A stretch of DNA of 64,000 nucleotides, taken from positions 1 to 64,000 of the forward strand of contig NZ_JACHIK010000017.1 in the NCBI RefSeq assembly GCF_014203155.1, in the 5' to 3' direction. This DNA is from Shinella fusca (GTDB lineage: Bacteria; Pseudomonadota; Alphaproteobacteria; Rhizobiales; Rhizobiaceae). Under the pieces are notes generated by a model that was given only the letters and a program-made list of their open reading frames with translations, was not told the DNA's origin and did no database searches. The translations under genes were made by a program, and so were the position numbers. Positions 1 to 64,000 of this stretch are shown in pieces; the stretch's first letter is position 1, and each line of letters starts with the position of its first letter.

Positions 1-334
1 AAACCTTAGAGCGAGTGAACTGGCCGCCAGAAGCGCCCAACGCCCTCTCGATGAGCGGCGTTATAAGCCCACCCCCAGCGATACGTCAACAGGGGATGTG
101 ACATTTTTTTGAAAATTTCTTCGCAGGCGGTGCGTTTGGCTTTCGCTTGCCCGTGAAAGTCCCGCCGTTCCGGCATTTTCCCCCTGCCGGCCCCGCCTAT
201 CCCCTTTCCGCCCTCAGAAATTCACAATCCCCGCCTCTAGAGGAGAGAAGGCGGGCGTGATTTGACTCGCATGCCCTCCTGCGTGCATGGTCGCGCGCTG
301 AAACCCATTGGCGAAACAGGCGAAGCATATCGGC
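1..334. other. Leading non-coding stretch upstream of the M23 peptidase
   Basis: I find no convincing gene here. The only marked feature is an AT-rich patch at about 101-121, with a run of seven T followed by GAAAATTT, in otherwise GC-rich sequence. It could be part of a promoter for the peptidase gene that follows. A weak inverted repeat (CCGGC at 170-174, GCCGG at 186-190) has no T-run after it. The gene to the left lies outside the window, so whether the first 60 bases belong to its 3' end cannot be judged. Confidence 0.4.
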
Positions 335-2296
335 ATGACGACCGACCGGAACATGATCCGATCCCTCGGCAACGAGCCGCCGATCCTCGCCGACGGGCGC
401 AAGGCGCCCGACCGCCGCGAAATCTCCCTTCGCTGGCTCTCCGGCACGTTCCTCACCGGCATCACCTCCTCGATCCTCATGGGAGTCGCGCTTTTCGCCG
501 CGCTCGACGGACGCCAGCAGCTCGCCATCCCGGCCGAAGCCTTCGCGGCGCTTGGCGTTTCCAACCCCGCAAGCAAGTCGGGCGAGACGGCCAAGCGGGG
601 CGAGCGGGTTCTCGAGCCTGCCATCGTCGCAAAGCCGTCCGACAAGAAGATCATGGAAATCTCCACCATGATCCATGACGGCGAGAAGGAGGTCGTGCGC
701 CGCCAGCCCTTCGCCCATGTGAAGATGGCGCTTGCCGCCAACCATGCGGCCAGCGAGGATTATCCGCGCTTCGACCCGCTCGCGATCTTCTCCACCAGCG
801 ACAAGGATGCCACGCCCGCCGCCTCGCGGATGGGCACGATCTACGGCTCGGACGTGGAATCGGAGGTGGCGCTGCAGACCGAAGCCTTCCCGACCGGCGG
901 CTCGGCGCTCGACTATGCCGACCAGATGTCGCTGGAAGAGGTCGAGGAGAACGTGCGCACCAACGGCTCGGTGCTGACGGACGGCGACACGCAGGTCGCC
1001 TCGCTCTATTACGTCGACCCGCAGCGCTTCGCGTCCGAAGGTTCCGACATCGATCTCCTGCAGGGCCTGTCCGCCCGCATCGTCGAGGAGAACATGAGCG
1101 TGTCGACCTTCGACACGCCGACCTCGAACGACACCGAATATGCCGACGACGTGATCCCCGTGCGCCGCGGCGCCGATATCGACCAGATCATGACCGCCGC
1201 CGGCTACACCAAGGCGCAGGCCGACGACCTTGCCAACTATCTCGAAGGCGAGCTCGGCAGCCGCGAGCTTGCCGAGGGCGATGTGCTGCGCATCTGCGTT
1301 GCCCAGCAGAGCAAGGAAGCGAGCATCGTGCGGGCGAGCGTCTATACGCGCGGGCGCCATGTGGTGACCGCCGCGCTCGACGACAACGGCCGCTTCGTCA
1401 ACGGCGCGGAACCGCCGCCGCTCGATGCCGTCGGCACGGCCTTCGACGACGACGACCGGCCGACGATCCTTGCCGGGCGCGACCTGCCGCGCGTCTATGA
1501 CGGCATCTACCGCGCCGCGCTTTCCTACGGCATGGGCCAGGACATGACGGCGGAGATCATCCGCATCCTCGCCAGCAACGTGGATTTCCAGGCGCAACTG
1601 CGCCCGACGGATTCGCTGGAGGCCTTCTTCTCCGTCAGCGACCAGAACGGCATGGCGACGGCCGATTCGGAGATCCTCTTCCTCGACGCCAAGTTCGGCG
1701 ACACGGAAACCCGCGTCTACCGCTTCCAGAACCCGGACGACGATTCCGTCGACTACTATGACGAGGACGGCAAGAGCATCCGCCAGTTCCTGCTGCGCAA
1801 TCCGGTCCCGAACGGCGTCTTCCGCTCCGGCTTCGGCATGCGCCGCCATCCGATCCTCGGCTTCTCGCGCATGCATACCGGCGTCGACTGGGCCGCGCCC
1901 CGCGGCACGCCGATCATCGCGGCCGGCAACGGCGTCGTCGAGAAGGCGGGCTGGGATTCGGGCGGCTACGGCAACCAGACGCTGATCCGCCATGCCAACG
2001 GCTACGTCTCCTCCTACAACCACCAGAGCGCCATCGCCAAGGGCATCAAGCCGGGCGTCAAGGTGCGGCAGGGCCAGGTGATCGGCTTCGTCGGCACGAC
2101 CGGCCTTTCGACCGGCCCGCACCTGCACTACGAGCTGATCGTCAACGGCAACAAGGTGGATGCGCTGAAGATCCGCCTGCCCGGCGGCAAATCGCTGGAA
2201 GGCAAGGCCCTCGCCCAGTTCGAGACCGAGCGCAAGCGCATCGACGACCTGCTCGGCCATGACGAGGACCAGACCGAGGTGGCGGAAACCCGCTGA
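335..2296 (+). CDS. M23 family peptidoglycan DD-metalloendopeptidase, membrane-anchored
   Basis: Predicted cell-wall hydrolase that cuts peptide cross-links in the periplasm. From the ATG at 335 it is 653 residues. One hydrophobic segment at about residues 34-57 (LTGITSSILMGVAL) acts as a signal anchor. A long linker follows, with a small LysM/OapA-like part in the middle, and a LytM/M23 domain closes the protein. Zinc-site motifs are visible: HTGVD near residue 514 and HLHYE near 596. An in-frame TTG lies at 308, but the ATG fits better, keeping the charged N-terminus just before the membrane segment. Family members (MepM, NlpD, LytM types) act in growth or division; the exact bond cleaved is not shown here. 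It converges on clpB and shares a terminator with it. Confidence 0.88.
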   Translation: MTTDRNMIRSLGNEPPILADGRKAPDRREISLRWLSGTFLTGITSSILMGVALFAALDGRQQLAIPAEAFAALGVSNPASKSGETAKRGERVLEPAIVAKPSDKKIMEISTMIHDGEKEVVRRQPFAHVKMALAANHAASEDYPRFDPLAIFSTSDKDATPAASRMGTIYGSDVESEVALQTEAFPTGGSALDYADQMSLEEVEENVRTNGSVLTDGDTQVASLYYVDPQRFASEGSDIDLLQGLSARIVEENMSVSTFDTPTSNDTEYADDVIPVRRGADIDQIMTAAGYTKAQADDLANYLEGELGSRELAEGDVLRICVAQQSKEASIVRASVYTRGRHVVTAALDDNGRFVNGAEPPPLDAVGTAFDDDDRPTILAGRDLPRVYDGIYRAALSYGMGQDMTAEIIRILASNVDFQAQLRPTDSLEAFFSVSDQNGMATADSEILFLDAKFGDTETRVYRFQNPDDDSVDYYDEDGKSIRQFLLRNPVPNGVFRSGFGMRRHPILGFSRMHTGVDWAAPRGTPIIAAGNGVVEKAGWDSGGYGNQTLIRHANGYVSSYNHQSAIAKGIKPGVKVRQGQVIGFVGTTGLSTGPHLHYELIVNGNKVDALKIRLPGGKSLEGKALAQFETERKRIDDLLGHDEDQTEVAETR

Positions 2297-2304
2297 CGAA
2301 AAAA

Positions 2305-2325
2305 GCGCGGGGACCGGCCCCGCGC
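2305..2325. terminator. Bidirectional terminator between the M23 peptidase and clpB
   Basis: Perfect 8-bp stem, GCGCGGGG (2305-2312) with CCCCGCGC (2318-2325), and a 5-base loop. It is preceded by six A (2299-2304), a U-tract for the clpB transcript, and followed by TTATTCTTT for the plus-strand transcript. It lies in the 54-bp gap between convergent stops. Confidence 0.85.
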
Positions 2326-2350
2326 CTTATTCTTTCACCGATGACCGATC

Positions 2351-4957
<2,607 letters not shown>

Positions 4958-5130
4958 CATCTGCCTCCATAACTCGGCCGGCCCTTCGAGGCACCGACCG
5001 ACGATTCAGGATAGGACTCCCGTCAAGGCAAGCCCTTCGCTGGAGGATATGGTGGAGGCCCGCGCCAAATTAAAGGGAGGCGCCTGCCCGCTCCGGCGGA
5101 TTTTTTGGAGCCGGACTGCACAAACGCAAG

Positions 5131-5151
5131 AACCCGGCACAAGGCCGGGTT
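5131..5151 (-). terminator. Stem-loop terminator after the DUF4167 gene
   Basis: AACCCGGC (5131-5138) pairs with GCCGGGTT (5144-5151) around a 5-base loop, 23 bases downstream of the DUF4167 stop codon on the minus strand. The T-run after it is weak (CTTGCGTTTG). Confidence 0.65.
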
Positions 5152-5173
5152 CCCGATGGAATGGAAGCGAAGC

Positions 5174-5839
5174 TTACTCGGAAGCGGCTTCGAGCGCCGG
5201 AGCGTCGTCGCCGGCCGGCTGGCCGTCCTCGCCCCCGGCCTGGCCTTCGCCGCGGCGCGGGCGGCGCGGACGGGCGGCATTGCGGCGGCGCGGCTGGCGG
5301 CCGGCGGCCGGAGCGGCGCCTTCCTCTTCGAGCGCGACTTCCGCCGGCGTGCCTTCGATCACCGGCTGCGGGCCGGAGCCGTCGACCACGGTCCGCTCGG
5401 CGGCCGGAGCCGGAGCGGGCGCCGCAGCGGCGGGCGCCGGGTGATCCTCGACGGGCGTCGAATCGATCTCGTCGTCCCGGTCGTAGCCGTCGCGATCATT
5501 GAAGTCGTGCCGGTCAGCATTGTCGGAGCGCTCGTCACGCGGGAAGCGGTCCTGCATCTGCGCCTGCGCGGCGGCAATGATGCGGTTGTAGTGCTCTGCG
5601 TGCTGCAGGTAGTTTTCCGCCATGACGCGGTCGCCGGCGCTCTGTGCGTCGCGGGCAAGCGCAGAATATTTCTCGGCGATGTGCTGGGCCGTGCCCCTGA
5701 TCTTCACGTCCGGACCCGAGCTGTCGTAGGTCCTCGTCAGGGGATTGCCGCCCTTGCGGTGGTTGTTGTTGCTATTGTTGTTATTATTATTGTTGTTATT
5801 ACGCCCGCGGCCGCGCTTGTTTTGCTGTCCTGGCCTCAT
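5174..5839 (-). CDS. DUF4167 domain-containing protein with poly-asparagine tract
   Basis: 221-residue protein, basic at the N-terminus (MRPGQQNKRGRGR). It then has nine consecutive Asn, a Ser and three more Asn, then the conserved DUF4167 core at about residues 30-85 (GTAQHIAEKYSALARDA and AENYLQHAEHYNRI). An Asp/Arg-rich stretch, an Ala/Pro/Glu-rich linker and a basic RRRNAARPRRPRR-type patch complete it, all low complexity. DUF4167 proteins are widespread in Rhizobiales and lack an assigned role; the basic, disordered make-up suggests nucleic-acid or ribosome contact, which is inference. It lies downstream of prmC in the same direction, separated by 330 bp and a terminator, so it probably has its own promoter. 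Confidence 0.85.
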   Translation of the reverse strand: MRPGQQNKRGRGRNNNNNNNNNSNNNHRKGGNPLTRTYDSSGPDVKIRGTAQHIAEKYSALARDAQSAGDRVMAENYLQHAEHYNRIIAAAQAQMQDRFPRDERSDNADRHDFNDRDGYDRDDEIDSTPVEDHPAPAAAAPAPAPAAERTVVDGSGPQPVIEGTPAEVALEEEGAAPAAGRQPRRRNAARPRRPRRGEGQAGGEDGQPAGDDAPALEAASE

Positions 5840-6169
5840 ATGTCACTCACCTAACGTATCCATGTATCGATGATTCGTGTCTTCGCGCCTGATCGGGACA
5901 CGCCAGATCAAGCATCCTTACCCGCGGGCGAACCACGTCGGTCGGTGGTCCTGTCGCCGTAAGACGTCAAATTAACAGGTACCCGCACAGGGCAGTCTTC
6001 AACCCTAGCAACTCTTCGAGAGAGCAATCCTCGCGATCGGGTCATGCGGAGCAAATCGCCGTGCCATGACCTCTTGCCCGGTGCGTGGCCGCAACCTAGC
6101 CCGCTTCCTTCACAATTCCAAGCCTTTTCTTTGCGGTCGCGGAAATTGCTGCGCTCATGCAGCAATATC
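5840..6169. other. Intergenic region between prmC and the DUF4167 gene
   Basis: 330 bases with no gene I can support. It contains the prmC terminator at its right end (6145-6166) and must hold the promoter of the DUF4167 gene, though no clear -35/-10 pair with good spacing is visible. A minus-strand open frame across it has no ribosome site or recognisable product. Confidence 0.5.
6145..6166 (-). terminator. Terminator after prmC
   Basis: Perfect 8-bp stem, ATTGCTGC (6145-6152) with GCAGCAAT (6159-6166), and a 6-base loop, starting 3 bases after the prmC stop codon. On the minus strand it is followed by TTTCC, a short U-tract. Confidence 0.7.
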
Positions 6170-7042
6170 TCAAGCAACCGCCGGTTTCGAAAAGACGAGG
6201 ACACGGTCGTTGCCGCCGAAATCCTTCACCGCTTCAAGGCGCACGAAACCCTTTTCGTGCATGAGCGCAGTGACGCTTTCCTTCTGGTCATAACCGATTT
6301 CGTAAGCCACAAGGCCGTTTTCCCGAAGATGGTCGCCCGCCGCGGCGGCGATGGTGCGATAGGCATCAAGCCCGTCTTCACCGCCGTCCAGTGCCAGGAT
6401 CGGATCGTAGAGCCGGACATCCTCGTCCAACATTCCGACCACGGAGCGGACGATATAGGGCGGATTTGACACGATGATGTCGAAGGCCCCGGTCACGGCT
6501 GAAAACCAGTCGCTTTCGACCGTCTCGAAGCGGTCGGCGACACCGTTGATATCGGCATTGCGCCGCGCTGTTTCAAGGGCGCCCGGCGAAAGATCGGCGC
6601 CGACGCCCGTCGCGCCGGGCACGAGATCGAGGAGCGCAAGGCAGATCGCCCCCGTGCCCGTGCCGAGATCGAGAATGCGGCAGCTCCCCCTCTCCGCCAC
6701 CATCCGCCGCGCATGGGGCACGAGCGTATCGACGAGGATTTCCGTATCCGGCCGCGGCTCCAGCGTCTCCGGCGACAGGAGAAGGTCGAGCCGGGAAAAG
6801 GCCCGCCGGCCGAGGATGCGATGCACCGGCTCGCGCGCCGCGCGCCGGGCAAGCGCCGCCTCGATCGCCGAGACCTCACTGGCATCCAGCATGCGGGCGC
6901 CGTCCGTCACGAAGGCGGTGGAGGAAAGGTCGAGAATGCCGCCAACCAGCGCACGCGCATCCTGCGCCGCCTCGGCTATGCCCGCCTCGGAAAGCCTGCG
7001 CCGCGCGTCGGCCAGCATTCCGGCAAGCGTCACGCCGCTCAT
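6170..7042 (-). CDS. prmC: PrmC, release-factor glutamine N5-methyltransferase
   Basis: Methylates the glutamine of the GGQ motif of class-1 release factors, using S-adenosylmethionine, in the cytoplasm. It has 290 residues: an N-terminal helical domain (to about 90) and a Rossmann methyltransferase domain. The latter carries the SAM loop DLGTGTGAI and the diagnostic NPPY motif (SNPPYI), which holds the substrate glutamine. The start ATG overlaps the prfA stop by four bases (ATGA), so translation is coupled to that of its own substrate, RF1. This gene pair is common in bacteria. Confidence 0.96.
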
Positions 7043-8121
7043 CGGCCCTGTTCGCCGAGCTGCGCGAGAAGGCCCGCCTGGTAGTCGGCGAGCAGTGCGT
7101 CCACCACCTCGTCGATCTCGCCCACCATCATCCGGTCGAGCTTGTAGAGCGTCAGGTTGATGCGGTGGTCCGTCACGCGGCCCTGCGGGAAATTGTAGGT
7201 GCGGATGCGCTCGGAGCGGTCGCCGGAGCCGACCTGGCTCTTGCGGTCGGCCGAGCGCTCGCTGTCGGCGCGCTGGCGCTCCATGTCGTAGAGCCGCGAA
7301 CGCAGGATCTGCATGGCCTTGGCGCGGTTCTGGTGCTGCGACTTTTCCGAGCTCGTCACGACGAGGCCGGTCGGAAGATGCGTGATGCGCACGGCCGAAT
7401 CGGTCGTGTTGACGTGCTGGCCGCCGGCGCCCGACGAGCGCATCGTGTCGATGCGGATGTCCTCGGGGCGGATCTCGATGTCGATCTCCTCGGCTTCCGG
7501 CAGCACGGCGACGGTCGCGGCCGAGGTATGGATGCGCCCGCTCGCCTCCGTCTCCGGCACCCGCTGGACCCGGTGGACGCCCGATTCGAACTTCAGCTTG
7601 GCGAAGACGCCGCGCCCGGTGATGGTCGCGATGATTTCCTTGTAGCCGCCGGCCTCGCCTTCGCTCGACGAGATGACCTCGACCTTCCAGCCATGGGCGG
7701 CGGCATAGCGCTCGTACATGCGGAAGAGGTCGCCGGCGAACAGCGCGGCTTCCGAGCCGCCCGTGCCGGCGCGGATTTCGAGGATCGCGCTCTTCTCGTC
7801 CGCCGCATCCTTCGGCAGGAGAAGGATCTGCATCTCCTTCTCGAGGCCTTCGAGGCGCTCCTTGAGCTCCGGCAGCTCCATCTCGGCGAGGTCCCGCATC
7901 TCGCGGTCCGTCGTCTTGTCGGCAAGCAGCGTCTCGAGGTCGGCGATCTCGCCCCTCACCTTCTCGTATTCGCGCACCTTGGTGACGACCGGCTGGAGCT
8001 CGGAATATTCCGAGGCGAGGCGCACATAGGTCTCCGAATCCGGGCCCGCCGACATGCGGGCCTCGATCTCGCCGAAACGGCGTTCGAGTTCGCGCATCTT
8101 TTCAACGGGAAGCGTGGCCAC
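7039..8121 (-). CDS. prfA: Peptide chain release factor 1
   Basis: RF1 ends translation at UAA and UAG. 360 residues, normal length. The peptidyl-hydrolysis motif GAGGQHVN is present, as is the tripeptide anticodon region (PET within VPETEASG). It begins with a GTG at 8121, preceded by GGAG at 7 bases; the first ATG is eight codons later and would remove conserved N-terminal residues. It is first of a two-gene unit with prmC, whose product methylates it. ptsP lies just upstream, with a 21-base gap, and may be cotranscribed. Confidence 0.97.
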
Positions 8122-8142
8122 CGTTCGACTCCAATCAGATCG

Positions 8143-10410
8143 TTAAAGCGGAATGCCGTTCTCGGCCGCAAAGTCCGTCAGGATCTGGCGGATCGAGACG
8201 GTGGGCTTCGTGTCGTCGAGCGCCGGCGTCAGCACGGCCTCCAGCCTGCCTGCATCGAGCGACAGCAGCATCGACTTCACGGGGCCGAGCGCCGTCGGCG
8301 ACATCGACACGGAGCGGAAGCCGATGCCGAGCAGCGCCATGGCCGAGATCGGCTTGCTCGCCATCTCCCCGCAGAGCGTGACCGAGGTGTCGTTGCGGAC
8401 CCCGGCCCTGACGATATCGCGCAGGATGCGCAGGAACGGCCTGCCGAGCGTGTCGAAACGGTCGGAAACGCGGGCATTGCCCCGGTCGACCGCCATGGCG
8501 AACTGGAAGAGGTCGTTCGAGCCGACCGAGACGAAATCCACCTCGGCCATCAGCTCGTCGAGCTGCCAGAGCAGCGCCGGCACTTCGAGCATGGCGCCGA
8601 ACTGCAGCTTCTTCGGCAATTGCTCGCCGAGCTTCGACTGGCGCTGGATTTCCTTCTGCAGAAGGTGGCGGACCTCCTTCAGCTCCGAAACCTCCGTCAC
8701 CATGGGCAGCATCAGCCGGAGATCGGCGCCCGCGGCCGCGCGCAGCATGGCGCGAAGCTGGGTGCGCAGGAGGCCCGGCCGGTCGAGCGACAGGCGGATG
8801 GCGCGCCAGCCGAGGGCAGGGTTCTCCTCCTCGGCCGCGCGGAAATAGGGCACGACCTTGTCGCCGCCGATGTCGAGCGTGCGGAAGGTCACGGGGCGCC
8901 CGCCCGCATGCTTCAGGACGTTGCGGTAGAAATCTTCCTGCTCCTCGGCCTTCGGCATGGTCGAGGCGATCATGAACTGGAGCTCGGTGCGGAAGAGGCC
9001 GATGCCGGAGGCGCCCGATTCGTTGAGATGCGGCAGGTCTACGAGGAGGCCGGCATTCATCTGCAGATTGATCGCCCGGCCATCCTTCGTCACCGGCTCG
9101 ACGGCACGCAAGGCCCGGTACTGCTCCTGCCGGCGGGCGCGGAAGCGCACCTTCTCCTCGTAGGAGCGCTGGAGGTCCGGCATCGGGCGCAGATGTACCT
9201 TCGCATCGTCGCCGTCGATGATGATCGGATCGCCGTTCTCCGCCAGCGCCACCGCACCGACCGCTTGGCCGACGACGGGGATGCCCATGGCGCGCGCGAC
9301 GATGATGACATGGCTGGTGACGGCGCCCTCTTCGAGCACGAGGCCGCGCACGTTCTGGCGCGGATAGTCGAGCAGCTCGGCCGCACCCATGGCGCGCGCG
9401 ACGACGATGGCGTCGTTCGGGAAGCTGCTGGCCGAGAGTTTTGCGCCATAGCCGGTGAGCTGGCGCAGGAGGCGGTTCGCAAGATCGTCGAAATCGTGCA
9501 TGCGCTCGCGCAGATAGGGGTCCATCAGGCGGATCATCCGCGCCTTGGTCTCGCTCTGCACGCGCTCGACGGCGGCCTCGGCCGTCAGGCCGTTGCGGAT
9601 CGCCTCTTCGAGCTTCCTCACCCAGCCGCGGTCGTGGGCGAACATGCGGTAGGTCTCCAGCACCTCGCGGTGCTCGCCCTCCATCGACACCTCGCGGCGC
9701 GACAGCATGTCGTCGATGGAGATGCGCAGCGAGCCGAGCGCCTCGGCAAGCCGGCCGAGCTCGTGCTCGGAATCCTCGTTGAGCAGGTTGGTGACGACGA
9801 TGCGCGGCTCGTGCAGCACGACATAGCCGAGGCCGATGCCCTCGCCGAAGCTCGCCCCCTCGATGGCGACGGGGCGGGAAAGGTCGAGCTCGAGGCCGGG
9901 CCTTGTGAGCTTCTTCAGCTCGCCGGTCGCCACCATTTCCGCAATCACCATCGCCGTCGTCTCAAGCGCCTCCACCTCGTCTTCGCGGTAGGTGCGGCTC
10001 GCCTTGTTCTGCACGACAAGCACGCCGAGCGCCCTGCCGGTGCGCAAGATAGGAACGCCGAGGAAGGAGTGGTAGATCTCCTCGCCCGTTTCCGGCAGAT
10101 AGGTGAAGGCGGGATGCGACTGGGCGTCGGAAAGGTTGAGCGGCCGGGCGGAGGCCGCGATCGTGCCGACGAGGCCCTGGCCCATCTTGAGCTGGGCAAG
10201 GTGGACGGCGCTCGGATTGAGGCCTTCGGTCGCGTAGAGTTCGAGGACGCCGTCGGAGCGCAGCACGTAAACGGAACACACTTCCGCGACCATGTTCTGC
10301 GCGATCTGGCGCACGATCTGGTCCAGGCGTTCCTGCGGCTCCAGCGGCTCCGCCATGAGTTCGCGCAGCCGCTTGAGAAGAACGCGCGGGCCCGCGGAGA
10401 GGTCTCTCAT
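8143..10410 (-). CDS. ptsP: PtsP, PEP-protein phosphotransferase of the nitrogen PTS (EI-Ntr)
   Basis: Enzyme I of the regulatory nitrogen PTS. It takes phosphate from phosphoenolpyruvate and passes it to NPr; it does not transport sugar. The 755 residues from ATG 10410 contain a GAF domain (about 20-150), then the phosphohistidine swivelling domain with the active His in EEGAVTSHVIIVARAMG. The PEP-binding TIM-barrel follows, with DIGGDK, the GSNDLFQF signature and the catalytic Cys in LCGEMAS. An in-frame GTG at 10446 would add 12 residues (MWGNVIFGRRHA) outside the family; the ATG has GGGAG ten bases upstream. The GAF domain of EI-Ntr proteins senses glutamine and 2-oxoglutarate in known members. 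Confidence 0.95.
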   Translation of the reverse strand: MRDLSAGPRVLLKRLRELMAEPLEPQERLDQIVRQIAQNMVAEVCSVYVLRSDGVLELYATEGLNPSAVHLAQLKMGQGLVGTIAASARPLNLSDAQSHPAFTYLPETGEEIYHSFLGVPILRTGRALGVLVVQNKASRTYREDEVEALETTAMVIAEMVATGELKKLTRPGLELDLSRPVAIEGASFGEGIGLGYVVLHEPRIVVTNLLNEDSEHELGRLAEALGSLRISIDDMLSRREVSMEGEHREVLETYRMFAHDRGWVRKLEEAIRNGLTAEAAVERVQSETKARMIRLMDPYLRERMHDFDDLANRLLRQLTGYGAKLSASSFPNDAIVVARAMGAAELLDYPRQNVRGLVLEEGAVTSHVIIVARAMGIPVVGQAVGAVALAENGDPIIIDGDDAKVHLRPMPDLQRSYEEKVRFRARRQEQYRALRAVEPVTKDGRAINLQMNAGLLVDLPHLNESGASGIGLFRTELQFMIASTMPKAEEQEDFYRNVLKHAGGRPVTFRTLDIGGDKVVPYFRAAEEENPALGWRAIRLSLDRPGLLRTQLRAMLRAAAGADLRLMLPMVTEVSELKEVRHLLQKEIQRQSKLGEQLPKKLQFGAMLEVPALLWQLDELMAEVDFVSVGSNDLFQFAMAVDRGNARVSDRFDTLGRPFLRILRDIVRAGVRNDTSVTLCGEMASKPISAMALLGIGFRSVSMSPTALGPVKSMLLSLDAGRLEAVLTPALDDTKPTVSIRQILTDFAAENGIPL

Positions 10411-10499
10411 CGCGTGGCGTCTCCCGAAAATGACGTTACCCCACACCGGCGCGCGCCGCGCCGGCGATCCCCATGGATCGGCGCCGAGTCGGCCGGTCC

Positions 10500-11774
10500 T
10501 TACTTCTTATCGAGACCGTAGACGGAATGCAAAGTCCGAACGGCGAGTTCGGCATAGGGGCCGTCGATCAGGATGGAAATCTTGATTTCCGAGGTGGTGA
10601 TCGCCTTGATGTTGATGCCCTTGTCGGCAAGCGCGCGGAAGGCCGAGGCGGCGACGCCCGCATGGCTGCGCATGCCGATGCCGATGACGGAGACCTTGAC
10701 GAGGCCCGTCTCGTGCTGGATCACGTCGAAGCCGACCTGTTCCTTGGCGCCTTCCAGCACCTTCAGCGCCTTCTCGACGTCGCCGAAGGGAACCGTGAAG
10801 GTCATGTCGGTCTTCGAGCCGTCCTCGGAGATGTTCTGGACGATCATGTCGACATTGATATGGGCCTCGGCCAGCGGGCCGAAGATCGCGGCCGAAACGC
10901 CCGGCCGGTCGGCGACGCGGCGGAGCGAGATCTGCGCTTCATCCTTGGCATAGGCGATGCCGGTTACGACTTCCTGTTCCACGATCTCATCCTCATCACA
11001 AATCAGCGTACCGGGCGGGTTCAGAAGATCGCCCATGCCCGGCGCATCGGGATCCTCGAAAGACGAGCGGACGAAGGTGCGCACCTTGTGCACCATGGCA
11101 AGCTCCACCGAGCGGACCTGCAGCACCTTGGCGCCGAGCGAGGCCATTTCGAGCATTTCCTCGAAGGCGATCTTCTTCAGGCGCCGGGCCTTCGGCTCGA
11201 TGCGCGGATCGGTCGTGTAGACGCCGTCGACATCGGTATAGATGTCGCAGCGATCCGCCTTGACGGCGGCGGCGATGGCGACGGCGGACGTGTCCGAACC
11301 GCCGCGGCCGAGCGTGGCGACGCGGTTGTCCGGGCCGAGGCCCTGGAAGCCGGCGACGACGGCGACCTGGCCCTCGCCCATGCGGCGCACGATCTCCTCG
11401 CCTTCGATTTCGAGGATGCGTGCGGCGCCGTGCGCGTTGTCGGTGCGGATCGGGATCTGCCAGCCCTGCCAGGAGCGGGCGTTGACGTCCATCGACTGGA
11501 GCGCGATGGCAAGAAGGCCGGCGGTGACGAGTTCGCCCGAGGCGACGATGGCGTCGTATTCGCGCGCGTCGTAGAAGGGCGAGCTGGCGCCCGTCACCTT
11601 CGGCATGTTCTGCACCCAGGCGACGAGCTCGTTCGTCTTGCCGGACATGGCCGAGACGACGACGGCGACCTCGTGGCCGGCATCGACCTCGCGTTTCACA
11701 TGGCGGGCCACATTGTGGATACGGTCGAGGTCGGCGACGGACGTTCCGCCGAATTTCATCACGATGCGTGCCAT
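10500..11774 (-). CDS. lysC: Aspartate kinase
   Basis: Phosphorylates aspartate, the first step toward lysine, threonine, methionine and diaminopimelate. The 424 residues from ATG 11774 begin MARIVMKFGGTSVAD, with the kinase KFGGTS loop. The amino-acid kinase domain spans about 1-245. Two ACT domains follow (about 265-420), the usual site of lysine/threonine feedback control. The open frame runs 56 codons further upstream, but that part has no family similarity and overlaps a terminator. It is monofunctional, with no homoserine dehydrogenase part. It follows the glp operon terminator and lies 89 bp before ptsP. Confidence 0.97.
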   Translation of the reverse strand: MARIVMKFGGTSVADLDRIHNVARHVKREVDAGHEVAVVVSAMSGKTNELVAWVQNMPKVTGASSPFYDAREYDAIVASGELVTAGLLAIALQSMDVNARSWQGWQIPIRTDNAHGAARILEIEGEEIVRRMGEGQVAVVAGFQGLGPDNRVATLGRGGSDTSAVAIAAAVKADRCDIYTDVDGVYTTDPRIEPKARRLKKIAFEEMLEMASLGAKVLQVRSVELAMVHKVRTFVRSSFEDPDAPGMGDLLNPPGTLICDEDEIVEQEVVTGIAYAKDEAQISLRRVADRPGVSAAIFGPLAEAHINVDMIVQNISEDGSKTDMTFTVPFGDVEKALKVLEGAKEQVGFDVIQHETGLVKVSVIGIGMRSHAGVAASAFRALADKGINIKAITTSEIKISILIDGPYAELAVRTLHSVYGLDKK

Positions 11775-11892
11775 GGGTGTACCGCTGTTTTCGATGTTCG
11801 CGCGAGCGCGCGGGGAAACCGCGGGGTTCTTAGCGGAAGACCCCGCGCTGTGCAATGCATGGAATCCGGCAAATGGCCGCAGCGCGGAAACG

Positions 11893-11922
11893 AAAAGACC
11901 CGCGCTCCTTGCGGGGCGCGGG
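11893..11922 (-). terminator. Terminator of the glp operon
   Basis: CCCGCGCTCC (11899-11908) pairs with GGGGCGCGGG (11913-11922), with one T-G wobble and a 4-base loop. On the minus strand it is followed by TCTTTTCG. It sits 66 bases after the glpV stop and before lysC. Confidence 0.75.
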
Positions 11923-11987
11923 CAAAGGGGATCGGATTTCAAAATCGGCTGCGGGCGGCAAAAGCCGTCCGCGACCCTGTCAGCTTC

Positions 11988-13709
<1,722 letters not shown>

Positions 13710-13746
13710 TTTGTCCTCCCTTAAGGTTTTGCGATTGCAAGTGCGA

Positions 13747-13771
13747 AGGCCCCTATGTCTCCCCGGGGCCT
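13747..13771 (-). other. Intercistronic stem-loop between glpU and glpV
   Basis: AGGCCCC (13747-13753) pairs with GGGGCCT (13765-13771) over an 11-base loop. It lies in the 75-bp gap, the largest inside the transporter part of the operon. There is no T-run. Such elements before binding-protein genes often stabilise one side of a processed mRNA; that role is inference here. Confidence 0.5.
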
Positions 13772-13784
13772 CCGTTCGATTGCC

Positions 13785-14204
13785 CTAGACGAAGCGGAAT
13801 ACGCCGATGGCGTAGACCACGGACAGGGCAAGAGCCCACCACAGGTTGGGACCGACGAGGCCCAGCCATGCGAGTTGGATGAATGCGGAACCGAGCAGCG
13901 ACACGAAGAGCCGGTCGCCGCGGGTCGTCTCGAAGCGCAGGATGCCGACGCGCGGGGCGCCGCCCGGCCGGGCATATTCCCACACCGCCATCAGCGCGAT
14001 GAGAAGGAAGATCGTCAGGAAGAACATGGCGGTCGGGAACGACCAGGCCATCCATCCCCCCGGGATGAGCGTGGCGAACCAGTCGCGCGCGCCATCCTTG
14101 ACGGGCAGCGCCATGACGAGCAGGACGACGGCGGCGGCGTAGATCGCCAGCACGGCGGCGAGCGCCACGGGCCAGCGGGTGTTGCGGTTGGCGACGGCGG
14201 CCAT
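13785..14204 (-). CDS. glpU: GlpU, small DUF2160-family membrane protein of the glycerol transporter
   Basis: 139-residue integral membrane protein. From ATG 14204 it shows about four hydrophobic segments: WPVALAAVLAIYAAAVVLL, FPTAMFFLTIFLLIALMAVW, LLGSAFIQLAWLGLVG and LWWALALSVVYAIG. Its start overlaps the glpQ stop by one base (TGATG), so translation is coupled. Proteins of this family occur only in this type of glycerol ABC operon; their role in the complex is not known. No ATPase or binding-protein features are present. Confidence 0.82.
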   Translation of the reverse strand: MAAVANRNTRWPVALAAVLAIYAAAVVLLVMALPVKDGARDWFATLIPGGWMAWSFPTAMFFLTIFLLIALMAVWEYARPGGAPRVGILRFETTRGDRLFVSLLGSAFIQLAWLGLVGPNLWWALALSVVYAIGVFRFV

Positions 14205-15049
14205 CAGACCCTCCCCAGGGCGAAGCCCTTGGCGATGTAGTTGCGGACGAAGTAGATCACGAGCGCGCCGGGAATGATGGTGAGCACCCCGGCGGCGGCG
14301 AGCACGCCCCAGTCCATGCCCGAGGCCGAGACCGTGCGCGTCATCGTGGCGGCGATGGGCTTGGCGTCCGTCGTCGTCAGCGTGCGGGCGATCAGGAGCT
14401 CGACCCAGGAGAACATGAAGCAGAAGAAGGCGGCCACCCCGATGCCCGAGGCGATCAGCGGCACGAAGATCTTCGTGAAGAAGCGCGGGAACGAGTAGCC
14501 GTCGATATAGGCCGTCTCGTCGATCTCCTTCGGCACGCCCGACATGAAGCCTTCGAGGATCCACACCGCCAGCGGCACGTTGAACAGGCAGTGCGCGATG
14601 GCGACGGCGATGTGCGTGTCGATGAGGCCGAAGGCCGAATAGAGCTGGAAGAAGGGCAGCGCGAAGACGGCCGGCGGCGCCATGCGGTTGGTGAGCAGCC
14701 AGAAGAACAGGTGCTTGTCGCCGAGGAAGCGGTAGCGCGAGAAGGCATAGGCCGCCGGCAGCGCCGCGGAGACCGAGATGACCGTGTTCAGCACCACGTA
14801 GATGATGGAGTTGATATAGCCGGAATACCAGGCCGGATCGGTGAAGATGACGGCGTAGTTGTGCAGCGTCGGCTGGCGCGGCCAGAGCGTGAAGGCCCCG
14901 GTGATCTCCGTGTTCTCCTTGAAGCTCATGTTCACGAGCCAGTAGATCGGCAGCATCAGGAAGACGATGTAGAGCGTCGGCACGATCCAGGAGAGGTTGC
15001 GTTTCGCACCCGGCTGGACGGTGTTTGCGGTGATTGCCTGTGAGGTCAT
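14204..15049 (-). CDS. glpQ: GlpQ-type glycerol ABC transporter permease
   Basis: 281-residue inner-membrane permease of the MalG class. The start at ATG 15049 (MTSQAITANT) is preceded by GGAGAGACCC and follows glpP after 14 bases. Six membrane segments are expected, the first being WIVPTLYIVFLMLPIYWLV. The EAA loop, which contacts the ATPases, reads GVPKEIDETAYIDGYS, close to the EAAxxDGAS consensus. The frame is open far upstream but overlaps glpP, so the extension is not real. The name follows operon order and does not imply glycerophosphodiesterase, which is also called GlpQ in enteric bacteria. Confidence 0.9.
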   Translation of the reverse strand: MTSQAITANTVQPGAKRNLSWIVPTLYIVFLMLPIYWLVNMSFKENTEITGAFTLWPRQPTLHNYAVIFTDPAWYSGYINSIIYVVLNTVISVSAALPAAYAFSRYRFLGDKHLFFWLLTNRMAPPAVFALPFFQLYSAFGLIDTHIAVAIAHCLFNVPLAVWILEGFMSGVPKEIDETAYIDGYSFPRFFTKIFVPLIASGIGVAAFFCFMFSWVELLIARTLTTTDAKPIAATMTRTVSASGMDWGVLAAAGVLTIIPGALVIYFVRNYIAKGFALGRV

Positions 15050-15063
15050 GGGTCTCTCCTCCC

Positions 15064-15930
<867 letters not shown>

Positions 15931-15933
15931 CGG

Positions 15934-17004
15934 TCAGCCCTCCCTGCCGACACGCCAGCTATCGGCGTAGATGTTGATGGCGGCGGGATCGAAGGTCACG
16001 TGCGGATCGGCGGGGATCTCGCCATCCTCCGGCACGACGATGGCGATCGGCTTGCCGACAAATTCGGCGCGCACGATCTTCTGGCGGCCGATATCCTCGA
16101 CCTTGCCGATCGAGACGGGCATGCCCTCGCGCGACAGCGTGATGAATTCCGGCCGGATGCCGAGCTCGGTCTTCGCGCCGGCGGAAACCGCGGGCGCGTA
16201 GTCGAGCGTGATCGTCTCCTCGCCGACCCTGACGGCGCTGCCGTCGATTGCGGCCGGCAGCACGTTCATGCCGGGCGAGCCGATGAAATAGCCGACGAAG
16301 GTGTGGCTCGGCTTCTCGAAGAGTTCGGCGGGCGTGCCGATCTGCACGATCTGGCCGTCGTACATGACGACGACCTTGTCGGCGAAGGTCAGCGCCTCGG
16401 TCTGGTCGTGCGTGACATAGACCATGGTGAAGCCGAACTGGCGGTGCAGCTTCTTGAGCTGCGAGCGCAGCACCCATTTCATGTGCGGGTCGATGACGGT
16501 CAGCGGCTCGTCGAAGAGGATCGCGTTGACGTCGCTGCGAACGAGGCCGCGGCCGAGCGAAATCTTCTGCTTCTGGTCGGCGGTGAGCCCGCGCGCCGTC
16601 TTCTTCGCCCAGCCGGCAAGGTCGATCATTTCCAGAATCTCGCGCACGCGGCGGTCGACTTCGGGCTCGGCCACCCCGCGATTGCGCAGCGGGAAGGCGA
16701 GATTGTCGTAGACCGTCATCGTGTCGTAGATGACCGGGAACTGGAAGACCTGCGCGATGTTGCGCTCCTGCGTCGACAGGTACGTCACGTCCTTGCCGTC
16801 GAACAGGATGCGGCCTTCCGAAGGTTGCAGGAGGCCCGAGATGATGTTGAGCAGCGTGGTCTTGCCGCAGCCGGACGGGCCGAGCAGCGCATAGGCGCCG
16901 CCGTCGTTCCATTCGTGATGGACTTCCTTCAGCGCATAGTCGGCTTCCGACTTCGGCTTTTCGCCGTAGGCGTGGCGGATATGGTCGAGATTGATGCGTG
17001 CCAT
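15934..17004 (-). CDS. glpT: GlpT-type ABC ATPase of the glycerol transporter, atypical signature motif
   Basis: 356-residue nucleotide-binding subunit that powers glycerol import from the cytoplasmic face. Walker A GPSGCGKTT is at 42-50, Q-loop near 88, Walker B with catalytic Glu (ILFDEP, 162-167) and switch His at 199 (VTHDQ). The ABC signature at 140-144 reads LTADQ instead of LSGGQ, and the D-loop is LTVID. A C-terminal TOBE/MalK-like regulatory domain follows (about 240-356). The ATG at 17004 has GAGGGG upstream. Thus this subunit keeps the residues that hydrolyse ATP but lacks the signature it would offer to the partner's site. This is not the glycerol-3-phosphate antiporter also named GlpT. 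Confidence 0.9.
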   Translation of the reverse strand: MARINLDHIRHAYGEKPKSEADYALKEVHHEWNDGGAYALLGPSGCGKTTLLNIISGLLQPSEGRILFDGKDVTYLSTQERNIAQVFQFPVIYDTMTVYDNLAFPLRNRGVAEPEVDRRVREILEMIDLAGWAKKTARGLTADQKQKISLGRGLVRSDVNAILFDEPLTVIDPHMKWVLRSQLKKLHRQFGFTMVYVTHDQTEALTFADKVVVMYDGQIVQIGTPAELFEKPSHTFVGYFIGSPGMNVLPAAIDGSAVRVGEETITLDYAPAVSAGAKTELGIRPEFITLSREGMPVSIGKVEDIGRQKIVRAEFVGKPIAIVVPEDGEIPADPHVTFDPAAINIYADSWRVGREG

Positions 17005-17014
17005 GGTCCCCTCC

Positions 17015-18097
17015 TCAGGCCGCCGCGGCCGCGGGCTCGGCAATCGCCCTGCCGTCCGCGCCGAAAGCCATCAGGTGGCGCGTGTCGACATGGACGGTGA
17101 TCACCGCGTCCGGCTCGATGTCGTGGATGCCCGGCGCGAGCATCACCCAGCGGGTGCCCTCGAACTCGATATGGATGAAGCTTTCCGACCCCGCGATCTC
17201 CGAGATCGCCGTGCGCACCGAAAGGGGCGCGGCGGCGGCGTTCTGGCGCGTGAGCGCCAGGTGGTGCGGATGGAAGGCGATGGTGCACGGCCCTTCCGGC
17301 ACGCCGGCAAGGTGCGCCGGCACCGGCAGAACCGGCTTGTCGCCGATCTCGAAATGGCCGCCTTTCCGCGTGACCGTGATCGTGTTGAGCGGCGGGTCGG
17401 CGAAGGTGCGGGCCGTAACGAGGTCGTTCGGCCGGCGATAGACCTCGATCGTGGGGCCGAACTGCGTGATGCGGCCTTGCGACAGCGTCGCCGTGTTGCC
17501 GCCGAGAAGCAGCGCCTCGGAGGGCTCCGTCGTCGCATAGACGAAGATGGCGCCGGACGCGGCGAAGATCTTCGGAAGCTCCAGCCGCAATTCCTCGCGC
17601 AGCTTGTAGTCGAGGTTGGCGAGCGGCTCGTCGAGCAGTACGAGGCTGGCATTCTTGACGATGGCGCGGGCAAGCGCCGTGCGCTGCTGCTGGCCGCCCG
17701 AAAGGTTGAGCGGCGTGCGGTCGAGATAGGGCGTCAGCTTGAGGAGATCGGCCGCCTTGCGCACCTCGCGGTCGATGGTCGCGGCATCGGCGCCCTTGAT
17801 GCGCATCGGCGAGGCGATGTTCTCGTAGACGGTCAGCGCCGGATAGTTGATGAACTGCTGGTAGACCATGGCGACGCCCCGGTCCTGCACGCGCACGCCC
17901 GTCACGTCCTTGCCGTCGAACCGGACGGAGCCGGAGGTCGGCTTGTCGAGGCCGGCCATCAGCCGCATCAGCGAGGTCTTGCCGGACAGCGTCGGGCCGA
18001 GCAGCACGTTGAGCGAGCCGCGCTCCAGCACGAGGTTCGTCGGATGGATATGCGTTTCCGCCCCCGACACCTTCGCGATGTTTCTGAGTTCAAGCAT
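17015..18097 (-). CDS. glpS: GlpS-type ABC ATPase of the glycerol transporter, switch histidine missing
   Basis: 360-residue nucleotide-binding subunit, partner of GlpT. Walker A GPTLSGKTS is at 34-42, Q-loop near 80, a canonical signature LSGGQ at 132-136, and Walker B with Glu (LLDEP, 154-158). The switch-histidine position is Thr190 (YATTEP in place of YVTHDQ). A C-terminal regulatory/TOBE domain occupies about 230-360. It follows glpD with a 43-bp gap and precedes glpT with a 10-bp gap. Combined with GlpT's changed signature, the pair predicts one normal and one degenerate ATP site (see findings). Confidence 0.9.
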   Translation of the reverse strand: MLELRNIAKVSGAETHIHPTNLVLERGSLNVLLGPTLSGKTSLMRLMAGLDKPTSGSVRFDGKDVTGVRVQDRGVAMVYQQFINYPALTVYENIASPMRIKGADAATIDREVRKAADLLKLTPYLDRTPLNLSGGQQQRTALARAIVKNASLVLLDEPLANLDYKLREELRLELPKIFAASGAIFVYATTEPSEALLLGGNTATLSQGRITQFGPTIEVYRRPNDLVTARTFADPPLNTITVTRKGGHFEIGDKPVLPVPAHLAGVPEGPCTIAFHPHHLALTRQNAAAAPLSVRTAISEIAGSESFIHIEFEGTRWVMLAPGIHDIEPDAVITVHVDTRHLMAFGADGRAIAEPAAAAA

Positions 18098-18140
18098 TCA
18101 TGTCTCCAATGTTCCTCCCAGCCACCGGATCGCGCGGCGG

Positions 18141-19658
18141 CTAATGCGGGGCGGCAGGCGCCCCGGCCATGTAGTCTTCCAGCGCGGCCGCCTCGGCGGC
18201 CGTCAGATGCAGGCCCCTCTTGGTCCGCCGCCACAGCACGTCCTCGGCGTGCCGGGCCCATTCCTCGTGCATCAGCCAGCGCACCTCGCACTCGTAGAGG
18301 TCGCTGCCGAAATGCCGCCCGAGATCCTCGATGCGGCTCGCCCCGTCCAGCATGGCCGCCGCCCGCGTGCCGTAGAGCCGCACGAGCCGCCGCGCATGGG
18401 CAGGCGAAAGGAAGGCGAAGCGCTTCGCAAGCGAGCGCACCTCGGCGTCGAAACCGTCGATGGCGAAATCGCCGCCCGGCAGGCGCGAGCGCGCCGTCCA
18501 GCGCTCGCCCTTGGCGCCGATCGCATCGCCGATCTTGTCGAGCGCGGATTCGGCAAGGCGCCGGTAGGTGGTGAGCTTGCCGCCGAAGATGTTGAGGAGC
18601 GGCGCCTGGCCGCTCTCGCCGTCGATCTTCAGCACGTAGTCGCGCGTTGCTTCCTGCGCCTTGCTGGCCCCGTCGTCGAAGAGCGGGCGCACGCCGGAAT
18701 AGGTCCAGACGATATCGTCCCGCTCGACCGGCTCGGCGAAATATTCGCTGGCCGAGGCGCATAGATAGTCGATCTCCTGGTCGCTGATGCGCGCCTCGCG
18801 CGGATCGCCCTTGTAGTCCCGGTCGGTGGTGCCGATCAGCGTGAACTCTTCCTGGTAGGGAATGGCGAAGATGATGCGCCCGTCCGGATTCTGGAAGAAA
18901 TAGGCGCGCGGATCGGAGAATTTCTTCTTCACGACGATATGGCTGCCCTGCACGAGGCGGACATTGTGCACGTCGTTGCGGCCGAAGGCGGAGGACAGGA
19001 CCTTGTCCACCCAGGGGCCGGCGGCATTGACCAGCATGCGGGCGCGGACGGTCTCGCGGTCGCCCGTCTCGACATTCTCCGTCTCGACGTTCCAGTGGCC
19101 GTTCTCGCGCCGGGCGGCGACCACCTTCGTGCCGGTGCGGATATCCGCGCCGCGGTCGGCGGCATCGCGGGCGTTGAGCACGACGAGGCGCGCATCGTCC
19201 ACCCAGCCGTCGGAATATTCGAAAGCCTTGCGGAAGAGCTTCTTGAGCGGCCCGCCCGCCGGGTCCCTGGCAAGGTCCAGCGTCGCGGTCGCCGGCAGGA
19301 GCTTGCGCCCGCCGATATGGTCGTAAAGGAAGAGGCCGAGGCGGATGAGCCAGGCCGGACGCAGGCCGCCCTTCTGGAACGGCAGCACGAAGCGCATCGG
19401 CCAGATGACGTGCGGCGCCATGGCCCAGAGCACTTCGCGCTCCATCAGCGCCTCGCGCACGAGGCGGAATTCGTAATGTTCGAGATAGCGAAGACCGCCG
19501 TGGATGAGCTTGGTGGAGGCCGAGGACGTGCCGGAGGCGAAATCCTTCATCTCGGCAAGCACGACCGAATAGCCGCGACCCGCTGCATCGCGGGCGATGC
19601 CGCAGCCATTGATGCCGCCACCGATGACGAAAATATCGCGGATCACGTCGCCGTCCAA
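18141..19658 (-). CDS. glpD: Glycerol-3-phosphate dehydrogenase (FAD)
   Basis: Oxidises glycerol 3-phosphate to dihydroxyacetone phosphate at the inner membrane and feeds electrons to quinone. 505 residues if translation begins at TTG 19658, which is preceded by GGAGG at a 5-base spacing. An alternative TTG at 19685 lacks such a site. The N-terminal FAD-binding motif is FVIGGGINGCGIARDAAG; the family motif STKLIHGGLRYLE follows, and a C-terminal helical DAO_C domain ends the protein. Glycerol kinase is not in this window and must be encoded elsewhere. A probable GlpR operator lies between it and glpR. Confidence 0.95.
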   Translation of the reverse strand: MDGDVIRDIFVIGGGINGCGIARDAAGRGYSVVLAEMKDFASGTSSASTKLIHGGLRYLEHYEFRLVREALMEREVLWAMAPHVIWPMRFVLPFQKGGLRPAWLIRLGLFLYDHIGGRKLLPATATLDLARDPAGGPLKKLFRKAFEYSDGWVDDARLVVLNARDAADRGADIRTGTKVVAARRENGHWNVETENVETGDRETVRARMLVNAAGPWVDKVLSSAFGRNDVHNVRLVQGSHIVVKKKFSDPRAYFFQNPDGRIIFAIPYQEEFTLIGTTDRDYKGDPREARISDQEIDYLCASASEYFAEPVERDDIVWTYSGVRPLFDDGASKAQEATRDYVLKIDGESGQAPLLNIFGGKLTTYRRLAESALDKIGDAIGAKGERWTARSRLPGGDFAIDGFDAEVRSLAKRFAFLSPAHARRLVRLYGTRAAAMLDGASRIEDLGRHFGSDLYECEVRWLMHEEWARHAEDVLWRRTKRGLHLTAAEAAALEDYMAGAPAAPH

Positions 19659-19715
19659 TGTCCCCTCCCATTTCGCATTGCACAATCCTGCGCAGTTGCG
19701 AAAGCAAGGAGAGTT

Positions 19716-19746
19716 AAAACGAAAACATTCCGAATGTCAAACGAAT
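19716..19746 (-). promoter_or_regulatory. Candidate GlpR operator upstream of glpD
   Basis: The core AAACGAA occurs twice in direct orientation (19717-19723 and 19739-19745), 22 bases apart, about two helical turns. The near-palindrome CATTCCGAATG (19726-19736) lies between them. The same core makes up the inverted repeat upstream of glpR. The segment lies 58-88 bases before the glpD start, where an internal promoter and its operator would be expected. Confidence 0.55.
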
Positions 19747-19772
19747 GTAGATAGAAATAGCAGGCCCCTGTG

Positions 19773-20543
19773 TCAGGCCTGTGAAGCGGTCTCCACGAGC
19801 CGGACGTCGTGCTCCTGGCAAATGACGCGAATCCCCTCGAAAGGACAGCTATCCGTGATGAAGGTGTGGACCTGCGAGAGGTGGCCGATGCGCACCGGCG
19901 CGGTCCTTTCGAATTTCGTCGAATCCGAAACCAGGATGACGTGGCGGGCATTGGCGATGATCGCCTGCGCCACCTTCACCTCGCGGTAGTCGAAGTCGAG
20001 CAGCGCGCCGTCCTCGTCGATGGCCGAGACGCCGATCACGGCATAGTCCACCTTGAACTGGCGGATGAAATCGACCGCCGCCTCGCCGACGATGCCACCA
20101 TCCGCCCCGCGCACGACGCCGCCGGCGATCACCACCTCGATCGAGGGATAGACGCGCAAGCGGTTGGCGACGTTGATATTGTTGGTGATGACCATCAGCT
20201 CGCGATGTTCGAGCAGCGCCTCGCCCACGGCCTCGGTCGTCGTGCCGATATTGATGAAGAGCGAGGAATTGTCCGGGATCATCGCCGCGGCGGCGCGGCC
20301 GATCGCCTGCTTCTCCGGCGCGGCGATGGAGCGGCGCGCCTCGTATTTCACGTTCTCGTTGCCGCTCGGAAACAGCGCGCCGCCATGGATGCGCGTCAGC
20401 GCCTTGCTGTCGCAAAGGTCGTTGAGGTCCTTGCGGATGGTCTGCGGCGTCACGGAGAAGCGCGTGGCAAGATCCTCCACGAGCACGCGGCCCTCCGCCT
20501 TGGCGAGATCGAGGATCTCCGCCTGGCGACCCGTTAGAAACAT
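19773..20543 (-). CDS. glpR: DeoR-family repressor of glycerol genes
   Basis: 256-residue transcription factor. The N-terminal DeoR helix-turn-helix is at about 4-58 (ILDLAKAEGRVLVEDLATRF, TPQTIRKDLNDLC, THGG-like RIHGGAL). A C-terminal DeoRC sugar-phosphate sensor domain follows, with the NIGTTTEAVGEAL phosphate loop and NNINVANRL. Members of this family usually respond to glycerol 3-phosphate. The ATG at 20543 has GGAGG at five bases; the GTG two codons upstream would sit on the ribosome site. It is the first gene of the glp operon and likely autoregulated through the inverted repeat just upstream. Confidence 0.92.
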   Translation of the reverse strand: MFLTGRQAEILDLAKAEGRVLVEDLATRFSVTPQTIRKDLNDLCDSKALTRIHGGALFPSGNENVKYEARRSIAAPEKQAIGRAAAAMIPDNSSLFINIGTTTEAVGEALLEHRELMVITNNINVANRLRVYPSIEVVIAGGVVRGADGGIVGEAAVDFIRQFKVDYAVIGVSAIDEDGALLDFDYREVKVAQAIIANARHVILVSDSTKFERTAPVRIGHLSQVHTFITDSCPFEGIRVICQEHDVRLVETASQA

Positions 20544-20558
20544 CGGCACCTCCCATTG

Positions 20559-20593
20559 CTTTCGTTTGGTTTCATAATATGCAAAAACGAAAG
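20559..20593. promoter_or_regulatory. Candidate GlpR operator in the glpR/SDR divergent region
   Basis: Perfect 9-bp inverted repeat, CTTTCGTTT (20559-20567) and AAACGAAAG (20585-20593), separated by 17 bases that include the AT-rich CATAATATGC. It begins 16 bases upstream of glpR. DeoR-family GlpR operators in other bacteria contain a TTCG core. The repeat could also affect the divergent SDR gene, whose start is about 95 bases away. Confidence 0.65.
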
Positions 20594-20687
20594 TACATCA
20601 ATTGATCGATCCTGCCTTCTTGGAGAGCGCCCCGCTTTTTGTGATACTGGGCGAAGGCAGGCCGCGGCGATACCGGGAGGAAAGCGC

Positions 20688-21458
20688 ATGTTTCATCCGT
20701 CTCTGTTCAAGGGCGCCAATGTCGTCGTCACCGGCGCGGGCCGCGGCATCGGGCTGGAGATCGCGCGGCAGTTCCTCGATTGCGGCGCCCATGTGCTGCT
20801 GCACGGCGGGCGCGCCGCCGCAGGCCCCCTGCCCGATTTCCTGGAAAACGCCGTCGCGGAGGCCCGCGCCCACGTCGTCTATGCGGATTTCCTGGAGGAA
20901 GGCGGCATCGGCGCGCTGCTGCAGCGGGTGGACAGCCTCTTCCCGCATGTCGACGTGCTGATCAACAATGCCGGCACCATGGTCGGCCGCTTTCCCGCGG
21001 CGGACCTCACGGACGAGCAGTACGACACCGTCGTGCGCCTCAACCAGACCTCCGTCGTCGAGGTAACGCGCGGCCTGCTGCGCTCGCTGCGCCGTGCGCC
21101 CCATGCCGCCATCGTCAACACCGTCTCGATCTCGGCGCTGACGGGCGGCAGCCCGGGCTCGGCCATCTATTCGGCCACCAAGGCCTTCGTCTCGACCTAT
21201 TCCAAGGGTCTTGCCCGGGAGCTTGCGCCCGCCGGCATCCGCGTCAACTGCGTCTCGCCGGGCACCATCACCACCGATTTCCACGCGCGCTATTCCTCGG
21301 CGGAAAAGCTGGAGGCGACCCGCAAGACCATTCCCCTGCAACGCCTCGGCACGGCGGAGGACTGCGCCCCCGCCTATCTCTTCCTCGCCTCCAACACGCT
21401 CTCCGGCTACATCACCGGCCAGGTGCTGGAGGTGAACGGCGGCCAGCTCATCTGCTGA
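20688..21458 (+). CDS. SDR family NAD(P)-dependent oxidoreductase
   Basis: 256-residue classical short-chain dehydrogenase/reductase. It has the cofactor motif TGAGRGIG (about 15-22), NNAG near 94, catalytic Ser in NTVSIS, and YSATK. The C-terminal GQVLEVNGGQ is typical of FabG-like SDRs. The ATG at 20688 has GGGAGG at 7 bases; the longer open frame begins inside the glpR promoter. The substrate cannot be read from the sequence. It is transcribed away from glpR across a shared 144-bp region with a candidate GlpR operator, so control by glycerol status is possible but unproven. Confidence 0.88.
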   Translation: MFHPSLFKGANVVVTGAGRGIGLEIARQFLDCGAHVLLHGGRAAAGPLPDFLENAVAEARAHVVYADFLEEGGIGALLQRVDSLFPHVDVLINNAGTMVGRFPAADLTDEQYDTVVRLNQTSVVEVTRGLLRSLRRAPHAAIVNTVSISALTGGSPGSAIYSATKAFVSTYSKGLARELAPAGIRVNCVSPGTITTDFHARYSSAEKLEATRKTIPLQRLGTAEDCAPAYLFLASNTLSGYITGQVLEVNGGQLIC

Positions 21459-21470
21459 CGATTTCTCCAC

Positions 21471-21514
21471 GCAATTCCGAACGCAAAACCGCTTCACACT
21501 TTTGCTGGAATTGC
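21471..21514. terminator. Bidirectional stem-loop between the SDR gene and acuI
   Basis: Nested inverted repeat: GCAATTCC (21471-21478) with GGAATTGC (21507-21514), and inside it GCAAAA (21483-21488) with TTTTGC (21500-21505). It fills the gap between two convergent genes and has A/T-rich inner arms usable in both directions. Confidence 0.65.
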
Positions 21515-21515
21515 T

Positions 21516-22511
21516 TCAGGAATTGACGTCCACGACGACGCGTCCCTTCACCTTGCCCTCGAGAATCCGGTTCGCAAGCTCCGGCAGGTCGGAGAGCCGG
21601 TGCTCGACCACCATCGCCTCCAGCTTGTCCATCGGCAGGTCGCTTGCGATGCGGTTCCACGCATCGACGCGCTGGTCGTAGGGCCGGTTGACCGAATCGA
21701 TGCCGAGGAGGCTCACGCCGCGCAGGAGGAAGGGGATGACCGTGAAGGAGGGCACGGCGGCGCCCGCCGCAAGCCCGACGGCGGCGACCGCCCCGTCATA
21801 TTTCATCTGCTTGAGCACCCGCGCCAGCATGTCGCCGCCGACCGCATCGACCGCACCCGCCCAGCGCTCGGATTCGAGCGGCTTGCCGCTCGGCTCGGCA
21901 AGCTCGGCGCGCGGGACGATCGTTTCCGCGCCGAGCTCCTTCAAGTAACCGGCCGTTTCCGGACGGCCCGTCACGGCGGCAACCGAATAGCCGAGCCGGG
22001 AAAGAAGCGTGACGGCGACCGAGCCGACGCCGCCGGCAGCGCCCGTCACCAGCACCTCGCCCTTCAGCGGCGAAAGCCCGGCCTTTTCCAGCGCGATGAC
22101 GGAGAGCATGGAGGTGAGGCCCGCCGTGCCGATCGCCATAGCCTGTCGCGTGGAAAGCGTATCGGGCAGCGGCACCAGCCAGTCGGCCTTGACTTTCGCC
22201 CGGCTCGCATAGCCGCCCCACCAGACCTCGCCGACGCGCCAGCCGGTCAGCACCACCCGGTCGCCCGGCCGGTAGCGCGGATCGTCGGAGGCCTCCACCG
22301 TGCCGGCGAAATCGACGCCCGGCACATGCGGGAAGGTGCGCACGAGCCCACCCTTGCCGTTGATGCAGAGCCCGTCCTTGTAGTTGAGCGTCGAATATTC
22401 GACGGCGACCGTCACGTCGCCGTCCGGAAGCCGCGAATCGTCGAGTTCCTGAACCGAAGCGGCGACCGCGCCGTCCGCGCCCTTCTCGACCAGCAATGCT
22501 TGAAACGTCAT
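21516..22511 (-). CDS. acuI: AcuI/YhdH-family acrylyl-CoA reductase-like quinone oxidoreductase
   Basis: 331-residue zinc-free medium-chain reductase, start at ATG 22511 with GAGGAAGCC before it. The N-terminal GroES-like domain holds STLNYKDGL and FPHVPGVDFAGTV. The NADPH-binding Rossmann loop is VTGAAGGVGSVAV, and SVNRPYDQR marks the AcuI/YhdH subfamily. Characterised relatives reduce acryloyl-CoA to propionyl-CoA with NADPH, a detoxification step in 3-hydroxypropionate or DMSP metabolism. Sequence supports the family strongly and the exact substrate only moderately. It is divergent from the LysR gene. Confidence 0.88.
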   Translation of the reverse strand: MTFQALLVEKGADGAVAASVQELDDSRLPDGDVTVAVEYSTLNYKDGLCINGKGGLVRTFPHVPGVDFAGTVEASDDPRYRPGDRVVLTGWRVGEVWWGGYASRAKVKADWLVPLPDTLSTRQAMAIGTAGLTSMLSVIALEKAGLSPLKGEVLVTGAAGGVGSVAVTLLSRLGYSVAAVTGRPETAGYLKELGAETIVPRAELAEPSGKPLESERWAGAVDAVGGDMLARVLKQMKYDGAVAAVGLAAGAAVPSFTVIPFLLRGVSLLGIDSVNRPYDQRVDAWNRIASDLPMDKLEAMVVEHRLSDLPELANRILEGKVKGRVVVDVNS

Positions 22512-22613
22512 GGCTTCCTCCTCGTCCTCATTTCGATGCTTTAGATATAGGGCGCGGGGCATTGGTGCCGCCACTGTTCTTTTGTATCAAGAGCCCGGAG
22601 GCGCAGTTTCCCG

Positions 22614-23507
22614 ATGATAGACAAGCTCGAATATTTCATTGCGCTCGCCCGCGAACGGCATTTCGCCCGGGCGGCCGAGGAGCTCGGCATCTCCCAGCCG
22701 ACGCTCTCGGCGGCGATCCGCCAGCTGGAAGGCCAGCTCGGCGTGATGCTCGTCGTGCGCGGCTCGCGCTTCCGCGGCCTGACGCCGGAAGGCCAGCGCG
22801 TGCTCGAATGGGCGCGCCGCATCGTCGGCGACACCCGCACCATGCGCGAGGAGATGCGCGCCGCCCGCACCGGCCTTTCCGGCCATATCCGCCTTGCCGC
22901 CATCCCGACGACGCTCGCCATGGTGCCGCGCCTCACCGCGCCCTTCCAGGAAAAGCACCCCGACGTCACATTCTCCATCACCTCCACCACGTCGATCCGC
23001 ATCCTCGGGCTTCTGGAAAACCTCGAGATCGACGCCGGCCTCACTTATCTCGAGAACGAGCCGCTCGGCCGCGTCACCAGCGTGCCGCTGCTGCACGAGC
23101 ACTATTGCCTCATCACCGCCAGGGGCGGCCCGTTTTCCGATCGCGAAAGCGTGACCTGGCAGGAGGCCGGCAGCATTAGGCTTTGCCTATTGACCGCCGA
23201 CATGCAGAACCGCCGCATCATCAATCGCCACCTTGCCGATGCCGGCGTGAGCGCCGAACCCTCGCTCGAATCCAACTCGATGATCGTGCTGCTCTCCCAT
23301 GTACGCACCGGCCGCTGGAGCAGCATCATGCCGCGCAACGTGGCCCATTCCTTCGGATTTCATGAGGAATTAAGTATAGTTTCGCTCGTCGAGCCGAATC
23401 CGGAACATACGGTCGGCCTCGTCGCCACCCACCGCGAGCCCTTCACCCCTCTCGTCTCCGCCCTCTTGCACGAGGCGCGCATCCTCGCCGAGAAGGGCAT
23501 GGATTGA
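22614..23507 (+). CDS. LysR-family regulator upstream of the formate dehydrogenase operon
   Basis: 297 residues. The N-terminal winged helix-turn-helix is at about 2-60 (HFARAAEELGISQPTLSAAIRQLEGQLG). A periplasmic-binding-like effector domain covers about 88-290. It reads in the same direction as fdsG, 183 bp ahead of it, which matches the position of fdsR in known fds clusters. It could instead control the divergent acuI. The gap after it contains two inverted repeats that may be its operator. Confidence 0.87.
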   Translation: MIDKLEYFIALARERHFARAAEELGISQPTLSAAIRQLEGQLGVMLVVRGSRFRGLTPEGQRVLEWARRIVGDTRTMREEMRAARTGLSGHIRLAAIPTTLAMVPRLTAPFQEKHPDVTFSITSTTSIRILGLLENLEIDAGLTYLENEPLGRVTSVPLLHEHYCLITARGGPFSDRESVTWQEAGSIRLCLLTADMQNRRIINRHLADAGVSAEPSLESNSMIVLLSHVRTGRWSSIMPRNVAHSFGFHEELSIVSLVEPNPEHTVGLVATHREPFTPLVSALLHEARILAEKGMD

Positions 23508-23551
23508 TAGGAAATTTCTATTGATTGACGGGACAGCTTTATTGACCCGTC
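23507..23551 (+). promoter_or_regulatory. Inverted repeats in front of fdsG
   Basis: A near-palindrome ATAGGAAATTTCTAT (23507-23521) is followed directly by a 6-bp inverted repeat, GACGGG (23527-23532) and CCCGTC (23546-23551). They lie 140-184 bases upstream of fdsG, just after the LysR gene stop. They could be the regulator's binding region. The second repeat might instead be a weak terminator, but it has no T-run. Confidence 0.4.
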
Positions 23552-23690
23552 GTCTCCCGCCTGAGAAGCTGCTACAATAGGACGTGGGGATCGTCGGGAT
23601 TCCCGTCTTCGCCGAAGAAATTCAATGGTATCGGCGCGACGGAACCGGCACTTCCCTGCGGTTCATTCGTGCAGGTTGGGAGGCCAGATC

Positions 23691-24170
23691 ATGAATGTTC
23701 ACGTCGCCGGCAACGATGTCGGAACGAAGACGCTGGCGATTGTCGGCGCATTGAAGGGTCTGGAAGGGCCGCTTCTGCCCATCCTGCACGAGATCCAGGC
23801 GGAGTTCGGCTATGTCCCGCAAGAGAGCCTGCCGATCATCGCACAGGAGCTCAACCTGTCGCGCGCCGAGGTGCACGGCGTCGTCACCTTCTACCACGAC
23901 TATCGCGACCATCCCGCCGGCCGGCATGTCCTGAAGCTCTGTCGCGCCGAGGCCTGCCAGTCGATGGGCGGGGACGATATCGCCGCCCGCGTGAAGGCGC
24001 TGCTCGGCATCGACTTCCATCAGACGACCCTCGACGGCGCGGTGACGCTCGAACCCGTCTACTGTCTCGGCCTCTGTTCCTGCGCGCCGTCCGCCATGCT
24101 GGACGGCGAGGTGCATGGAAGGCTCGACGCCGACCTTGCCGCCGAACTCGTCGCGGAGGCACGCCGATGA
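23691..24170 (+). CDS. fdsG: Formate dehydrogenase gamma subunit (NuoE-like)
   Basis: 159-residue thioredoxin-like [2Fe-2S] protein, homologous to NuoE of complex I. It docks on FdsB and takes part in electron transfer to NAD+. The four cluster cysteines are visible in CRAEACQS and CLGLCSCAPSAML. The ATG at 23691 has TTGGGAGG upstream and begins MNVHVAGND; the longer frame has no ribosome site. Its stop overlaps the fdsB start (ATGA). First gene of the operon for a soluble cytoplasmic NAD-dependent formate dehydrogenase. Confidence 0.95.
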   Translation: MNVHVAGNDVGTKTLAIVGALKGLEGPLLPILHEIQAEFGYVPQESLPIIAQELNLSRAEVHGVVTFYHDYRDHPAGRHVLKLCRAEACQSMGGDDIAARVKALLGIDFHQTTLDGAVTLEPVYCLGLCSCAPSAMLDGEVHGRLDADLAAELVAEARR

Positions 24171-25723
24171 CCGTTCGTCTCTACGTTCCCCGCGATGCCG
24201 CGGCCCTTGCGCTCGGCGCAGACCGCGTCGCGAAGAAACTCGCCGAGGAAGCGGCAGGCCGCGGGATCGACATCACGATCGTGCGCAACGGCTCGCGCGG
24301 CATGCATTGGCTGGAGCCGCTGGTCGAGGTGGAGACCGCCGCCGGCCGCATCGCCTACGGCCCGGTGAAACCGTCCGACGTGGCAGGCCTTCTCGACGCC
24401 GGCCTCATCGAGGGCAAGGCGCATCCGCTCTGTCTCGGCAAGACCGAGGAGATCGCCTTCCTCAGGAACCAGACCCGCCTCACCTTCGCCCGCTGCGGCG
24501 TCACCGACCCGCTCTCGCTTGCCGACTACAAGGCCCATGGCGGCCTCCTCGGCCTCGAAAAGGCCATCGCCATGGCGCCCGCCGACATCGTCAAGGAAGT
24601 CACCGACAGCGGCCTTCGCGGACGCGGCGGCGCGGGCTTTCCGACGGGCATCAAGTGGAAGACCGTGCTGGAGGCGCCGGGCGAGAAGAAATACATCGTC
24701 TGCAACGCCGACGAGGGCGACAGCGGCACCTTCGCCGACCGCATGATCATGGAGGGCGATCCCTTCGTGCTGATCGAGGGCATGGCGATCGCCGGCCTCG
24801 CGACCGGCGCGACCAAGGGCTACGTCTACACCCGCTCCGAATATCCCCATGCCATCGCCGCCATGAGCGACGCCATCGACATCGCGCGCGCCGCCGGCAT
24901 CCTCGGCCCGTCCGTGCTCGGCTCCGGCAAGGCCTTCGACATGGAGATCCGCACCGGCGCCGGCGCCTATGTCTGCGGCGAGGAGACGGCGCTGCTCAAC
25001 AGCCTCGAAGGCAAGCGCGGCGTCGTGCGTGCCAAGCCCCCGCTGCCGGCGCTGCAGGGCTTCCTCGGCCGCCCCACCGTCGTCAACAACGTCATCTCGC
25101 TCGCCTCCGTGCCGGTCGTCATGGAAAAGGGGGCAGCTTACTACCGCGATTTCGGCATGGGCCGCTCGCGCGGCACCATCCCGATCCAGATCGCCGGCAA
25201 CGTCAAGCATGGCGGCCTCTACGAGACCGCCTTCGGCCTGACGCTCGGCGAGATCGTCGATGCCATCGGCGGCGGAACGGCCTCCGGCCGGCCGGTGCGC
25301 GCCGTGCAGGTGGGCGGTCCGCTCGGGGCTTATTTCCCGCGCGCCCTCTTCGATACGCCCTTCGACTATGAGGCCTTCGCGGCAAAGGACGGGCTGATCG
25401 GCCACGCCGGCATCACCGTCTTCGACGACACGGTCGACATGCTCAAGCAGGCGCGCTTCGCCATGGAGTTCTGCGCCGTCGAAAGCTGCGGCAAGTGCAC
25501 GCCCTGCCGCATCGGCTCGACGCGCGGCGTGGAGACCGCCGACAAGATCGCCGAGGGCATCGAGCCGGAGAAGAACCGCGCGCTGCTCACCGATCTCTGC
25601 AACACGATGAAGTTCGGTTCGCTCTGTGCGCTCGGCGGCTTCACGCCCTATCCGGTCATGAGCGCCATGACCCACTTCCCGGAAGATTTTTCGCCGGCGC
25701 CCATCGCCCAAGCTGCGGAGTGA
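24167..25723 (+). CDS. fdsB: Formate dehydrogenase beta subunit (NuoF-like, FMN and NAD+ site)
   Basis: 518 residues. The N-terminal thioredoxin-like segment (about 1-120) is the feature that separates FdsB from plain NuoF. The flavin/NADH-binding core contains GLRGRGGAGFPTGIKW, NADEGDSGTFADR and GAGAYVCGEETALLNS. The C-terminal [4Fe-4S] site is ESCGKCTPCRIG with a distal Cys in GSLCALGG. It passes electrons from the iron-sulfur chain of FdsA to NAD+. Four-base overlap with fdsG, and fdsA follows after four bases. Confidence 0.96.
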   Translation: MTVRLYVPRDAAALALGADRVAKKLAEEAAGRGIDITIVRNGSRGMHWLEPLVEVETAAGRIAYGPVKPSDVAGLLDAGLIEGKAHPLCLGKTEEIAFLRNQTRLTFARCGVTDPLSLADYKAHGGLLGLEKAIAMAPADIVKEVTDSGLRGRGGAGFPTGIKWKTVLEAPGEKKYIVCNADEGDSGTFADRMIMEGDPFVLIEGMAIAGLATGATKGYVYTRSEYPHAIAAMSDAIDIARAAGILGPSVLGSGKAFDMEIRTGAGAYVCGEETALLNSLEGKRGVVRAKPPLPALQGFLGRPTVVNNVISLASVPVVMEKGAAYYRDFGMGRSRGTIPIQIAGNVKHGGLYETAFGLTLGEIVDAIGGGTASGRPVRAVQVGGPLGAYFPRALFDTPFDYEAFAAKDGLIGHAGITVFDDTVDMLKQARFAMEFCAVESCGKCTPCRIGSTRGVETADKIAEGIEPEKNRALLTDLCNTMKFGSLCALGGFTPYPVMSAMTHFPEDFSPAPIAQAAE

Positions 25724-25727
25724 TCCC

Positions 25728-28607
25728 ATGCCCCTGATTTCTGAAATCGACTACGGCACGCCCGCCTCCCGCTCCGAGAAGATGGTGACGCTCACCATCG
25801 ACGGGAACGAGATTACCGTGCCGGAAGGCACTTCCATCATGCGCGCCTCGATGGAGGCCGGCATCGAGGTGCCCAAGCTCTGCGCCACCGACATGGTGGA
25901 CGCCTTCGGCTCCTGCCGCCTCTGTCTCGTGGAGATCGAGGGGCGGAACGGCACGCCCGCCTCCTGCACGACGCCCGTCGCGCCCGGCCTCGTCGTCCAT
26001 ACCCAGACGAGCCGCCTCAAGCAGATCCGCAAGGGCGTGATGGAGCTCTACATCTCCGACCACCCGCTCGACTGCCTCACCTGCGCGGCAAACGGCGACT
26101 GCGAGCTGCAGGACATGGCCGGCGCCGTCGGCCTTCGCGACGTGCGCTACGGCTATGACGGCGAAAACCACGTCAAGCCGCGCAACAACGGCGAGATCAA
26201 CGCCCGCTGGACGCCGAAGGACGAATCCAACCCCTATTTCACCTACGATCCCTCCAAGTGCATCGTCTGCTCGCGCTGCGTCCGGGCCTGCGAGGAGGTG
26301 CAGGGCACCTTCGCGCTCACCATCGAGGGCCGCGGCTTCGACAGCTTCGTCTCGGCCGGCATGCACGAGAATTTCCTGGAATCCGAATGCGTCTCCTGCG
26401 GCGCCTGCGTGCAGGCCTGCCCGACGGCGACGCTGACGGAGAAGTCGGTCATCGAGATCGGCCAGCCGGAGCATTCCGTCATCACGACCTGCGCCTATTG
26501 CGGCGTCGGCTGCAACTTCAAGGCGGAGATGCGCGGCGAGGAGCTGGTGCGCATGGTGCCCTGGAAGGACGGCAAGGCCAACCACGGCCATTCCTGCGTC
26601 AAGGGCCGCTTCGCTTATGGTTACTCGACCCATCGCGAGCGCATCCTCAACCCGATGATCCGCGAGAAGACCTCCGACCCCTGGCGTGAAGTCACCTGGG
26701 AAGAGGCCTATGCGCATGTCGTCTCCGAATTCCGCCGCATCCAGTACCAGTACGGCCGGGATTCGATCGGCGCCCTCACCTCCTCGCGCTGCACGAACGA
26801 GGAGACCTATATCGTGCAGAAGCTGGTCCGCGCCGGCTTCGGCAACAACAATGTCGATACCTGCGCGCGCGTCTGCCATTCGCCGACCGGCTACGGCCTC
26901 GGCCAGACCTTCGGCACCTCCGCCGGCACGCAGGATTTCGATTCCGTCGAGCACACGGACGTCATCATCATCATCGGCGCCAATCCGAGCGACGCCCATC
27001 CGGTCTTCGCCTCGCGCATGAAGAAGCGCCTGCGCGAGGGCGCCAAGCTCATCGTCATCGATCCGCGCCGCACCGAGCTTGTCTCCGCGCCGCATGTGAA
27101 GGCCGCCTTCCACCTGCCGCTGAAGCCCGGCACGAACGTCGCCATCCTCACCGCACTCGCCCATGTCATCGTCACCGAAGGGCTTTGCGACGAGGCGTTC
27201 ATCCGCGAGCGCTGCGACTGGTCGGAATTCGAGGACTGGGCCGCCTTCGTCGCCGAGCCGCGCCACAGCCCGGAAGAGACCGAGGCCTTCACCGGCGTGC
27301 CGGCCGAGGCGCTGCGCGGCGCCGCCCGGCTCTTCGCCACCGGCGGCAACGGCTCGATCTACTACGGCCTCGGCGTCACCGAGCACAGCCAAGGCTCGAC
27401 CGCCGTCATCGCCATCGCCAACCTCGCCATGGTCACCGGCAATATCGGCCGGACGGGCGTCGGCGTGAACCCGCTGCGCGGCCAGAACAACGTGCAGGGC
27501 TCCTGCGACATGGGCTCCTTCCCGCACGAGCTGCCGGGCTATCGCCACATCTCGGACGAGAGCACGCGCGACATCTACGAGAAGATGTGGGGCGTGACGC
27601 TCAATCCCGAGCCGGGCCTGCGCGTCAACAACATGCTGGATGCGGCCGTGGACGGCTCGTTCAAGGCCCTCTACGTGCAGGGCGAGGACATCCTCCAGTC
27701 CGACCCCGACACGCGGCACGTCGCCGCCGGCCTTTCCTCCATGGAATGCGTCGTCGTGCAGGACCTCTTCCTCAACGAGACGGCGAACTATGCCCATGTC
27801 TTCCTGCCGGGCTCGACCTTCCTGGAGAAGGACGGCACCTTCACCAATGCCGAACGCCGCATCAACCGGGTTCGCCGCGTCATGACGCCGAGGAACGGCT
27901 ATGCCGACTGGGAGGTCACGCAGAACCTCGCAAGGGCGATGGGCCTCGACTGGAACTACACCCATCCCTCCGAGATCATGGACGAGATCGCAGCGACCAC
28001 TCCGAGCTTCGCCCTCGTTTCCTATGATTACCTCGACAAGGTCGGCTCCATCCAGTGGCCCTGCAACGAGCAGCATCCGCTCGGCTCGCCGATCATGCAT
28101 GTCGACGGCTTCGTGCGCGGCAAGGGCAAGTTCATCCGCACGGAATATGTCGCGACCGACGAGAAGACCGGCCCGCGCTTCCCGCTGCTTCTGACCACCG
28201 GCCGCATCCTCAGCCAGTACAATGTCGGCGCCCAGACGCGGCGCACCGACAATGTCGCCTGGCATGCCGAGGACCGGCTGGAGATCCACCCGCACGACGC
28301 GGAGAACCGCGGCATCCGCGACGGCGACTGGGTGCGCCTCGCCAGCCGTGCCGGCGAGACGACGCTGCGCGCGCTCGTCACCGACCGCGTGGCGCCGGGC
28401 GTCGTCTACACGACCTTCCACCATCCGGGCACGCAGGCGAACGTCATCACCACCGATTTCGCCGACTGGGCGACCAGTTGCCCGGAATACAAGGTGACCG
28501 CCGTGCAGATCTCCCCGTCGAACGGCCCGTCCGAATGGCAGGTCGAATATGACGAGGTGGCGCGCCGCGCGCGCCGCATCGCCGGCAAGATGGAGGCGGC
28601 GGAATAG
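25728..28607 (+). CDS. fdsA: Formate dehydrogenase alpha subunit, bis-MGD molybdenum catalytic subunit
   Basis: 959 residues, normal for this class. It oxidises formate to CO2 at a bis-molybdopterin-guanine-dinucleotide centre. Domains in order: [2Fe-2S] ferredoxin (CATDMVDAFGSCRLC), His/Cys [4Fe-4S] segment (DHPLDCLTCAANGDC), two [4Fe-4S] clusters (CIVCSRCVRACEE and CVSCGACVQACPT), then the molybdopterin oxidoreductase part with CAYCGVGC. The metal ligand is Cys in ARVCHSPTGYG, with the adjacent His; there is no in-frame UGA, so this is a cysteine, not selenocysteine, enzyme. A C-terminal molydop-binding domain ends the chain. GGAG lies 7 bases before the ATG. Confidence 0.97.
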   Translation: MPLISEIDYGTPASRSEKMVTLTIDGNEITVPEGTSIMRASMEAGIEVPKLCATDMVDAFGSCRLCLVEIEGRNGTPASCTTPVAPGLVVHTQTSRLKQIRKGVMELYISDHPLDCLTCAANGDCELQDMAGAVGLRDVRYGYDGENHVKPRNNGEINARWTPKDESNPYFTYDPSKCIVCSRCVRACEEVQGTFALTIEGRGFDSFVSAGMHENFLESECVSCGACVQACPTATLTEKSVIEIGQPEHSVITTCAYCGVGCNFKAEMRGEELVRMVPWKDGKANHGHSCVKGRFAYGYSTHRERILNPMIREKTSDPWREVTWEEAYAHVVSEFRRIQYQYGRDSIGALTSSRCTNEETYIVQKLVRAGFGNNNVDTCARVCHSPTGYGLGQTFGTSAGTQDFDSVEHTDVIIIIGANPSDAHPVFASRMKKRLREGAKLIVIDPRRTELVSAPHVKAAFHLPLKPGTNVAILTALAHVIVTEGLCDEAFIRERCDWSEFEDWAAFVAEPRHSPEETEAFTGVPAEALRGAARLFATGGNGSIYYGLGVTEHSQGSTAVIAIANLAMVTGNIGRTGVGVNPLRGQNNVQGSCDMGSFPHELPGYRHISDESTRDIYEKMWGVTLNPEPGLRVNNMLDAAVDGSFKALYVQGEDILQSDPDTRHVAAGLSSMECVVVQDLFLNETANYAHVFLPGSTFLEKDGTFTNAERRINRVRRVMTPRNGYADWEVTQNLARAMGLDWNYTHPSEIMDEIAATTPSFALVSYDYLDKVGSIQWPCNEQHPLGSPIMHVDGFVRGKGKFIRTEYVATDEKTGPRFPLLLTTGRILSQYNVGAQTRRTDNVAWHAEDRLEIHPHDAENRGIRDGDWVRLASRAGETTLRALVTDRVAPGVVYTTFHHPGTQANVITTDFADWATSCPEYKVTAVQISPSNGPSEWQVEYDEVARRARRIAGKMEAAE

Positions 28608-28615
28608 GAACGACC

Positions 28616-29449
28616 GTGACGGGCTTTTCCACCACGATCAAGGTTGCCGAGATCGCCCGCCGCAGCGGGCGGATGGAGGACGGCGAGCGCTTCGTGCCGG
28701 AAGAAACGCCGGTCGCCTTCTCCTATGCCGGCTCCACCCATGCGGTGATGATGGCAACGCCCGCTGACCTCGAGGACTTCGCCACCGGCTTCAGCCTGAC
28801 CGAGGGCATCATCGCGGGTCTCGGCGAGATCGAGGCCATCGAGGTCGTCGCGGAAGACAAGGGCATCGACCTGCAGATCCGCCTTGCGGATGCCAGCAAC
28901 GACGCGCTCGTCGCCCGCCGCCGCCATATGGCGGGGCCGGTCGGCTGCGGCCTCTGCGGCATCGAATCGATCGAGCAGGCGGTGCGCGTCACGCCGTCCG
29001 TGCGCTCGTCGGCGCTGACCTTGAGCGAGGACGAGATCGTCGAGGCGGTCCATCTGCTGAACGGCGGGCAGCCGCTGCACAGGACGACCCGCGCCGTGCA
29101 CGGCGCCGGCTTCTATGTGCCGGGAAAGGGGCTCGTCGCCGTGCGCGAGGATGTCGGCCGGCACAATGCGCTCGACAAGCTCGTCGGCGCCGCGCGCCGC
29201 GCGGGCCATGACGGCGGAGCGGGCGCGGTTATCGTGACGAGCCGCGTTTCCGTCGAGATGGTGCAGAAGACGGCCATTGTCGGCAGCCCCTTCATCATCG
29301 CCATTTCCGCGCCGACGGCGCTTGCCATCCGCACGGCGGAAGAGGCGGGCATGACGCTGGTCGCGCTGGTCCGGGGCGATGAATTCGAGATTTTCACAGG
29401 CGCCGGGCGCATCGCCTCCGGCGCGAGACGCAAGGTCGGCAGCGGTTAG
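28616..29449 (+). CDS. fdhD: FdhD sulfur-carrier/sulfurtransferase for formate dehydrogenase (FdsC)
   Basis: 277 residues, GTG start at 28616 with AGGA seven bases before it. It transfers sulfur from cysteine desulfurase to the molybdenum cofactor, needed for an active formate dehydrogenase, and binds the bis-MGD cofactor. The catalytic loop is visible as GCGLCGIES; conserved RTTRAVHGAGF and REDVGRHNALDKL follow. The eight-base gap after fdsA puts it in the same message, as fdsC in fdsGBACD operons. Confidence 0.95.
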   Translation: MTGFSTTIKVAEIARRSGRMEDGERFVPEETPVAFSYAGSTHAVMMATPADLEDFATGFSLTEGIIAGLGEIEAIEVVAEDKGIDLQIRLADASNDALVARRRHMAGPVGCGLCGIESIEQAVRVTPSVRSSALTLSEDEIVEAVHLLNGGQPLHRTTRAVHGAGFYVPGKGLVAVREDVGRHNALDKLVGAARRAGHDGGAGAVIVTSRVSVEMVQKTAIVGSPFIIAISAPTALAIRTAEEAGMTLVALVRGDEFEIFTGAGRIASGARRKVGSG

Positions 29450-29458
29450 GAGACAGGA

Positions 29459-29707
29459 ATGTCGGAAGGCAACAGACTGGTCAGGGAGGCGAACCAGATC
29501 GCCACGTTCTTCCATTCGCAGCCCAGGAGCGGAGCGGCGAGCGGCGTGGCGACCCATATCAACAAATTCTGGGAGCCGCGCATGCGCCGGCAGCTTTTCG
29601 ACATCGTCGACAACCGCGGCGGCGAAGGGCTCGACTGGCTCGTCATGGAGGCCGTGCCCATGATCCGCCGTCCGCCGCCGCCGGAAGTGCCGCCCGCCGC
29701 CCGCTGA
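29459..29707 (+). CDS. fdsD: Formate dehydrogenase delta subunit
   Basis: 82-residue protein, last of the fds operon, with GGAGACAGGA directly before the ATG. Conserved features are RLVREANQIATFF, HINKFWEPRMRRQ and an Ala/Pro-rich tail. FdsD subunits are small accessory partners of the soluble formate dehydrogenase; they carry no cofactor, and their role is in assembly or stability. Confidence 0.92.
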   Translation: MSEGNRLVREANQIATFFHSQPRSGAASGVATHINKFWEPRMRRQLFDIVDNRGGEGLDWLVMEAVPMIRRPPPPEVPPAAR

Positions 29708-29727
29708 CGCTTCCTCACGAATGCCGA

Positions 29728-29749
29728 CGGCCGGCATCGCTGCCGGCCG
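29728..29749. terminator. Stem-loop between fdsD and the chemoreceptor gene
   Basis: CGGCCGGC (29728-29735) pairs with GCCGGCCG (29742-29749) over six bases, in the 63-bp gap between convergent genes. Only a mixed CCTTCCTGT follows, so termination may be weak. Confidence 0.5.
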
Positions 29750-29770
29750 CCTTCCTGTCGCATCGCGGGC

Positions 29771-31534
29771 TCAGAACTCTTCCCAGCTCTCCGCCGCCGC
29801 CGTGGAGCCACGCGGCGCGCGCATGGTGCGCGCCACGGCATGAAGCTGCGGGACGGGAGCCGGCGTATGCGGGCGCGCCGCGGACGGCGCGCTGCCCGAA
29901 AGCCGGAACCGGCGGATGAGGGTATGCAGCGCCTCGGCCTCCCGCGCCATCGCGTGGCTTGCCGCCGTGCTTTCCTCCACCATCGCCGCGTTCTTCTGCG
30001 TCGCCTGGTCCATGGAGTTGACGGACTGGTTGATCTCGCGAAGCCCGGTCGACTGCTCGCGCGAGGCTTCGACGATCGCCGACACGTTGGTGTGGACCTC
30101 CTGCACCTGTTCCAGGATTTCCCGGAGCGCGCGCCCCGTTTCGTCGACCAGCGCCACCCCGCTTTTCACCTGCTCGCCCGAGGTGGTGATGAGCGCCTTG
30201 ATGTCCTTGGCAGCGCTCGCCGACCGCTGGGCGAGCTCGCGAACCTCCTGCGCCACCACCGCGAACCCCTTACCGGCCTCGCCCGCGCGCGCCGCCTCCA
30301 CGCCGGCGTTGAGCGCCAGCAGGTTGGTCTGGAAGGCGATGTCGTCGATGACGCCGATGATGTTGGAGATTTCCCGCGAGGACTGCTCGATCTGCCCCAT
30401 CGCGTCGATCGCCTTCTTGACGACCTCGCCGGATTTTTCCGCCCCGGCGCGGGTCTTGGCGACCAGCGTGCCGGCCTCGTCGGCCCGCCGGCTCGAATCG
30501 GCGACGGTCGTGGTGATCTCGTCGAGCGCGGCGGCCGTCTCCTCGACGGAGGCCGCCTGCTGCTCCGTGCGCTTGGCGAGATCGTCGGCGGCAGAGCGGA
30601 TCTCCTGCGCGCCCGAGGCGATGGCATTGGCATTGGTCTCGACCGTGCGCATGGCTTCGTGAAGGCCTGCCACCGCCTCGTTGAAGTCCTTGCGCACCGC
30701 CTCCATCGACGGAACGAACGTCATGGCGAGGTTCTGCGTCAGGTCTCCTTCGGAAAGCGCCTTCAGCGCGCCGCCGAGCGCATTGATCGCCGACATGCGC
30801 TCCGTCACGTCGGTGGCGAACTTCACCACCTTGTAGACGCGCCCGTTGAGGTCGCGGATGGGGTTGTAGGCCGCCTGGATCCAGATCTCCCGTCCGCCCT
30901 TGCCGTAGCGCACGAATTCGCTCGAAGCGAAGTTGCCTTCAGCAAGGCTCTTCCAGAAATCCGCATAGGCCTGCGTCTGCGTATAGGCGGGATCGCAGAA
31001 CAAGCGATGATGCTTGCCGCGAATCTCGGAAATGTCGTAGCCGAGCGCATCGCAGAAATTGGCATTGGCATCGAGGATCTCGCCCGTCGGCGTGAACTCG
31101 ATCACCGCCTGGGAGCGGGAAATCGCCGCGAGCTTGCTGGCATCTTCCGCCGCCCGCATCCGCGCCTCGGTGATGTCGGTGGCGAACTTGACGACCTTGT
31201 AGGGCTTGCCGCCGCGAAAGACCGGATTGTAGGTCGCAAGGATCCAGATCTCGGCCCCGTCCTTGCGGATGCGCTTGTAGGTGTTGGAATCGTATTCGCC
31301 GTTGCCGAGCCGCGCCCAGAACTGGCGGTAGGCGTCGCTCTCCACATGGGCGGCGTCGCAGAAGATGCGATGATGCTTGCCGACGATCTCCTTCAGCTCG
31401 TAGCCGAGCGCGCGGCAGAAGTTTTCGTTGGCGGTGAGGATATTGCCTTTGAGATCGAACTGGATCACGGCCTGCGAGCGCGACAGCGCATCGACGATAT
31501 GGCCCGCATCCATGGACTTGGCGAATGAAAGCAT
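29771..31534 (-). CDS. Soluble methyl-accepting chemotaxis protein with two PAS domains
   Basis: 587 residues from ATG 31534 (a GTG nine codons earlier is possible). Two successive PAS domains (about 10-125 and 130-245) each end in [11 protein letters not shown]- or [11 protein letters not shown]-type sequence. A short HAMP-like linker and the signalling hairpin follow, with the highly conserved tip [20 protein letters not shown]. There is no transmembrane segment, so it is a cytoplasmic receptor. The two PAS units are clearly duplicates and resemble redox- or haem-sensing PAS domains, but no ligand can be named. The C-terminus ends in SWEEF, a W-x-x-F tether of the kind that binds CheR/CheB. 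Confidence 0.93.
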
Positions 31535-31921
31535 GACCTGTCCCTTTTCTACGACGGCCACGCCTTCCTGGGAATTGCCTGCGCGGCGGCCATTGGGTTG
31601 CGTTCTCCGCGGCCTGCTTCACCGGCCGCGCGGGTTCCTCGGTGTCTCTTTCGGCGGAAGGCGACGTGGCGAACCGCCGGAATGCGCATTTGCAATCAAG
31701 GATAGAGTGACAGACTTAACAAGTGATAAAGGAAAGCGAGCGACATATCGCCTTTCCCCTGAGAAACGGGGACAATTCGGGGTCGAGGAAGTTAACGTTG
31801 CGTCAGGCGGAATTTTCAGCCTGCACGCTAAATAACGCAAAAGTTGCGGCCTCGAACAGGCAACAAAAAACCGCCGTGCGGCCGGCACGGCGGTTCGTCC
31901 TGTGTGCGATGGAAGAGGCGG
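31535..31921. other. Intergenic region between cheW and the chemoreceptor gene
   Basis: 387 bases with no supportable gene. It holds the cheW terminator (31869-31895) and, below that, a comparatively AT-rich stretch (about 31690-31850) that should contain the receptor promoter. No -35/-10 pair is good enough to mark. The terminator indicates that cheW and the receptor are separate transcription units. Confidence 0.5.
31869..31895 (-). terminator. Rho-independent terminator of cheW
   Basis: Perfect 11-bp stem, AACCGCCGTGC (31869-31879) with GCACGGCGGTT (31885-31895), and a 5-base loop. On the minus strand it runs straight into six T (complement of 31865-31870). Very strong by eye; 26 bases after the cheW stop. 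Confidence 0.93.
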
Positions 31922-32398
31922 TCAGGCCGCCATGTCTTCCATGTCGCGCTCCTTGAACATGCGCGCGAGATTGAGGAAGCAGATCATGCCGTTCTCATGG
32001 GCGATGATGCCCTCGGCATAGGCCTTGTCGAAGGAGGTCGTCACTTCCGGCACCGGCTGGATCTGCTCGCCGCGGATGGTGAGTATATCGGACACCCGGT
32101 CGACGACGAGGCCGACCACCATGCTGTGCACCTCGGCAACGACGATGGCGCTGCGCTCGTTGGCCTCCGTGCTCTTCATGCCGAGCTTGTGGGCAAGGTC
32201 GATGATCGGGATCACCGTGCCGCGCAGGTTCATCACGCCGATGACGTCCGGCGGCGAATGCGGGATCGGCGTGGACGGCGCCCAGCCGCGGATTTCGCGG
32301 ATCGTGGTCGTCTTCACGCAGAATTCCTGATCGTGCAGGCGGAAGGCGATGATTTCGAGCGTATCGCCGGTAAAGCCGGGAGTTTTGATGGCGGTCAT
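31922..32398 (-). CDS. cheW: CheW chemotaxis coupling protein
   Basis: 158 residues from ATG 32398. A single CheW SH3-like domain: IIAFRLHDQEFCVKTTTIREI, GVMNLRGTVIPIIDL (the conserved NLRG-P-ID signature) and VGLVVDRVSDIL. It links receptors to the kinase CheA in the cytoplasm. It stands apart from any cheA/cheY cluster in this window but is next to a soluble receptor in the same direction, suggesting they work together or were once one unit. It has its own terminator. Confidence 0.95.
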   Translation of the reverse strand: MTAIKTPGFTGDTLEIIAFRLHDQEFCVKTTTIREIRGWAPSTPIPHSPPDVIGVMNLRGTVIPIIDLAHKLGMKSTEANERSAIVVAEVHSMVVGLVVDRVSDILTIRGEQIQPVPEVTTSFDKAYAEGIIAHENGMICFLNLARMFKERDMEDMAA

Positions 32399-32581
32399 CG
32401 TGAGGTCTTTCCAGTTGGTCTGCGTCGTGGGCCCGATCCTATGCACCCTCTGGTTAAAATCTTTCAAACGGCGGGCCTTTTGTTGCGCATCGCCCGCATG
32501 ATGCTCGCGGGCCGCCGCGCCCCTTACCCTTGCGCTCGGCGGCGGGCGGGGCGATATAGGATCGTCGTCCCGGAGAGTGTC

Positions 32582-32731
32582 ATGCCCACCCTGTTCCGAT
32601 TCCTGTTCTTCTGCGCCGTGATCGCCGGCTCGGTCTACGGCACGATGGTGGCGCTGGTGACGTTCGTCGAGCCGACGACGCGCGAGGTGACGATCCGCAT
32701 CCCCTCCGAACGGGTGAACCCGCAGCCATGA
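32582..32731 (+). CDS. 49-residue membrane peptide translationally coupled to xerD
   Basis: Short open frame starting ATG at 32582, with CGGAGAG just upstream, and ending in TGA that overlaps the xerD ATG (ATGA). The product has one hydrophobic helix ([26 protein letters not shown]) followed by a short charged tail, [21 protein letters not shown]. The good ribosome site, exact overlap and plausible single-pass membrane topology support it as a real gene. The function is unknown; similar tiny peptides upstream of xerD in rhizobial genomes are sometimes mislabelled histidine kinase, and nothing of a kinase is present. Confidence 0.75.
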
Positions 32732-33675
32732 GGGATCCTTCGGCGCTCCAGGTGGAATCCTTCCTCGAGATGATGAGCGCCGAGCGCGGCGCGGCGACGA
32801 ACACGCTGCAATCCTACGAACGCGACCTGGAGGACGCCCGCTCCTTCCTGAACGGGCGTGGCGTGCGCCTCACCGAGGCTACGGCCGACGACCTGCGCGC
32901 CTATCTCGGCCATCTCGCGCGGCAGGGCTTTGCCGCCTCATCGCAGGCCCGGCGGCTTTCGGCGCTGCGTCAATTCTTCAAGTTCCTCTACGGCGAGGGC
33001 CTGCGCGGCGACGACCCGACCGGCATCCTCGACGCGCCGAAGAAGGGCCGCGCCCTGCCGAAGACCCTCAGCGTCGACGACGTCACCCGCCTCATCGCCC
33101 GGGCGGAGACGGAGGCGAACGAACCCGGCGGCAATCCCCTCCTCAAGCGGCGCATGCACCTTCTCGTCGAGCTCCTCTATGCGACGGGCATGCGCGTCAG
33201 CGAGCTCGTCTCGCTGCCGGCGAGCGTGCTGGCGCAGACCGGGCGCTTCCTCGTCGTCAAGGGCAAGGGCAACAAGGAGCGGCTGGTGCCGCTGTCGCGC
33301 GCCGCCGTCACCGCGATGGAGGCCTACAGGACGGCGCTTGCGGCGGAAGCCGACGACGATCCGCCGGCCGGCGACTTCCTCTTTCCGGCGGCAAGCAAGG
33401 AGGGCCATCTGCCGCGCCAGGTCTTCGCGCGCGACCTCAAGGCGCTCGCGGGACGGGCCGGCATCCGCGCCGCCACGCTCTCCCCGCACGTCCTTCGCCA
33501 CGCCTTCGCCAGCCACCTCCTGCAGAACGGCGCGGACCTTCGCGCGGTACAGGAACTGCTCGGTCATTCGGACATTTCAACGACACAAATCTATACGCAT
33601 GTGCTGGAAGAACGGCTGCACGAGCTCGTTCAAACCCATCACCCCCTTGCCAAACAGGCGAAAAAAACGGATTAG
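32728..33675 (+). CDS. xerD: Tyrosine recombinase XerD
   Basis: 315 residues. With XerC it resolves chromosome dimers at dif, under FtsK control. The N-terminal core-binding (SAM-like) domain spans about 1-95. The catalytic domain holds all active-site residues: Arg in ATGMRVSEL, Lys in VKGKGNKE, HxxR in [14 protein letters not shown], His in [16 protein letters not shown], and the nucleophile Tyr in the last motif. It is a housekeeping recombinase rather than a mobile-element integrase, as shown by its context before accA and its full XerD-type sequence. Confidence 0.95.
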
Positions 33676-33753
33676 GACCCCCATCGCTTGCCGCTGGCCT
33701 TCCGGTCCACGGCAGCCTGGCGCGGTTTGAGCAAACGATCGGAAACGCATCTC

Positions 33754-34707
33754 ATGCACAACTACCTCGATTTCGAAAAGCCCATCTCGGATCTCGAAGG
33801 CAAGATCCACGAGCTCCGCAAGCTCGCCGAGGAAGATGAGAGCATCGACACGACGGACGAGATCGGCCGGCTGGAAGTGCGCGCCCGCGAGGCGATGGCC
33901 GACATCTATTCCAAGTTGACCCCCTGGCAGAAGACGCAGGTCGCGCGCCATCCGCAGCGTCCGCATTTCGTCGACTATGCCGCCCAGCTCTTCGAGGAAT
34001 TCACGCCGCTCGCCGGCGACCGCAAGTTCGCCGAGGACGAGGCGATCCAGGCCGGCCTCGGCCGCTTCCGCGGCGAGGCGGTCGCCATCATCGGCCAGGA
34101 AAAGGGCAACGACACCAAGTCGCGCCTGAAACACAATTTCGGCAGCGCCCGTCCGGAAGGCTACCGCAAGGCGATCCGCGTCATGGAAATGGCCGACCGC
34201 TTCGGCCTGCCCATCGTCACGCTCATCGACACCGCCGGCGCCTATCCGGGCATCGGCGCCGAGGAGCGCGGCCAGGCGGAAGCCATCGCCCGCTCCACGG
34301 AAATGTGTCTCAACGTGCGCGTGCCGATCGTCTCCGTCGTTCTCGGCGAGGGCGGCTCGGGCGGCGCGATCGCCATTGCCACCGGCGACCGGGTCTACAT
34401 GCTGGAGCACGCCATCTACAGCGTGATCTCGCCGGAAGGCGCGGCCTCCATCCTCTGGCGCGATTCCACCCGCGCCAAGGAAGCGGCGAGCAACATGAAG
34501 ATCACCGCCGAGGACCTGAAGGCCTTCGGCATCATCGACGGCATCATTCCCGAGCCTGTCGGCGGCGCGCACCGCGACGCCGAGGCGGTGATCGGCCGCA
34601 CCGGCGACGTGATCGCCGCCGCGCTCAAGGATCTCGGCGCCAAGCCGGGCGACCAGTTGCGCAAGGAGCGCCGCCAGCGCTACCTCAACATCGGCCGCCA
34701 GCTCTGA
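33754..34707 (+). CDS. accA: Acetyl-CoA carboxylase carboxyltransferase subunit alpha
   Basis: 317 residues, normal length. With AccD it transfers carboxyl from biotin to acetyl-CoA, giving malonyl-CoA for fatty-acid synthesis. It begins MHNYLDFEKPISDLEGKI, typical of the alpha subunit. The core contains GQEKGNDTKSRLKHNFG, TLIDTAGAYPG and the GEGGSGGAIA oxyanion loop. The 78-bp gap from xerD and same direction suggest possible cotranscription. Confidence 0.97.
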   Translation: MHNYLDFEKPISDLEGKIHELRKLAEEDESIDTTDEIGRLEVRAREAMADIYSKLTPWQKTQVARHPQRPHFVDYAAQLFEEFTPLAGDRKFAEDEAIQAGLGRFRGEAVAIIGQEKGNDTKSRLKHNFGSARPEGYRKAIRVMEMADRFGLPIVTLIDTAGAYPGIGAEERGQAEAIARSTEMCLNVRVPIVSVVLGEGGSGGAIAIATGDRVYMLEHAIYSVISPEGAASILWRDSTRAKEAASNMKITAEDLKAFGIIDGIIPEPVGGAHRDAEAVIGRTGDVIAAALKDLGAKPGDQLRKERRQRYLNIGRQL

Positions 34708-34715
34708 GGCGATTT

Positions 34716-34735
34716 GCGGGCGGCAGGCCGCCCGC
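34716..34735 (+). terminator. Stem-loop after accA
   Basis: GCGGGCGG (34716-34723) pairs with CCGCCCGC (34728-34735) over a 4-base loop, eight bases after the accA stop. No T-run follows, so it may act with Rho or as an mRNA end. Confidence 0.55.
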
Positions 34736-34900
34736 CGCCCCATCTCGGCCATAATCCTTGTGTCTGAAACGGTGAGCCTGCCGGCAGCCTCGCGAAAGAA
34801 TTTCCGGTTAAGGCTTTATGAAGTATAAGCCGGTAACGACAGCACGTCCCGCCGCAACGGCGCGACGGCTCGCGATCTGACGATAGTTCATGGATTCTGC

Positions 34901-36403
34901 ATGCGCCTGACAGCTCTTGCCGCCGTTTCGCTTCTCGCCGTTGCCGCCGCCGGCTGCACCAACGAGACGTTGGATTCCTTCGACAAGGTGGACGTCGACC
35001 TGCGCACGGTATCCAGCAAGACCGGCTATCAGCTCTCCTCGTCCGTCGTCAGCAAGCTGGCGGCGATGAACATCGACCGCTCCTCGCCGATGATGCTGCG
35101 CATCCTCAAGGAAGAGGGCCGGCTGGAGATCTGGAAGGCCGACCGCTCGAACCGCTACCAGCTCGTGCGCAGCTACAAGATCTGCGCCTGGTCCGGCAAG
35201 CTGGGGCCGAAGACCAAGGAAGGCGACCGCCAGGCGCCGGAAGGCTTCTATCCGCTCTCGCGCGCCAACCTGAACCCGAATTCGAGCTACTATCTCGCGA
35301 TCAACACGGGCTTTCCGAACACCTACGACCGCGCCAACAAGGCGAGCGGCACCAACCTCATGATACACGGCGCCTGTTCGTCGTCCGGCTGCTATTCCAT
35401 GACCGACGAGCAGATGCTGGAGATCTTCGCCTTCGCGCGCGACGCCTTCGACGGCGGGCAGAAGGCCATCCAGCTCGAGGCCTTCCCCTTCCGCATGACC
35501 GCGGAGAACATGGCGCGCCACCGCGACAATCCGAATATCGGCTTCTGGAAGATGCTGAAGGTCGGCTGGGATCATTTCGAGATCACCAAGCGCCCGCCGG
35601 AGGTCAATGTCTGCGAGGGCAAGTACGTCTTCAACCAGCAGGCCGACAAGCCCTTCTCCCCGGGCGGCGCCTGCCCGGCGATGACGACGCCGGCCGCGCT
35701 GGAAACGGCGCTCGCAAACTACAACAAGACCTATGCGGCCGCCTATGCGAAGGCGCTGTCGAAATACGAGGGCACCGTCTGGGTCGAGCCGTCCGAAGCC
35801 CAGCGCAAGGCGATCGTCGCCGACCAGCGCAAGGGCCGCGAGCTCGCCTATGCCCCGACCGGCACGTCGCTCGACGCCGGCAAGCTGATGACCGAGCGCG
35901 AGATCGAGGCGCAGAAGCGCAAGGCCGAGGAGGCCGAAAAGCGCAGGCTCGAAGCCGAGGAGCGCGCAAAGCAGGCCGTCGAACAGGCGAAGATCGAGGC
36001 CGAGCAAAAGAAGATCAAGGAAGCCGAGGACCTTGCCGCCGACGTCGCGGCCGAGAAGGCGCAGAAGGCCGCCCAGGGCAAGGGCGCCCTGCCCGTGCCG
36101 GAGGAAAACCCGGGCGTGACGGTCGTCGAGAAGAAGGAAAAGAAGCCCTTCTGGAAGCTCTGGACGAAGGACAGCGACGAGAGCGCAGCCGTGCCCGCCG
36201 TAACCGCGACGCAGGACACCGCTGAAAAACCCCTCGGCGAAGGCCGGCAGGCGCGCAAGGAAGCGCGGACCGCCGAGGTCGGAGCGGAGGTGGAGAAGCC
36301 GGCGGACACGGCGGGCGCGGTCCCGGTGCCGGAGGAAAACCCGGCCGTGGAAGTCGTCGAGCAGACGCCGAAGAAGCCTTTCTGGAAGTTCTGGCAGAAA
36401 TGA
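34901..36403 (+). CDS. L,D-transpeptidase family lipoprotein with coiled coil and repeated C-terminal motif
   Basis: 500 residues. The signal peptide ends in lipobox AAAGC (Cys 19), so it is a lipoprotein in the periplasm. A YkuD-type domain (about 65-240) has the catalytic motif HGACSSSGCYSM, with His, Ser and Cys as expected for peptidoglycan L,D-transpeptidases such as YafK. After the catalytic domain comes an Ala/Glu/Lys/Arg-rich coiled coil (about 325-390). The tail carries a roughly 26-residue motif twice: PVPEENPGV...KKPFWKLW and PVPEENPAV...KKPFWKFW. The tail is not part of the catalytic fold and may anchor or space the enzyme. The gene overlaps the next by four bases. Confidence 0.88.
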   Translation: MRLTALAAVSLLAVAAAGCTNETLDSFDKVDVDLRTVSSKTGYQLSSSVVSKLAAMNIDRSSPMMLRILKEEGRLEIWKADRSNRYQLVRSYKICAWSGKLGPKTKEGDRQAPEGFYPLSRANLNPNSSYYLAINTGFPNTYDRANKASGTNLMIHGACSSSGCYSMTDEQMLEIFAFARDAFDGGQKAIQLEAFPFRMTAENMARHRDNPNIGFWKMLKVGWDHFEITKRPPEVNVCEGKYVFNQQADKPFSPGGACPAMTTPAALETALANYNKTYAAAYAKALSKYEGTVWVEPSEAQRKAIVADQRKGRELAYAPTGTSLDAGKLMTEREIEAQKRKAEEAEKRRLEAEERAKQAVEQAKIEAEQKKIKEAEDLAADVAAEKAQKAAQGKGALPVPEENPGVTVVEKKEKKPFWKLWTKDSDESAAVPAVTATQDTAEKPLGEGRQARKEARTAEVGAEVEKPADTAGAVPVPEENPAVEVVEQTPKKPFWKFWQK

Positions 36404-36648
36404 CCGGAACGGCAGCAGAGGACGACACCGAGACCTACGACCTGCGCGGCCTCAAATGCCCGCTCCCGGTGATGAAGACGCGCAAGCGCCTCTCCGCCAT
36501 GGCGCCCGGCACCGCGCTCTGGGTCGAGACCACCGACCCCCTCGCCGTCATCGACATCCCCCATTTCTGCCACGAGGACGGCCACGCGCTGGAAGCCAGC
36601 GAGCGCATAGGGGCGGGACACCGTTTCCTGATCCGCAAGAAGACTTGA
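36400..36648 (+). CDS. TusA/SirA-family sulfur-carrier protein
   Basis: 82 residues. It has the family CPxP motif (LKCPLPVMKTRKRL), whose cysteine carries persulfide in TusA-type proteins. The body has the two-layer alpha/beta pattern, and the C-terminus is short. It overlaps the L,D-transpeptidase gene by four bases (ATGA), so it is translated with it, though no functional link is obvious. It could serve tRNA thiolation or molybdenum-cofactor sulfur supply; the sequence does not decide. Confidence 0.9.
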   Translation: MTGTAAEDDTETYDLRGLKCPLPVMKTRKRLSAMAPGTALWVETTDPLAVIDIPHFCHEDGHALEASERIGAGHRFLIRKKT

Positions 36649-36675
36649 TTGGCGGCAGAGGGGGTGGCCCCAACC

Positions 36676-37824
36676 CTAAAGCTTCAATCCCGGTATCGCC
36701 AGCGGGTTGTCGGCGAGCGCCGCGCGGTCCGGGCGGTCGATCTTGGGCGTGCCGGTGAAGGCGTCGAAGAGGTCGCGCACGAAGGCTTCCGGCAGGTCTT
36801 TCGTGATCAGCACCAGGCGCGTGCGCCGGTCGTCCGGGTCGGGCCAGGCCGCAAGACGCTCCGGCGGATGGAACACGCTCTGCACGCCCTGCAGCACCAG
36901 CGGACGCTCCGGCGCATTCGACATGGCGACGATGCCCTTCATGCGCAGCAGCTTCTCTCCATGCGCCGAGCGCAGGAGATCGACGAACATTTCCAGCGCT
37001 ATCGGATCGATAGGGCGATCGTGCACGATGCTGAAGGAGCGGATCGTCGCATCGTGGCGCGTCACGTCATGGGCATGCCGGTGTCCATGATCGTGGTGAT
37101 GATGGTGATCGTCATGATCATGATCGTGATCATGGTGATGATGGCCGTGCGCTTCCTCGTGCAGCCAGCGGCGGACGTCCGCGCTCTTGCTGCCGGGATC
37201 GTAGAGGCCGTTGGCGAGCAGGTCCGGACCGGCAAGGCCGGGCGTATCGACATCGGATACCGGCGCGCGCGGATTGAGCGCCGCAATCTCCCGCTTCACC
37301 GCCTCCAGCGTCGCCGCGTCGGCCATCGCCGTCTTGCTGACGAGCACGCGGTCGGCGACGGCGACCTGCTTGACGGCCTCCGGGTGGCTCGCGAGCGTCG
37401 ACAGGCCGTTGACGGCGTCGACCACCGTGATCACGCCGTCGAGGCTGAAGGACTGGGCGAGCACCGGATTGCCCATCACCGCCTGGAGCACCGGCGCGGG
37501 ATCGGCAAGGCCGGTCGTCTCGATCACCACGCGCTTCAGCGGCTGGATCTTTCCCGTCTGCATGCGGTCCATCAGGTCGGCGAGCGTATCGACCAGCTCG
37601 CCGCGGATGGTGCAGCACAGGCACCCGTCGGAAAGCTCGATGATGCCGTCGCCCGATTGCTCGACGAGGAGATGGTCGATGCCGACCTCGCCGAACTCGT
37701 TGATGATGACGGCGGTATCCGTCAGGCTCGGATCCTTCAGCAGGCGGTTGAGCAAGGTCGTCTTGCCCGCGCCCAGGAACCCGGTCAGCACGGAAACCGG
37801 CACGCGCCGCTCTGCAAGGGTCAT
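36676..37824 (-). CDS. COG0523/CobW-family metal-chaperone GTPase with His-rich loop
   Basis: 382 residues. The G-domain P-loop is GFLGAGKTTLL (about 14-24), the CxCC metal site appears as GCLCC, and VVIETTGLADP follows. Between the GTPase and C-terminal CobW_C domains is a loop of about 35 residues at roughly 225-260 made almost wholly of His, Asp and Gly, likely to bind zinc or another divalent metal. COG0523 proteins deliver metals to client enzymes. No cobalamin genes adjoin, so CobW itself is less likely. It is eleven bases after the carboxypeptidase gene, with AGGA before its ATG, so the two form one operon. Confidence 0.9.
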   Translation of the reverse strand: MTLAERRVPVSVLTGFLGAGKTTLLNRLLKDPSLTDTAVIINEFGEVGIDHLLVEQSGDGIIELSDGCLCCTIRGELVDTLADLMDRMQTGKIQPLKRVVIETTGLADPAPVLQAVMGNPVLAQSFSLDGVITVVDAVNGLSTLASHPEAVKQVAVADRVLVSKTAMADAATLEAVKREIAALNPRAPVSDVDTPGLAGPDLLANGLYDPGSKSADVRRWLHEEAHGHHHHDHDHDHDDHHHHHDHGHRHAHDVTRHDATIRSFSIVHDRPIDPIALEMFVDLLRSAHGEKLLRMKGIVAMSNAPERPLVLQGVQSVFHPPERLAAWPDPDDRRTRLVLITKDLPEAFVRDLFDAFTGTPKIDRPDRAALADNPLAIPGLKL

Positions 37825-37835
37825 GGCCAGTCCTG

Positions 37836-38954
37836 TCAGTAGGTGGGACGCGGGATCGGGATCGGCACGTTGACCGCATCGCCGATATCGCCGATGGCGA
37901 CCTTGTCGTCGCCCGCCGGCTTGTCGCTGTCGCCGGCGATGAGACCGGCATAGACGAGCTTCAGCGGCCGGTTCAGTTCATGGATATAGGGCGAGCCGAG
38001 CTTCTGGCGGCCGGCCTCGTCGCGCCCCTCGCTGCGCACCTTGGCGGCATGCTTCGTGCAGATGTCCTGCGAGATGTCCGCGACCACGTCGCGCGTCTCG
38101 CCGTAGGGGCGAAGCTGGCCGAGCGTCGGGCCGTTGCCGGCAGGCCCCGTCAGGCCCTTCTGGAGAAGGTTGGCGGAGATATCGGCGCGCGCGCCGAGGC
38201 TGTCCGAGCCGAGCACGACCGAAACGACGCTGCGCCCGTTGCGGGTCGCCGAGGAGACCTGGTTGAAGCCGGCCGCGCAGATGAAGCCCGTCTTCATGCC
38301 GTCCGCCCCATCGAAGCGGCCGATCAGCATGTTGAAGTTCGGATACTGCTTCTTGCCCGTGGTGAAGCCTTCCAGCGCGAAATAGGGCGCGTATTGCGGG
38401 AATTCGCGCTTCAGCGTGACGGCGAGCACCGCAAGGTCGCGCGCCGTCGTGTACTGGCCCTTGCCGGGCAGGCCGTTCGGATTGATGAAATGCGAGGAGG
38501 TCATGCCGATGCGGGCCGCCTCCGCATTCATGCGGTTCACGAACTGCTGCTCGGAACCGCCGACCGATTCGGCGATGGCGACCGCGACGTCGTTTGCCGA
38601 CTTGACGAGGATGATCTTCAGCGCGCTGTCGAGCGTCATCTTCTGGCCGGGCTTGAAATACATCTTGGCTGGCGGCTCGGCAGCGGCGTTCTTCGTCATG
38701 GTGACGGGGCTGTCCAGCGTCAACTCGCCGGCCTTGATGGCGCGGAAGACGGTATAGGCCGTCATCAGCTTGGTGAGGGAAGCCGGATACCAGCGCTGGA
38801 ACGCGTCCTCGTGCTCGATGACCTTCAGCGTGTTGACGTCCACCAGCATGCGCGGATTGGCATTCGCCACGGTTACGGAAAGGGAAGCTGCAAGCAACAG
38901 GGCGGAGCCCAAAAGCCGCGCGCTCCGGCGCGTCGATCGTCCGTTCATCTGCAA
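37836..38954 (-). CDS. D-alanyl-D-alanine carboxypeptidase (penicillin-binding protein 5/6 type)
   Basis: 372 residues if begun at TTG 38954, or 370 from ATG 38948. The TTG has GAGGA at a good 7-base distance, whereas the ATG is 13 away. A signal peptide (about 12-33, LLGSALLLAASLSVTVANA) sends it to the periplasm, where it trims the terminal D-Ala from peptidoglycan. All three serine-peptidase S11 motifs are present: SLTK, SAN and KTG (MKTGF). The C-terminal amphipathic anchor of PBP5 is not obvious; the end is Pro-rich. It is cotranscribed with the GTPase. Confidence 0.93.
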   Translation of the reverse strand: MQMNGRSTRRSARLLGSALLLAASLSVTVANANPRMLVDVNTLKVIEHEDAFQRWYPASLTKLMTAYTVFRAIKAGELTLDSPVTMTKNAAAEPPAKMYFKPGQKMTLDSALKIILVKSANDVAVAIAESVGGSEQQFVNRMNAEAARIGMTSSHFINPNGLPGKGQYTTARDLAVLAVTLKREFPQYAPYFALEGFTTGKKQYPNFNMLIGRFDGADGMKTGFICAAGFNQVSSATRNGRSVVSVVLGSDSLGARADISANLLQKGLTGPAGNGPTLGQLRPYGETRDVVADISQDICTKHAAKVRSEGRDEAGRQKLGSPYIHELNRPLKLVYAGLIAGDSDKPAGDDKVAIGDIGDAVNVPIPIPRPTY

Positions 38955-39079
38955 AGGTCTGTCCTCGAAATCGGGAGTTGTCTCGAACCGTCGCCCTATT
39001 TAACCTATATGGCACCCTCATGGCAAAGCCATCGAGGTAGGCAGGCCGAATTTACGGCCGAAATTACAGGAAGCGTTGC

Positions 39080-40240
39080 ATGCCCGTTCTCAACCGCGCC
39101 GCAGAATTGCAGGATGAAATCGCCGGATGGCGCCGGAACCTGCACCGGGAGCCCGAGCTCCTCTTCGCCGTCGAAAAGACCGCCGCCTTCGTGGCCGAGA
39201 AGCTGCGTGAATTCGGCGTGGACGAGGTGGTGACCGGCATCGGCCGCACCGGCGTCGTCGGCCTCATCCGCGGCAAGGCAGAAGGCCGCACCATCGGCCT
39301 TCGCGCCGACATGGACGCGCTGCCGATCGAGGAGACGAGCGGCAAGCCCTGGTCCTCCACCGTCAGGGGCAAGATGCACGCCTGCGGCCACGACGGCCAC
39401 ACCGCCATGCTGCTGGGCGCTGCGAAATACCTTGCCGAGACGCGCAATTTCTCCGGCAACGTGGCGGTCATCTTCCAGCCGGCCGAGGAAGGCGGCGGCG
39501 GCGGCAACGAGATGGTCAAGGACGGCATGATGGAGCGCTTCGGCATTGCCGAGGTCTACGGCATGCACAACCTGCCGGGCCTTCCCGTCGGCGCCTTCGG
39601 TACGCGCTCCGGCCCCATCATGGCGGCGACCGACGAATTCAACATCACCGTGAAGGGCCGCGGCGGCCACGCCGCCCTGCCCCACAAGACGGTCGATCCC
39701 ATCGTCATCGGCGCGCAGGTGGTGACGGCATTGCAGACCATCGTCTCGCGCGTCGCCGATCCCATCGCCTCGCTCGTCGTTTCCGTCACCAAGTTCAATG
39801 CGGGCTTCGCGCACAACGTCATCCCGGAAGAGGCGCAGCTTGCCGGCACCGTGCGCACGCTGAGCCCGGAGATGCGCGAGGAGGCCGAAAGCCGCATCCG
39901 CCAGATCTGCGCCGGCCTTGCCGCCGCGCACGGCGCGGAGATCACGGTCGCCTACCACCGCAACTATCCCGTCACCGTCAACCATGCCGAGGAAACCGGC
40001 CATGCGGTCGCGGTGGCGCGCGAGATCGCCGGCGAAGCCGCCGTCGAACCGGCGCTCGCCCCGATGATGGGCGGGGAGGATTTCTCCTACATGCTGCTCG
40101 CCCGTCCCGGCGCCTTCATCTTCCTCGGCAACGGCGATACGGCGGGGCTCCACCATCCCGCCTACGACTTCAACGACGAGGCCATTCCCCACGGCGTGAC
40201 CTACTGGGTCAAGCTCGCCGAAAGCCGCCTTGCGGCCTGA
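39080..40240 (+). CDS. M20-family amidohydrolase (hippurate hydrolase / IAA-amino-acid hydrolase type)
   Basis: 386 residues, with AGGAAG upstream of the ATG. It has the M20D pattern: WRRNLHREPEL near the N-terminus, metal ligands in RADMDALP, HACGHDGHTAMLLG and FQPAEEGGGG, and MGGEDFSYM close to the end. These metallo-amidohydrolases split N-acyl amino acids such as hippurate or auxin conjugates; the substrate here is unknown. The dimerisation (lid) domain covers about 185-295. It is divergent from the carboxypeptidase gene. Confidence 0.93.
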   Translation: MPVLNRAAELQDEIAGWRRNLHREPELLFAVEKTAAFVAEKLREFGVDEVVTGIGRTGVVGLIRGKAEGRTIGLRADMDALPIEETSGKPWSSTVRGKMHACGHDGHTAMLLGAAKYLAETRNFSGNVAVIFQPAEEGGGGGNEMVKDGMMERFGIAEVYGMHNLPGLPVGAFGTRSGPIMAATDEFNITVKGRGGHAALPHKTVDPIVIGAQVVTALQTIVSRVADPIASLVVSVTKFNAGFAHNVIPEEAQLAGTVRTLSPEMREEAESRIRQICAGLAAAHGAEITVAYHRNYPVTVNHAEETGHAVAVAREIAGEAAVEPALAPMMGGEDFSYMLLARPGAFIFLGNGDTAGLHHPAYDFNDEAIPHGVTYWVKLAESRLAA

Positions 40241-40248
40241 CGGAAAAG

Positions 40249-40277
40249 CGCCCGGCTGCAGGGACATCAGCCGGGCG
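40249..40277. terminator. Bidirectional terminator after the amidohydrolase
   Basis: CGCCCGGCTG (40249-40258) pairs with CAGCCGGGCG (40268-40277), 10 bp, over a 9-base loop. It lies between convergent genes. The bases before the stem are AAAAG, giving a short U-tract for the minus strand only. Confidence 0.7.
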
Positions 40278-40306
40278 AGGCGGAAAGGACCGGGCGAAGG
40301 TAAGGA

Positions 40307-40567
40307 TCAACGGCAGACGCGCACCTTGCGGATGACGAGGTTGCCCCAGGCGTCGTAGCGCTTCACCTTCTTCCAGAAGCAGTCGTAGCCGTAGTCGTCA
40401 TAGACCTGCACATGGGCGCCGTGGCCCCAGCCGTGACCATGCCCATGGCCATGTCCCCAGCCATGGCCGAAGCCGAAGCCGATCGAGAAATCGCCGGCGC
40501 TGGAGGGCGCGGCGAAGGAAAGCGCCGCGAAAGTGGCGACGACGGCGGAAAGCATGATCCTGCGCAT
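40307..40567 (-). CDS. Small secreted His/Gly-rich protein
   Basis: 86 residues from ATG 40567, with AGGAGA seven bases before it. The signal peptide is MRRIMLSAVVATFAALSFAAPSSA. The mature part begins with an aromatic Gly segment (DFSIGFGFGHGW), then alternating Gly-His repeats (GHGHGHGHGWGHG). A short basic end contains two cysteines (YDCFWKK and VRVCR) that could form a disulfide. The spacing of histidines suggests metal binding in the periplasm or outside the cell; this is inference. I do not recognise a named family. Confidence 0.75.
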   Translation of the reverse strand: MRRIMLSAVVATFAALSFAAPSSAGDFSIGFGFGHGWGHGHGHGHGWGHGAHVQVYDDYGYDCFWKKVKRYDAWGNLVIRKVRVCR

Positions 40568-40717
40568 GAGACATTCTCCTGTCGGTTCCTGCGGATGAAC
40601 CATTTCATCCCATGAACCGACTGTCTCACGCGCCGCGCCGCCTCGCTGTTCCGCAGGGAACGTCCCGCGGAAAATCGCTTGGCTTCCCGCCGCGGCTTTT
40701 GTATGGGTGCAGTCAGT

Positions 40718-40794
40718 GGTCCCGTAGCTCAGCAGGATAGAGCACCAGATTCCTAATCTGGGGGTCCCGCGTTCGAATCGCGGCGGGATCACCA
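40718..40794 (+). tRNA. tRNA-Arg (anticodon CCU)
   Basis: 77-nt gene including an encoded CCA. The acceptor stem GGTCCCG pairs with CGGGATC (one G-T). The D arm is GCTC...GAGC. The anticodon stem CCAGA/TCTGG encloses loop TTCCTAA, anticodon CCT, which reads AGG. The T arm is CCGCG TTCGAAT CGCGG. It stands alone; no integrase or repeated 3' end marks it as an attachment site. Confidence 0.97.
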
Positions 40795-40811
40795 TTTCCT
40801 TGAAATGGCGA

Positions 40812-41192
40812 TCAGACCTCTTCCGTCTCGCGCTCGGGCGTGGTGACGCGCGGCTTGGTGCGCACGGCGGGGACGATGGACGGCTTGGCGACGACCTTCG
40901 GCTTCGGCGCCTTCATGCCGAGCATGGTGCGGATGCGGTCGGAGACGAGCGGGCGGAAGCGGCTGGCGCGGAAGGGCATGTCGACGGCGCCGTAGCCTTC
41001 CGGGCCGTCGTCCATGCCGCGATGGAGCTCCATCAGCTTGATGCCGTAGAAATCGCCGTCGACATAGTGCCGGTAGTGGCCCGCCCAGCGGACCGTATAG
41101 ACCTGGCCCTTGCGGATGCCCTGGTCGATGGAGACGTTCTTGAAGCGGTCGTTGATGCAGACGACCTTCTGGCCGACATGGAACGTGGGCAT
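40812..41192 (-). CDS. Hypothetical protein with N-terminal SH3-like fold
   Basis: 126 residues from ATG 41192, preceded by GGAGGG. The first 55 residues (MPTFHVGQKVVCIND, IRKGQVYTVRW, DFYGIKLMEL) look like a small beta-barrel of the SH3/KOW kind. A segment with aromatic and basic residues follows, and the last 35 residues are Pro/Lys/Val/Thr-rich, probably disordered (KAPKPKVVAKPSIVP, ending RETEEV). No signal peptide or membrane segment. I cannot name a function. The clean ribosome site and consistent codon use argue that it is real. It converges on the tRNA gene. Confidence 0.75.
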   Translation of the reverse strand: MPTFHVGQKVVCINDRFKNVSIDQGIRKGQVYTVRWAGHYRHYVDGDFYGIKLMELHRGMDDGPEGYGAVDMPFRASRFRPLVSDRIRTMLGMKAPKPKVVAKPSIVPAVRTKPRVTTPERETEEV

Positions 41193-41215
41193 GCCCTTTC
41201 CCTCCGATACCGGCC

Positions 41216-41932
41216 TCAGCCGGTCTTGCGGCAGTTGACGCCCGGCGCGTTCTCGCCCTTCGTCAGGTCGTAGAGCGTCGCCTCGTCGCCCTTGGTCCAC
41301 CATTCGTAGCGGCCGCCGGCATATTTGGCGCCGGAGGCGGCCATGACGTTGGAGGCGATCACCGTCTCCTCGCCGATCCGCACCACGGCAAGCGAATTGG
41401 CGCCGACATTGATGTATTCGACGCTGATGCGCTGGTCGGCGTCGCACTGGTAGTTCAGCGTCTCGCGCACCACGCTCTGCTCCGGCCCGGGCAGGCGGAT
41501 GACGACGTCCGTGTTGTTCTTGAGGCCGGCAAGGCGGATCTCCGGCGCGCCCTCCTTGCCCGTCAGGTGCAGGATGCCGTTCTCGAGCTTCCAGGAGATG
41601 ACGGTGCCGAGCGCGTCGAAGAACTTCTGCTCCTGGTCCATGATCGCCGGCGCGCACATCTTGCGCGTGGCGGCGGCCGGCGCGAAGGCGATGGTGCCGT
41701 TCTGCACCTTCAGCTTGCCGCGATAGGTGTTGCAGCCGCCGTTCCCGCCATAGGAGCCGTCCGGCTTGATCTCAAGGGTCGTCTGCAGGTCGTCGATGAC
41801 GCCGTTGCCGCCGATGTCCTCGACGAGCCAGGTGCCGCCGAGACCGCCGGGAACCGGCTCGTCGGCATAGGCCGGCGCTGCCGCCAAGAAGGCAAGGCAG
41901 GCGAGCGTCCATACTCTCAGGCGTCGGTGCAC
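41216..41932 (-). CDS. META (HslJ-like) and MliC (lysozyme-inhibitor) domain fusion, secreted
   Basis: 238 residues from GTG 41932, which has GGAG at six bases (TTG 41944 would lie over that site). The signal peptide (to about residue 23) ends AAPAYA-DE. Then comes a META/HslJ domain (about 30-135: GTWLVEDI, NGGCNTYRG, TRKMCAP) and a C-terminal MliC domain (about 155-238) with YQCDADQRISVEYIN, the SGAKY loop and WWTKGDEATLYD. MliC proteins block host c-type lysozyme; META domains are found in stress-related periplasmic proteins. The cysteines of both domains fit periplasmic disulfides. Predicted role: protecting peptidoglycan. Confidence 0.88.
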   Translation of the reverse strand: MHRRLRVWTLACLAFLAAAPAYADEPVPGGLGGTWLVEDIGGNGVIDDLQTTLEIKPDGSYGGNGGCNTYRGKLKVQNGTIAFAPAAATRKMCAPAIMDQEQKFFDALGTVISWKLENGILHLTGKEGAPEIRLAGLKNNTDVVIRLPGPEQSVVRETLNYQCDADQRISVEYINVGANSLAVVRIGEETVIASNVMAASGAKYAGGRYEWWTKGDEATLYDLTKGENAPGVNCRKTG

Positions 41933-42120
41933 AGAATTCTCCAATCGGATCGTCGCGGAAGACCGCTTTGCCGGGACGTTATGGCTGTCCGCACGAAAAG
42001 GTCAAGCCGCGATTCGGCAACGGCGGCCCGCCCGCCGTTTTCACGCGTTTCCATGGCTTGTTGCAGACTTCTTTCGCCTGTAGAGCCATAGACAGAACAC
42101 AAGAAAATGCGGACATCATC

Positions 42121-43296
42121 ATGGCTCCCGACACGCGGCAGAAGCGCCGCATCACCATTCTCGGCTCGACAGGCTCCATCGGCACCAGCACGCTCGACGT
42201 GGTGCGCCAGCGCGGCGGGCGCGAGCGCTACGAGGTGCTGGCACTGACCGGCAACGGCAATGTCGAGCTGCTGGCCGCGCAGGCCAAGGAATGCGGCGCC
42301 CGACTGGCCGTGACGGCCGACGAGAGCCGCTACGCCGCGCTGAAGGACGCGCTTTCCGGCAGCGGCATCGAAGCGGCCGCGGGACGAGCGGCGCTGCTGG
42401 AAGCGGCCTCCGGCGATGCGGACTGGGTGATGGCGGCGATCGTCGGCACGGCGGGCCTTGCCCCGACGCTTGCGGCGGCGGAGCGCGGCGCGGACATTGC
42501 GCTGGCCAACAAGGAATGCCTCGTTTCGGCCGGCGACCTTTTCGTCGACGCCGTCGCCAGGGGCGGCGGGCGGCTGATCCCCGTCGACAGCGAGCACAGC
42601 GCGATCTTCCAGGCGCTGGAGGAGGACCAGCGCCACGCCGTCGAGCGCATCGTGCTCACCGCCTCGGGCGGGCCCTTCCGCACCTGGAGCCGCAAGGAGA
42701 TGGCCGGCGTGACGGCCGATATCGCCCGCGCGCACCCGAACTGGTCGATGGGACTCAAGATCTCCATCGGCAGCGCCTCCATGTTCAACAAGGCGCTGGA
42801 GATGATCGAGGCCAAGCACCTCTTCGACGTTCGGCCGGAGCAGATCGAGGTCATCGTCCATCCGCAGTCGATCGTCCATTCCATGGTCGGCTATGTCGAC
42901 GGCTCGGTGCTCGCCCAGCTCGGCGCGCCGGACATGCGCACGGCCATCGGCTACGCTCTGACCTATCCCGAACGCGCGCCGCTCGATGTCGACCGGCTGG
43001 ATTTCGCAAAGCTCGCGCGGCTCGATTTCGAAGCGCCCGACGAGGTGCGCTTCCCGGCGCTGCGCCTTGCCCGCACGGCGCTGACGCGCGGCGGCCTGCA
43101 GGGCGCGGTGATGAACGCGGCCGAGGAAGTCGCCTTCCACGCCTTCGTGGCCGGGCACATCGGCTTCCTCGCCATGGCCGACATCGCCGAGGAGACGATG
43201 GAAAGGCTCGCCCACCTGCCGCCGGCATCCTCGATGGACGATGTCTTCGCCGGAGACGAAGAAGCCCGGCGGGTGGCCGCCGGGCTCATCGGATAA
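42121..43296 (+). CDS. dxr: 1-deoxy-D-xylulose-5-phosphate reductoisomerase
   Basis: 391 residues. It catalyses the second step of the MEP isoprenoid pathway (DXP to 2-C-methylerythritol 4-phosphate, NADPH, Mn/Mg). The N-terminal NADPH motif is ILGSTGSIGTSTLDV. Also present are LANKECLVSAG, the metal ligands in PVDSEHSAIFQ, SGGPFR, and GLKISIGSASMFNKALEMIEA. The ATG at 42121 gives the family-typical start but no good ribosome site is visible. The long upstream open frame overlaps the divergent META gene promoter and is not coding. Confidence 0.96.
   Translation: MAPDTRQKRRITILGSTGSIGTSTLDVVRQRGGRERYEVLALTGNGNVELLAAQAKECGARLAVTADESRYAALKDALSGSGIEAAAGRAALLEAASGDADWVMAAIVGTAGLAPTLAAAERGADIALANKECLVSAGDLFVDAVARGGGRLIPVDSEHSAIFQALEEDQRHAVERIVLTASGGPFRTWSRKEMAGVTADIARAHPNWSMGLKISIGSASMFNKALEMIEAKHLFDVRPEQIEVIVHPQSIVHSMVGYVDGSVLAQLGAPDMRTAIGYALTYPERAPLDVDRLDFAKLARLDFEAPDEVRFPALRLARTALTRGGLQGAVMNAAEEVAFHAFVAGHIGFLAMADIAEETMERLAHLPPASSMDDVFAGDEEARRVAAGLIG
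43264..43285. terminator. Perfect hairpin at the 3' end of dxr
   Basis: GCCCGGCGG (43264-43272) pairs with CCGCCGGGC (43277-43285) over four bases. It lies within the last codons of dxr, 11 bases before its stop, in front of the convergent hemA stop. It may serve as termination or decay barrier for both messages; no T-run follows. Confidence 0.45.
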
Positions 43297-43315
43297 CGTC
43301 GATTGCGCCGCCGTC

Positions 43316-44530
43316 TCAGGCGACGGCGCGGGCCAGCGCACAGCGCGACCAGAGCGCGTGCAGCGCGCCGACGAGATGCTCGATATCGGCATCCGAATGC
43401 AGCGGCGTCGGCGTGATGCGCAGGCGCTCGGTCTTGCGCGGCACGGTCGGATAGTTGATCGGCTGGACGTAGATGCCGAAATTGTCGAGCAGCAGGTCCG
43501 AGATCCACTTGCACTTGGCGGCATCGCCCACCATCACCGGCACGATATGGCTCGGGTTCGGCATGTGCGGGATGCCGTTGCGGTCGAGCGCGGCGCGCAG
43601 CTTGCGCACGCGCTCCTGATGCGCGAAGCGCTCGGTCTGGCTGGATTTCAGGTGCCGGATCGAGGCGAGCGCACCGGCGGCCAGCGCCGGAGGCAGCGAC
43701 GTCGTGAAGATGAAGCCCGAGGCGAAGGACCGCACGAAATCGCACAGCGCGGAGGAGCCGGCGATATAGCCGCCCATCACGCCGAAGGCCTTGGCAAGCG
43801 TGCCCTCGATGACCGTCAGGCGGTCCATCAGGCCTTCGCGCTCGGCAATGCCGCCGCCGCGCGGGCCGTACATGCCGACGGCATGGACCTCGTCCAGATA
43901 GGTCATCGCGCCGTACTTGTCGGCAAGGTCGCAGATTTCCTTGATGGGGGCGATGTCGCCGTCCATCGAATAGACCGATTCGAAGGCGATCAGCTTCGGC
44001 GCCTTCGGGTCGGCGGCCGCCAGCTTGGCTTCGAGGTCCTTCAGGTCGTTGTGCTTCCAGATCACCCGCTCGCATTTCGAATGGCGGATGCCCTCGATCA
44101 TCGAAGCGTGGTTCCCGGCATCGGAGAAACAGATGAGGCCGGGAACCTTCGAACAGAGCGTGCCGAGCGCAGCCCAGTTGGACACGTAGCCCGAGGTGAA
44201 GAGCAGGGCCGCTTCCTTGCCGTGCAGGTCGGCGAGTTCCTGTTCGAGAAGCACATGGTAGTGGTTGGTGCCGGAGATGTTGCGGGTGCCGCCGGCACCG
44301 GCGCCACACTGGTCGATGGCAAGCTTCATCGCCTCCGTGACCGCGGGATTCTGGCCCATGCCGAGATAATCATTGGAACACCAGACCGTGACGTCCTTCG
44401 GGCCGTCCGCCGTGTAGCGGGTCGCCCTGGGGAAGTTGCCCTTCTGGCGCTCCAGATCGGCGAAAACGCGGTAGCGGCCTTCCTGATGCAGGCCGCCCAG
44501 TTCGTTCTTGAAGAAAGTCTCGAAGTCCAT
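43316..44530 (-). CDS. hemA: 5-aminolevulinate synthase
   Basis: 404-residue PLP enzyme that condenses glycine and succinyl-CoA to 5-aminolevulinate, the entry to haem and cobalamin in alphaproteobacteria (Shemin pathway). The start [14 protein letters not shown] at ATG 44530 has GGAGA at six bases. Conserved parts: [48 protein letters not shown], and the PLP lysine in [15 protein letters not shown] candidate FNR/FixK-type site lies about 170 bp upstream, indicating oxygen control. Confidence 0.97.
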
Positions 44531-44664
44531 CCGCAGTCTCCTGTCCGGCGAGAACCCGGACATCATCGTCGTTGGCTGTCGTTCAATCGGCTACACCCGG
44601 CGCTCCTGCGCCGCAACGAAATCCGCTGCGGCAAATCGGCGCCACCTTTGAACCATTCCAATCT

Positions 44665-44706
44665 ATCCTAGGTCTCCAAAGGCCATTCGATGTTGATGCA
44701 TGTCAA
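44665..44706 (-). promoter_or_regulatory. Candidate FNR/FixK-dependent promoter of hemA
   Basis: On the minus strand the box TTGAC-ATGC-ATCAA lies at 44706-44693, matching the anaerobox consensus TTGAY-N4-RTCAA on both halves. The hexamer TAGGAT (44670-44665) follows. If the box is centred at -41.5, transcription would start at 44658, and the hexamer would fall exactly at -12 to -7, as in class II FNR-type promoters. The resulting leader would be about 128 bases before the hemA ATG. Confidence 0.75.
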
Positions 44707-44715
44707 GTCTGCACG

Positions 44716-44743
44716 AAAAAAGGACGGCCTCAACCGTCCTTTT
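44716..44743 (-). terminator. Rho-independent terminator of the cox-like operon
   Basis: AAAAGGACGG (44718-44727) pairs with CCGTCCTTTT (44734-44743) over six bases. On the minus strand the stem ends in a run of six T. It is 29 bases after the coxM stop and separates that operon from the hemA promoter. Confidence 0.92.
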
Positions 44744-44772
44744 AATCGAACCAGTTTCAGCTTTTGCGGGGG

Positions 44773-45570
44773 TCAGGCGGCCGCGACCGCGCGCTTCGCC
44801 ATGACCTTCACGAGGTTCGCCCGGTATTCCGCGCTGCCGTGGATATCCGAGAGGAGACCGCCGGCATCGACCGAAACGCCGGCGACTGCCTCCGGCGACC
44901 AGTTTGCGGCAAGCGCCCGTTCCATGCCCTCGTGCCGGAAGACGCCGTCGGAGCCGGCCCCCGTCACCGCCACGCGCACGCTGCCGTCCGCCCCCTTCGC
45001 CACGAAGACGCCGGCCATGGCATAGCGCGAGGCCGGGTTGGGGAACTTGGAATAACCGGCCTTCGCCGGCGCCTCGAAGGTCACCGCCGTCACGATCTCG
45101 CCGTCCTCCAGCGCGGTCTCGAAGAGCCCGGTGAAGAAGTCGCCGGCGGAAATCTCGCGGCGGTCGGTGACGATGGTCGCCCCCAGCGCCAGCATGGCGG
45201 AGGGGTAGTCCGCCGCCGGGTCGTTGTTGGCGATGGAGCCGCCGATCGTGCCCATGTGGCGCACATGCGGGTCGCCGATATGGGACGCCAGATGGCAGAT
45301 CGCCGGGCAGACCGCCTTGAGCTCCGCCGAGGTCGAGACCTCGTAATGCGTCGTGCCCGCACCGATGCGGACACGGTTGCCGTCGACGGAAATGCCCTTC
45401 AGCTCGGCGACGTGGCGCAGGTCCACGAGGTCGGACGGCGCGGCGAGCCGCTGCTTCATGGTGGGGATCAGCGTCATGCCGCCGGAGACGTATTTCGCCT
45501 CGTCGGACGAGGACTGCAGCTTGACGGCATCCGCGACGGAGGATGCACGATGGTAATTGGTTGCGTACAT
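44773..45570 (-). CDS. coxM: CoxM-like FAD-binding medium subunit of a molybdenum hydroxylase
   Basis: 265 residues. FAD-binding subunit that passes electrons from the [2Fe-2S] subunit to quinone or another acceptor. The start MYATNYHRAS at ATG 45570 has GGAGG before it. It has the FAD motifs KYVSGGMTLIPTMKQRL near 30-46 and GTIGGSIANNDPAADYP near 105-121 (TxGG-N pattern), and a C-terminal CO-dehydrogenase flavoprotein domain. Third in the S-L-M order on the minus strand, 11 bases after coxL. Confidence 0.9.
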   Translation of the reverse strand: MYATNYHRASSVADAVKLQSSSDEAKYVSGGMTLIPTMKQRLAAPSDLVDLRHVAELKGISVDGNRVRIGAGTTHYEVSTSAELKAVCPAICHLASHIGDPHVRHMGTIGGSIANNDPAADYPSAMLALGATIVTDRREISAGDFFTGLFETALEDGEIVTAVTFEAPAKAGYSKFPNPASRYAMAGVFVAKGADGSVRVAVTGAGSDGVFRHEGMERALAANWSPEAVAGVSVDAGGLLSDIHGSAEYRANLVKVMAKRAVAAA

Positions 45571-45581
45571 GGCTTCCTCCG

Positions 45582-47930
45582 TCAGTTGCTGGCCGCCAGC
45601 GCCGCCCAGACCTTCTGGGGCGTTGCCGGCATGGTGAGGTCGTTGTTGCCGATGGCGTCGGTGATGGCGTTCATCAGCGCCGGCGGCGAGCCGATGGCCC
45701 CCGCCTCCCCGCAGCCCTTGATGCCGAGCGGGTTGTTCGGGCAGGGCGTGACCTGGTGCGAGACCTGGAAGGACGGCAGGTCGTCGGCGCGCGGCATGGT
45801 GTAGTCCATGTAGCTCGCCGTCAAGAGCTGGCCCGTTTCCGGGTCGTAGTGCACGCCTTCCAGCAGCGCCTGGCCGATACCCTGCGCGATGCCGCCATGC
45901 ACCTGCCCCTCGACGATCATCGGGTTGATGATGTTGCCGAAGTCGTCGGCGGCGACGAACTGGACGATCTTCGTCTTGCCCGTCTCCGGATCCACCTCGA
46001 CCTCGCAGATATAGCAGCCGGCCGGGAAGGTGAAGTTCGCCGGGTCGTAGAAGGCGCCTTCCTTGAGGCCCGGTTCCATGCCGGCCGGCAGGTTGTGCGC
46101 GGTATAGGCGGCAAGCGCCATCTGGAACCACGGCACCGACTTGTCCGTGCCCGCGACCTTCAGCGCGCCGTTCTCCACGACGATATCGCTCTCGTCGGCC
46201 TCCATCAGGTGGGCGGCGATCTTCTTGGCCTTGGCCTCCACCTTGTCGAGCGCCTTGACGACGGCGGACATGCCGACCGCGCCCGAGCGCGAACCATAGG
46301 TGCCCATGCCCATCTGCACCTTGTCGGTATCGCCATGGACGATGGAGACGCTGTCGAGCGGCACGCCGAAGCGGTCGGCGACGAGCTGGGCGAAGGTCGT
46401 CTCATGGCCCTGGCCGTGGCTGTGCGAGCCGGTCAGGACCTCGATGGTGCCCACCGCATTGACGCGCACCTCCGCCGATTCCCAGAGGCCGACACCCGCG
46501 CCGAGCGAGCCGACCGCCGCAGACGGCGCGATGCCGCAGGCCTCGATATAGCAGCTCATGCCGATGCCGCGCTTCATGCCGCGGCCTGCGGCCTCCGCCT
46601 TGCGGGCCGCAAAACCGGCCCAGTCGGCCGCCTTCATCGCCGCTTCCAGCGAAGCCTCGTAGTCGCCGGCGTCGTAGTTCATGATCACCGGCGTCTGGTG
46701 CGGGAAGGAGCGGATGAAGTTGATGCGGCGAAGCTCGGCCGGCGAGACGCCGAGTTCGCGCGCCGCCGTCTCCATGGTCCGTTCGAGAAGATAGGTCGCC
46801 TCCGGGCGTCCGGCGCCGCGATAGGCGTCGACCGCGACCGTATTGGTGTAGACGGCCCTGACATTGGCGTGGATCGCCGGGAAATTGTACTGGCCGGAAA
46901 GCAGCGTCGCATAGAGATAGGTCGGCACCGCCGAGGAGAAGAGCGACATGTAGGCGCCGAAATTGGCGATGGTGTCGACCTTCAGCGCCGTGACGCGGTT
47001 CTCCGCGTCGAAGGCCATCTTGACCGTCGAGACATGGTCGCGGCCATGCGCGTCGGTGAGGAAGGCCTCGGTGCGGTCGCTCGTCCACTTTACCGGAACG
47101 CCGGCCCGCTTGGAGGCCCACAGGCAGACGATCTCCTCCGGGTAGATGTAGATCTTCGAGCCGAAGCCGCCGCCGACGTCGGGCGCGATGACGCGCAGCT
47201 TGTTTTCCGGCGCCACGTTGTAGAAGGCGCTCATGACGAGGCGCGCGACATGCGGGTTCTGGCTCGTCGTGTAGCAGGTGTAGTGGTCCTCGGCCGCATC
47301 GTAGATGCCAAGCGCGGCACGCGGCTCCATCGGGTTCGGCGCAAGGCGGTTGTTGACGATCTTCATCTCGGTGACATGGGCGGCCGATGCGATGGCCGCG
47401 TCCGTCGCGGCGCTGTCGCCGATCTCCCAGTCGTAGATGAGGTTGCCGGGGGCCTCGGGGTGAAGCTGCGGCTGGCCGGCTTCCAGCGCCTTCACGGCGT
47501 CGGTGACGGCGGGCAGCACCTCGTAGTCGACGACGACGGCCTCGGCCGCATCGCGCGCCTCGCCGACGCTGTCGGCGACCACCACGGCGACGGCATCGCC
47601 CACATAGCGCACCGTCTCATGGGCGATGGGCCGCCAGGCGCCCATCTTCATCGGCGAGCCGTCCTTGGAATGGATCATCCAGCCGCAGATCAGGTTGCCG
47701 ATGCCGTCGTCCAGCATCTGCTTGCCGTTGAGCACGGCGATGACGCCCGGCATGTCCTCCGCCGCCGACGTATCGATGCTCCTGATCCTCGCATGGGCGT
47801 GCGGCGAGCGCACGAATGCGGCATAGCGCATGCCCGGCACGGACATGTCGTCCGTATAGCGCCCCTTGCCGGTGAGAAACCTCTTGTCTTCCTTTCGCGC
47901 GACGCGCGCGCCGATGCCTTCGACACCCAT
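45582..47930 (-). CDS. coxL: CoxL-like molybdenum hydroxylase large subunit, form II
   Basis: 782 residues. Catalytic subunit holding molybdopterin cytosine dinucleotide. ATG 47930 has GGAGGAG six bases upstream; ATG 47936 is too close to it. The active-site loop reads AYRGAGR (369-375), the form II signature, whereas true CO dehydrogenases (form I) have AYxCSFR with the copper-binding Cys. Other conserved parts: [23 protein letters not shown], and the catalytic Glu in GCGEAGAIG. Gene order S-L-M also fits form II. The substrate is unknown; an aldehyde, nicotinate or other heterocycle is as likely as CO. Confidence 0.9.
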
Positions 47931-47966
47931 CTTCATCTCCTCCAGAGAATGGAGGCGACAGGCTCT

Positions 47967-48018
47967 AGCCAATAGGCGTCAGGGACTTCGTCGCCTCGCG
48001 ACGGCCTCCCTACTGGCT
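47967..48018 (-). other. Imperfect long hairpin between coxS and coxL
   Basis: Outer arms AGCCAATAGG (47967-47976) and CCTACTGGCT (48009-48018) match with one mismatch. A perfect inner hairpin CGTCGC-CTC-GCGACG (47989-48003) lies between. The 108-bp gap is the only sizeable one in the operon. It could set relative levels of the small and large subunits, or be a dispersed repeat; copies elsewhere in the genome would decide. Confidence 0.45.
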
Positions 48019-48038
48019 ACCGCCTACCGCCCAATGCC

Positions 48039-48530
48039 TTATTCCGCCGCCTGCCGGCCTGCCGCGCCCATCTCTTCGGCGGCGGCGAGGATGGCCTTCA
48101 CGATGTTGTGGTAGCCGGTGCATCGACAGATATTGCCTTCGAGATTTTCCCGAACGGTCTTCTCGTCGAGCTTGGCGCCGTATCGGTTGATCATGTCCAC
48201 CGCGGTCATCACCATGCCGGGCGTGCAGAAGCCGCATTGCAGGCCGTGGTTCGCCTTGAAGGCCGCCTGCACGGGATGGAGGTCCCCACCCGCGGCAAGG
48301 CCTTCAATGGTGAGGATCTCGGAGCCGGCGGCCTGGGCCGCGAGGATGGAACAGCTCTTGACGGCCTTGCCGTCCATATGCACCACGCAGGCCCCGCACT
48401 GGGACGTGTCGCAGCCGACATGGGTTCCCGTGAGAGCGAGCTGGTCGCGCAGGAAGTGCACAAGCAGGGTGCGGTCCTCGCACTCGCGGCTCACCTTCCT
48501 GCCGTTGACGGTCATTGCCACTTTCGCCAT
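48039..48530 (-). CDS. coxS: CoxS-like [2Fe-2S] small subunit of a molybdenum hydroxylase
   Basis: 163 residues. Two [2Fe-2S] clusters: the plant-type one with [16 protein letters not shown] plus distal Cys (KSCSIL), and the four-helix one with CGFCTPGM and CRCTGYHNI. It carries electrons from the molybdenum site in CoxL to the flavin in CoxM. The start [10 protein letters not shown] at ATG 48530 is preceded by GGGAGGAATG. First gene of the minus-strand S-L-M operon. Confidence 0.95.
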
Positions 48531-48989
48531 TCATTCCTCCCTGGCGGTTACCTGCCGCTGGGACCGGACGATCCGACGTCATATGCAGCGGGCGTCCTCA
48601 CGACGCGGGCGGGGATCGAGCGACTCCAGCATTTCGATTCGCGTGCATTCTTTTCGGCACGAGTGCCGCGGCGACGTCTTCTCCTCCTTCGCCGCGACCT
48701 CAACAATCATATCATTTGACGTTTTGCGGCGGCGATCAACCGCTACTTTGTAAGGGGGATGAAAATTATCGTGACCGGGCGCGCACCGGGCGAGGCCAAA
48801 CGGAACGGCCCCGCATTTTATTCGGTCTGCAAAAAAATACTTCAATGCCATGGACTTCCCCGGTCCCGCATATATCCTCAGGCTCGGACAGACCCGGCCG
48901 TCGCGAACGGCCCCGGTATGTTCCTGGGTAGAAGGGGATAGGGCGGACCCGGCAAACGCGGCCGCCGCTCAACTTTGGAGAACATCTTC
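48531..48989. other. Divergent intergenic region between coxS and the glycine-zipper lipoprotein gene
   Basis: 459 bases without a gene I can support. It must hold promoters for both sides. GC content drops near 48700-48760 and 48810-48850; TTGACG at 48717-48722 and TATGAT on the minus strand near 48709-48714 are visible, but spacing does not give a clean promoter. A 60-codon plus-strand frame beginning at 48759 has its AGGGGG only one base from the ATG and no recognisable product. Confidence 0.5.
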
Positions 48990-49253
48990 ATGAAGAAAGT
49001 CATTGCGCTCGTCCTGGTGGGCCTTGCCGCCGCCAGTTGCACGCAGACGGAAAAGGGTGCGGGCATCGGCGCCGTCTCCGGCGCAATCATCGGTGGCGCG
49101 GTCACCGGCAACGTCCGTGGCGCGGCCGTGGGCGCAGCCATCGGCGGCATTGCCGGCGGCGTCATCGGCCATGTCTCGGAACAGCCGGGCCAGTGCTACT
49201 ACCGCGACCGCTACGGCCGCCGCTACATCGACAATTGCCCGTCCAACTACTGA
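48990..49253 (+). CDS. Glycine-zipper 2TM-domain lipoprotein
   Basis: 87 residues from ATG 48990, with TTTGGAG nine bases before. The signal peptide ends in lipobox LAAASC, so the mature protein starts at a lipidated Cys. Glycine-zipper repeats then follow (GAGIGAVSGAIIGG, GAAVGAAIGGIAGG), a pattern of Rick_17kDa/Omp-associated lipoproteins that insert in membranes. The C-terminal part has a CYYRDRYGRRYIDNC segment whose two Cys could pair. Likely a small outer-membrane lipoprotein; exact role unknown. Good terminator after it. Confidence 0.9.
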   Translation: MKKVIALVLVGLAAASCTQTEKGAGIGAVSGAIIGGAVTGNVRGAAVGAAIGGIAGGVIGHVSEQPGQCYYRDRYGRRYIDNCPSNY

Positions 49254-49276
49254 GCCTGACGGTTGTCATTCATGCG

Positions 49277-49303
49277 AAGCCCCGGGCATGGCCCGGGGCT
49301 TTT
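49277..49303 (+). terminator. Terminator of the glycine-zipper lipoprotein gene
   Basis: AAGCCCCGGGC (49277-49287) pairs with GCCCGGGGCTT (49291-49301) over a 3-base loop and is followed by TTTTGCTTT. Strong rho-independent structure 24 bases after the stop. Confidence 0.92.
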
Positions 49304-49388
49304 GCTTTGCGCGCTTCGCACAAAATCCCCTCCGGTGCTTCAAATCCGCCGCGCCAGCGTGTAAAACCGCCGTTAACATTACGGAAAA

Positions 49389-49402
49389 CCTAACGCGTTA
49401 GG
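49389..49402 (+). promoter_or_regulatory. 14-bp perfect palindrome upstream of tamA
   Basis: CCTAACGCGTTAGG reads identically on both strands, about 115 bases before the tamA start, just after a GTTAAC and AT-rich segment. Its size and position fit a dimeric regulator's operator. I cannot match it to a known box. Confidence 0.5.
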
Positions 49403-49516
49403 GTCGTTTCCTGCCTGGAAGGCTCCGGATGGAACGGAGTGCCTAGAGATCGTGTCGGACGCTGTCGGCCTGCCGCCCGCACCGCACCTTGGGAGAAAGG
49501 CGACGGATTGCTGCGG

Positions 49517-51439
49517 ATGCGGGACAAAGTGAACCGGCCGGAAAAGAGTTTTGCGTTTCTGAAGGCTGGCACCGCGCTCGCGGTTGCGGCATCGCTCGCC
49601 TGCGGCCCGCTTTCCGTTTCCTCGGCATCCGCCTTCGAGCTCTTCGGCATGAAGTTCTTCGAGAGCGAGGAAGACACCGCTCCCGTCATCGACCCCGTCT
49701 CCTACACGCTGACGCTCGATCCCGGCACGGAGGACGACGACCTCAAGGAGGCGATCGAGAACACCGCACTGCTCAAGCAGGACGAGGGCAAGCCGGTCTC
49801 CGGCGATCTCGGCCTCGTCATCAAGGCGCGCGACGACCGCGACCGCATCCTCGCCGCGCTCTACGAGCACGCCCGCTACGGCGGCGTGGTCAACGTCACC
49901 ATCAACGGGCAGGACCTCGATTCGCTGCCGCCGAACCCGGAATTCAACGCCAGGGGTGCGATCCCCGTGTCGATCCGCGTCGAGCCCGGCCCGGTCTTCA
50001 CCTTCGGCGAAGTCGCCTTTTCCGGCGATGCGGAAGGCCGCAACCCGGCGGACTACGGTCTGGTCGCCGGCGCGCGCGCCGATTCCACACTCATCCTGAA
50101 GGCCGGCGAGAAGATCGTCGCGGATATCAAGGCCGAGGGCCGGCCGCTCGCAAAGCTCACCGAGCGCAACGCGACCGCCGACCACAAGACGCGCACCGTC
50201 GACGTTGTGATCGCCGCCGAGGGCGGCCCGGTCGCGCCCGTCGGCGCCGTCGGCGTCAAGGGCACCAAGACGGTGGATGCGGATTTCGTGCAGCGTTATT
50301 CGCGCATCAATGCCGGCCAGCCCTATTCGCCGGAAGCGCTCACCAGGGCCGCCGAGCGCCTGCGCCAGCTCGGCGTCTTCTCCAGCGTGACGATCCGCGA
50401 AGCCGGCAGCCTCGCCCCGGACGGCTCGTTGCCGATGACCATCGAGGTCTCGGAAGGCAAGCACCGCTATTTCGGCGTCGGCGCGCAATATTCCAACACG
50501 GACGGCTTCGGCCTCCAGGGCTACTGGGGCCACCGCAACCTCTTCGGCCAGGCCGAATCCCTGCGCATCGAAGGCTCGGTCAACCGGATCGGCGAGTCGA
50601 ACCTCGGCGACCTCGACTATACGACGGCGATCCTCTTCTCCAAGCCCGGCGCCTTCGGGCCGGCCTCGACCTTCAATGCCAGCCTGAAGGCCGCGCTGGT
50701 CGATCCGGACGCCTACAACGCCTTCACCACCACGGCCGCCGCCGGCGTCAGCGTGGAGCTTTCCGACAGGGACACGGTGAGCGCCGGCGGCGAGGTCATG
50801 TGGAGCGACGTCGAGGACGCCTTCGGCAAGAACAAGTACCTGACCGTCAGCCTGCCCATCGAATATGTGCGCGACACCCGCGACGACAAGCTGAACCCGA
50901 CGGAAGGCTACCGCTTCCTGATCAACGCCAAGCCGAGCTACGAGACCTATCGCGGCACGGTCTTCTCCAGCTTCGAGGGGGCGATCACCGGCTACCAGGG
51001 GCTCGGCGCGGAGGACCGTTTCGTGCTGGCCGGCAAGCTCGCCGCCGGCACGATCATCGGCGGCGACCAGCTTTCCGACATCCCGGCGACGCGCCGCTTC
51101 TTCCTCGGCGGCGGCGGCACGGTGCGCGGCTACGGCTACCAGGAGATCTCCCCGCGCAACGGCAAGGGCGAGTTGCTGGGCGGCCGGTCCTATGTGGCGG
51201 CCTCCGCGGAGGCGCGCATCGGCATCACCGAGACGCTCGGCATCGTCCCCTTCATCGACGTCGGCACGGTCTCGACCGACGAGGTGCCGGATTTCGAGGA
51301 CATCCGGGCGGGCGCCGGCATCGGGCTGCGCTACGCGACACCCTTCGGGCCGCTCCGCCTCGACGTCGCCGTTCCGCTGAAGAAATATCCCGGCGGAACC
51401 TCCTTCGGGGTCTATGCCGGCATCGGCCAGTCCTTCTGA
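49517..51439 (+). CDS. tamA: TamA-family outer-membrane assembly protein (Omp85)
   Basis: 640 residues from ATG 49517; other in-frame starts (TTG 49508, GTG 49439) are possible, and the choice is not firm. A signal peptide is present (AGTALAVAASLACGPLSVSSASA). POTRA domains follow to about residue 300, then a 16-strand beta-barrel with the Omp85 motif GGGGTVRGYGYQ and a C-terminal aromatic residue (GIGQSF) as in outer-membrane proteins. With TamB it moves selected proteins, or lipids, to the outer membrane. tamB follows on the same strand 172 bp later, the usual pairing. Confidence 0.93.
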   Translation: MRDKVNRPEKSFAFLKAGTALAVAASLACGPLSVSSASAFELFGMKFFESEEDTAPVIDPVSYTLTLDPGTEDDDLKEAIENTALLKQDEGKPVSGDLGLVIKARDDRDRILAALYEHARYGGVVNVTINGQDLDSLPPNPEFNARGAIPVSIRVEPGPVFTFGEVAFSGDAEGRNPADYGLVAGARADSTLILKAGEKIVADIKAEGRPLAKLTERNATADHKTRTVDVVIAAEGGPVAPVGAVGVKGTKTVDADFVQRYSRINAGQPYSPEALTRAAERLRQLGVFSSVTIREAGSLAPDGSLPMTIEVSEGKHRYFGVGAQYSNTDGFGLQGYWGHRNLFGQAESLRIEGSVNRIGESNLGDLDYTTAILFSKPGAFGPASTFNASLKAALVDPDAYNAFTTTAAAGVSVELSDRDTVSAGGEVMWSDVEDAFGKNKYLTVSLPIEYVRDTRDDKLNPTEGYRFLINAKPSYETYRGTVFSSFEGAITGYQGLGAEDRFVLAGKLAAGTIIGGDQLSDIPATRRFFLGGGGTVRGYGYQEISPRNGKGELLGGRSYVAASAEARIGITETLGIVPFIDVGTVSTDEVPDFEDIRAGAGIGLRYATPFGPLRLDVAVPLKKYPGGTSFGVYAGIGQSF

Positions 51440-51611
51440 CGGCCGCCGCGATTTGCAGCCAGGGTGATGGCGGGAAGGCAAGCGGCGATTTTGCGCCCGC
51501 CATTGCTTCGACTAAAAGACCAGGGGCGCCCCCGCGCGATTCGAAGACGCGCGAAAGCGCCCTAGTTTAGACGCTGAGGTGCGGCACTTCCCGCCGGCCG
51601 AATGGAAGAAG

Positions 51612-54600
51612 ATGAACAGGCTGACCCGAATTCTCCGCGCCACGCTCCGCTATGCCGGTTACGCCCTTGCCGTTCTCCTCGTCGTCCTTGTCGCCGCGCT
51701 GGGTTTCGTCGGCTTCACCGATACGGGCGCGCGGCTGGCCGTTTCCTATGCGGAGCGGATCGCGGCGGCGAACGGGCAGGTGATCTCGATCAGCGAGCCC
51801 TCCGGCCTTCTGACCGGCAAGCTGCGCGCCGCCGCAATCACGCTCGGCGACGGGAAGGGCACCTATGCCGAGATCCGCGACCTTGCCGTCGACTGGTCGC
51901 CGCTACGCCTGCTGACCCTCAGCTTCGAGGCCGAGCGCGTCTCCGCCTCCACCGTTTCCCTGTTCCGCCTGCCCGAAAAGAAAGCGGAAGCAGAAACGAC
52001 GACGTCCGGCGGCTCGTTCTCCCTGCCGGTGGAAGTGCATGTCGGCTCGCTCGCCATTCCGGAGCTCTTCGTCTCCGGCGCCGTCGCCGGGCGCGACCAG
52101 CGGATCGTCGTCTCCGGCCGCGGCGATGCGACGGGAGAGAGCATCGCCCTCAAGCTCTCCGCATCCGAAAAGGCGCGGCCCGACGCCCATGTCGCGGCCG
52201 ACATCGCCTTCAACCCGGACGCCAACGAACTGCGCCTAGAGGCCACCGTCGCCGAACCGAAGGGCGGCGTGCTCGCCGGCCTCCTCAAGCTGCCGAACGA
52301 TCCCGCCGTCTCGATCCGCCTGACGGGCGACGGCCCGCTCTCGCAATGGAAGGGCCGGCTTTCCGCCGCGCTCGACGGCACCGAGACGCTGCGCATCGAC
52401 GGCCGACACGACCTTGCGGCAAACGGCCTGCACACCCTCTCCCTCAACGGCGGCGGCACGTTCGACGCGCTGATGCCGCCGCCGCTGCGTCCGCTCTTCG
52501 CCGGCGAGACCGGCATCGACATCACCGCCGCCTTCGACGGCTCCGACATGCTGCGCATCGAAAAGGGCGCGATCTCCACCGGCGCGCTGACGCTCGCCGC
52601 CTCCGGCACCGTCAGCGCCAGCGGCGCCAACGACCTCGACGTGAAGCTCGCCGGCAAGGACGGCCCCATCGATTTCCGCTGGCCGCTCGCCGACGGCGAG
52701 GTCCAGGCCCTCATCGAAGGGGCCGACATCTCCCTCAAGGGCGAGGCGAAGGCGGCGGTGCTTTCGGCCGATGCGCGGCTCGCTTCCGCCGCCCTCCCCG
52801 CCGGCCGTATCGAGGCGGTCCACCTGTCGGCGCACAGCGACGCCTTCGACGTCGCAAACCGCTCCGGCCGCCTCGAGATCACGCTCGAAACCGGCGCGAC
52901 CGCCTTCGCCAATGCCGATCTCGACCGGCTGGTGAAGGGCCCGGCCAAGCTCGCCGCGACGCTCGACGTCTCGCCGCAGACCATCGCCTTCGACCCCGCA
53001 ACGCTCGAAAGCGCCAGCATCGGCGGCACGCTTTCCGGCAGCTACGGGCTGGAAAGCCGTCAGGCCGACGTCAATTTCCGCCTTTTCGCGCTGCCGGCCG
53101 TGCTGCCGCCGGCGCTCGCCGGCAAGATCGACACGACCATCGGCCTTTCCGGCCGCCTCCGGCAGGCGGGCGACGGCGCACTCTCGGTCAGTGGCCTTGA
53201 AGTGAAATCCAGCACGCTGGAGGCCGGCGGTGACGTCTCGCTCGGCGGCGGCAAGCTGGATGCCACGCTCTCCGGCAAGGTCCTTACCCTCGGCAAGCTG
53301 CTTGCCGATGCCTCGGGGGAAGCCGCCTTCGACCTTGCCGCCAGCGGCCCTCTCGACGGGCTCGACGTCTCGGCCAAGGTCACCTCCAGCGGCGCGACCC
53401 TTTCCGGCCGCACCTTGAGCGACCTCATCGTGACGCTCAAGGGCAAGGCCGTCCCCGACAGCCCGTCCGGCGACCTGACGGCAACCGGCGCGCTCGGCGG
53501 CCAGGCGATCAACGTGCGCGCCTCCGTCGCTTCCGAGAACGGCCGCATCACCGTTCCCGTGCTGGAGGCCGAGATCGGCCCCAACACGCTGAAGGGCGCG
53601 CTGACGCTTGCGCCGAACTTCATGCCGGACGGCACGATCCGCTTCGATTTTCCGGATATCGGCCTCCTCGCCGCCATGGCGGGCCAGAAGGCCGCCGGCG
53701 ACCTTGCCGGCCAGGTCGAGATCGCCACGGCAAACGGCAAGACCTCCGCGACCATCGAGGCCTCCGGATCCAAGCTGAGCCGCGACACGGCGAGCATCAC
53801 CAAGCCCGCCGTCAACCTTTCCGTCTCCGATCTCGCCAGCCTCGCCGTGACCGGCACGGTGGAGGCCGCCGGGGTCGCCGCCGGCGAGAACCGGCTGGAG
53901 GCCCTGAGGCTCGGTTTCTCCCGGCAAGGCCAGAGCACCGCCTTCGATCTCGCCGGCCGCCTCGACAACGCGCCGCTTACGGTCAAGGGCAAGGTCCTGC
54001 AGGAGGGCGGGCTCGCGGTCGCGCTCGACGCCTTCGAGGCCGCACCGCGCCGCATCCCGCTGAAGCTCGCCAAACCGTCGACGATCCGCGTCGTGGACGG
54101 CGCGGCCGTGCTCGACGGGCTGACGATCCGCACGGGCAGCGGCGCCGTCGCCGTCACCGGCAAGGCCGGCGAGACGCTCGACCTTGCCGTCCGCCTCGAC
54201 GCGCTGCCGGCCGCGCTCGCCAACACCTTCGCCGCCGGGCTCGACGCGGGCGGCGCCATCGACGGCACGGTCACAGTCAAGGGCAAGGCGACAGCCCCCG
54301 TCGTCACCTATGCGCTCGACTGGAAGGGCGCCGTGACCAGCCAGACGCGCGGGGCCGGCATCGGCCCGCTCAACATCGACGCCAAGGGCGATTTCGCCGA
54401 CAACAGGGTGAAGCTCGACACGGTGCTCACCGGCGACGGCGGCCTCTCCTTCCGCGGCGGCGGCACGGTGGGCATCGGCGGGGCGACCCCGCTCGCGCTG
54501 AAGTTCAACGGCACCGTGCCCTTCGGCCTGCTGCAGGGCCAGCTCTCCGCGCAGGGCTTCGTGCTCACCGGCAATGCCGCCGTCGATGTCTCCATCGGCG

Positions 54601-55784
54601 GAACGGCAGCCGCCCCCTCCGTCACCGGCAGCATCACCTCGGGCGGGGCACGCCTCGTCGACGTGCGCCGTAACCTCGCGGTCGAGAACCTCGACATCCG
54701 CGTCACCATGGACGGCAAGCAGGCGGTGATCCAGACGCTCTCCGGCAAGCTGGCAAGCGGCGGGCAGCTTTCGGCGAGCGGCACGGTCGGCATCGATCCG
54801 GCGAGCGGCTTTCCGGTGGACGTCGCCCTCAAGCTCGGCGACGTCACCTATGTCGACGGCACGCTGGTGACGGCGAACGTCACGGGCGACCTGACGCTGA
54901 AGGGGCCGGTCGCCGGGCTTGCCCTCGGCGGCAAGGTGCATATCAACAAGGCCAACATCACCATTCCGCAGAAGCTGCCGGCCTCGCTCTCCGAGATCGA
55001 CATCAAGCACCGCAACGCCCCCGCCGACGTCAGGCGCATGACCGCCGACGTTCAGCGCGAGCAGGGCGCGAGCGGCGCGGCGCGCGGCATCGGCCTCGAC
55101 CTGACGATCGAGGCGCCGGAACAGCTCTTCGTGCGCGGACGCGGCATCAACGCGGAAATGGGCGGCACCCTGACGATCACCGGCACCTCCGTGGCCCCCG
55201 TCGTCTCCGGCGGCTTCGAGCTGAAGCGCGGCCGCATGGAGATCCTGACCCGCCGCCTCGATTTCACCAGCGCCCATATCGGCTTTGCCGGCGGCCTCGT
55301 GCCGACGGTCGATCTCGTCGCCGCCAGCACGGCGGGCACGACGGAGATCACGGTGACGGTGGCGGGCCTTGCCAGCAACCCGACGGTGACCTTCGCGTCC
55401 TCGCCGTCCCTGCCGCAGGACGAGATCCTCGCACAGCTCATCTTCAACCGCTCGATGTCAAACCTTTCGGCGGTGCAGATCGCCCAGCTCGCCTCAGCCG
55501 CCAGCCAGCTTGCCGGTGGCAGATCGACGGGCCTGCTCGACAGCCTGCGCAGCAAGCTCGGCGTCGACGACCTCGACATCACGACGGATGCGGAAGGCCG
55601 GGCCGCGGTCTCGGCGGGCAAATACCTCAACGACCGGACCTATATCGAACTGAAGCAGGACCCGGAGACCAACGGCGCCAAGGCGGTGATCAACCTCGAC
55701 GTCGGCAAGGGCCTCAAGCTGCGCGGCGAGGCCGGCAGCGGCGGCAGCGCGGGCGCCGGCATCTTCTACGAGAAGGAATACTGA
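51612..55784 (+). CDS. tamB: TamB, translocation and assembly module inner-membrane protein
   Basis: 1390 residues. An N-terminal membrane anchor (YAGYALAVLLVVLVAALGFVGF, about residues 14-38) is followed by more than a thousand residues of repetitive beta structure rich in Gly, Ala, Asp and Leu. These form the long periplasm-spanning groove of AsmA/TamB-type proteins. The C-terminal DUF490/TamB domain is present (roughly last 350 residues, with NPTVTFASSPSLPQDEIL and QLIFNRSMS). TamB joins TamA to the inner membrane and is linked to phospholipid or protein transport. The ATG at 51612 has GGAAGA just ahead; the frame is open a little further upstream without a better start. Confidence 0.93.
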   Translation: MNRLTRILRATLRYAGYALAVLLVVLVAALGFVGFTDTGARLAVSYAERIAAANGQVISISEPSGLLTGKLRAAAITLGDGKGTYAEIRDLAVDWSPLRLLTLSFEAERVSASTVSLFRLPEKKAEAETTTSGGSFSLPVEVHVGSLAIPELFVSGAVAGRDQRIVVSGRGDATGESIALKLSASEKARPDAHVAADIAFNPDANELRLEATVAEPKGGVLAGLLKLPNDPAVSIRLTGDGPLSQWKGRLSAALDGTETLRIDGRHDLAANGLHTLSLNGGGTFDALMPPPLRPLFAGETGIDITAAFDGSDMLRIEKGAISTGALTLAASGTVSASGANDLDVKLAGKDGPIDFRWPLADGEVQALIEGADISLKGEAKAAVLSADARLASAALPAGRIEAVHLSAHSDAFDVANRSGRLEITLETGATAFANADLDRLVKGPAKLAATLDVSPQTIAFDPATLESASIGGTLSGSYGLESRQADVNFRLFALPAVLPPALAGKIDTTIGLSGRLRQAGDGALSVSGLEVKSSTLEAGGDVSLGGGKLDATLSGKVLTLGKLLADASGEAAFDLAASGPLDGLDVSAKVTSSGATLSGRTLSDLIVTLKGKAVPDSPSGDLTATGALGGQAINVRASVASENGRITVPVLEAEIGPNTLKGALTLAPNFMPDGTIRFDFPDIGLLAAMAGQKAAGDLAGQVEIATANGKTSATIEASGSKLSRDTASITKPAVNLSVSDLASLAVTGTVEAAGVAAGENRLEALRLGFSRQGQSTAFDLAGRLDNAPLTVKGKVLQEGGLAVALDAFEAAPRRIPLKLAKPSTIRVVDGAAVLDGLTIRTGSGAVAVTGKAGETLDLAVRLDALPAALANTFAAGLDAGGAIDGTVTVKGKATAPVVTYALDWKGAVTSQTRGAGIGPLNIDAKGDFADNRVKLDTVLTGDGGLSFRGGGTVGIGGATPLALKFNGTVPFGLLQGQLSAQGFVLTGNAAVDVSIGGTAAAPSVTGSITSGGARLVDVRRNLAVENLDIRVTMDGKQAVIQTLSGKLASGGQLSASGTVGIDPASGFPVDVALKLGDVTYVDGTLVTANVTGDLTLKGPVAGLALGGKVHINKANITIPQKLPASLSEIDIKHRNAPADVRRMTADVQREQGASGAARGIGLDLTIEAPEQLFVRGRGINAEMGGTLTITGTSVAPVVSGGFELKRGRMEILTRRLDFTSAHIGFAGGLVPTVDLVAASTAGTTEITVTVAGLASNPTVTFASSPSLPQDEILAQLIFNRSMSNLSAVQIAQLASAASQLAGGRSTGLLDSLRSKLGVDDLDITTDAEGRAAVSAGKYLNDRTYIELKQDPETNGAKAVINLDVGKGLKLRGEAGSGGSAGAGIFYEKEY

Positions 55785-55863
55785 CGCGGCGCCGGTTTGC
55801 GGGCAGGCTTGACGCTTCCGGCGCTTTTGTCGATACGGAAGGAACGAGAATCCGGAAACCACC

Positions 55864-56457
55864 ATGACCGAGCCGACCGAACAGGCCTCTTCCACGCTCG
55901 CCCCGCCGCTCGCCGAGGTCGCCCGAGCCGCGCTCGGCAAGCGCAACCTCGTTCTGATCGGCCTGATGGGCGCCGGCAAGTCGGCGATCGGCCGCATGAC
56001 GGCGCAGGCGCTCGGCATTCCCTTCATCGACAGCGACCACGAGATCGAGCGCGTCTCGCGCATGTCGATCACCGACCTTTTCGCCGCCTATGGCGAGGCG
56101 GAGTTCCGCGCGCTGGAAACCCGCGTCATCAAGCGGCTGCTGCGCACCGGCCCGCGGGTCGTGTCCACCGGCGGCGGGGCCTATATCAACGAGAACACGC
56201 GCCGGCACATCAAGCGCGGCGGCCTTACCGTCTGGCTGAAGGCAGACCTCGACGTGCTCTGGGAACGCGTCAACAAGCGCGACACCCGCCCGCTGCTGAA
56301 GACCGAGAACCCGCGTCAGACGCTGGAAAACCTCATGAACGCCCGTTACCCGATCTATGCGGAAGCCGATCTCACCGTGATGTCGCGCGACGTGAAGAAG
56401 GAAACCATGGTGGAGGAGGTGCTCGCCGCGATCACCGCCGCTCCGCCCCGAACCTGA
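55864..56457 (+). CDS. aroK: Shikimate kinase
   Basis: 197 residues. It phosphorylates shikimate (fifth step of aromatic amino-acid synthesis). It has the Walker A loop GLMGAGKSAIGR, the substrate-binding D-S-D segment FIDSDHEIE, GEAEFRALE, the GGGAY motif (VVSTGGGAY) and lid RDTRPLL. The N-terminal 25 residues are an extra, poorly conserved tail common in rhizobial AroK. aroB follows after four bases, so the two are one operon. Confidence 0.96.
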   Translation: MTEPTEQASSTLAPPLAEVARAALGKRNLVLIGLMGAGKSAIGRMTAQALGIPFIDSDHEIERVSRMSITDLFAAYGEAEFRALETRVIKRLLRTGPRVVSTGGGAYINENTRRHIKRGGLTVWLKADLDVLWERVNKRDTRPLLKTENPRQTLENLMNARYPIYAEADLTVMSRDVKKETMVEEVLAAITAAPPRT

Positions 56458-56461
56458 CGAG

Positions 56462-57595
56462 ATGACCATGACTGCCAATGCCACCGCGCGCCGCACCGTG
56501 CGGGTTAACCTCGGCGACCGCTCCTACGACATCCTGATCGGCCCCGGCCTCATTTCCGCCGCCGGCCGCGAGATCGCAAGCCGCCTCAAGGGCCGCAAGA
56601 TCGCCGTCGTCACCGACGAGCACGTCGCGCCCCTCTATCTCGACAACTTCATGGCGGCTCTGAGCGCCGAGGGCATCGACGCCGTCTCGCTCGTCCTGCC
56701 GGCGGGCGAGAAGACGAAGAGCTTCGAGCACCTGATCGGCGTCTGCGACAGTGTGCTCGCCGCCCGCATCGAGCGGGGCGATGCCGTAGTGGCGCTCGGC
56801 GGCGGCGTCATCGGCGACCTCACCGGCTTTGCCGCCGGCATCGTGCGCCGCGGCTCGCGCTTCATCCAGGTGCCGACCTCGCTGCTCGCGCAGGTCGATT
56901 CCTCCGTCGGCGGCAAGACGGGCATCAACTCTTCCCACGGCAAGAACCTCATCGGCGTCTTCCACCAGCCGGACCTCGTGCTTGCCGACACGGACGTGCT
57001 CGACACGCTCTCGCCGCGCGAGTTCCGCGCCGGCTATGCCGAGGTCGCCAAATACGGGCTCATCGACAAGCCGGACTTCTTCGCCTGGCTGGAGAAGAAC
57101 TGGCGCGCCGTCTTTGCCGGCGGCGAGGCGCGCATTACGGCCATCGCCACGAGCTGCCAGGCGAAAGCCGACGTCGTCGCCGCCGACGAGCGGGAGAACG
57201 GCCAGCGCGCCCTCCTCAATCTCGGCCACACCTTCGGCCATGCGCTGGAGGCAGCGACGCACTATGACAGCGCCCGCCTCGTCCATGGCGAAGGCGTTTC
57301 CATCGGCATGGTGCTCGCCCACCAGTTCTCCGCCAGGATGAACCTTGCGAGCCCCGACGACGGCAAGCGCGTCGAGGCACATCTGCGCGACGTCGGCCTG
57401 CCGACGACGATGGGCGAGATCCCCGGCGGCCTGCCGCCGGCCGAGACGCTGATGGACGCCATCGCGCAGGACAAGAAGGTCAAGGGCGGCAAGCTCACCT
57501 TCATCCTGACGCACGGCATCGGCCAGTCCTTCGTCGCCGACGACGTGCCGCAATCCGAAGTCGTCGCCTTCCTCAGGGAAAAGCTGCCGAAATGA
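56462..57595 (+). CDS. aroB: 3-dehydroquinate synthase
   Basis: 377 residues. It converts DAHP to 3-dehydroquinate with NAD+ and a divalent metal. Conserved NAD and metal motifs: LPAGEKTKSFEHL, ALGGGVIGDLTGFAA, VPTSLLAQVDSSVGGKTGIN, GHTFGHALE and HGEGVSIGM. A second in-frame ATG lies two codons on (MTANATARRT). Its stop overlaps the next gene's ATG by four bases. Confidence 0.97.
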   Translation: MTMTANATARRTVRVNLGDRSYDILIGPGLISAAGREIASRLKGRKIAVVTDEHVAPLYLDNFMAALSAEGIDAVSLVLPAGEKTKSFEHLIGVCDSVLAARIERGDAVVALGGGVIGDLTGFAAGIVRRGSRFIQVPTSLLAQVDSSVGGKTGINSSHGKNLIGVFHQPDLVLADTDVLDTLSPREFRAGYAEVAKYGLIDKPDFFAWLEKNWRAVFAGGEARITAIATSCQAKADVVAADERENGQRALLNLGHTFGHALEAATHYDSARLVHGEGVSIGMVLAHQFSARMNLASPDDGKRVEAHLRDVGLPTTMGEIPGGLPPAETLMDAIAQDKKVKGGKLTFILTHGIGQSFVADDVPQSEVVAFLREKLPK

Positions 57596-58476
57596 CCGGC
57601 GCGGCGCCCGCTCCGCATGTCTGGCTCTGGGCCGCCCTTGCCCTCGGCCTGCTCCTGCTTTCCGCCGCCCTTCGCTGGCGCACCTCGATCACCGCGCTGT
57701 GGCGCACGCATCAGGAAACGCGCGAGGCGGAGAACGAGCGCGACGCCGCCGCGGCGAAGGCCGAGCGCGACCGGCTCTCCAACGGGCTCGACCTCGACGC
57801 GCTGGAAGTCTCCGACATCATGATCCACCGCACGGCGATGCGCGCGCTCAATGCCGGCGACCCGCCGGAGGAGATCGTCAAGGCCGTGCTGGAAAGCCCC
57901 TACACACGCATGCCGCTCTGGGCGGGCTCGGTCGACAACATTGTCGGCGTCGTCCATGCCAAGGACCTCCTGCGCGCGCTGACGGAACCCGGCATCGAAG
58001 CGAAGACCCTCGACATCACGAAGGTCGCGCAAAAACCGTGGTTCGTGCCGGACACGACGACGCTGAAGGAACAGCTCGCCGCCTTCCTGCGCCGCCAGGA
58101 GCATTTCGCCACCGTGGTCGACGAATACGGCGAGGTGCAGGGCGTCGTGACGCTCCAGGACATCCTGAAGGAGATCGTCGGCGACATTTCCGACGAGGCG
58201 GCGGTCGACATGCAGGGCGTGCGGCAGGAGGCGGACGGCTCGCTCGTCGTCGACGGGGGCGTCGCCATCCGCGACCTCAACCGCGCCTTCGGCTGGAGCC
58301 TGCCGGACGAGGAGGCGACGACCATCGCCGGCCTCGTCATCCACGAATCGAAGTCCATTCCCGAAGAGCGGCAGGCCTTCACCTTCTACGGCAAGCGCTT
58401 CATCGTCATGAAGCGGGCGAAGAACCGCATCACCAAGCTGCGCATCCGCCCCGTGGAGCCGGAAGCGCGGGCCTGA
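57592..58476 (+). CDS. CBS-pair / CorC_HlyC domain protein lacking the DUF21 membrane domain
   Basis: 294 residues. There is a single N-terminal hydrophobic segment (VWLWAALALGLLLLSAALRW), a charged linker, a CBS pair (about 74-200: EVSDIMIHRTAM and FATVVDEYGEVQGVVTLQDILKEIVGDI), and the CorC_HlyC transporter-associated domain (about 215-290). The usual CorC/HlyC proteins have about 430 residues, with a four-helix DUF21 domain before the CBS pair; here it is absent, and because the start overlaps aroB there is no room for it. The protein cannot carry out transport in the DUF21 way and may be a regulatory remnant or variant. Confidence 0.87.
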   Translation: MTGAAPAPHVWLWAALALGLLLLSAALRWRTSITALWRTHQETREAENERDAAAAKAERDRLSNGLDLDALEVSDIMIHRTAMRALNAGDPPEEIVKAVLESPYTRMPLWAGSVDNIVGVVHAKDLLRALTEPGIEAKTLDITKVAQKPWFVPDTTTLKEQLAAFLRRQEHFATVVDEYGEVQGVVTLQDILKEIVGDISDEAAVDMQGVRQEADGSLVVDGGVAIRDLNRAFGWSLPDEEATTIAGLVIHESKSIPEERQAFTFYGKRFIVMKRAKNRITKLRIRPVEPEARA

Positions 58477-58758
58477 TCACCAGCGCACCGGCTCGCCGGG
58501 CGCGGCGGCCTCGACGGCGAGCGCATGCAGCCCCGCGTCGAGCTCGGCCTTCACCACGTCGTTGATCGCCCGGTGGCGCGCCACGCGGCTCATGCCGGCG
58601 AAGGCGGCCGAGACGATGCGGATGCGCATGTGCGTTTCGCCCTCGCCGTCGAATCCCGGCTGGTGGCCGGCATGCATGTGGCTTTCGTTGATGACCTCGA
58701 GGCGCTCGGGCGAAAAGGCTGCTTCGAGCTTGCCGGCGATGCTGGATTTCATGGACAT
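58477..58758 (-). CDS. BolA-family protein
   Basis: 93 residues from ATG 58758, with GAGG seven bases upstream. Conserved BolA pattern: KLEAAFSPERLEVINESHMHAGH, then the RIRIVSAAFAGMSRVARHRAINDVV core. BolA proteins bind monothiol glutaredoxins through an [2Fe-2S] cluster; the conserved His in NESHMHAGH fits. It abuts the CorC-like gene tail to tail with no gap, so their 3' ends are antisense neighbours. Divergent from the J-domain gene. Confidence 0.92.
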   Translation of the reverse strand: MSMKSSIAGKLEAAFSPERLEVINESHMHAGHQPGFDGEGETHMRIRIVSAAFAGMSRVARHRAINDVVKAELDAGLHALAVEAAAPGEPVRW

Positions 58759-58881
58759 GGACGAACCTCGGGCGGCCGGAAAATCGCGCGCCGCGACGCA
58801 ACAAAATACCTCCACAAAGCCAGCAACAATCCGCTTTGTCAATTCTTGTTGCGGGCCCTCCGCAACCCCATAATGGGGACC

Positions 58882-59505
58882 ATGAAACTCGATTCCAAAT
58901 ACTTCGACCGCATCCGCACGAAGCGGCGCGTGGAGCGTCCCGAGCGTTCCGCGCCGACCTGTCAGTGGGACGGTTGCGAGGAGAACGCCAAGCACCGCGC
59001 ACCCGTCGGCCGCAATGCCGAGGGGCAGTATTTCATGTTCTGCTTCGAGCATGTGAAGGAATACAACAAGGGCTACAACTACTTCTCCGGCCTCTCCGAC
59101 GGCGAGATCGCGCGCTACCAGAAGGAGGCCATCACCGGTCACCGCCCGACCTGGACGATCGGCGTCAACAAGGCCGCCAAGAACGGCCCGGCGCAGGGAA
59201 CGGCGCGCTCCGGCACCGCCGGGGCGAACCAGCGCGTCCGCGATCCCTTCGGCTTCTTCAACGAGGGCAAGGGCCGCGGGCCCCGCATGGAGCCGCGCGC
59301 GCGAAAGCTGAAGACGCTGGAGGCGAAGGCCTTCGACACGCTCGGCCTTTCGGCGGGCGCGACGGGCGAGGACATCAAGTCCGCCTACAAAATGCTTGTC
59401 AAAAAGCATCACCCGGATGCAAATGGCGGAGATAGGGGCTCGGAAGAGCGTTTTCGCGCGGTCATCCAAGCATATCAATTGTTAAAGCAGGCCGGCTTCT
59501 GCTAG
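58882..59505 (+). CDS. J-domain protein with N-terminal cysteine-containing region
   Basis: 207 residues from ATG 58882; ATG 58873 would add three. The C-terminal 60 residues are a J-domain: AFDTLGLSAGATGEDIKSAYKMLVKKHHPDANG, including the HPD tripeptide that stimulates DnaK. The N-terminal region has CQWDGC and FCFEHV, a C-x4-C...C-x2-H set that could bind zinc. A Gly/Ala/Arg-rich linker follows. It lacks the Gly/Phe and zinc-finger parts of DnaJ and so is a specialised co-chaperone; its client is not known. cobS follows on the same strand 117 bp downstream. Confidence 0.9.
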   Translation: MKLDSKYFDRIRTKRRVERPERSAPTCQWDGCEENAKHRAPVGRNAEGQYFMFCFEHVKEYNKGYNYFSGLSDGEIARYQKEAITGHRPTWTIGVNKAAKNGPAQGTARSGTAGANQRVRDPFGFFNEGKGRGPRMEPRARKLKTLEAKAFDTLGLSAGATGEDIKSAYKMLVKKHHPDANGGDRGSEERFRAVIQAYQLLKQAGFC

Positions 59506-59622
59506 AGCATTTGCGGCACCGGGCGGAATCGCCCGGCATCCCCGAATGCGGTCAAGCAAAAGGCAAAGTTGGCGTGCACTAAATTATTGGGCGGAGGCAT
59601 GGCCGCCGCCCGCGGAGACGTG

Positions 59623-60621
59623 ATGAGCAAGATGGATCTCGATATTTCCAACCTCCCCGATACCACGGTATCCGTTCGGGAGGTTTTCGGCATTGATACC
59701 GACCTTCGGGTCCCGGCCTATGCCAAGGCGGACGCCTATGTGCCGGACCTCGACCCGGACTACCTTTTCGACCGGGAAACCACCCTCGCCATCCTCGCAG
59801 GCTTCGCCCATAACCGGCGCGTCATGGTCTCGGGCTATCACGGCACCGGCAAGTCGACCCATATCGAGCAGGTCGCCGCCCGCCTCAACTGGCCGTGCGT
59901 GCGCGTCAACCTCGACAGCCATGTCAGCCGTATCGACCTCGTCGGCAAGGACGCCATCGTCGTCAAGGACGGCCTGCAGGTCACCGAATTCAAGGACGGC
60001 ATCCTGCCTTGGGCCTACCAGCACAACGTCGCGCTCGTCTTCGACGAATACGATGCCGGCCGGCCGGACGTCATGTTCGTCATCCAGCGTGTTCTGGAAT
60101 CCTCCGGCCGCCTGACCCTGCTCGACCAGAGCCGCGTCATCCGCCCGCATCCCGCCTTCCGCCTGTTCGCGACGGCCAACACGGTCGGCCTCGGCGATAC
60201 GACCGGCCTCTACCACGGCACGCAGCAGATCAACCAGGCGCAGATGGACCGCTGGTCGATCGTCACGACGCTGAATTACCTGCCGCACGACAACGAGGTG
60301 AACATCGTCGCCGCCAAGGTGAAGCGCCTCGCTTCCGGCAAGGACGGCCGCGAGACGATCTCGCGCATGGTGCGCGTCGCCGATCTCACCCGCGCCGCCT
60401 TCATCAACGGCGACCTGTCGACGGTGATGAGCCCGCGTACGGTCATCACCTGGGGCGAGAACACCGAGATCTTCGGCGACATCGCCTTCGCCTTCCGCGT
60501 CACCTTCCTCAACAAGTGCGACGAACTGGAACGCACGCTGGTCGCCGAACTCTACCAGCGCGCCTTCGGCGTGGAGCTGAAGGAAAGCGCCGCCAACATC
60601 GTCCTGGAGGCGACGGCCTGA
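59623..60621 (+). CDS. cobS: Aerobic cobaltochelatase subunit CobS
   Basis: 332 residues. AAA+ ATPase of the CobNST complex, which inserts cobalt into hydrogenobyrinate a,c-diamide in aerobic cobalamin synthesis. Walker A is [12 protein letters not shown], Walker [11 protein letters not shown], and sensor-1 is FATANTVG. The [13 protein letters not shown] start at 59623 has GGAG at five bases. cobT follows after 16 bases. CobN, the large subunit, is not in this window. Confidence 0.96.
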
Positions 60622-60637
60622 CGGCCGGAGAAAGCGC

Positions 60638-62536
60638 ATGGCAGCTCGCGGAGACAATTCGAAGCCGAGGCCCGGCGGCGTGGTCGACATGGAGCCGTTC
60701 CGCCGCGCGGTGACGGGGTGCGTGCGCGCCGTCTCCGGCGACGGCGAGGTGGAGGTCGCCTTCGCCAACGAGCGCCCGGGCATGACCGGCGAGCGCATCC
60801 GCCTGCCGGAGCTTTCCAAGCGCCCCTCGCCTGCCGAAGTCGCGATCACCCGCGGCCTTGGCGATTCCATGGCGCTGCGCAAGGCCTGCCACGACGCCCG
60901 CATCCACGCGACCATGTCGCCGCAGGGTGCGGATGCCCGTGCGATCTTCGACGCCGTCGAGCAGGCGCGCGTGGAAGCCATCGGCTCCAACCGCATGCAG
61001 GGCATGGCGCAGAACCTCACCACCATGCTGGGCGAGAAATACGCCAAGGCGAATTTCGGCGCGATCACCCACCAGGCCGACGCGCCTCTGGAGGAAGCCG
61101 TCGCCCTCATCGTGCGCGAGAAGCTGACGGGCCAGGCTCCGCCCGCTTCCGCCGGCAAGGTGCTCGACCTCTGGCGCGACTTCATCGAGGACAAGGCCGG
61201 CAAGGACATGGAGGGGCTTTCCTCCGCCATCAACGACCAGCAGGCCTTCTCGCGCGTCGTGCGCAACATGCTCGCCTCCATGAACGTCGCCGAACAATAC
61301 GGCGAGGAGGAGAACGAGCCGGACGACAGCGAGACGCCCGAGGACGAGAACCAGCCGCGCAGCGACGAGCAGGAAGACAACGAGAGCCAGGAGGACGCCG
61401 GCGACGACGCAGCGCCCGCCGACGAGAACGAGACGTCCGACGAGCAGATGGACGAAGGCGAGATGGACGGCGCGGAAATCTCCGACGACGATCTCGTCGA
61501 CGACGACGGGGACGACAGCGAGACGCCCGGCGAGGTTCGCCGCCCGAACCAGCCGTTCACCGACTTCAACGAGAAGGTCGACTACGCGGTCTTCACCGAG
61601 GAATTCGACGAGACGATCACCGCCGAGGAGCTTTGCGACGAAGCGGAACTCGATCGCCTGCGCGCCTTCCTCGACAAGCAGCTCGCCCATCTGCAAGGCG
61701 CCGTCGGCCGGCTTGCCAACCGCCTGCAGCGCCGCCTGATGGCGCAGCAGAACCGCGCCTGGGAATTCGACCTCGAAGAAGGCTATCTCGACAGCGCCCG
61801 CCTGCAGCGCATCATCATCGATCCGATGCAGCCGCTCTCCTTCAAGCGCGAGAAGGACACGACCTTCCGCGATACGGTCGTCACGCTCCTCATCGACAAT
61901 TCCGGCTCCATGCGCGGCCGGCCGATCACGGTTGCCGCCACCTGCGCCGATATCCTCGCGCGCACGCTGGAGCGCTGCGGCGTGAAGGTCGAGATCCTCG
62001 GCTTCACCACCAAGGCGTGGAAGGGCGGCCAGTCGCGCGAAAAATGGCTAGGCAGCGGCAAGCCGCAATCGCCCGGCCGCCTCAACGACCTCCGCCACAT
62101 CGTCTACAAGGGCGCGGACGCCCCCTGGCGGCGCGCAAGGCGCAATCTCGGCCTGATGATGCGCGAGGGCCTCCTGAAGGAGAACATCGACGGCGAGGCG
62201 CTGATCTGGGCGCATGACCGGCTGATGGCCCGCCCCGAGCAGCGCCGTATCCTGATGATGATCTCGGACGGTGCGCCGGTCGACGATTCGACGCTGTCGG
62301 TAAACCCGGGCAACTATCTGGAGCGGCACCTGCGCGCCGTGATCGAGCAGATCGAGACGCGCTCGCCGGTCGAGCTTCTGGCCATCGGCATCGGCCATGA
62401 CGTGACGCGCTACTATCGCCGCGCCGTCACCATCGTCGATGCGGACGAACTGGCCGGCGCGATGACCGAGCAGCTTGCCTCGCTCTTTGCCGACGAAGCG
62501 ACCTCCCGCCGCCCGGCCCGCCGCCGTGCAGGCTGA
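60638..62536 (+). CDS. cobT: Aerobic cobaltochelatase subunit CobT
   Basis: 632 residues. Partner of CobS in the chelatase. It has an N-terminal helical region, a strongly acidic segment at roughly 220-290 (runs of Asp/Glu such as [10 protein letters not shown]), and a C-terminal von Willebrand A domain with metal-ion adhesion site [10 protein letters not shown]. The acidic segment and VWA architecture are typical of CobT. GGAG lies at eight bases before the ATG. The next gene overlaps its end. Confidence 0.96.
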
Positions 62537-63572
62537 GCGGCCGCCGCTCGGCGGCCGCGCGGGCTTTCGGCGCCGCCTTGCCCTCCTCGCCCTTTCCGCC
62601 GCGCTCTGCCTGCCGGCGCTCCGGCCGGCCATGGCGGAGGCCATACAGGACATCCCGGTCTCGAACCGGGCCTTCCCGCATTTCGTCCTCGGTTCCGACC
62701 GCCGCGTCTTCGGCAAGCTCGAATTCCTCGGCGGCATCAGCTATTCGTCCAGCAATCCCCTGCTCGGCGCCGTCTCGGCCATCCGCTTTCGCGAGGACCG
62801 GCAGCATTTCGTCGCCGTCCTCGATACGGGGCACTGGCTGACCGGAAGCGTCGAGCGCGGCGCGGACGGCCTCTTGTCCGGCCTTGCGGACCTCGGGATC
62901 CGCTCGATGTTCGACAGGAACGGCGAGGACGAGAACGTCAAGTACCGGATGGATGCCGAGGGCCTTGCGATCGCCGGGGGCGAACTCCTCGTCAGCTTCG
63001 AGGTCTTCCACCGGATCGACGCCTATCCCGATCCCGGCTTCATGGAATCCCGGCCGGTCCGCCAGCTCCCCCTGCCCTTCGACCGGCGCGAGCTGCGCGC
63101 CAACCGGGGCATGGAAACGCTGACGATGTCACCCGCCGCCGGCCCGCTCGACGCGGTGCCCGTCGCCGTCACGGAACGCAGCCTCGACAGGGACGGCAAC
63201 GTCTTCGCCGCAGTGCTGGATGGCCCCCGCGCGGGCCTCTTCGCGGTCAAACGCACCGATCCCTGGGACATCACCGACGGCGCCTTCCTGCCGAACGGCG
63301 ACCTCCTGCTGCTCGAACGCCGCTTCCGCCTGTCGGACGGCATGGGCATGCGCATCCGCAGGATCGACGGTCAGACGATCCGGCCGGGTGCCGTCGTCGA
63401 CGGCGACGTGCTGATCGACGCCGACATGAGCGAGCAGATCGACAATATGGAAGGCATGGACGTCGTCGCGATGGGGCCGGACGATATCCGCATCATCGTC
63501 GTTTCCGACGACAACCACTCCATCCTCCAGCGCAACCTGATGCTGGAGTTCCGGCTTCTGCCGGATAGATGA
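62526..63572 (+). CDS. Esterase-like activity of phytase family protein, secreted
   Basis: 348 residues if started at GTG 62526, overlapping the cobT stop by 11 bases. A signal peptide ([24 protein letters not shown]) shows export. The body has a beta-propeller-like pattern, with [42 protein letters not shown] and VSDDNHS, as in DUF4546/phytase-like esterase proteins. No classic Ser-His-Asp esterase motif or EF-hand is visible, so the enzymatic activity is assumed from the family name only. Translation coupled to cobT is suggested by the overlap but a ribosome site is not evident. Confidence 0.8.
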
Positions 63573-63595
63573 AACGCGGCCCCCGCCTCTCCCTT

Positions 63596-63626
63596 CGTCA
63601 TCCTCGGGTCAAGCCCGAAGATGACG
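63596..63626. repeat. Short dispersed-type palindromic repeat / hairpin
   Basis: CGTCATC (63596-63602) and TCGGG (63604-63608) pair with CCCGA (63614-63618) and GATGACG (63620-63626), one mismatch between them, loop TCAAG. This sequence, GTCATCC-TCGGG-loop-CCCGA-GATGAC, is of the kind found many times between genes in rhizobial and other alphaproteobacterial genomes. It lies between convergent genes and may end transcription. Confidence 0.65.
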
Positions 63627-63648
63627 GCATGGTAGGAGCTAGGATACC

Positions 63649-64000
63649 TCAGGCCAGCTTCTCGACGCCCGGCATCGGGCGCAGGCGGCTCATCAGGGCG
63701 CCGTAGGGCAGCAGCATGACGAGACCGACGAGGAGCTTCACGGAGAAGTCGCCGATGGCCCAGGAGATCCAGCGCGGCGCCTCGGCCGTGAAAATGCCCA
63801 GCACCGGCGCGGAGGCAATGGCGAAGTCGTCGTTCGGCCCGAAGACCGAGAGGAACGGCGCGAAGGCGAAGGAGAAGAAGATCATCGTGTCGAGCACCGA
63901 GCCGATCAGCGAGGCGATCAGCGGCGCGCGCCACCAGGCCTGCCGGCGCAGCCGGTTGAAGACGGAGATGTCGAGGAGCTGGCCGGCGAGGAAGGCCGAG
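63649..64000 (-). CDS. yhhQ: YhhQ/VUT-family queuosine precursor transporter, 5' truncated
   Basis: Only the C-terminal part lies in the window; the gene continues past base 64000. The visible 116 residues include LLDISVFNRLRRQAWWRAP, then SLIGSVLDTMIFFSFAFAP and IGDFSVKLLVGLVMLLPYGALM, which are two membrane segments typical of the VUT (YhhQ) family. These carry queuine-type precursors (preQ0/preQ1) into the cell. It converges on the esterase-like gene. The start and total length cannot be given. Confidence 0.85.
   Translation of the reverse strand, partial: SAFLAGQLLDISVFNRLRRQAWWRAPLIASLIGSVLDTMIFFSFAFAPFLSVFGPNDDFAIASAPVLGIFTAEAPRWISWAIGDFSVKLLVGLVMLLPYGALMSRLRPMPGVEKLA

Follow-up and report, generated by a model that had tools for sequence, protein, structure and literature searches.

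Related Systems of hemA Control

Within the FnrN/FixK regulon of Rhizobiales, hemA, hemN, and cco are targets, and the consensus TTGANCNNGATCAANG is given for both regulators (Tsoy et al. 2016, PMC4999443). Since FnrN/FixK sites at Rhizobiales hemA genes are already published, the box upstream of hemA in Shinella fusca is an addition to a known type, of which it is a new and well-placed example. Although an FnrN/FixK-type site at hemA is common to both, the portions of that study considered here do not include Shinella, do not resolve spacing to the base, and mention no Irr-like site overlapping the oxygen-controlled promoter (PMC4999443). In R. sphaeroides, FnrL, through a box of the FNR type (TTGATccttATCAA), and PrrA, a regulator of the RegA type, both act on hemA, a combination comparable to the one predicted here, but the order of the elements is different and the sections of these reports considered here name no Irr site at hemA (PMC4263372, PMC2908626). 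A 14-mer identical to the Shinella box appears among the listed FnrL sites of R. sphaeroides, at bchE (PMC2908626), and a study of Irr in that species suggests, in the part considered, that Irr does not help to lower heme synthesis (PMC3413700).

Two other promoters resemble the arrangement described below. The fnrN gene of R. leguminosarum, with two anaeroboxes, also combines an upstream activator site with a site over the start; the element over the predicted start in Shinella, however, fits Irr better than FnrN (PMC7888657). In mbfA of R. sphaeroides, the putative start lies inside the Irr box, the repressor geometry that is also predicted for the Irr-like site of Shinella hemA, whereas no low-oxygen activator site is described for mbfA in the text considered (PMC3413700). 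The probable overlapping iron site is a less expected part of the hemA promoter than the oxygen site. No title among the literature matches listed concerned an Irr site at a Rhizobiaceae hemA.

The hemA Locus and Its Upstream Terminator

The window, that is, the whole stretch of 64,000 nucleotides of S. fusca DNA that was analysed, carries hemA on the minus strand (Table 1). Its product matched TIGR01821 with 700.2 bits (cut-off 338.55), its eight nearest named relatives are all from Shinella, and elsewhere in the genome HemA has a single other match, a 35% relative. The ATG at 44530 is most likely the start of hemA, being preferred over the longer ORF start at 44566 on account of the MDFE and AGGAG conserved among relatives. 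The order on the minus strand is a coxM-type gene (a name given by eye), its terminator, 9 bases, the box, 22 bases, TAGGAT, the predicted start, a 128-base leader with AGGAG near its end, and the hemA ATG. Downstream, hemA faces a convergent dxr-like gene (a name likewise given by eye), their ends lying 19 bases apart (43296..43316), so hemA is probably transcribed alone.

A terminator of the neighbouring genes had been placed 10 bases upstream of the box in the first-pass annotation. The stem-loop was borne out by RNA folding of 44752..44710 (-20.5 kcal/mol, z -5.14), but the distance from the T-run TTTTTT (44721..44716, minus strand) to the box is 9 bases. This stem-loop was absent from the output of a simple scanner.

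Table 1. Features of the hemA promoter region, in coordinates of the window.
Feature	Position	Strand	Remarks
hemA, 5-aminolevulinate synthase	43316..44530	minus	404 aa from ATG 44530; TIGR01821
GCG inverted repeat GCGCC-GATTT-GCCGC, RegA/PrrA/ActR-like (tentative)	44628..44642	minus	about +17 to +31
Irr-box-like element ATTGGAATGGTTCAAAG	44646..44662	minus	overlaps predicted start; 15-mer core -3 to +12
Predicted transcription start, +1 = G	44658	minus	inferred from class II geometry
-10 hexamer TAGGAT (predicted)	44665..44670	minus	22 bases after box
FNR/FixK box TTGACATGCATCAA	44693..44706	minus	centre -41.5 from predicted start
Intrinsic terminator of coxM-type gene	44716..44743	minus	AAAAGGACGG-TTGA-GGCCGTCCTTTTTT; RNA fold and sequence

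Conservation of the FNR/FixK Box and Its Spacing to the -10 Hexamer

The FNR/FixK-type box claimed before hemA is present as a full TTGA-N6-TCAA, read on the minus strand from 44706 to 44693. Its presence alone is weak evidence, as the window has one such palindrome where 0.26 would be expected and, when the window was shuffled 100 times, 25 of the shuffles contained one or more; across the genome, the pattern occurs at 39 places compared with 14 for a reversed control. Conservation in close relatives had been set beforehand as the test, and all 21 Shinella genomes keep a perfect palindrome at hemA, with the eight fixed bases invariant throughout and an identical 14-mer in 19 of them, while the 22-base spacer between box and hexamer has a mean identity of 71% and only 2 of 22 invariant columns. 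By this comparison, which we regard as decisive, the hemA box is more than a chance match. A wider sample of 110 hemA upstreams was drawn from two sets that partly share species, 80 upstreams coming from the best of 582 named relatives and 30 from the best of 61 further genomes. An order-wide search gave a HemA match in 280 genomes, which lie outside this sample, so that it does not extend to distant Rhizobiales. A perfect box was found in 84 of the 110 (85 boxes in total), and 25 of the 98 distinct upstreams had none within 300 bases.

In class II FNR geometry, the centre of the box lies 41.5 bases before the start and the -10 element 22 bases after the box. The distance to the predicted -10 agrees with this 41.5 geometry, TAGGAT lying at 44670..44665 after a gap of 22 bases, exactly where it had been placed. 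The description of a perfectly placed -10 stands for the position but not for the hexamer itself, which matches TATAAT at four of six bases and has one invariant column of six in Shinella, where it begins with TA in 19 genomes and with CA in 2 (alignment). The 85 boxes were grouped by their spacers into 34 distinct clusters, one of them being the second box of the Mycoplana locus L063. In these, TA follows the box at offset 22 in 21, at 21 in 6, and at 27 in 7, compared with zero to four of the 34 at each remaining offset from 12 to 33; 27 clusters have TA at offset 21 or 22. By this count, the spacing between box and -10 is a conserved property, whereas the hexamer is not. This spacing is kept across genera with spacers that can no longer be aligned, which, together with the retention of the box, supports the class II reading. 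A sigma-70 promoter scan of the hemA upstream listed none, which fits a weak or absent -35.

Crp/Fnr Regulators and Other Boxes in the Genome

A search for the regulators showed that the genome encodes both an FnrN-like protein (FnrL model, 218.5 bits), with an N-terminal cysteine cluster CRACEARHGGVCG on inspection of the sequence, and a FixK-like protein (175.6 bits), although neither match reaches 300, the curated cut-off. Around the remaining 38 box places, the neighbouring genes were inspected by eye, and 14 of these boxes were read as preceding or clustering with genes of low-oxygen respiration, denitrification, heme, or related regulation. They include boxes at ccoG, ccoN, fnrN/hemN, a HutW-like gene, two Usp genes, and a FixL-like kinase, as well as at narK/Crp-Fnr, an nnrR-like gene, nosR, pseudoazurin, nirK/nnrS, and coxB; an alcohol dehydrogenase/permease pair is the least sure of the 14. 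Among these neighbours, ccoG, ccoN, hemN, and coxB are NCBIfam matches over cut-off and the remaining names were given by eye. The other 24 boxes are located within ORFs or before genes without an evident link.

The layout seen at hemA (box, 22 bases, TAGGAT) recurs in this genome at the fnrN-like gene. At L003 (about 1501-1620), fnrN-like and hemN genes diverge around a single FNR box, with TAGGAT at offset 22 on the fnrN side. For the other boxes, 18 directions were checked; six have TA at offset 22, and 12 have either TA or CA there, so the 22-base layout is common but not universal.

Irr-Like Element over the Predicted Start

The earlier reading of this promoter was supported but incomplete, since it omitted an Irr-like element over the predicted start and a conserved GCG repeat in the leader. 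The Irr-like element has 14 of 17 columns invariant in the 21 Shinella, and an Irr protein is encoded in the genome (NF045678, 232.6 bits, cut-off 150; IrrA). The consensus of Irr sites (ICE) is TTTAGAA-N3-TTCTAAA. With at most two mismatches, it occurs at six places in the genome compared with two for a control, hemA not being among them. These six places precede mbfA-, sufS-, rirA-, and fssA/NifU-like genes, hemH, and a small ORF with bfr next downstream, all of which we take to be of the kind known as Irr targets. Pfam searches with the first 62-90 residues returned rubrerythrin, class V aminotransferase, Rrf2, Nfu_N, ferrochelatase, and ferritin domains, and no match for the small ORF before bfr; beyond these domains, the gene names are our own assignments.

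A looser pattern, TTNGAANNNTTCNAA, which was loosened only after the hemA element had been seen, occurs at five places in the genome (sufS-, mbfA-, rirA-, and fssA-like genes, and hemA) versus one for the control. It is found at 5-13 places per genome in the 21 Shinella, compared with 1-4 for the control in each of them, and every one of the 21 has a hemA element that matches it (alignment). Against the full consensus, the element in the window matches at 10 of 14 fixed bases and keeps the core GAA-N3-TTC, leaving four mismatches, while several hemA loci of Ensifer/Sinorhizobium match at 12 of 14. The best match to the consensus in 43 dereplicated hemA upstreams had at most three mismatches in 24, four in 8, and at least five in 11. 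Three control motifs reached three or fewer mismatches in none of the 43 and four mismatches in 3, 0, and 1, so that the Shinella site falls in a class that controls also reach.

The core GAA-N3-TTC is present between -215 and -60 in 73 of 98 distinct upstreams, and in 17 of the 25 with no perfect FNR box within 300 bases. In upstreams of the Agrobacterium/Allorhizobium type, the first position holds a degenerate site or none, with an Irr-like one further down, e.g., TTTAGAATGAATTTACA (three mismatches). Judged from these sequence comparisons, the second conserved site over the predicted start is most likely an Irr site.

Promoters of hemA without a near box were also compared at 23 named loci, which were picked for the lack of a near perfect box, with L118 (box at -293) added, and inspected to 900 bases. 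In nine of the 23 (L096, L099, L106, L107, L114, L119, L125, L132, and L133), all from Rhizobium or other Rhizobiales and several presumably of the R. tropici group, the FNR box is replaced by TTGTCA-N16-TATTCT, with the Irr-like element 30 bases after that -35. An Irr match with at most three mismatches was found in 19 of the 23, and none at this threshold up to 900 bases in L115, L127, L128, and L134. Perfect FNR boxes lie far upstream at L087 and L118, and one-mismatch boxes occur at several of the 23.

GCG Repeat and Leader

The GCG inverted repeat downstream of the predicted start has 12 of 15 columns invariant in the 21 Shinella, and its right part, TTG[CT]CGCA, is present in 92 of 98 distinct hemA upstreams. 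The strict form GCGNC-N4-6-GNCGC occurs in 36 of the 98, some of which have it at another point of the region; the motif of RegA/PrrA-type regulators is described as degenerate in the part of the report considered (PMC4263372). The genome encodes ActS (593.3 bits, cut-off 350), adjoined by an ActR-like ORF (by eye). A RegA/PrrA/ActR site may be suggested as a lead, weaker than the Irr-like element.

Directly before the AGGAG of hemA, a hairpin TGTCCGG...CCGGACA is predicted at 44562..44542 on the minus strand (alifold, 21 Shinella leaders), and in other genera a different hairpin apparently occupies the same place (by eye). Three further candidates were rejected. The four matches to Rfam leader RNAs in 43900..45200 (E up to 1) are all below the gathering score, and none lies on the hemA leader. 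A sigma-54 reading of TGGCGC...TTGCC is off by one in its spacing and variable among relatives (by eye, alignment), and GGGGTTGAC of other genera, considered as a second promoter, has no consistent -10 and does not occur as such in Shinella (by eye).

Proposed Mechanism and Alternatives

From the observed sites, their spacing and conservation, and the regulator genes, we infer binding, a start site, and a direction for each effect as follows. The hemA promoter is quite probably activated at low oxygen from -41.5 and blocked by Irr over the start, with ActR maybe giving a redox input. At low oxygen, a dimer of FnrN or FixK would occupy the box as a class II activator and recruit RNA polymerase to a -10 without a recognisable -35, with RNA beginning near 44658. 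When heme or iron is scarce, heme-free Irr would occupy -3 to +12 and block the start, and the GCG repeat at about +17 to +31 might add redox control through ActR. In the portion of the literature considered, Irr is described as binding its sites when heme is absent, and as repressing or activating according to position (PMC7762939). In R. sphaeroides, the amount of hemA RNA is the same after loss of FnrL (PMC4263372), and low-oxygen hemA RNA does not increase HemA protein in B. diazoefficiens (PMC6515984), as stated in the parts of these reports considered; both results caution against too simple a mechanism.

The start element could instead be a further FNR/FixK box of weak type, TTGGAATGGTTCAA, at which a high dose of the activator would cause repression, as at the proximal box of R. 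leguminosarum fnrN. It is one base off TTGA-N6-TCAA (seven of eight fixed bases), the Mycoplana locus L063 has a full TTGAAACGGTTCAA at its position, and in the account of R. leguminosarum fnrN considered here repression is assigned to a box at -2 and activation to another at -34 (PMC7888657). However, across genera the core is GAA-N3-TTC, mostly with GG before AA rather than TTGA, it persists in 17 of the 25 upstreams that lack a perfect FNR box, and the other four places of the loose pattern in the genome are at Irr-type genes, which makes a weak box an unlikely explanation.

It is similarly doubtful that the FNR/FixK box alone matters and that the conservation downstream reflects a constraint on the initially transcribed sequence or leader RNA. 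Further conserved stretches of the leader and the hairpin predicted before AGGAG would suit such a constraint, as would the column identity just upstream of the box, which is also high (0.938 over 10 columns). Against this, several lineages with unlike leaders carry an Irr-type site (TTTAGAAGGAATCTAAC, TTTAGAATGAATTTACA) elsewhere, so an operator suits better than an RNA constraint. That the box is a chance palindrome without a role, as the frequency of such palindromes in the shuffles might allow, is extremely improbable and was rejected on its retention in all 21 Shinella despite a diverged spacer and on the equal spacing to TA in most distinct box sites.

Significance for Heme Supply in the Rhizobiaceae

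Beyond Shinella, the evidence is evenly poised on whether hemA of Rhizobiaceae is controlled by a single compact promoter integrating oxygen AND iron/heme (perhaps also redox) at near-fixed spacing. The activating module (the FNR box, or a sigma-70 -35 in some Rhizobium) would be swapped, while the Irr operator would stay about 10 bases after the -10 start or, in relatives of Agrobacterium/Allorhizobium, at a second position. If true, iron control of hemA in the Rhizobiaceae would be direct repression by Irr. HemA sets the flow into heme, which is needed by low-oxygen respiration (cbb3 oxidase, denitrification), and a flow of heme without iron is wasteful or harmful. A promoter sensing both signals at base-level spacing would provide a directly testable rule of heme supply for rhizobia and their relatives, with the exchange of the box for a sigma-70 promoter in some Rhizobium as a natural control.
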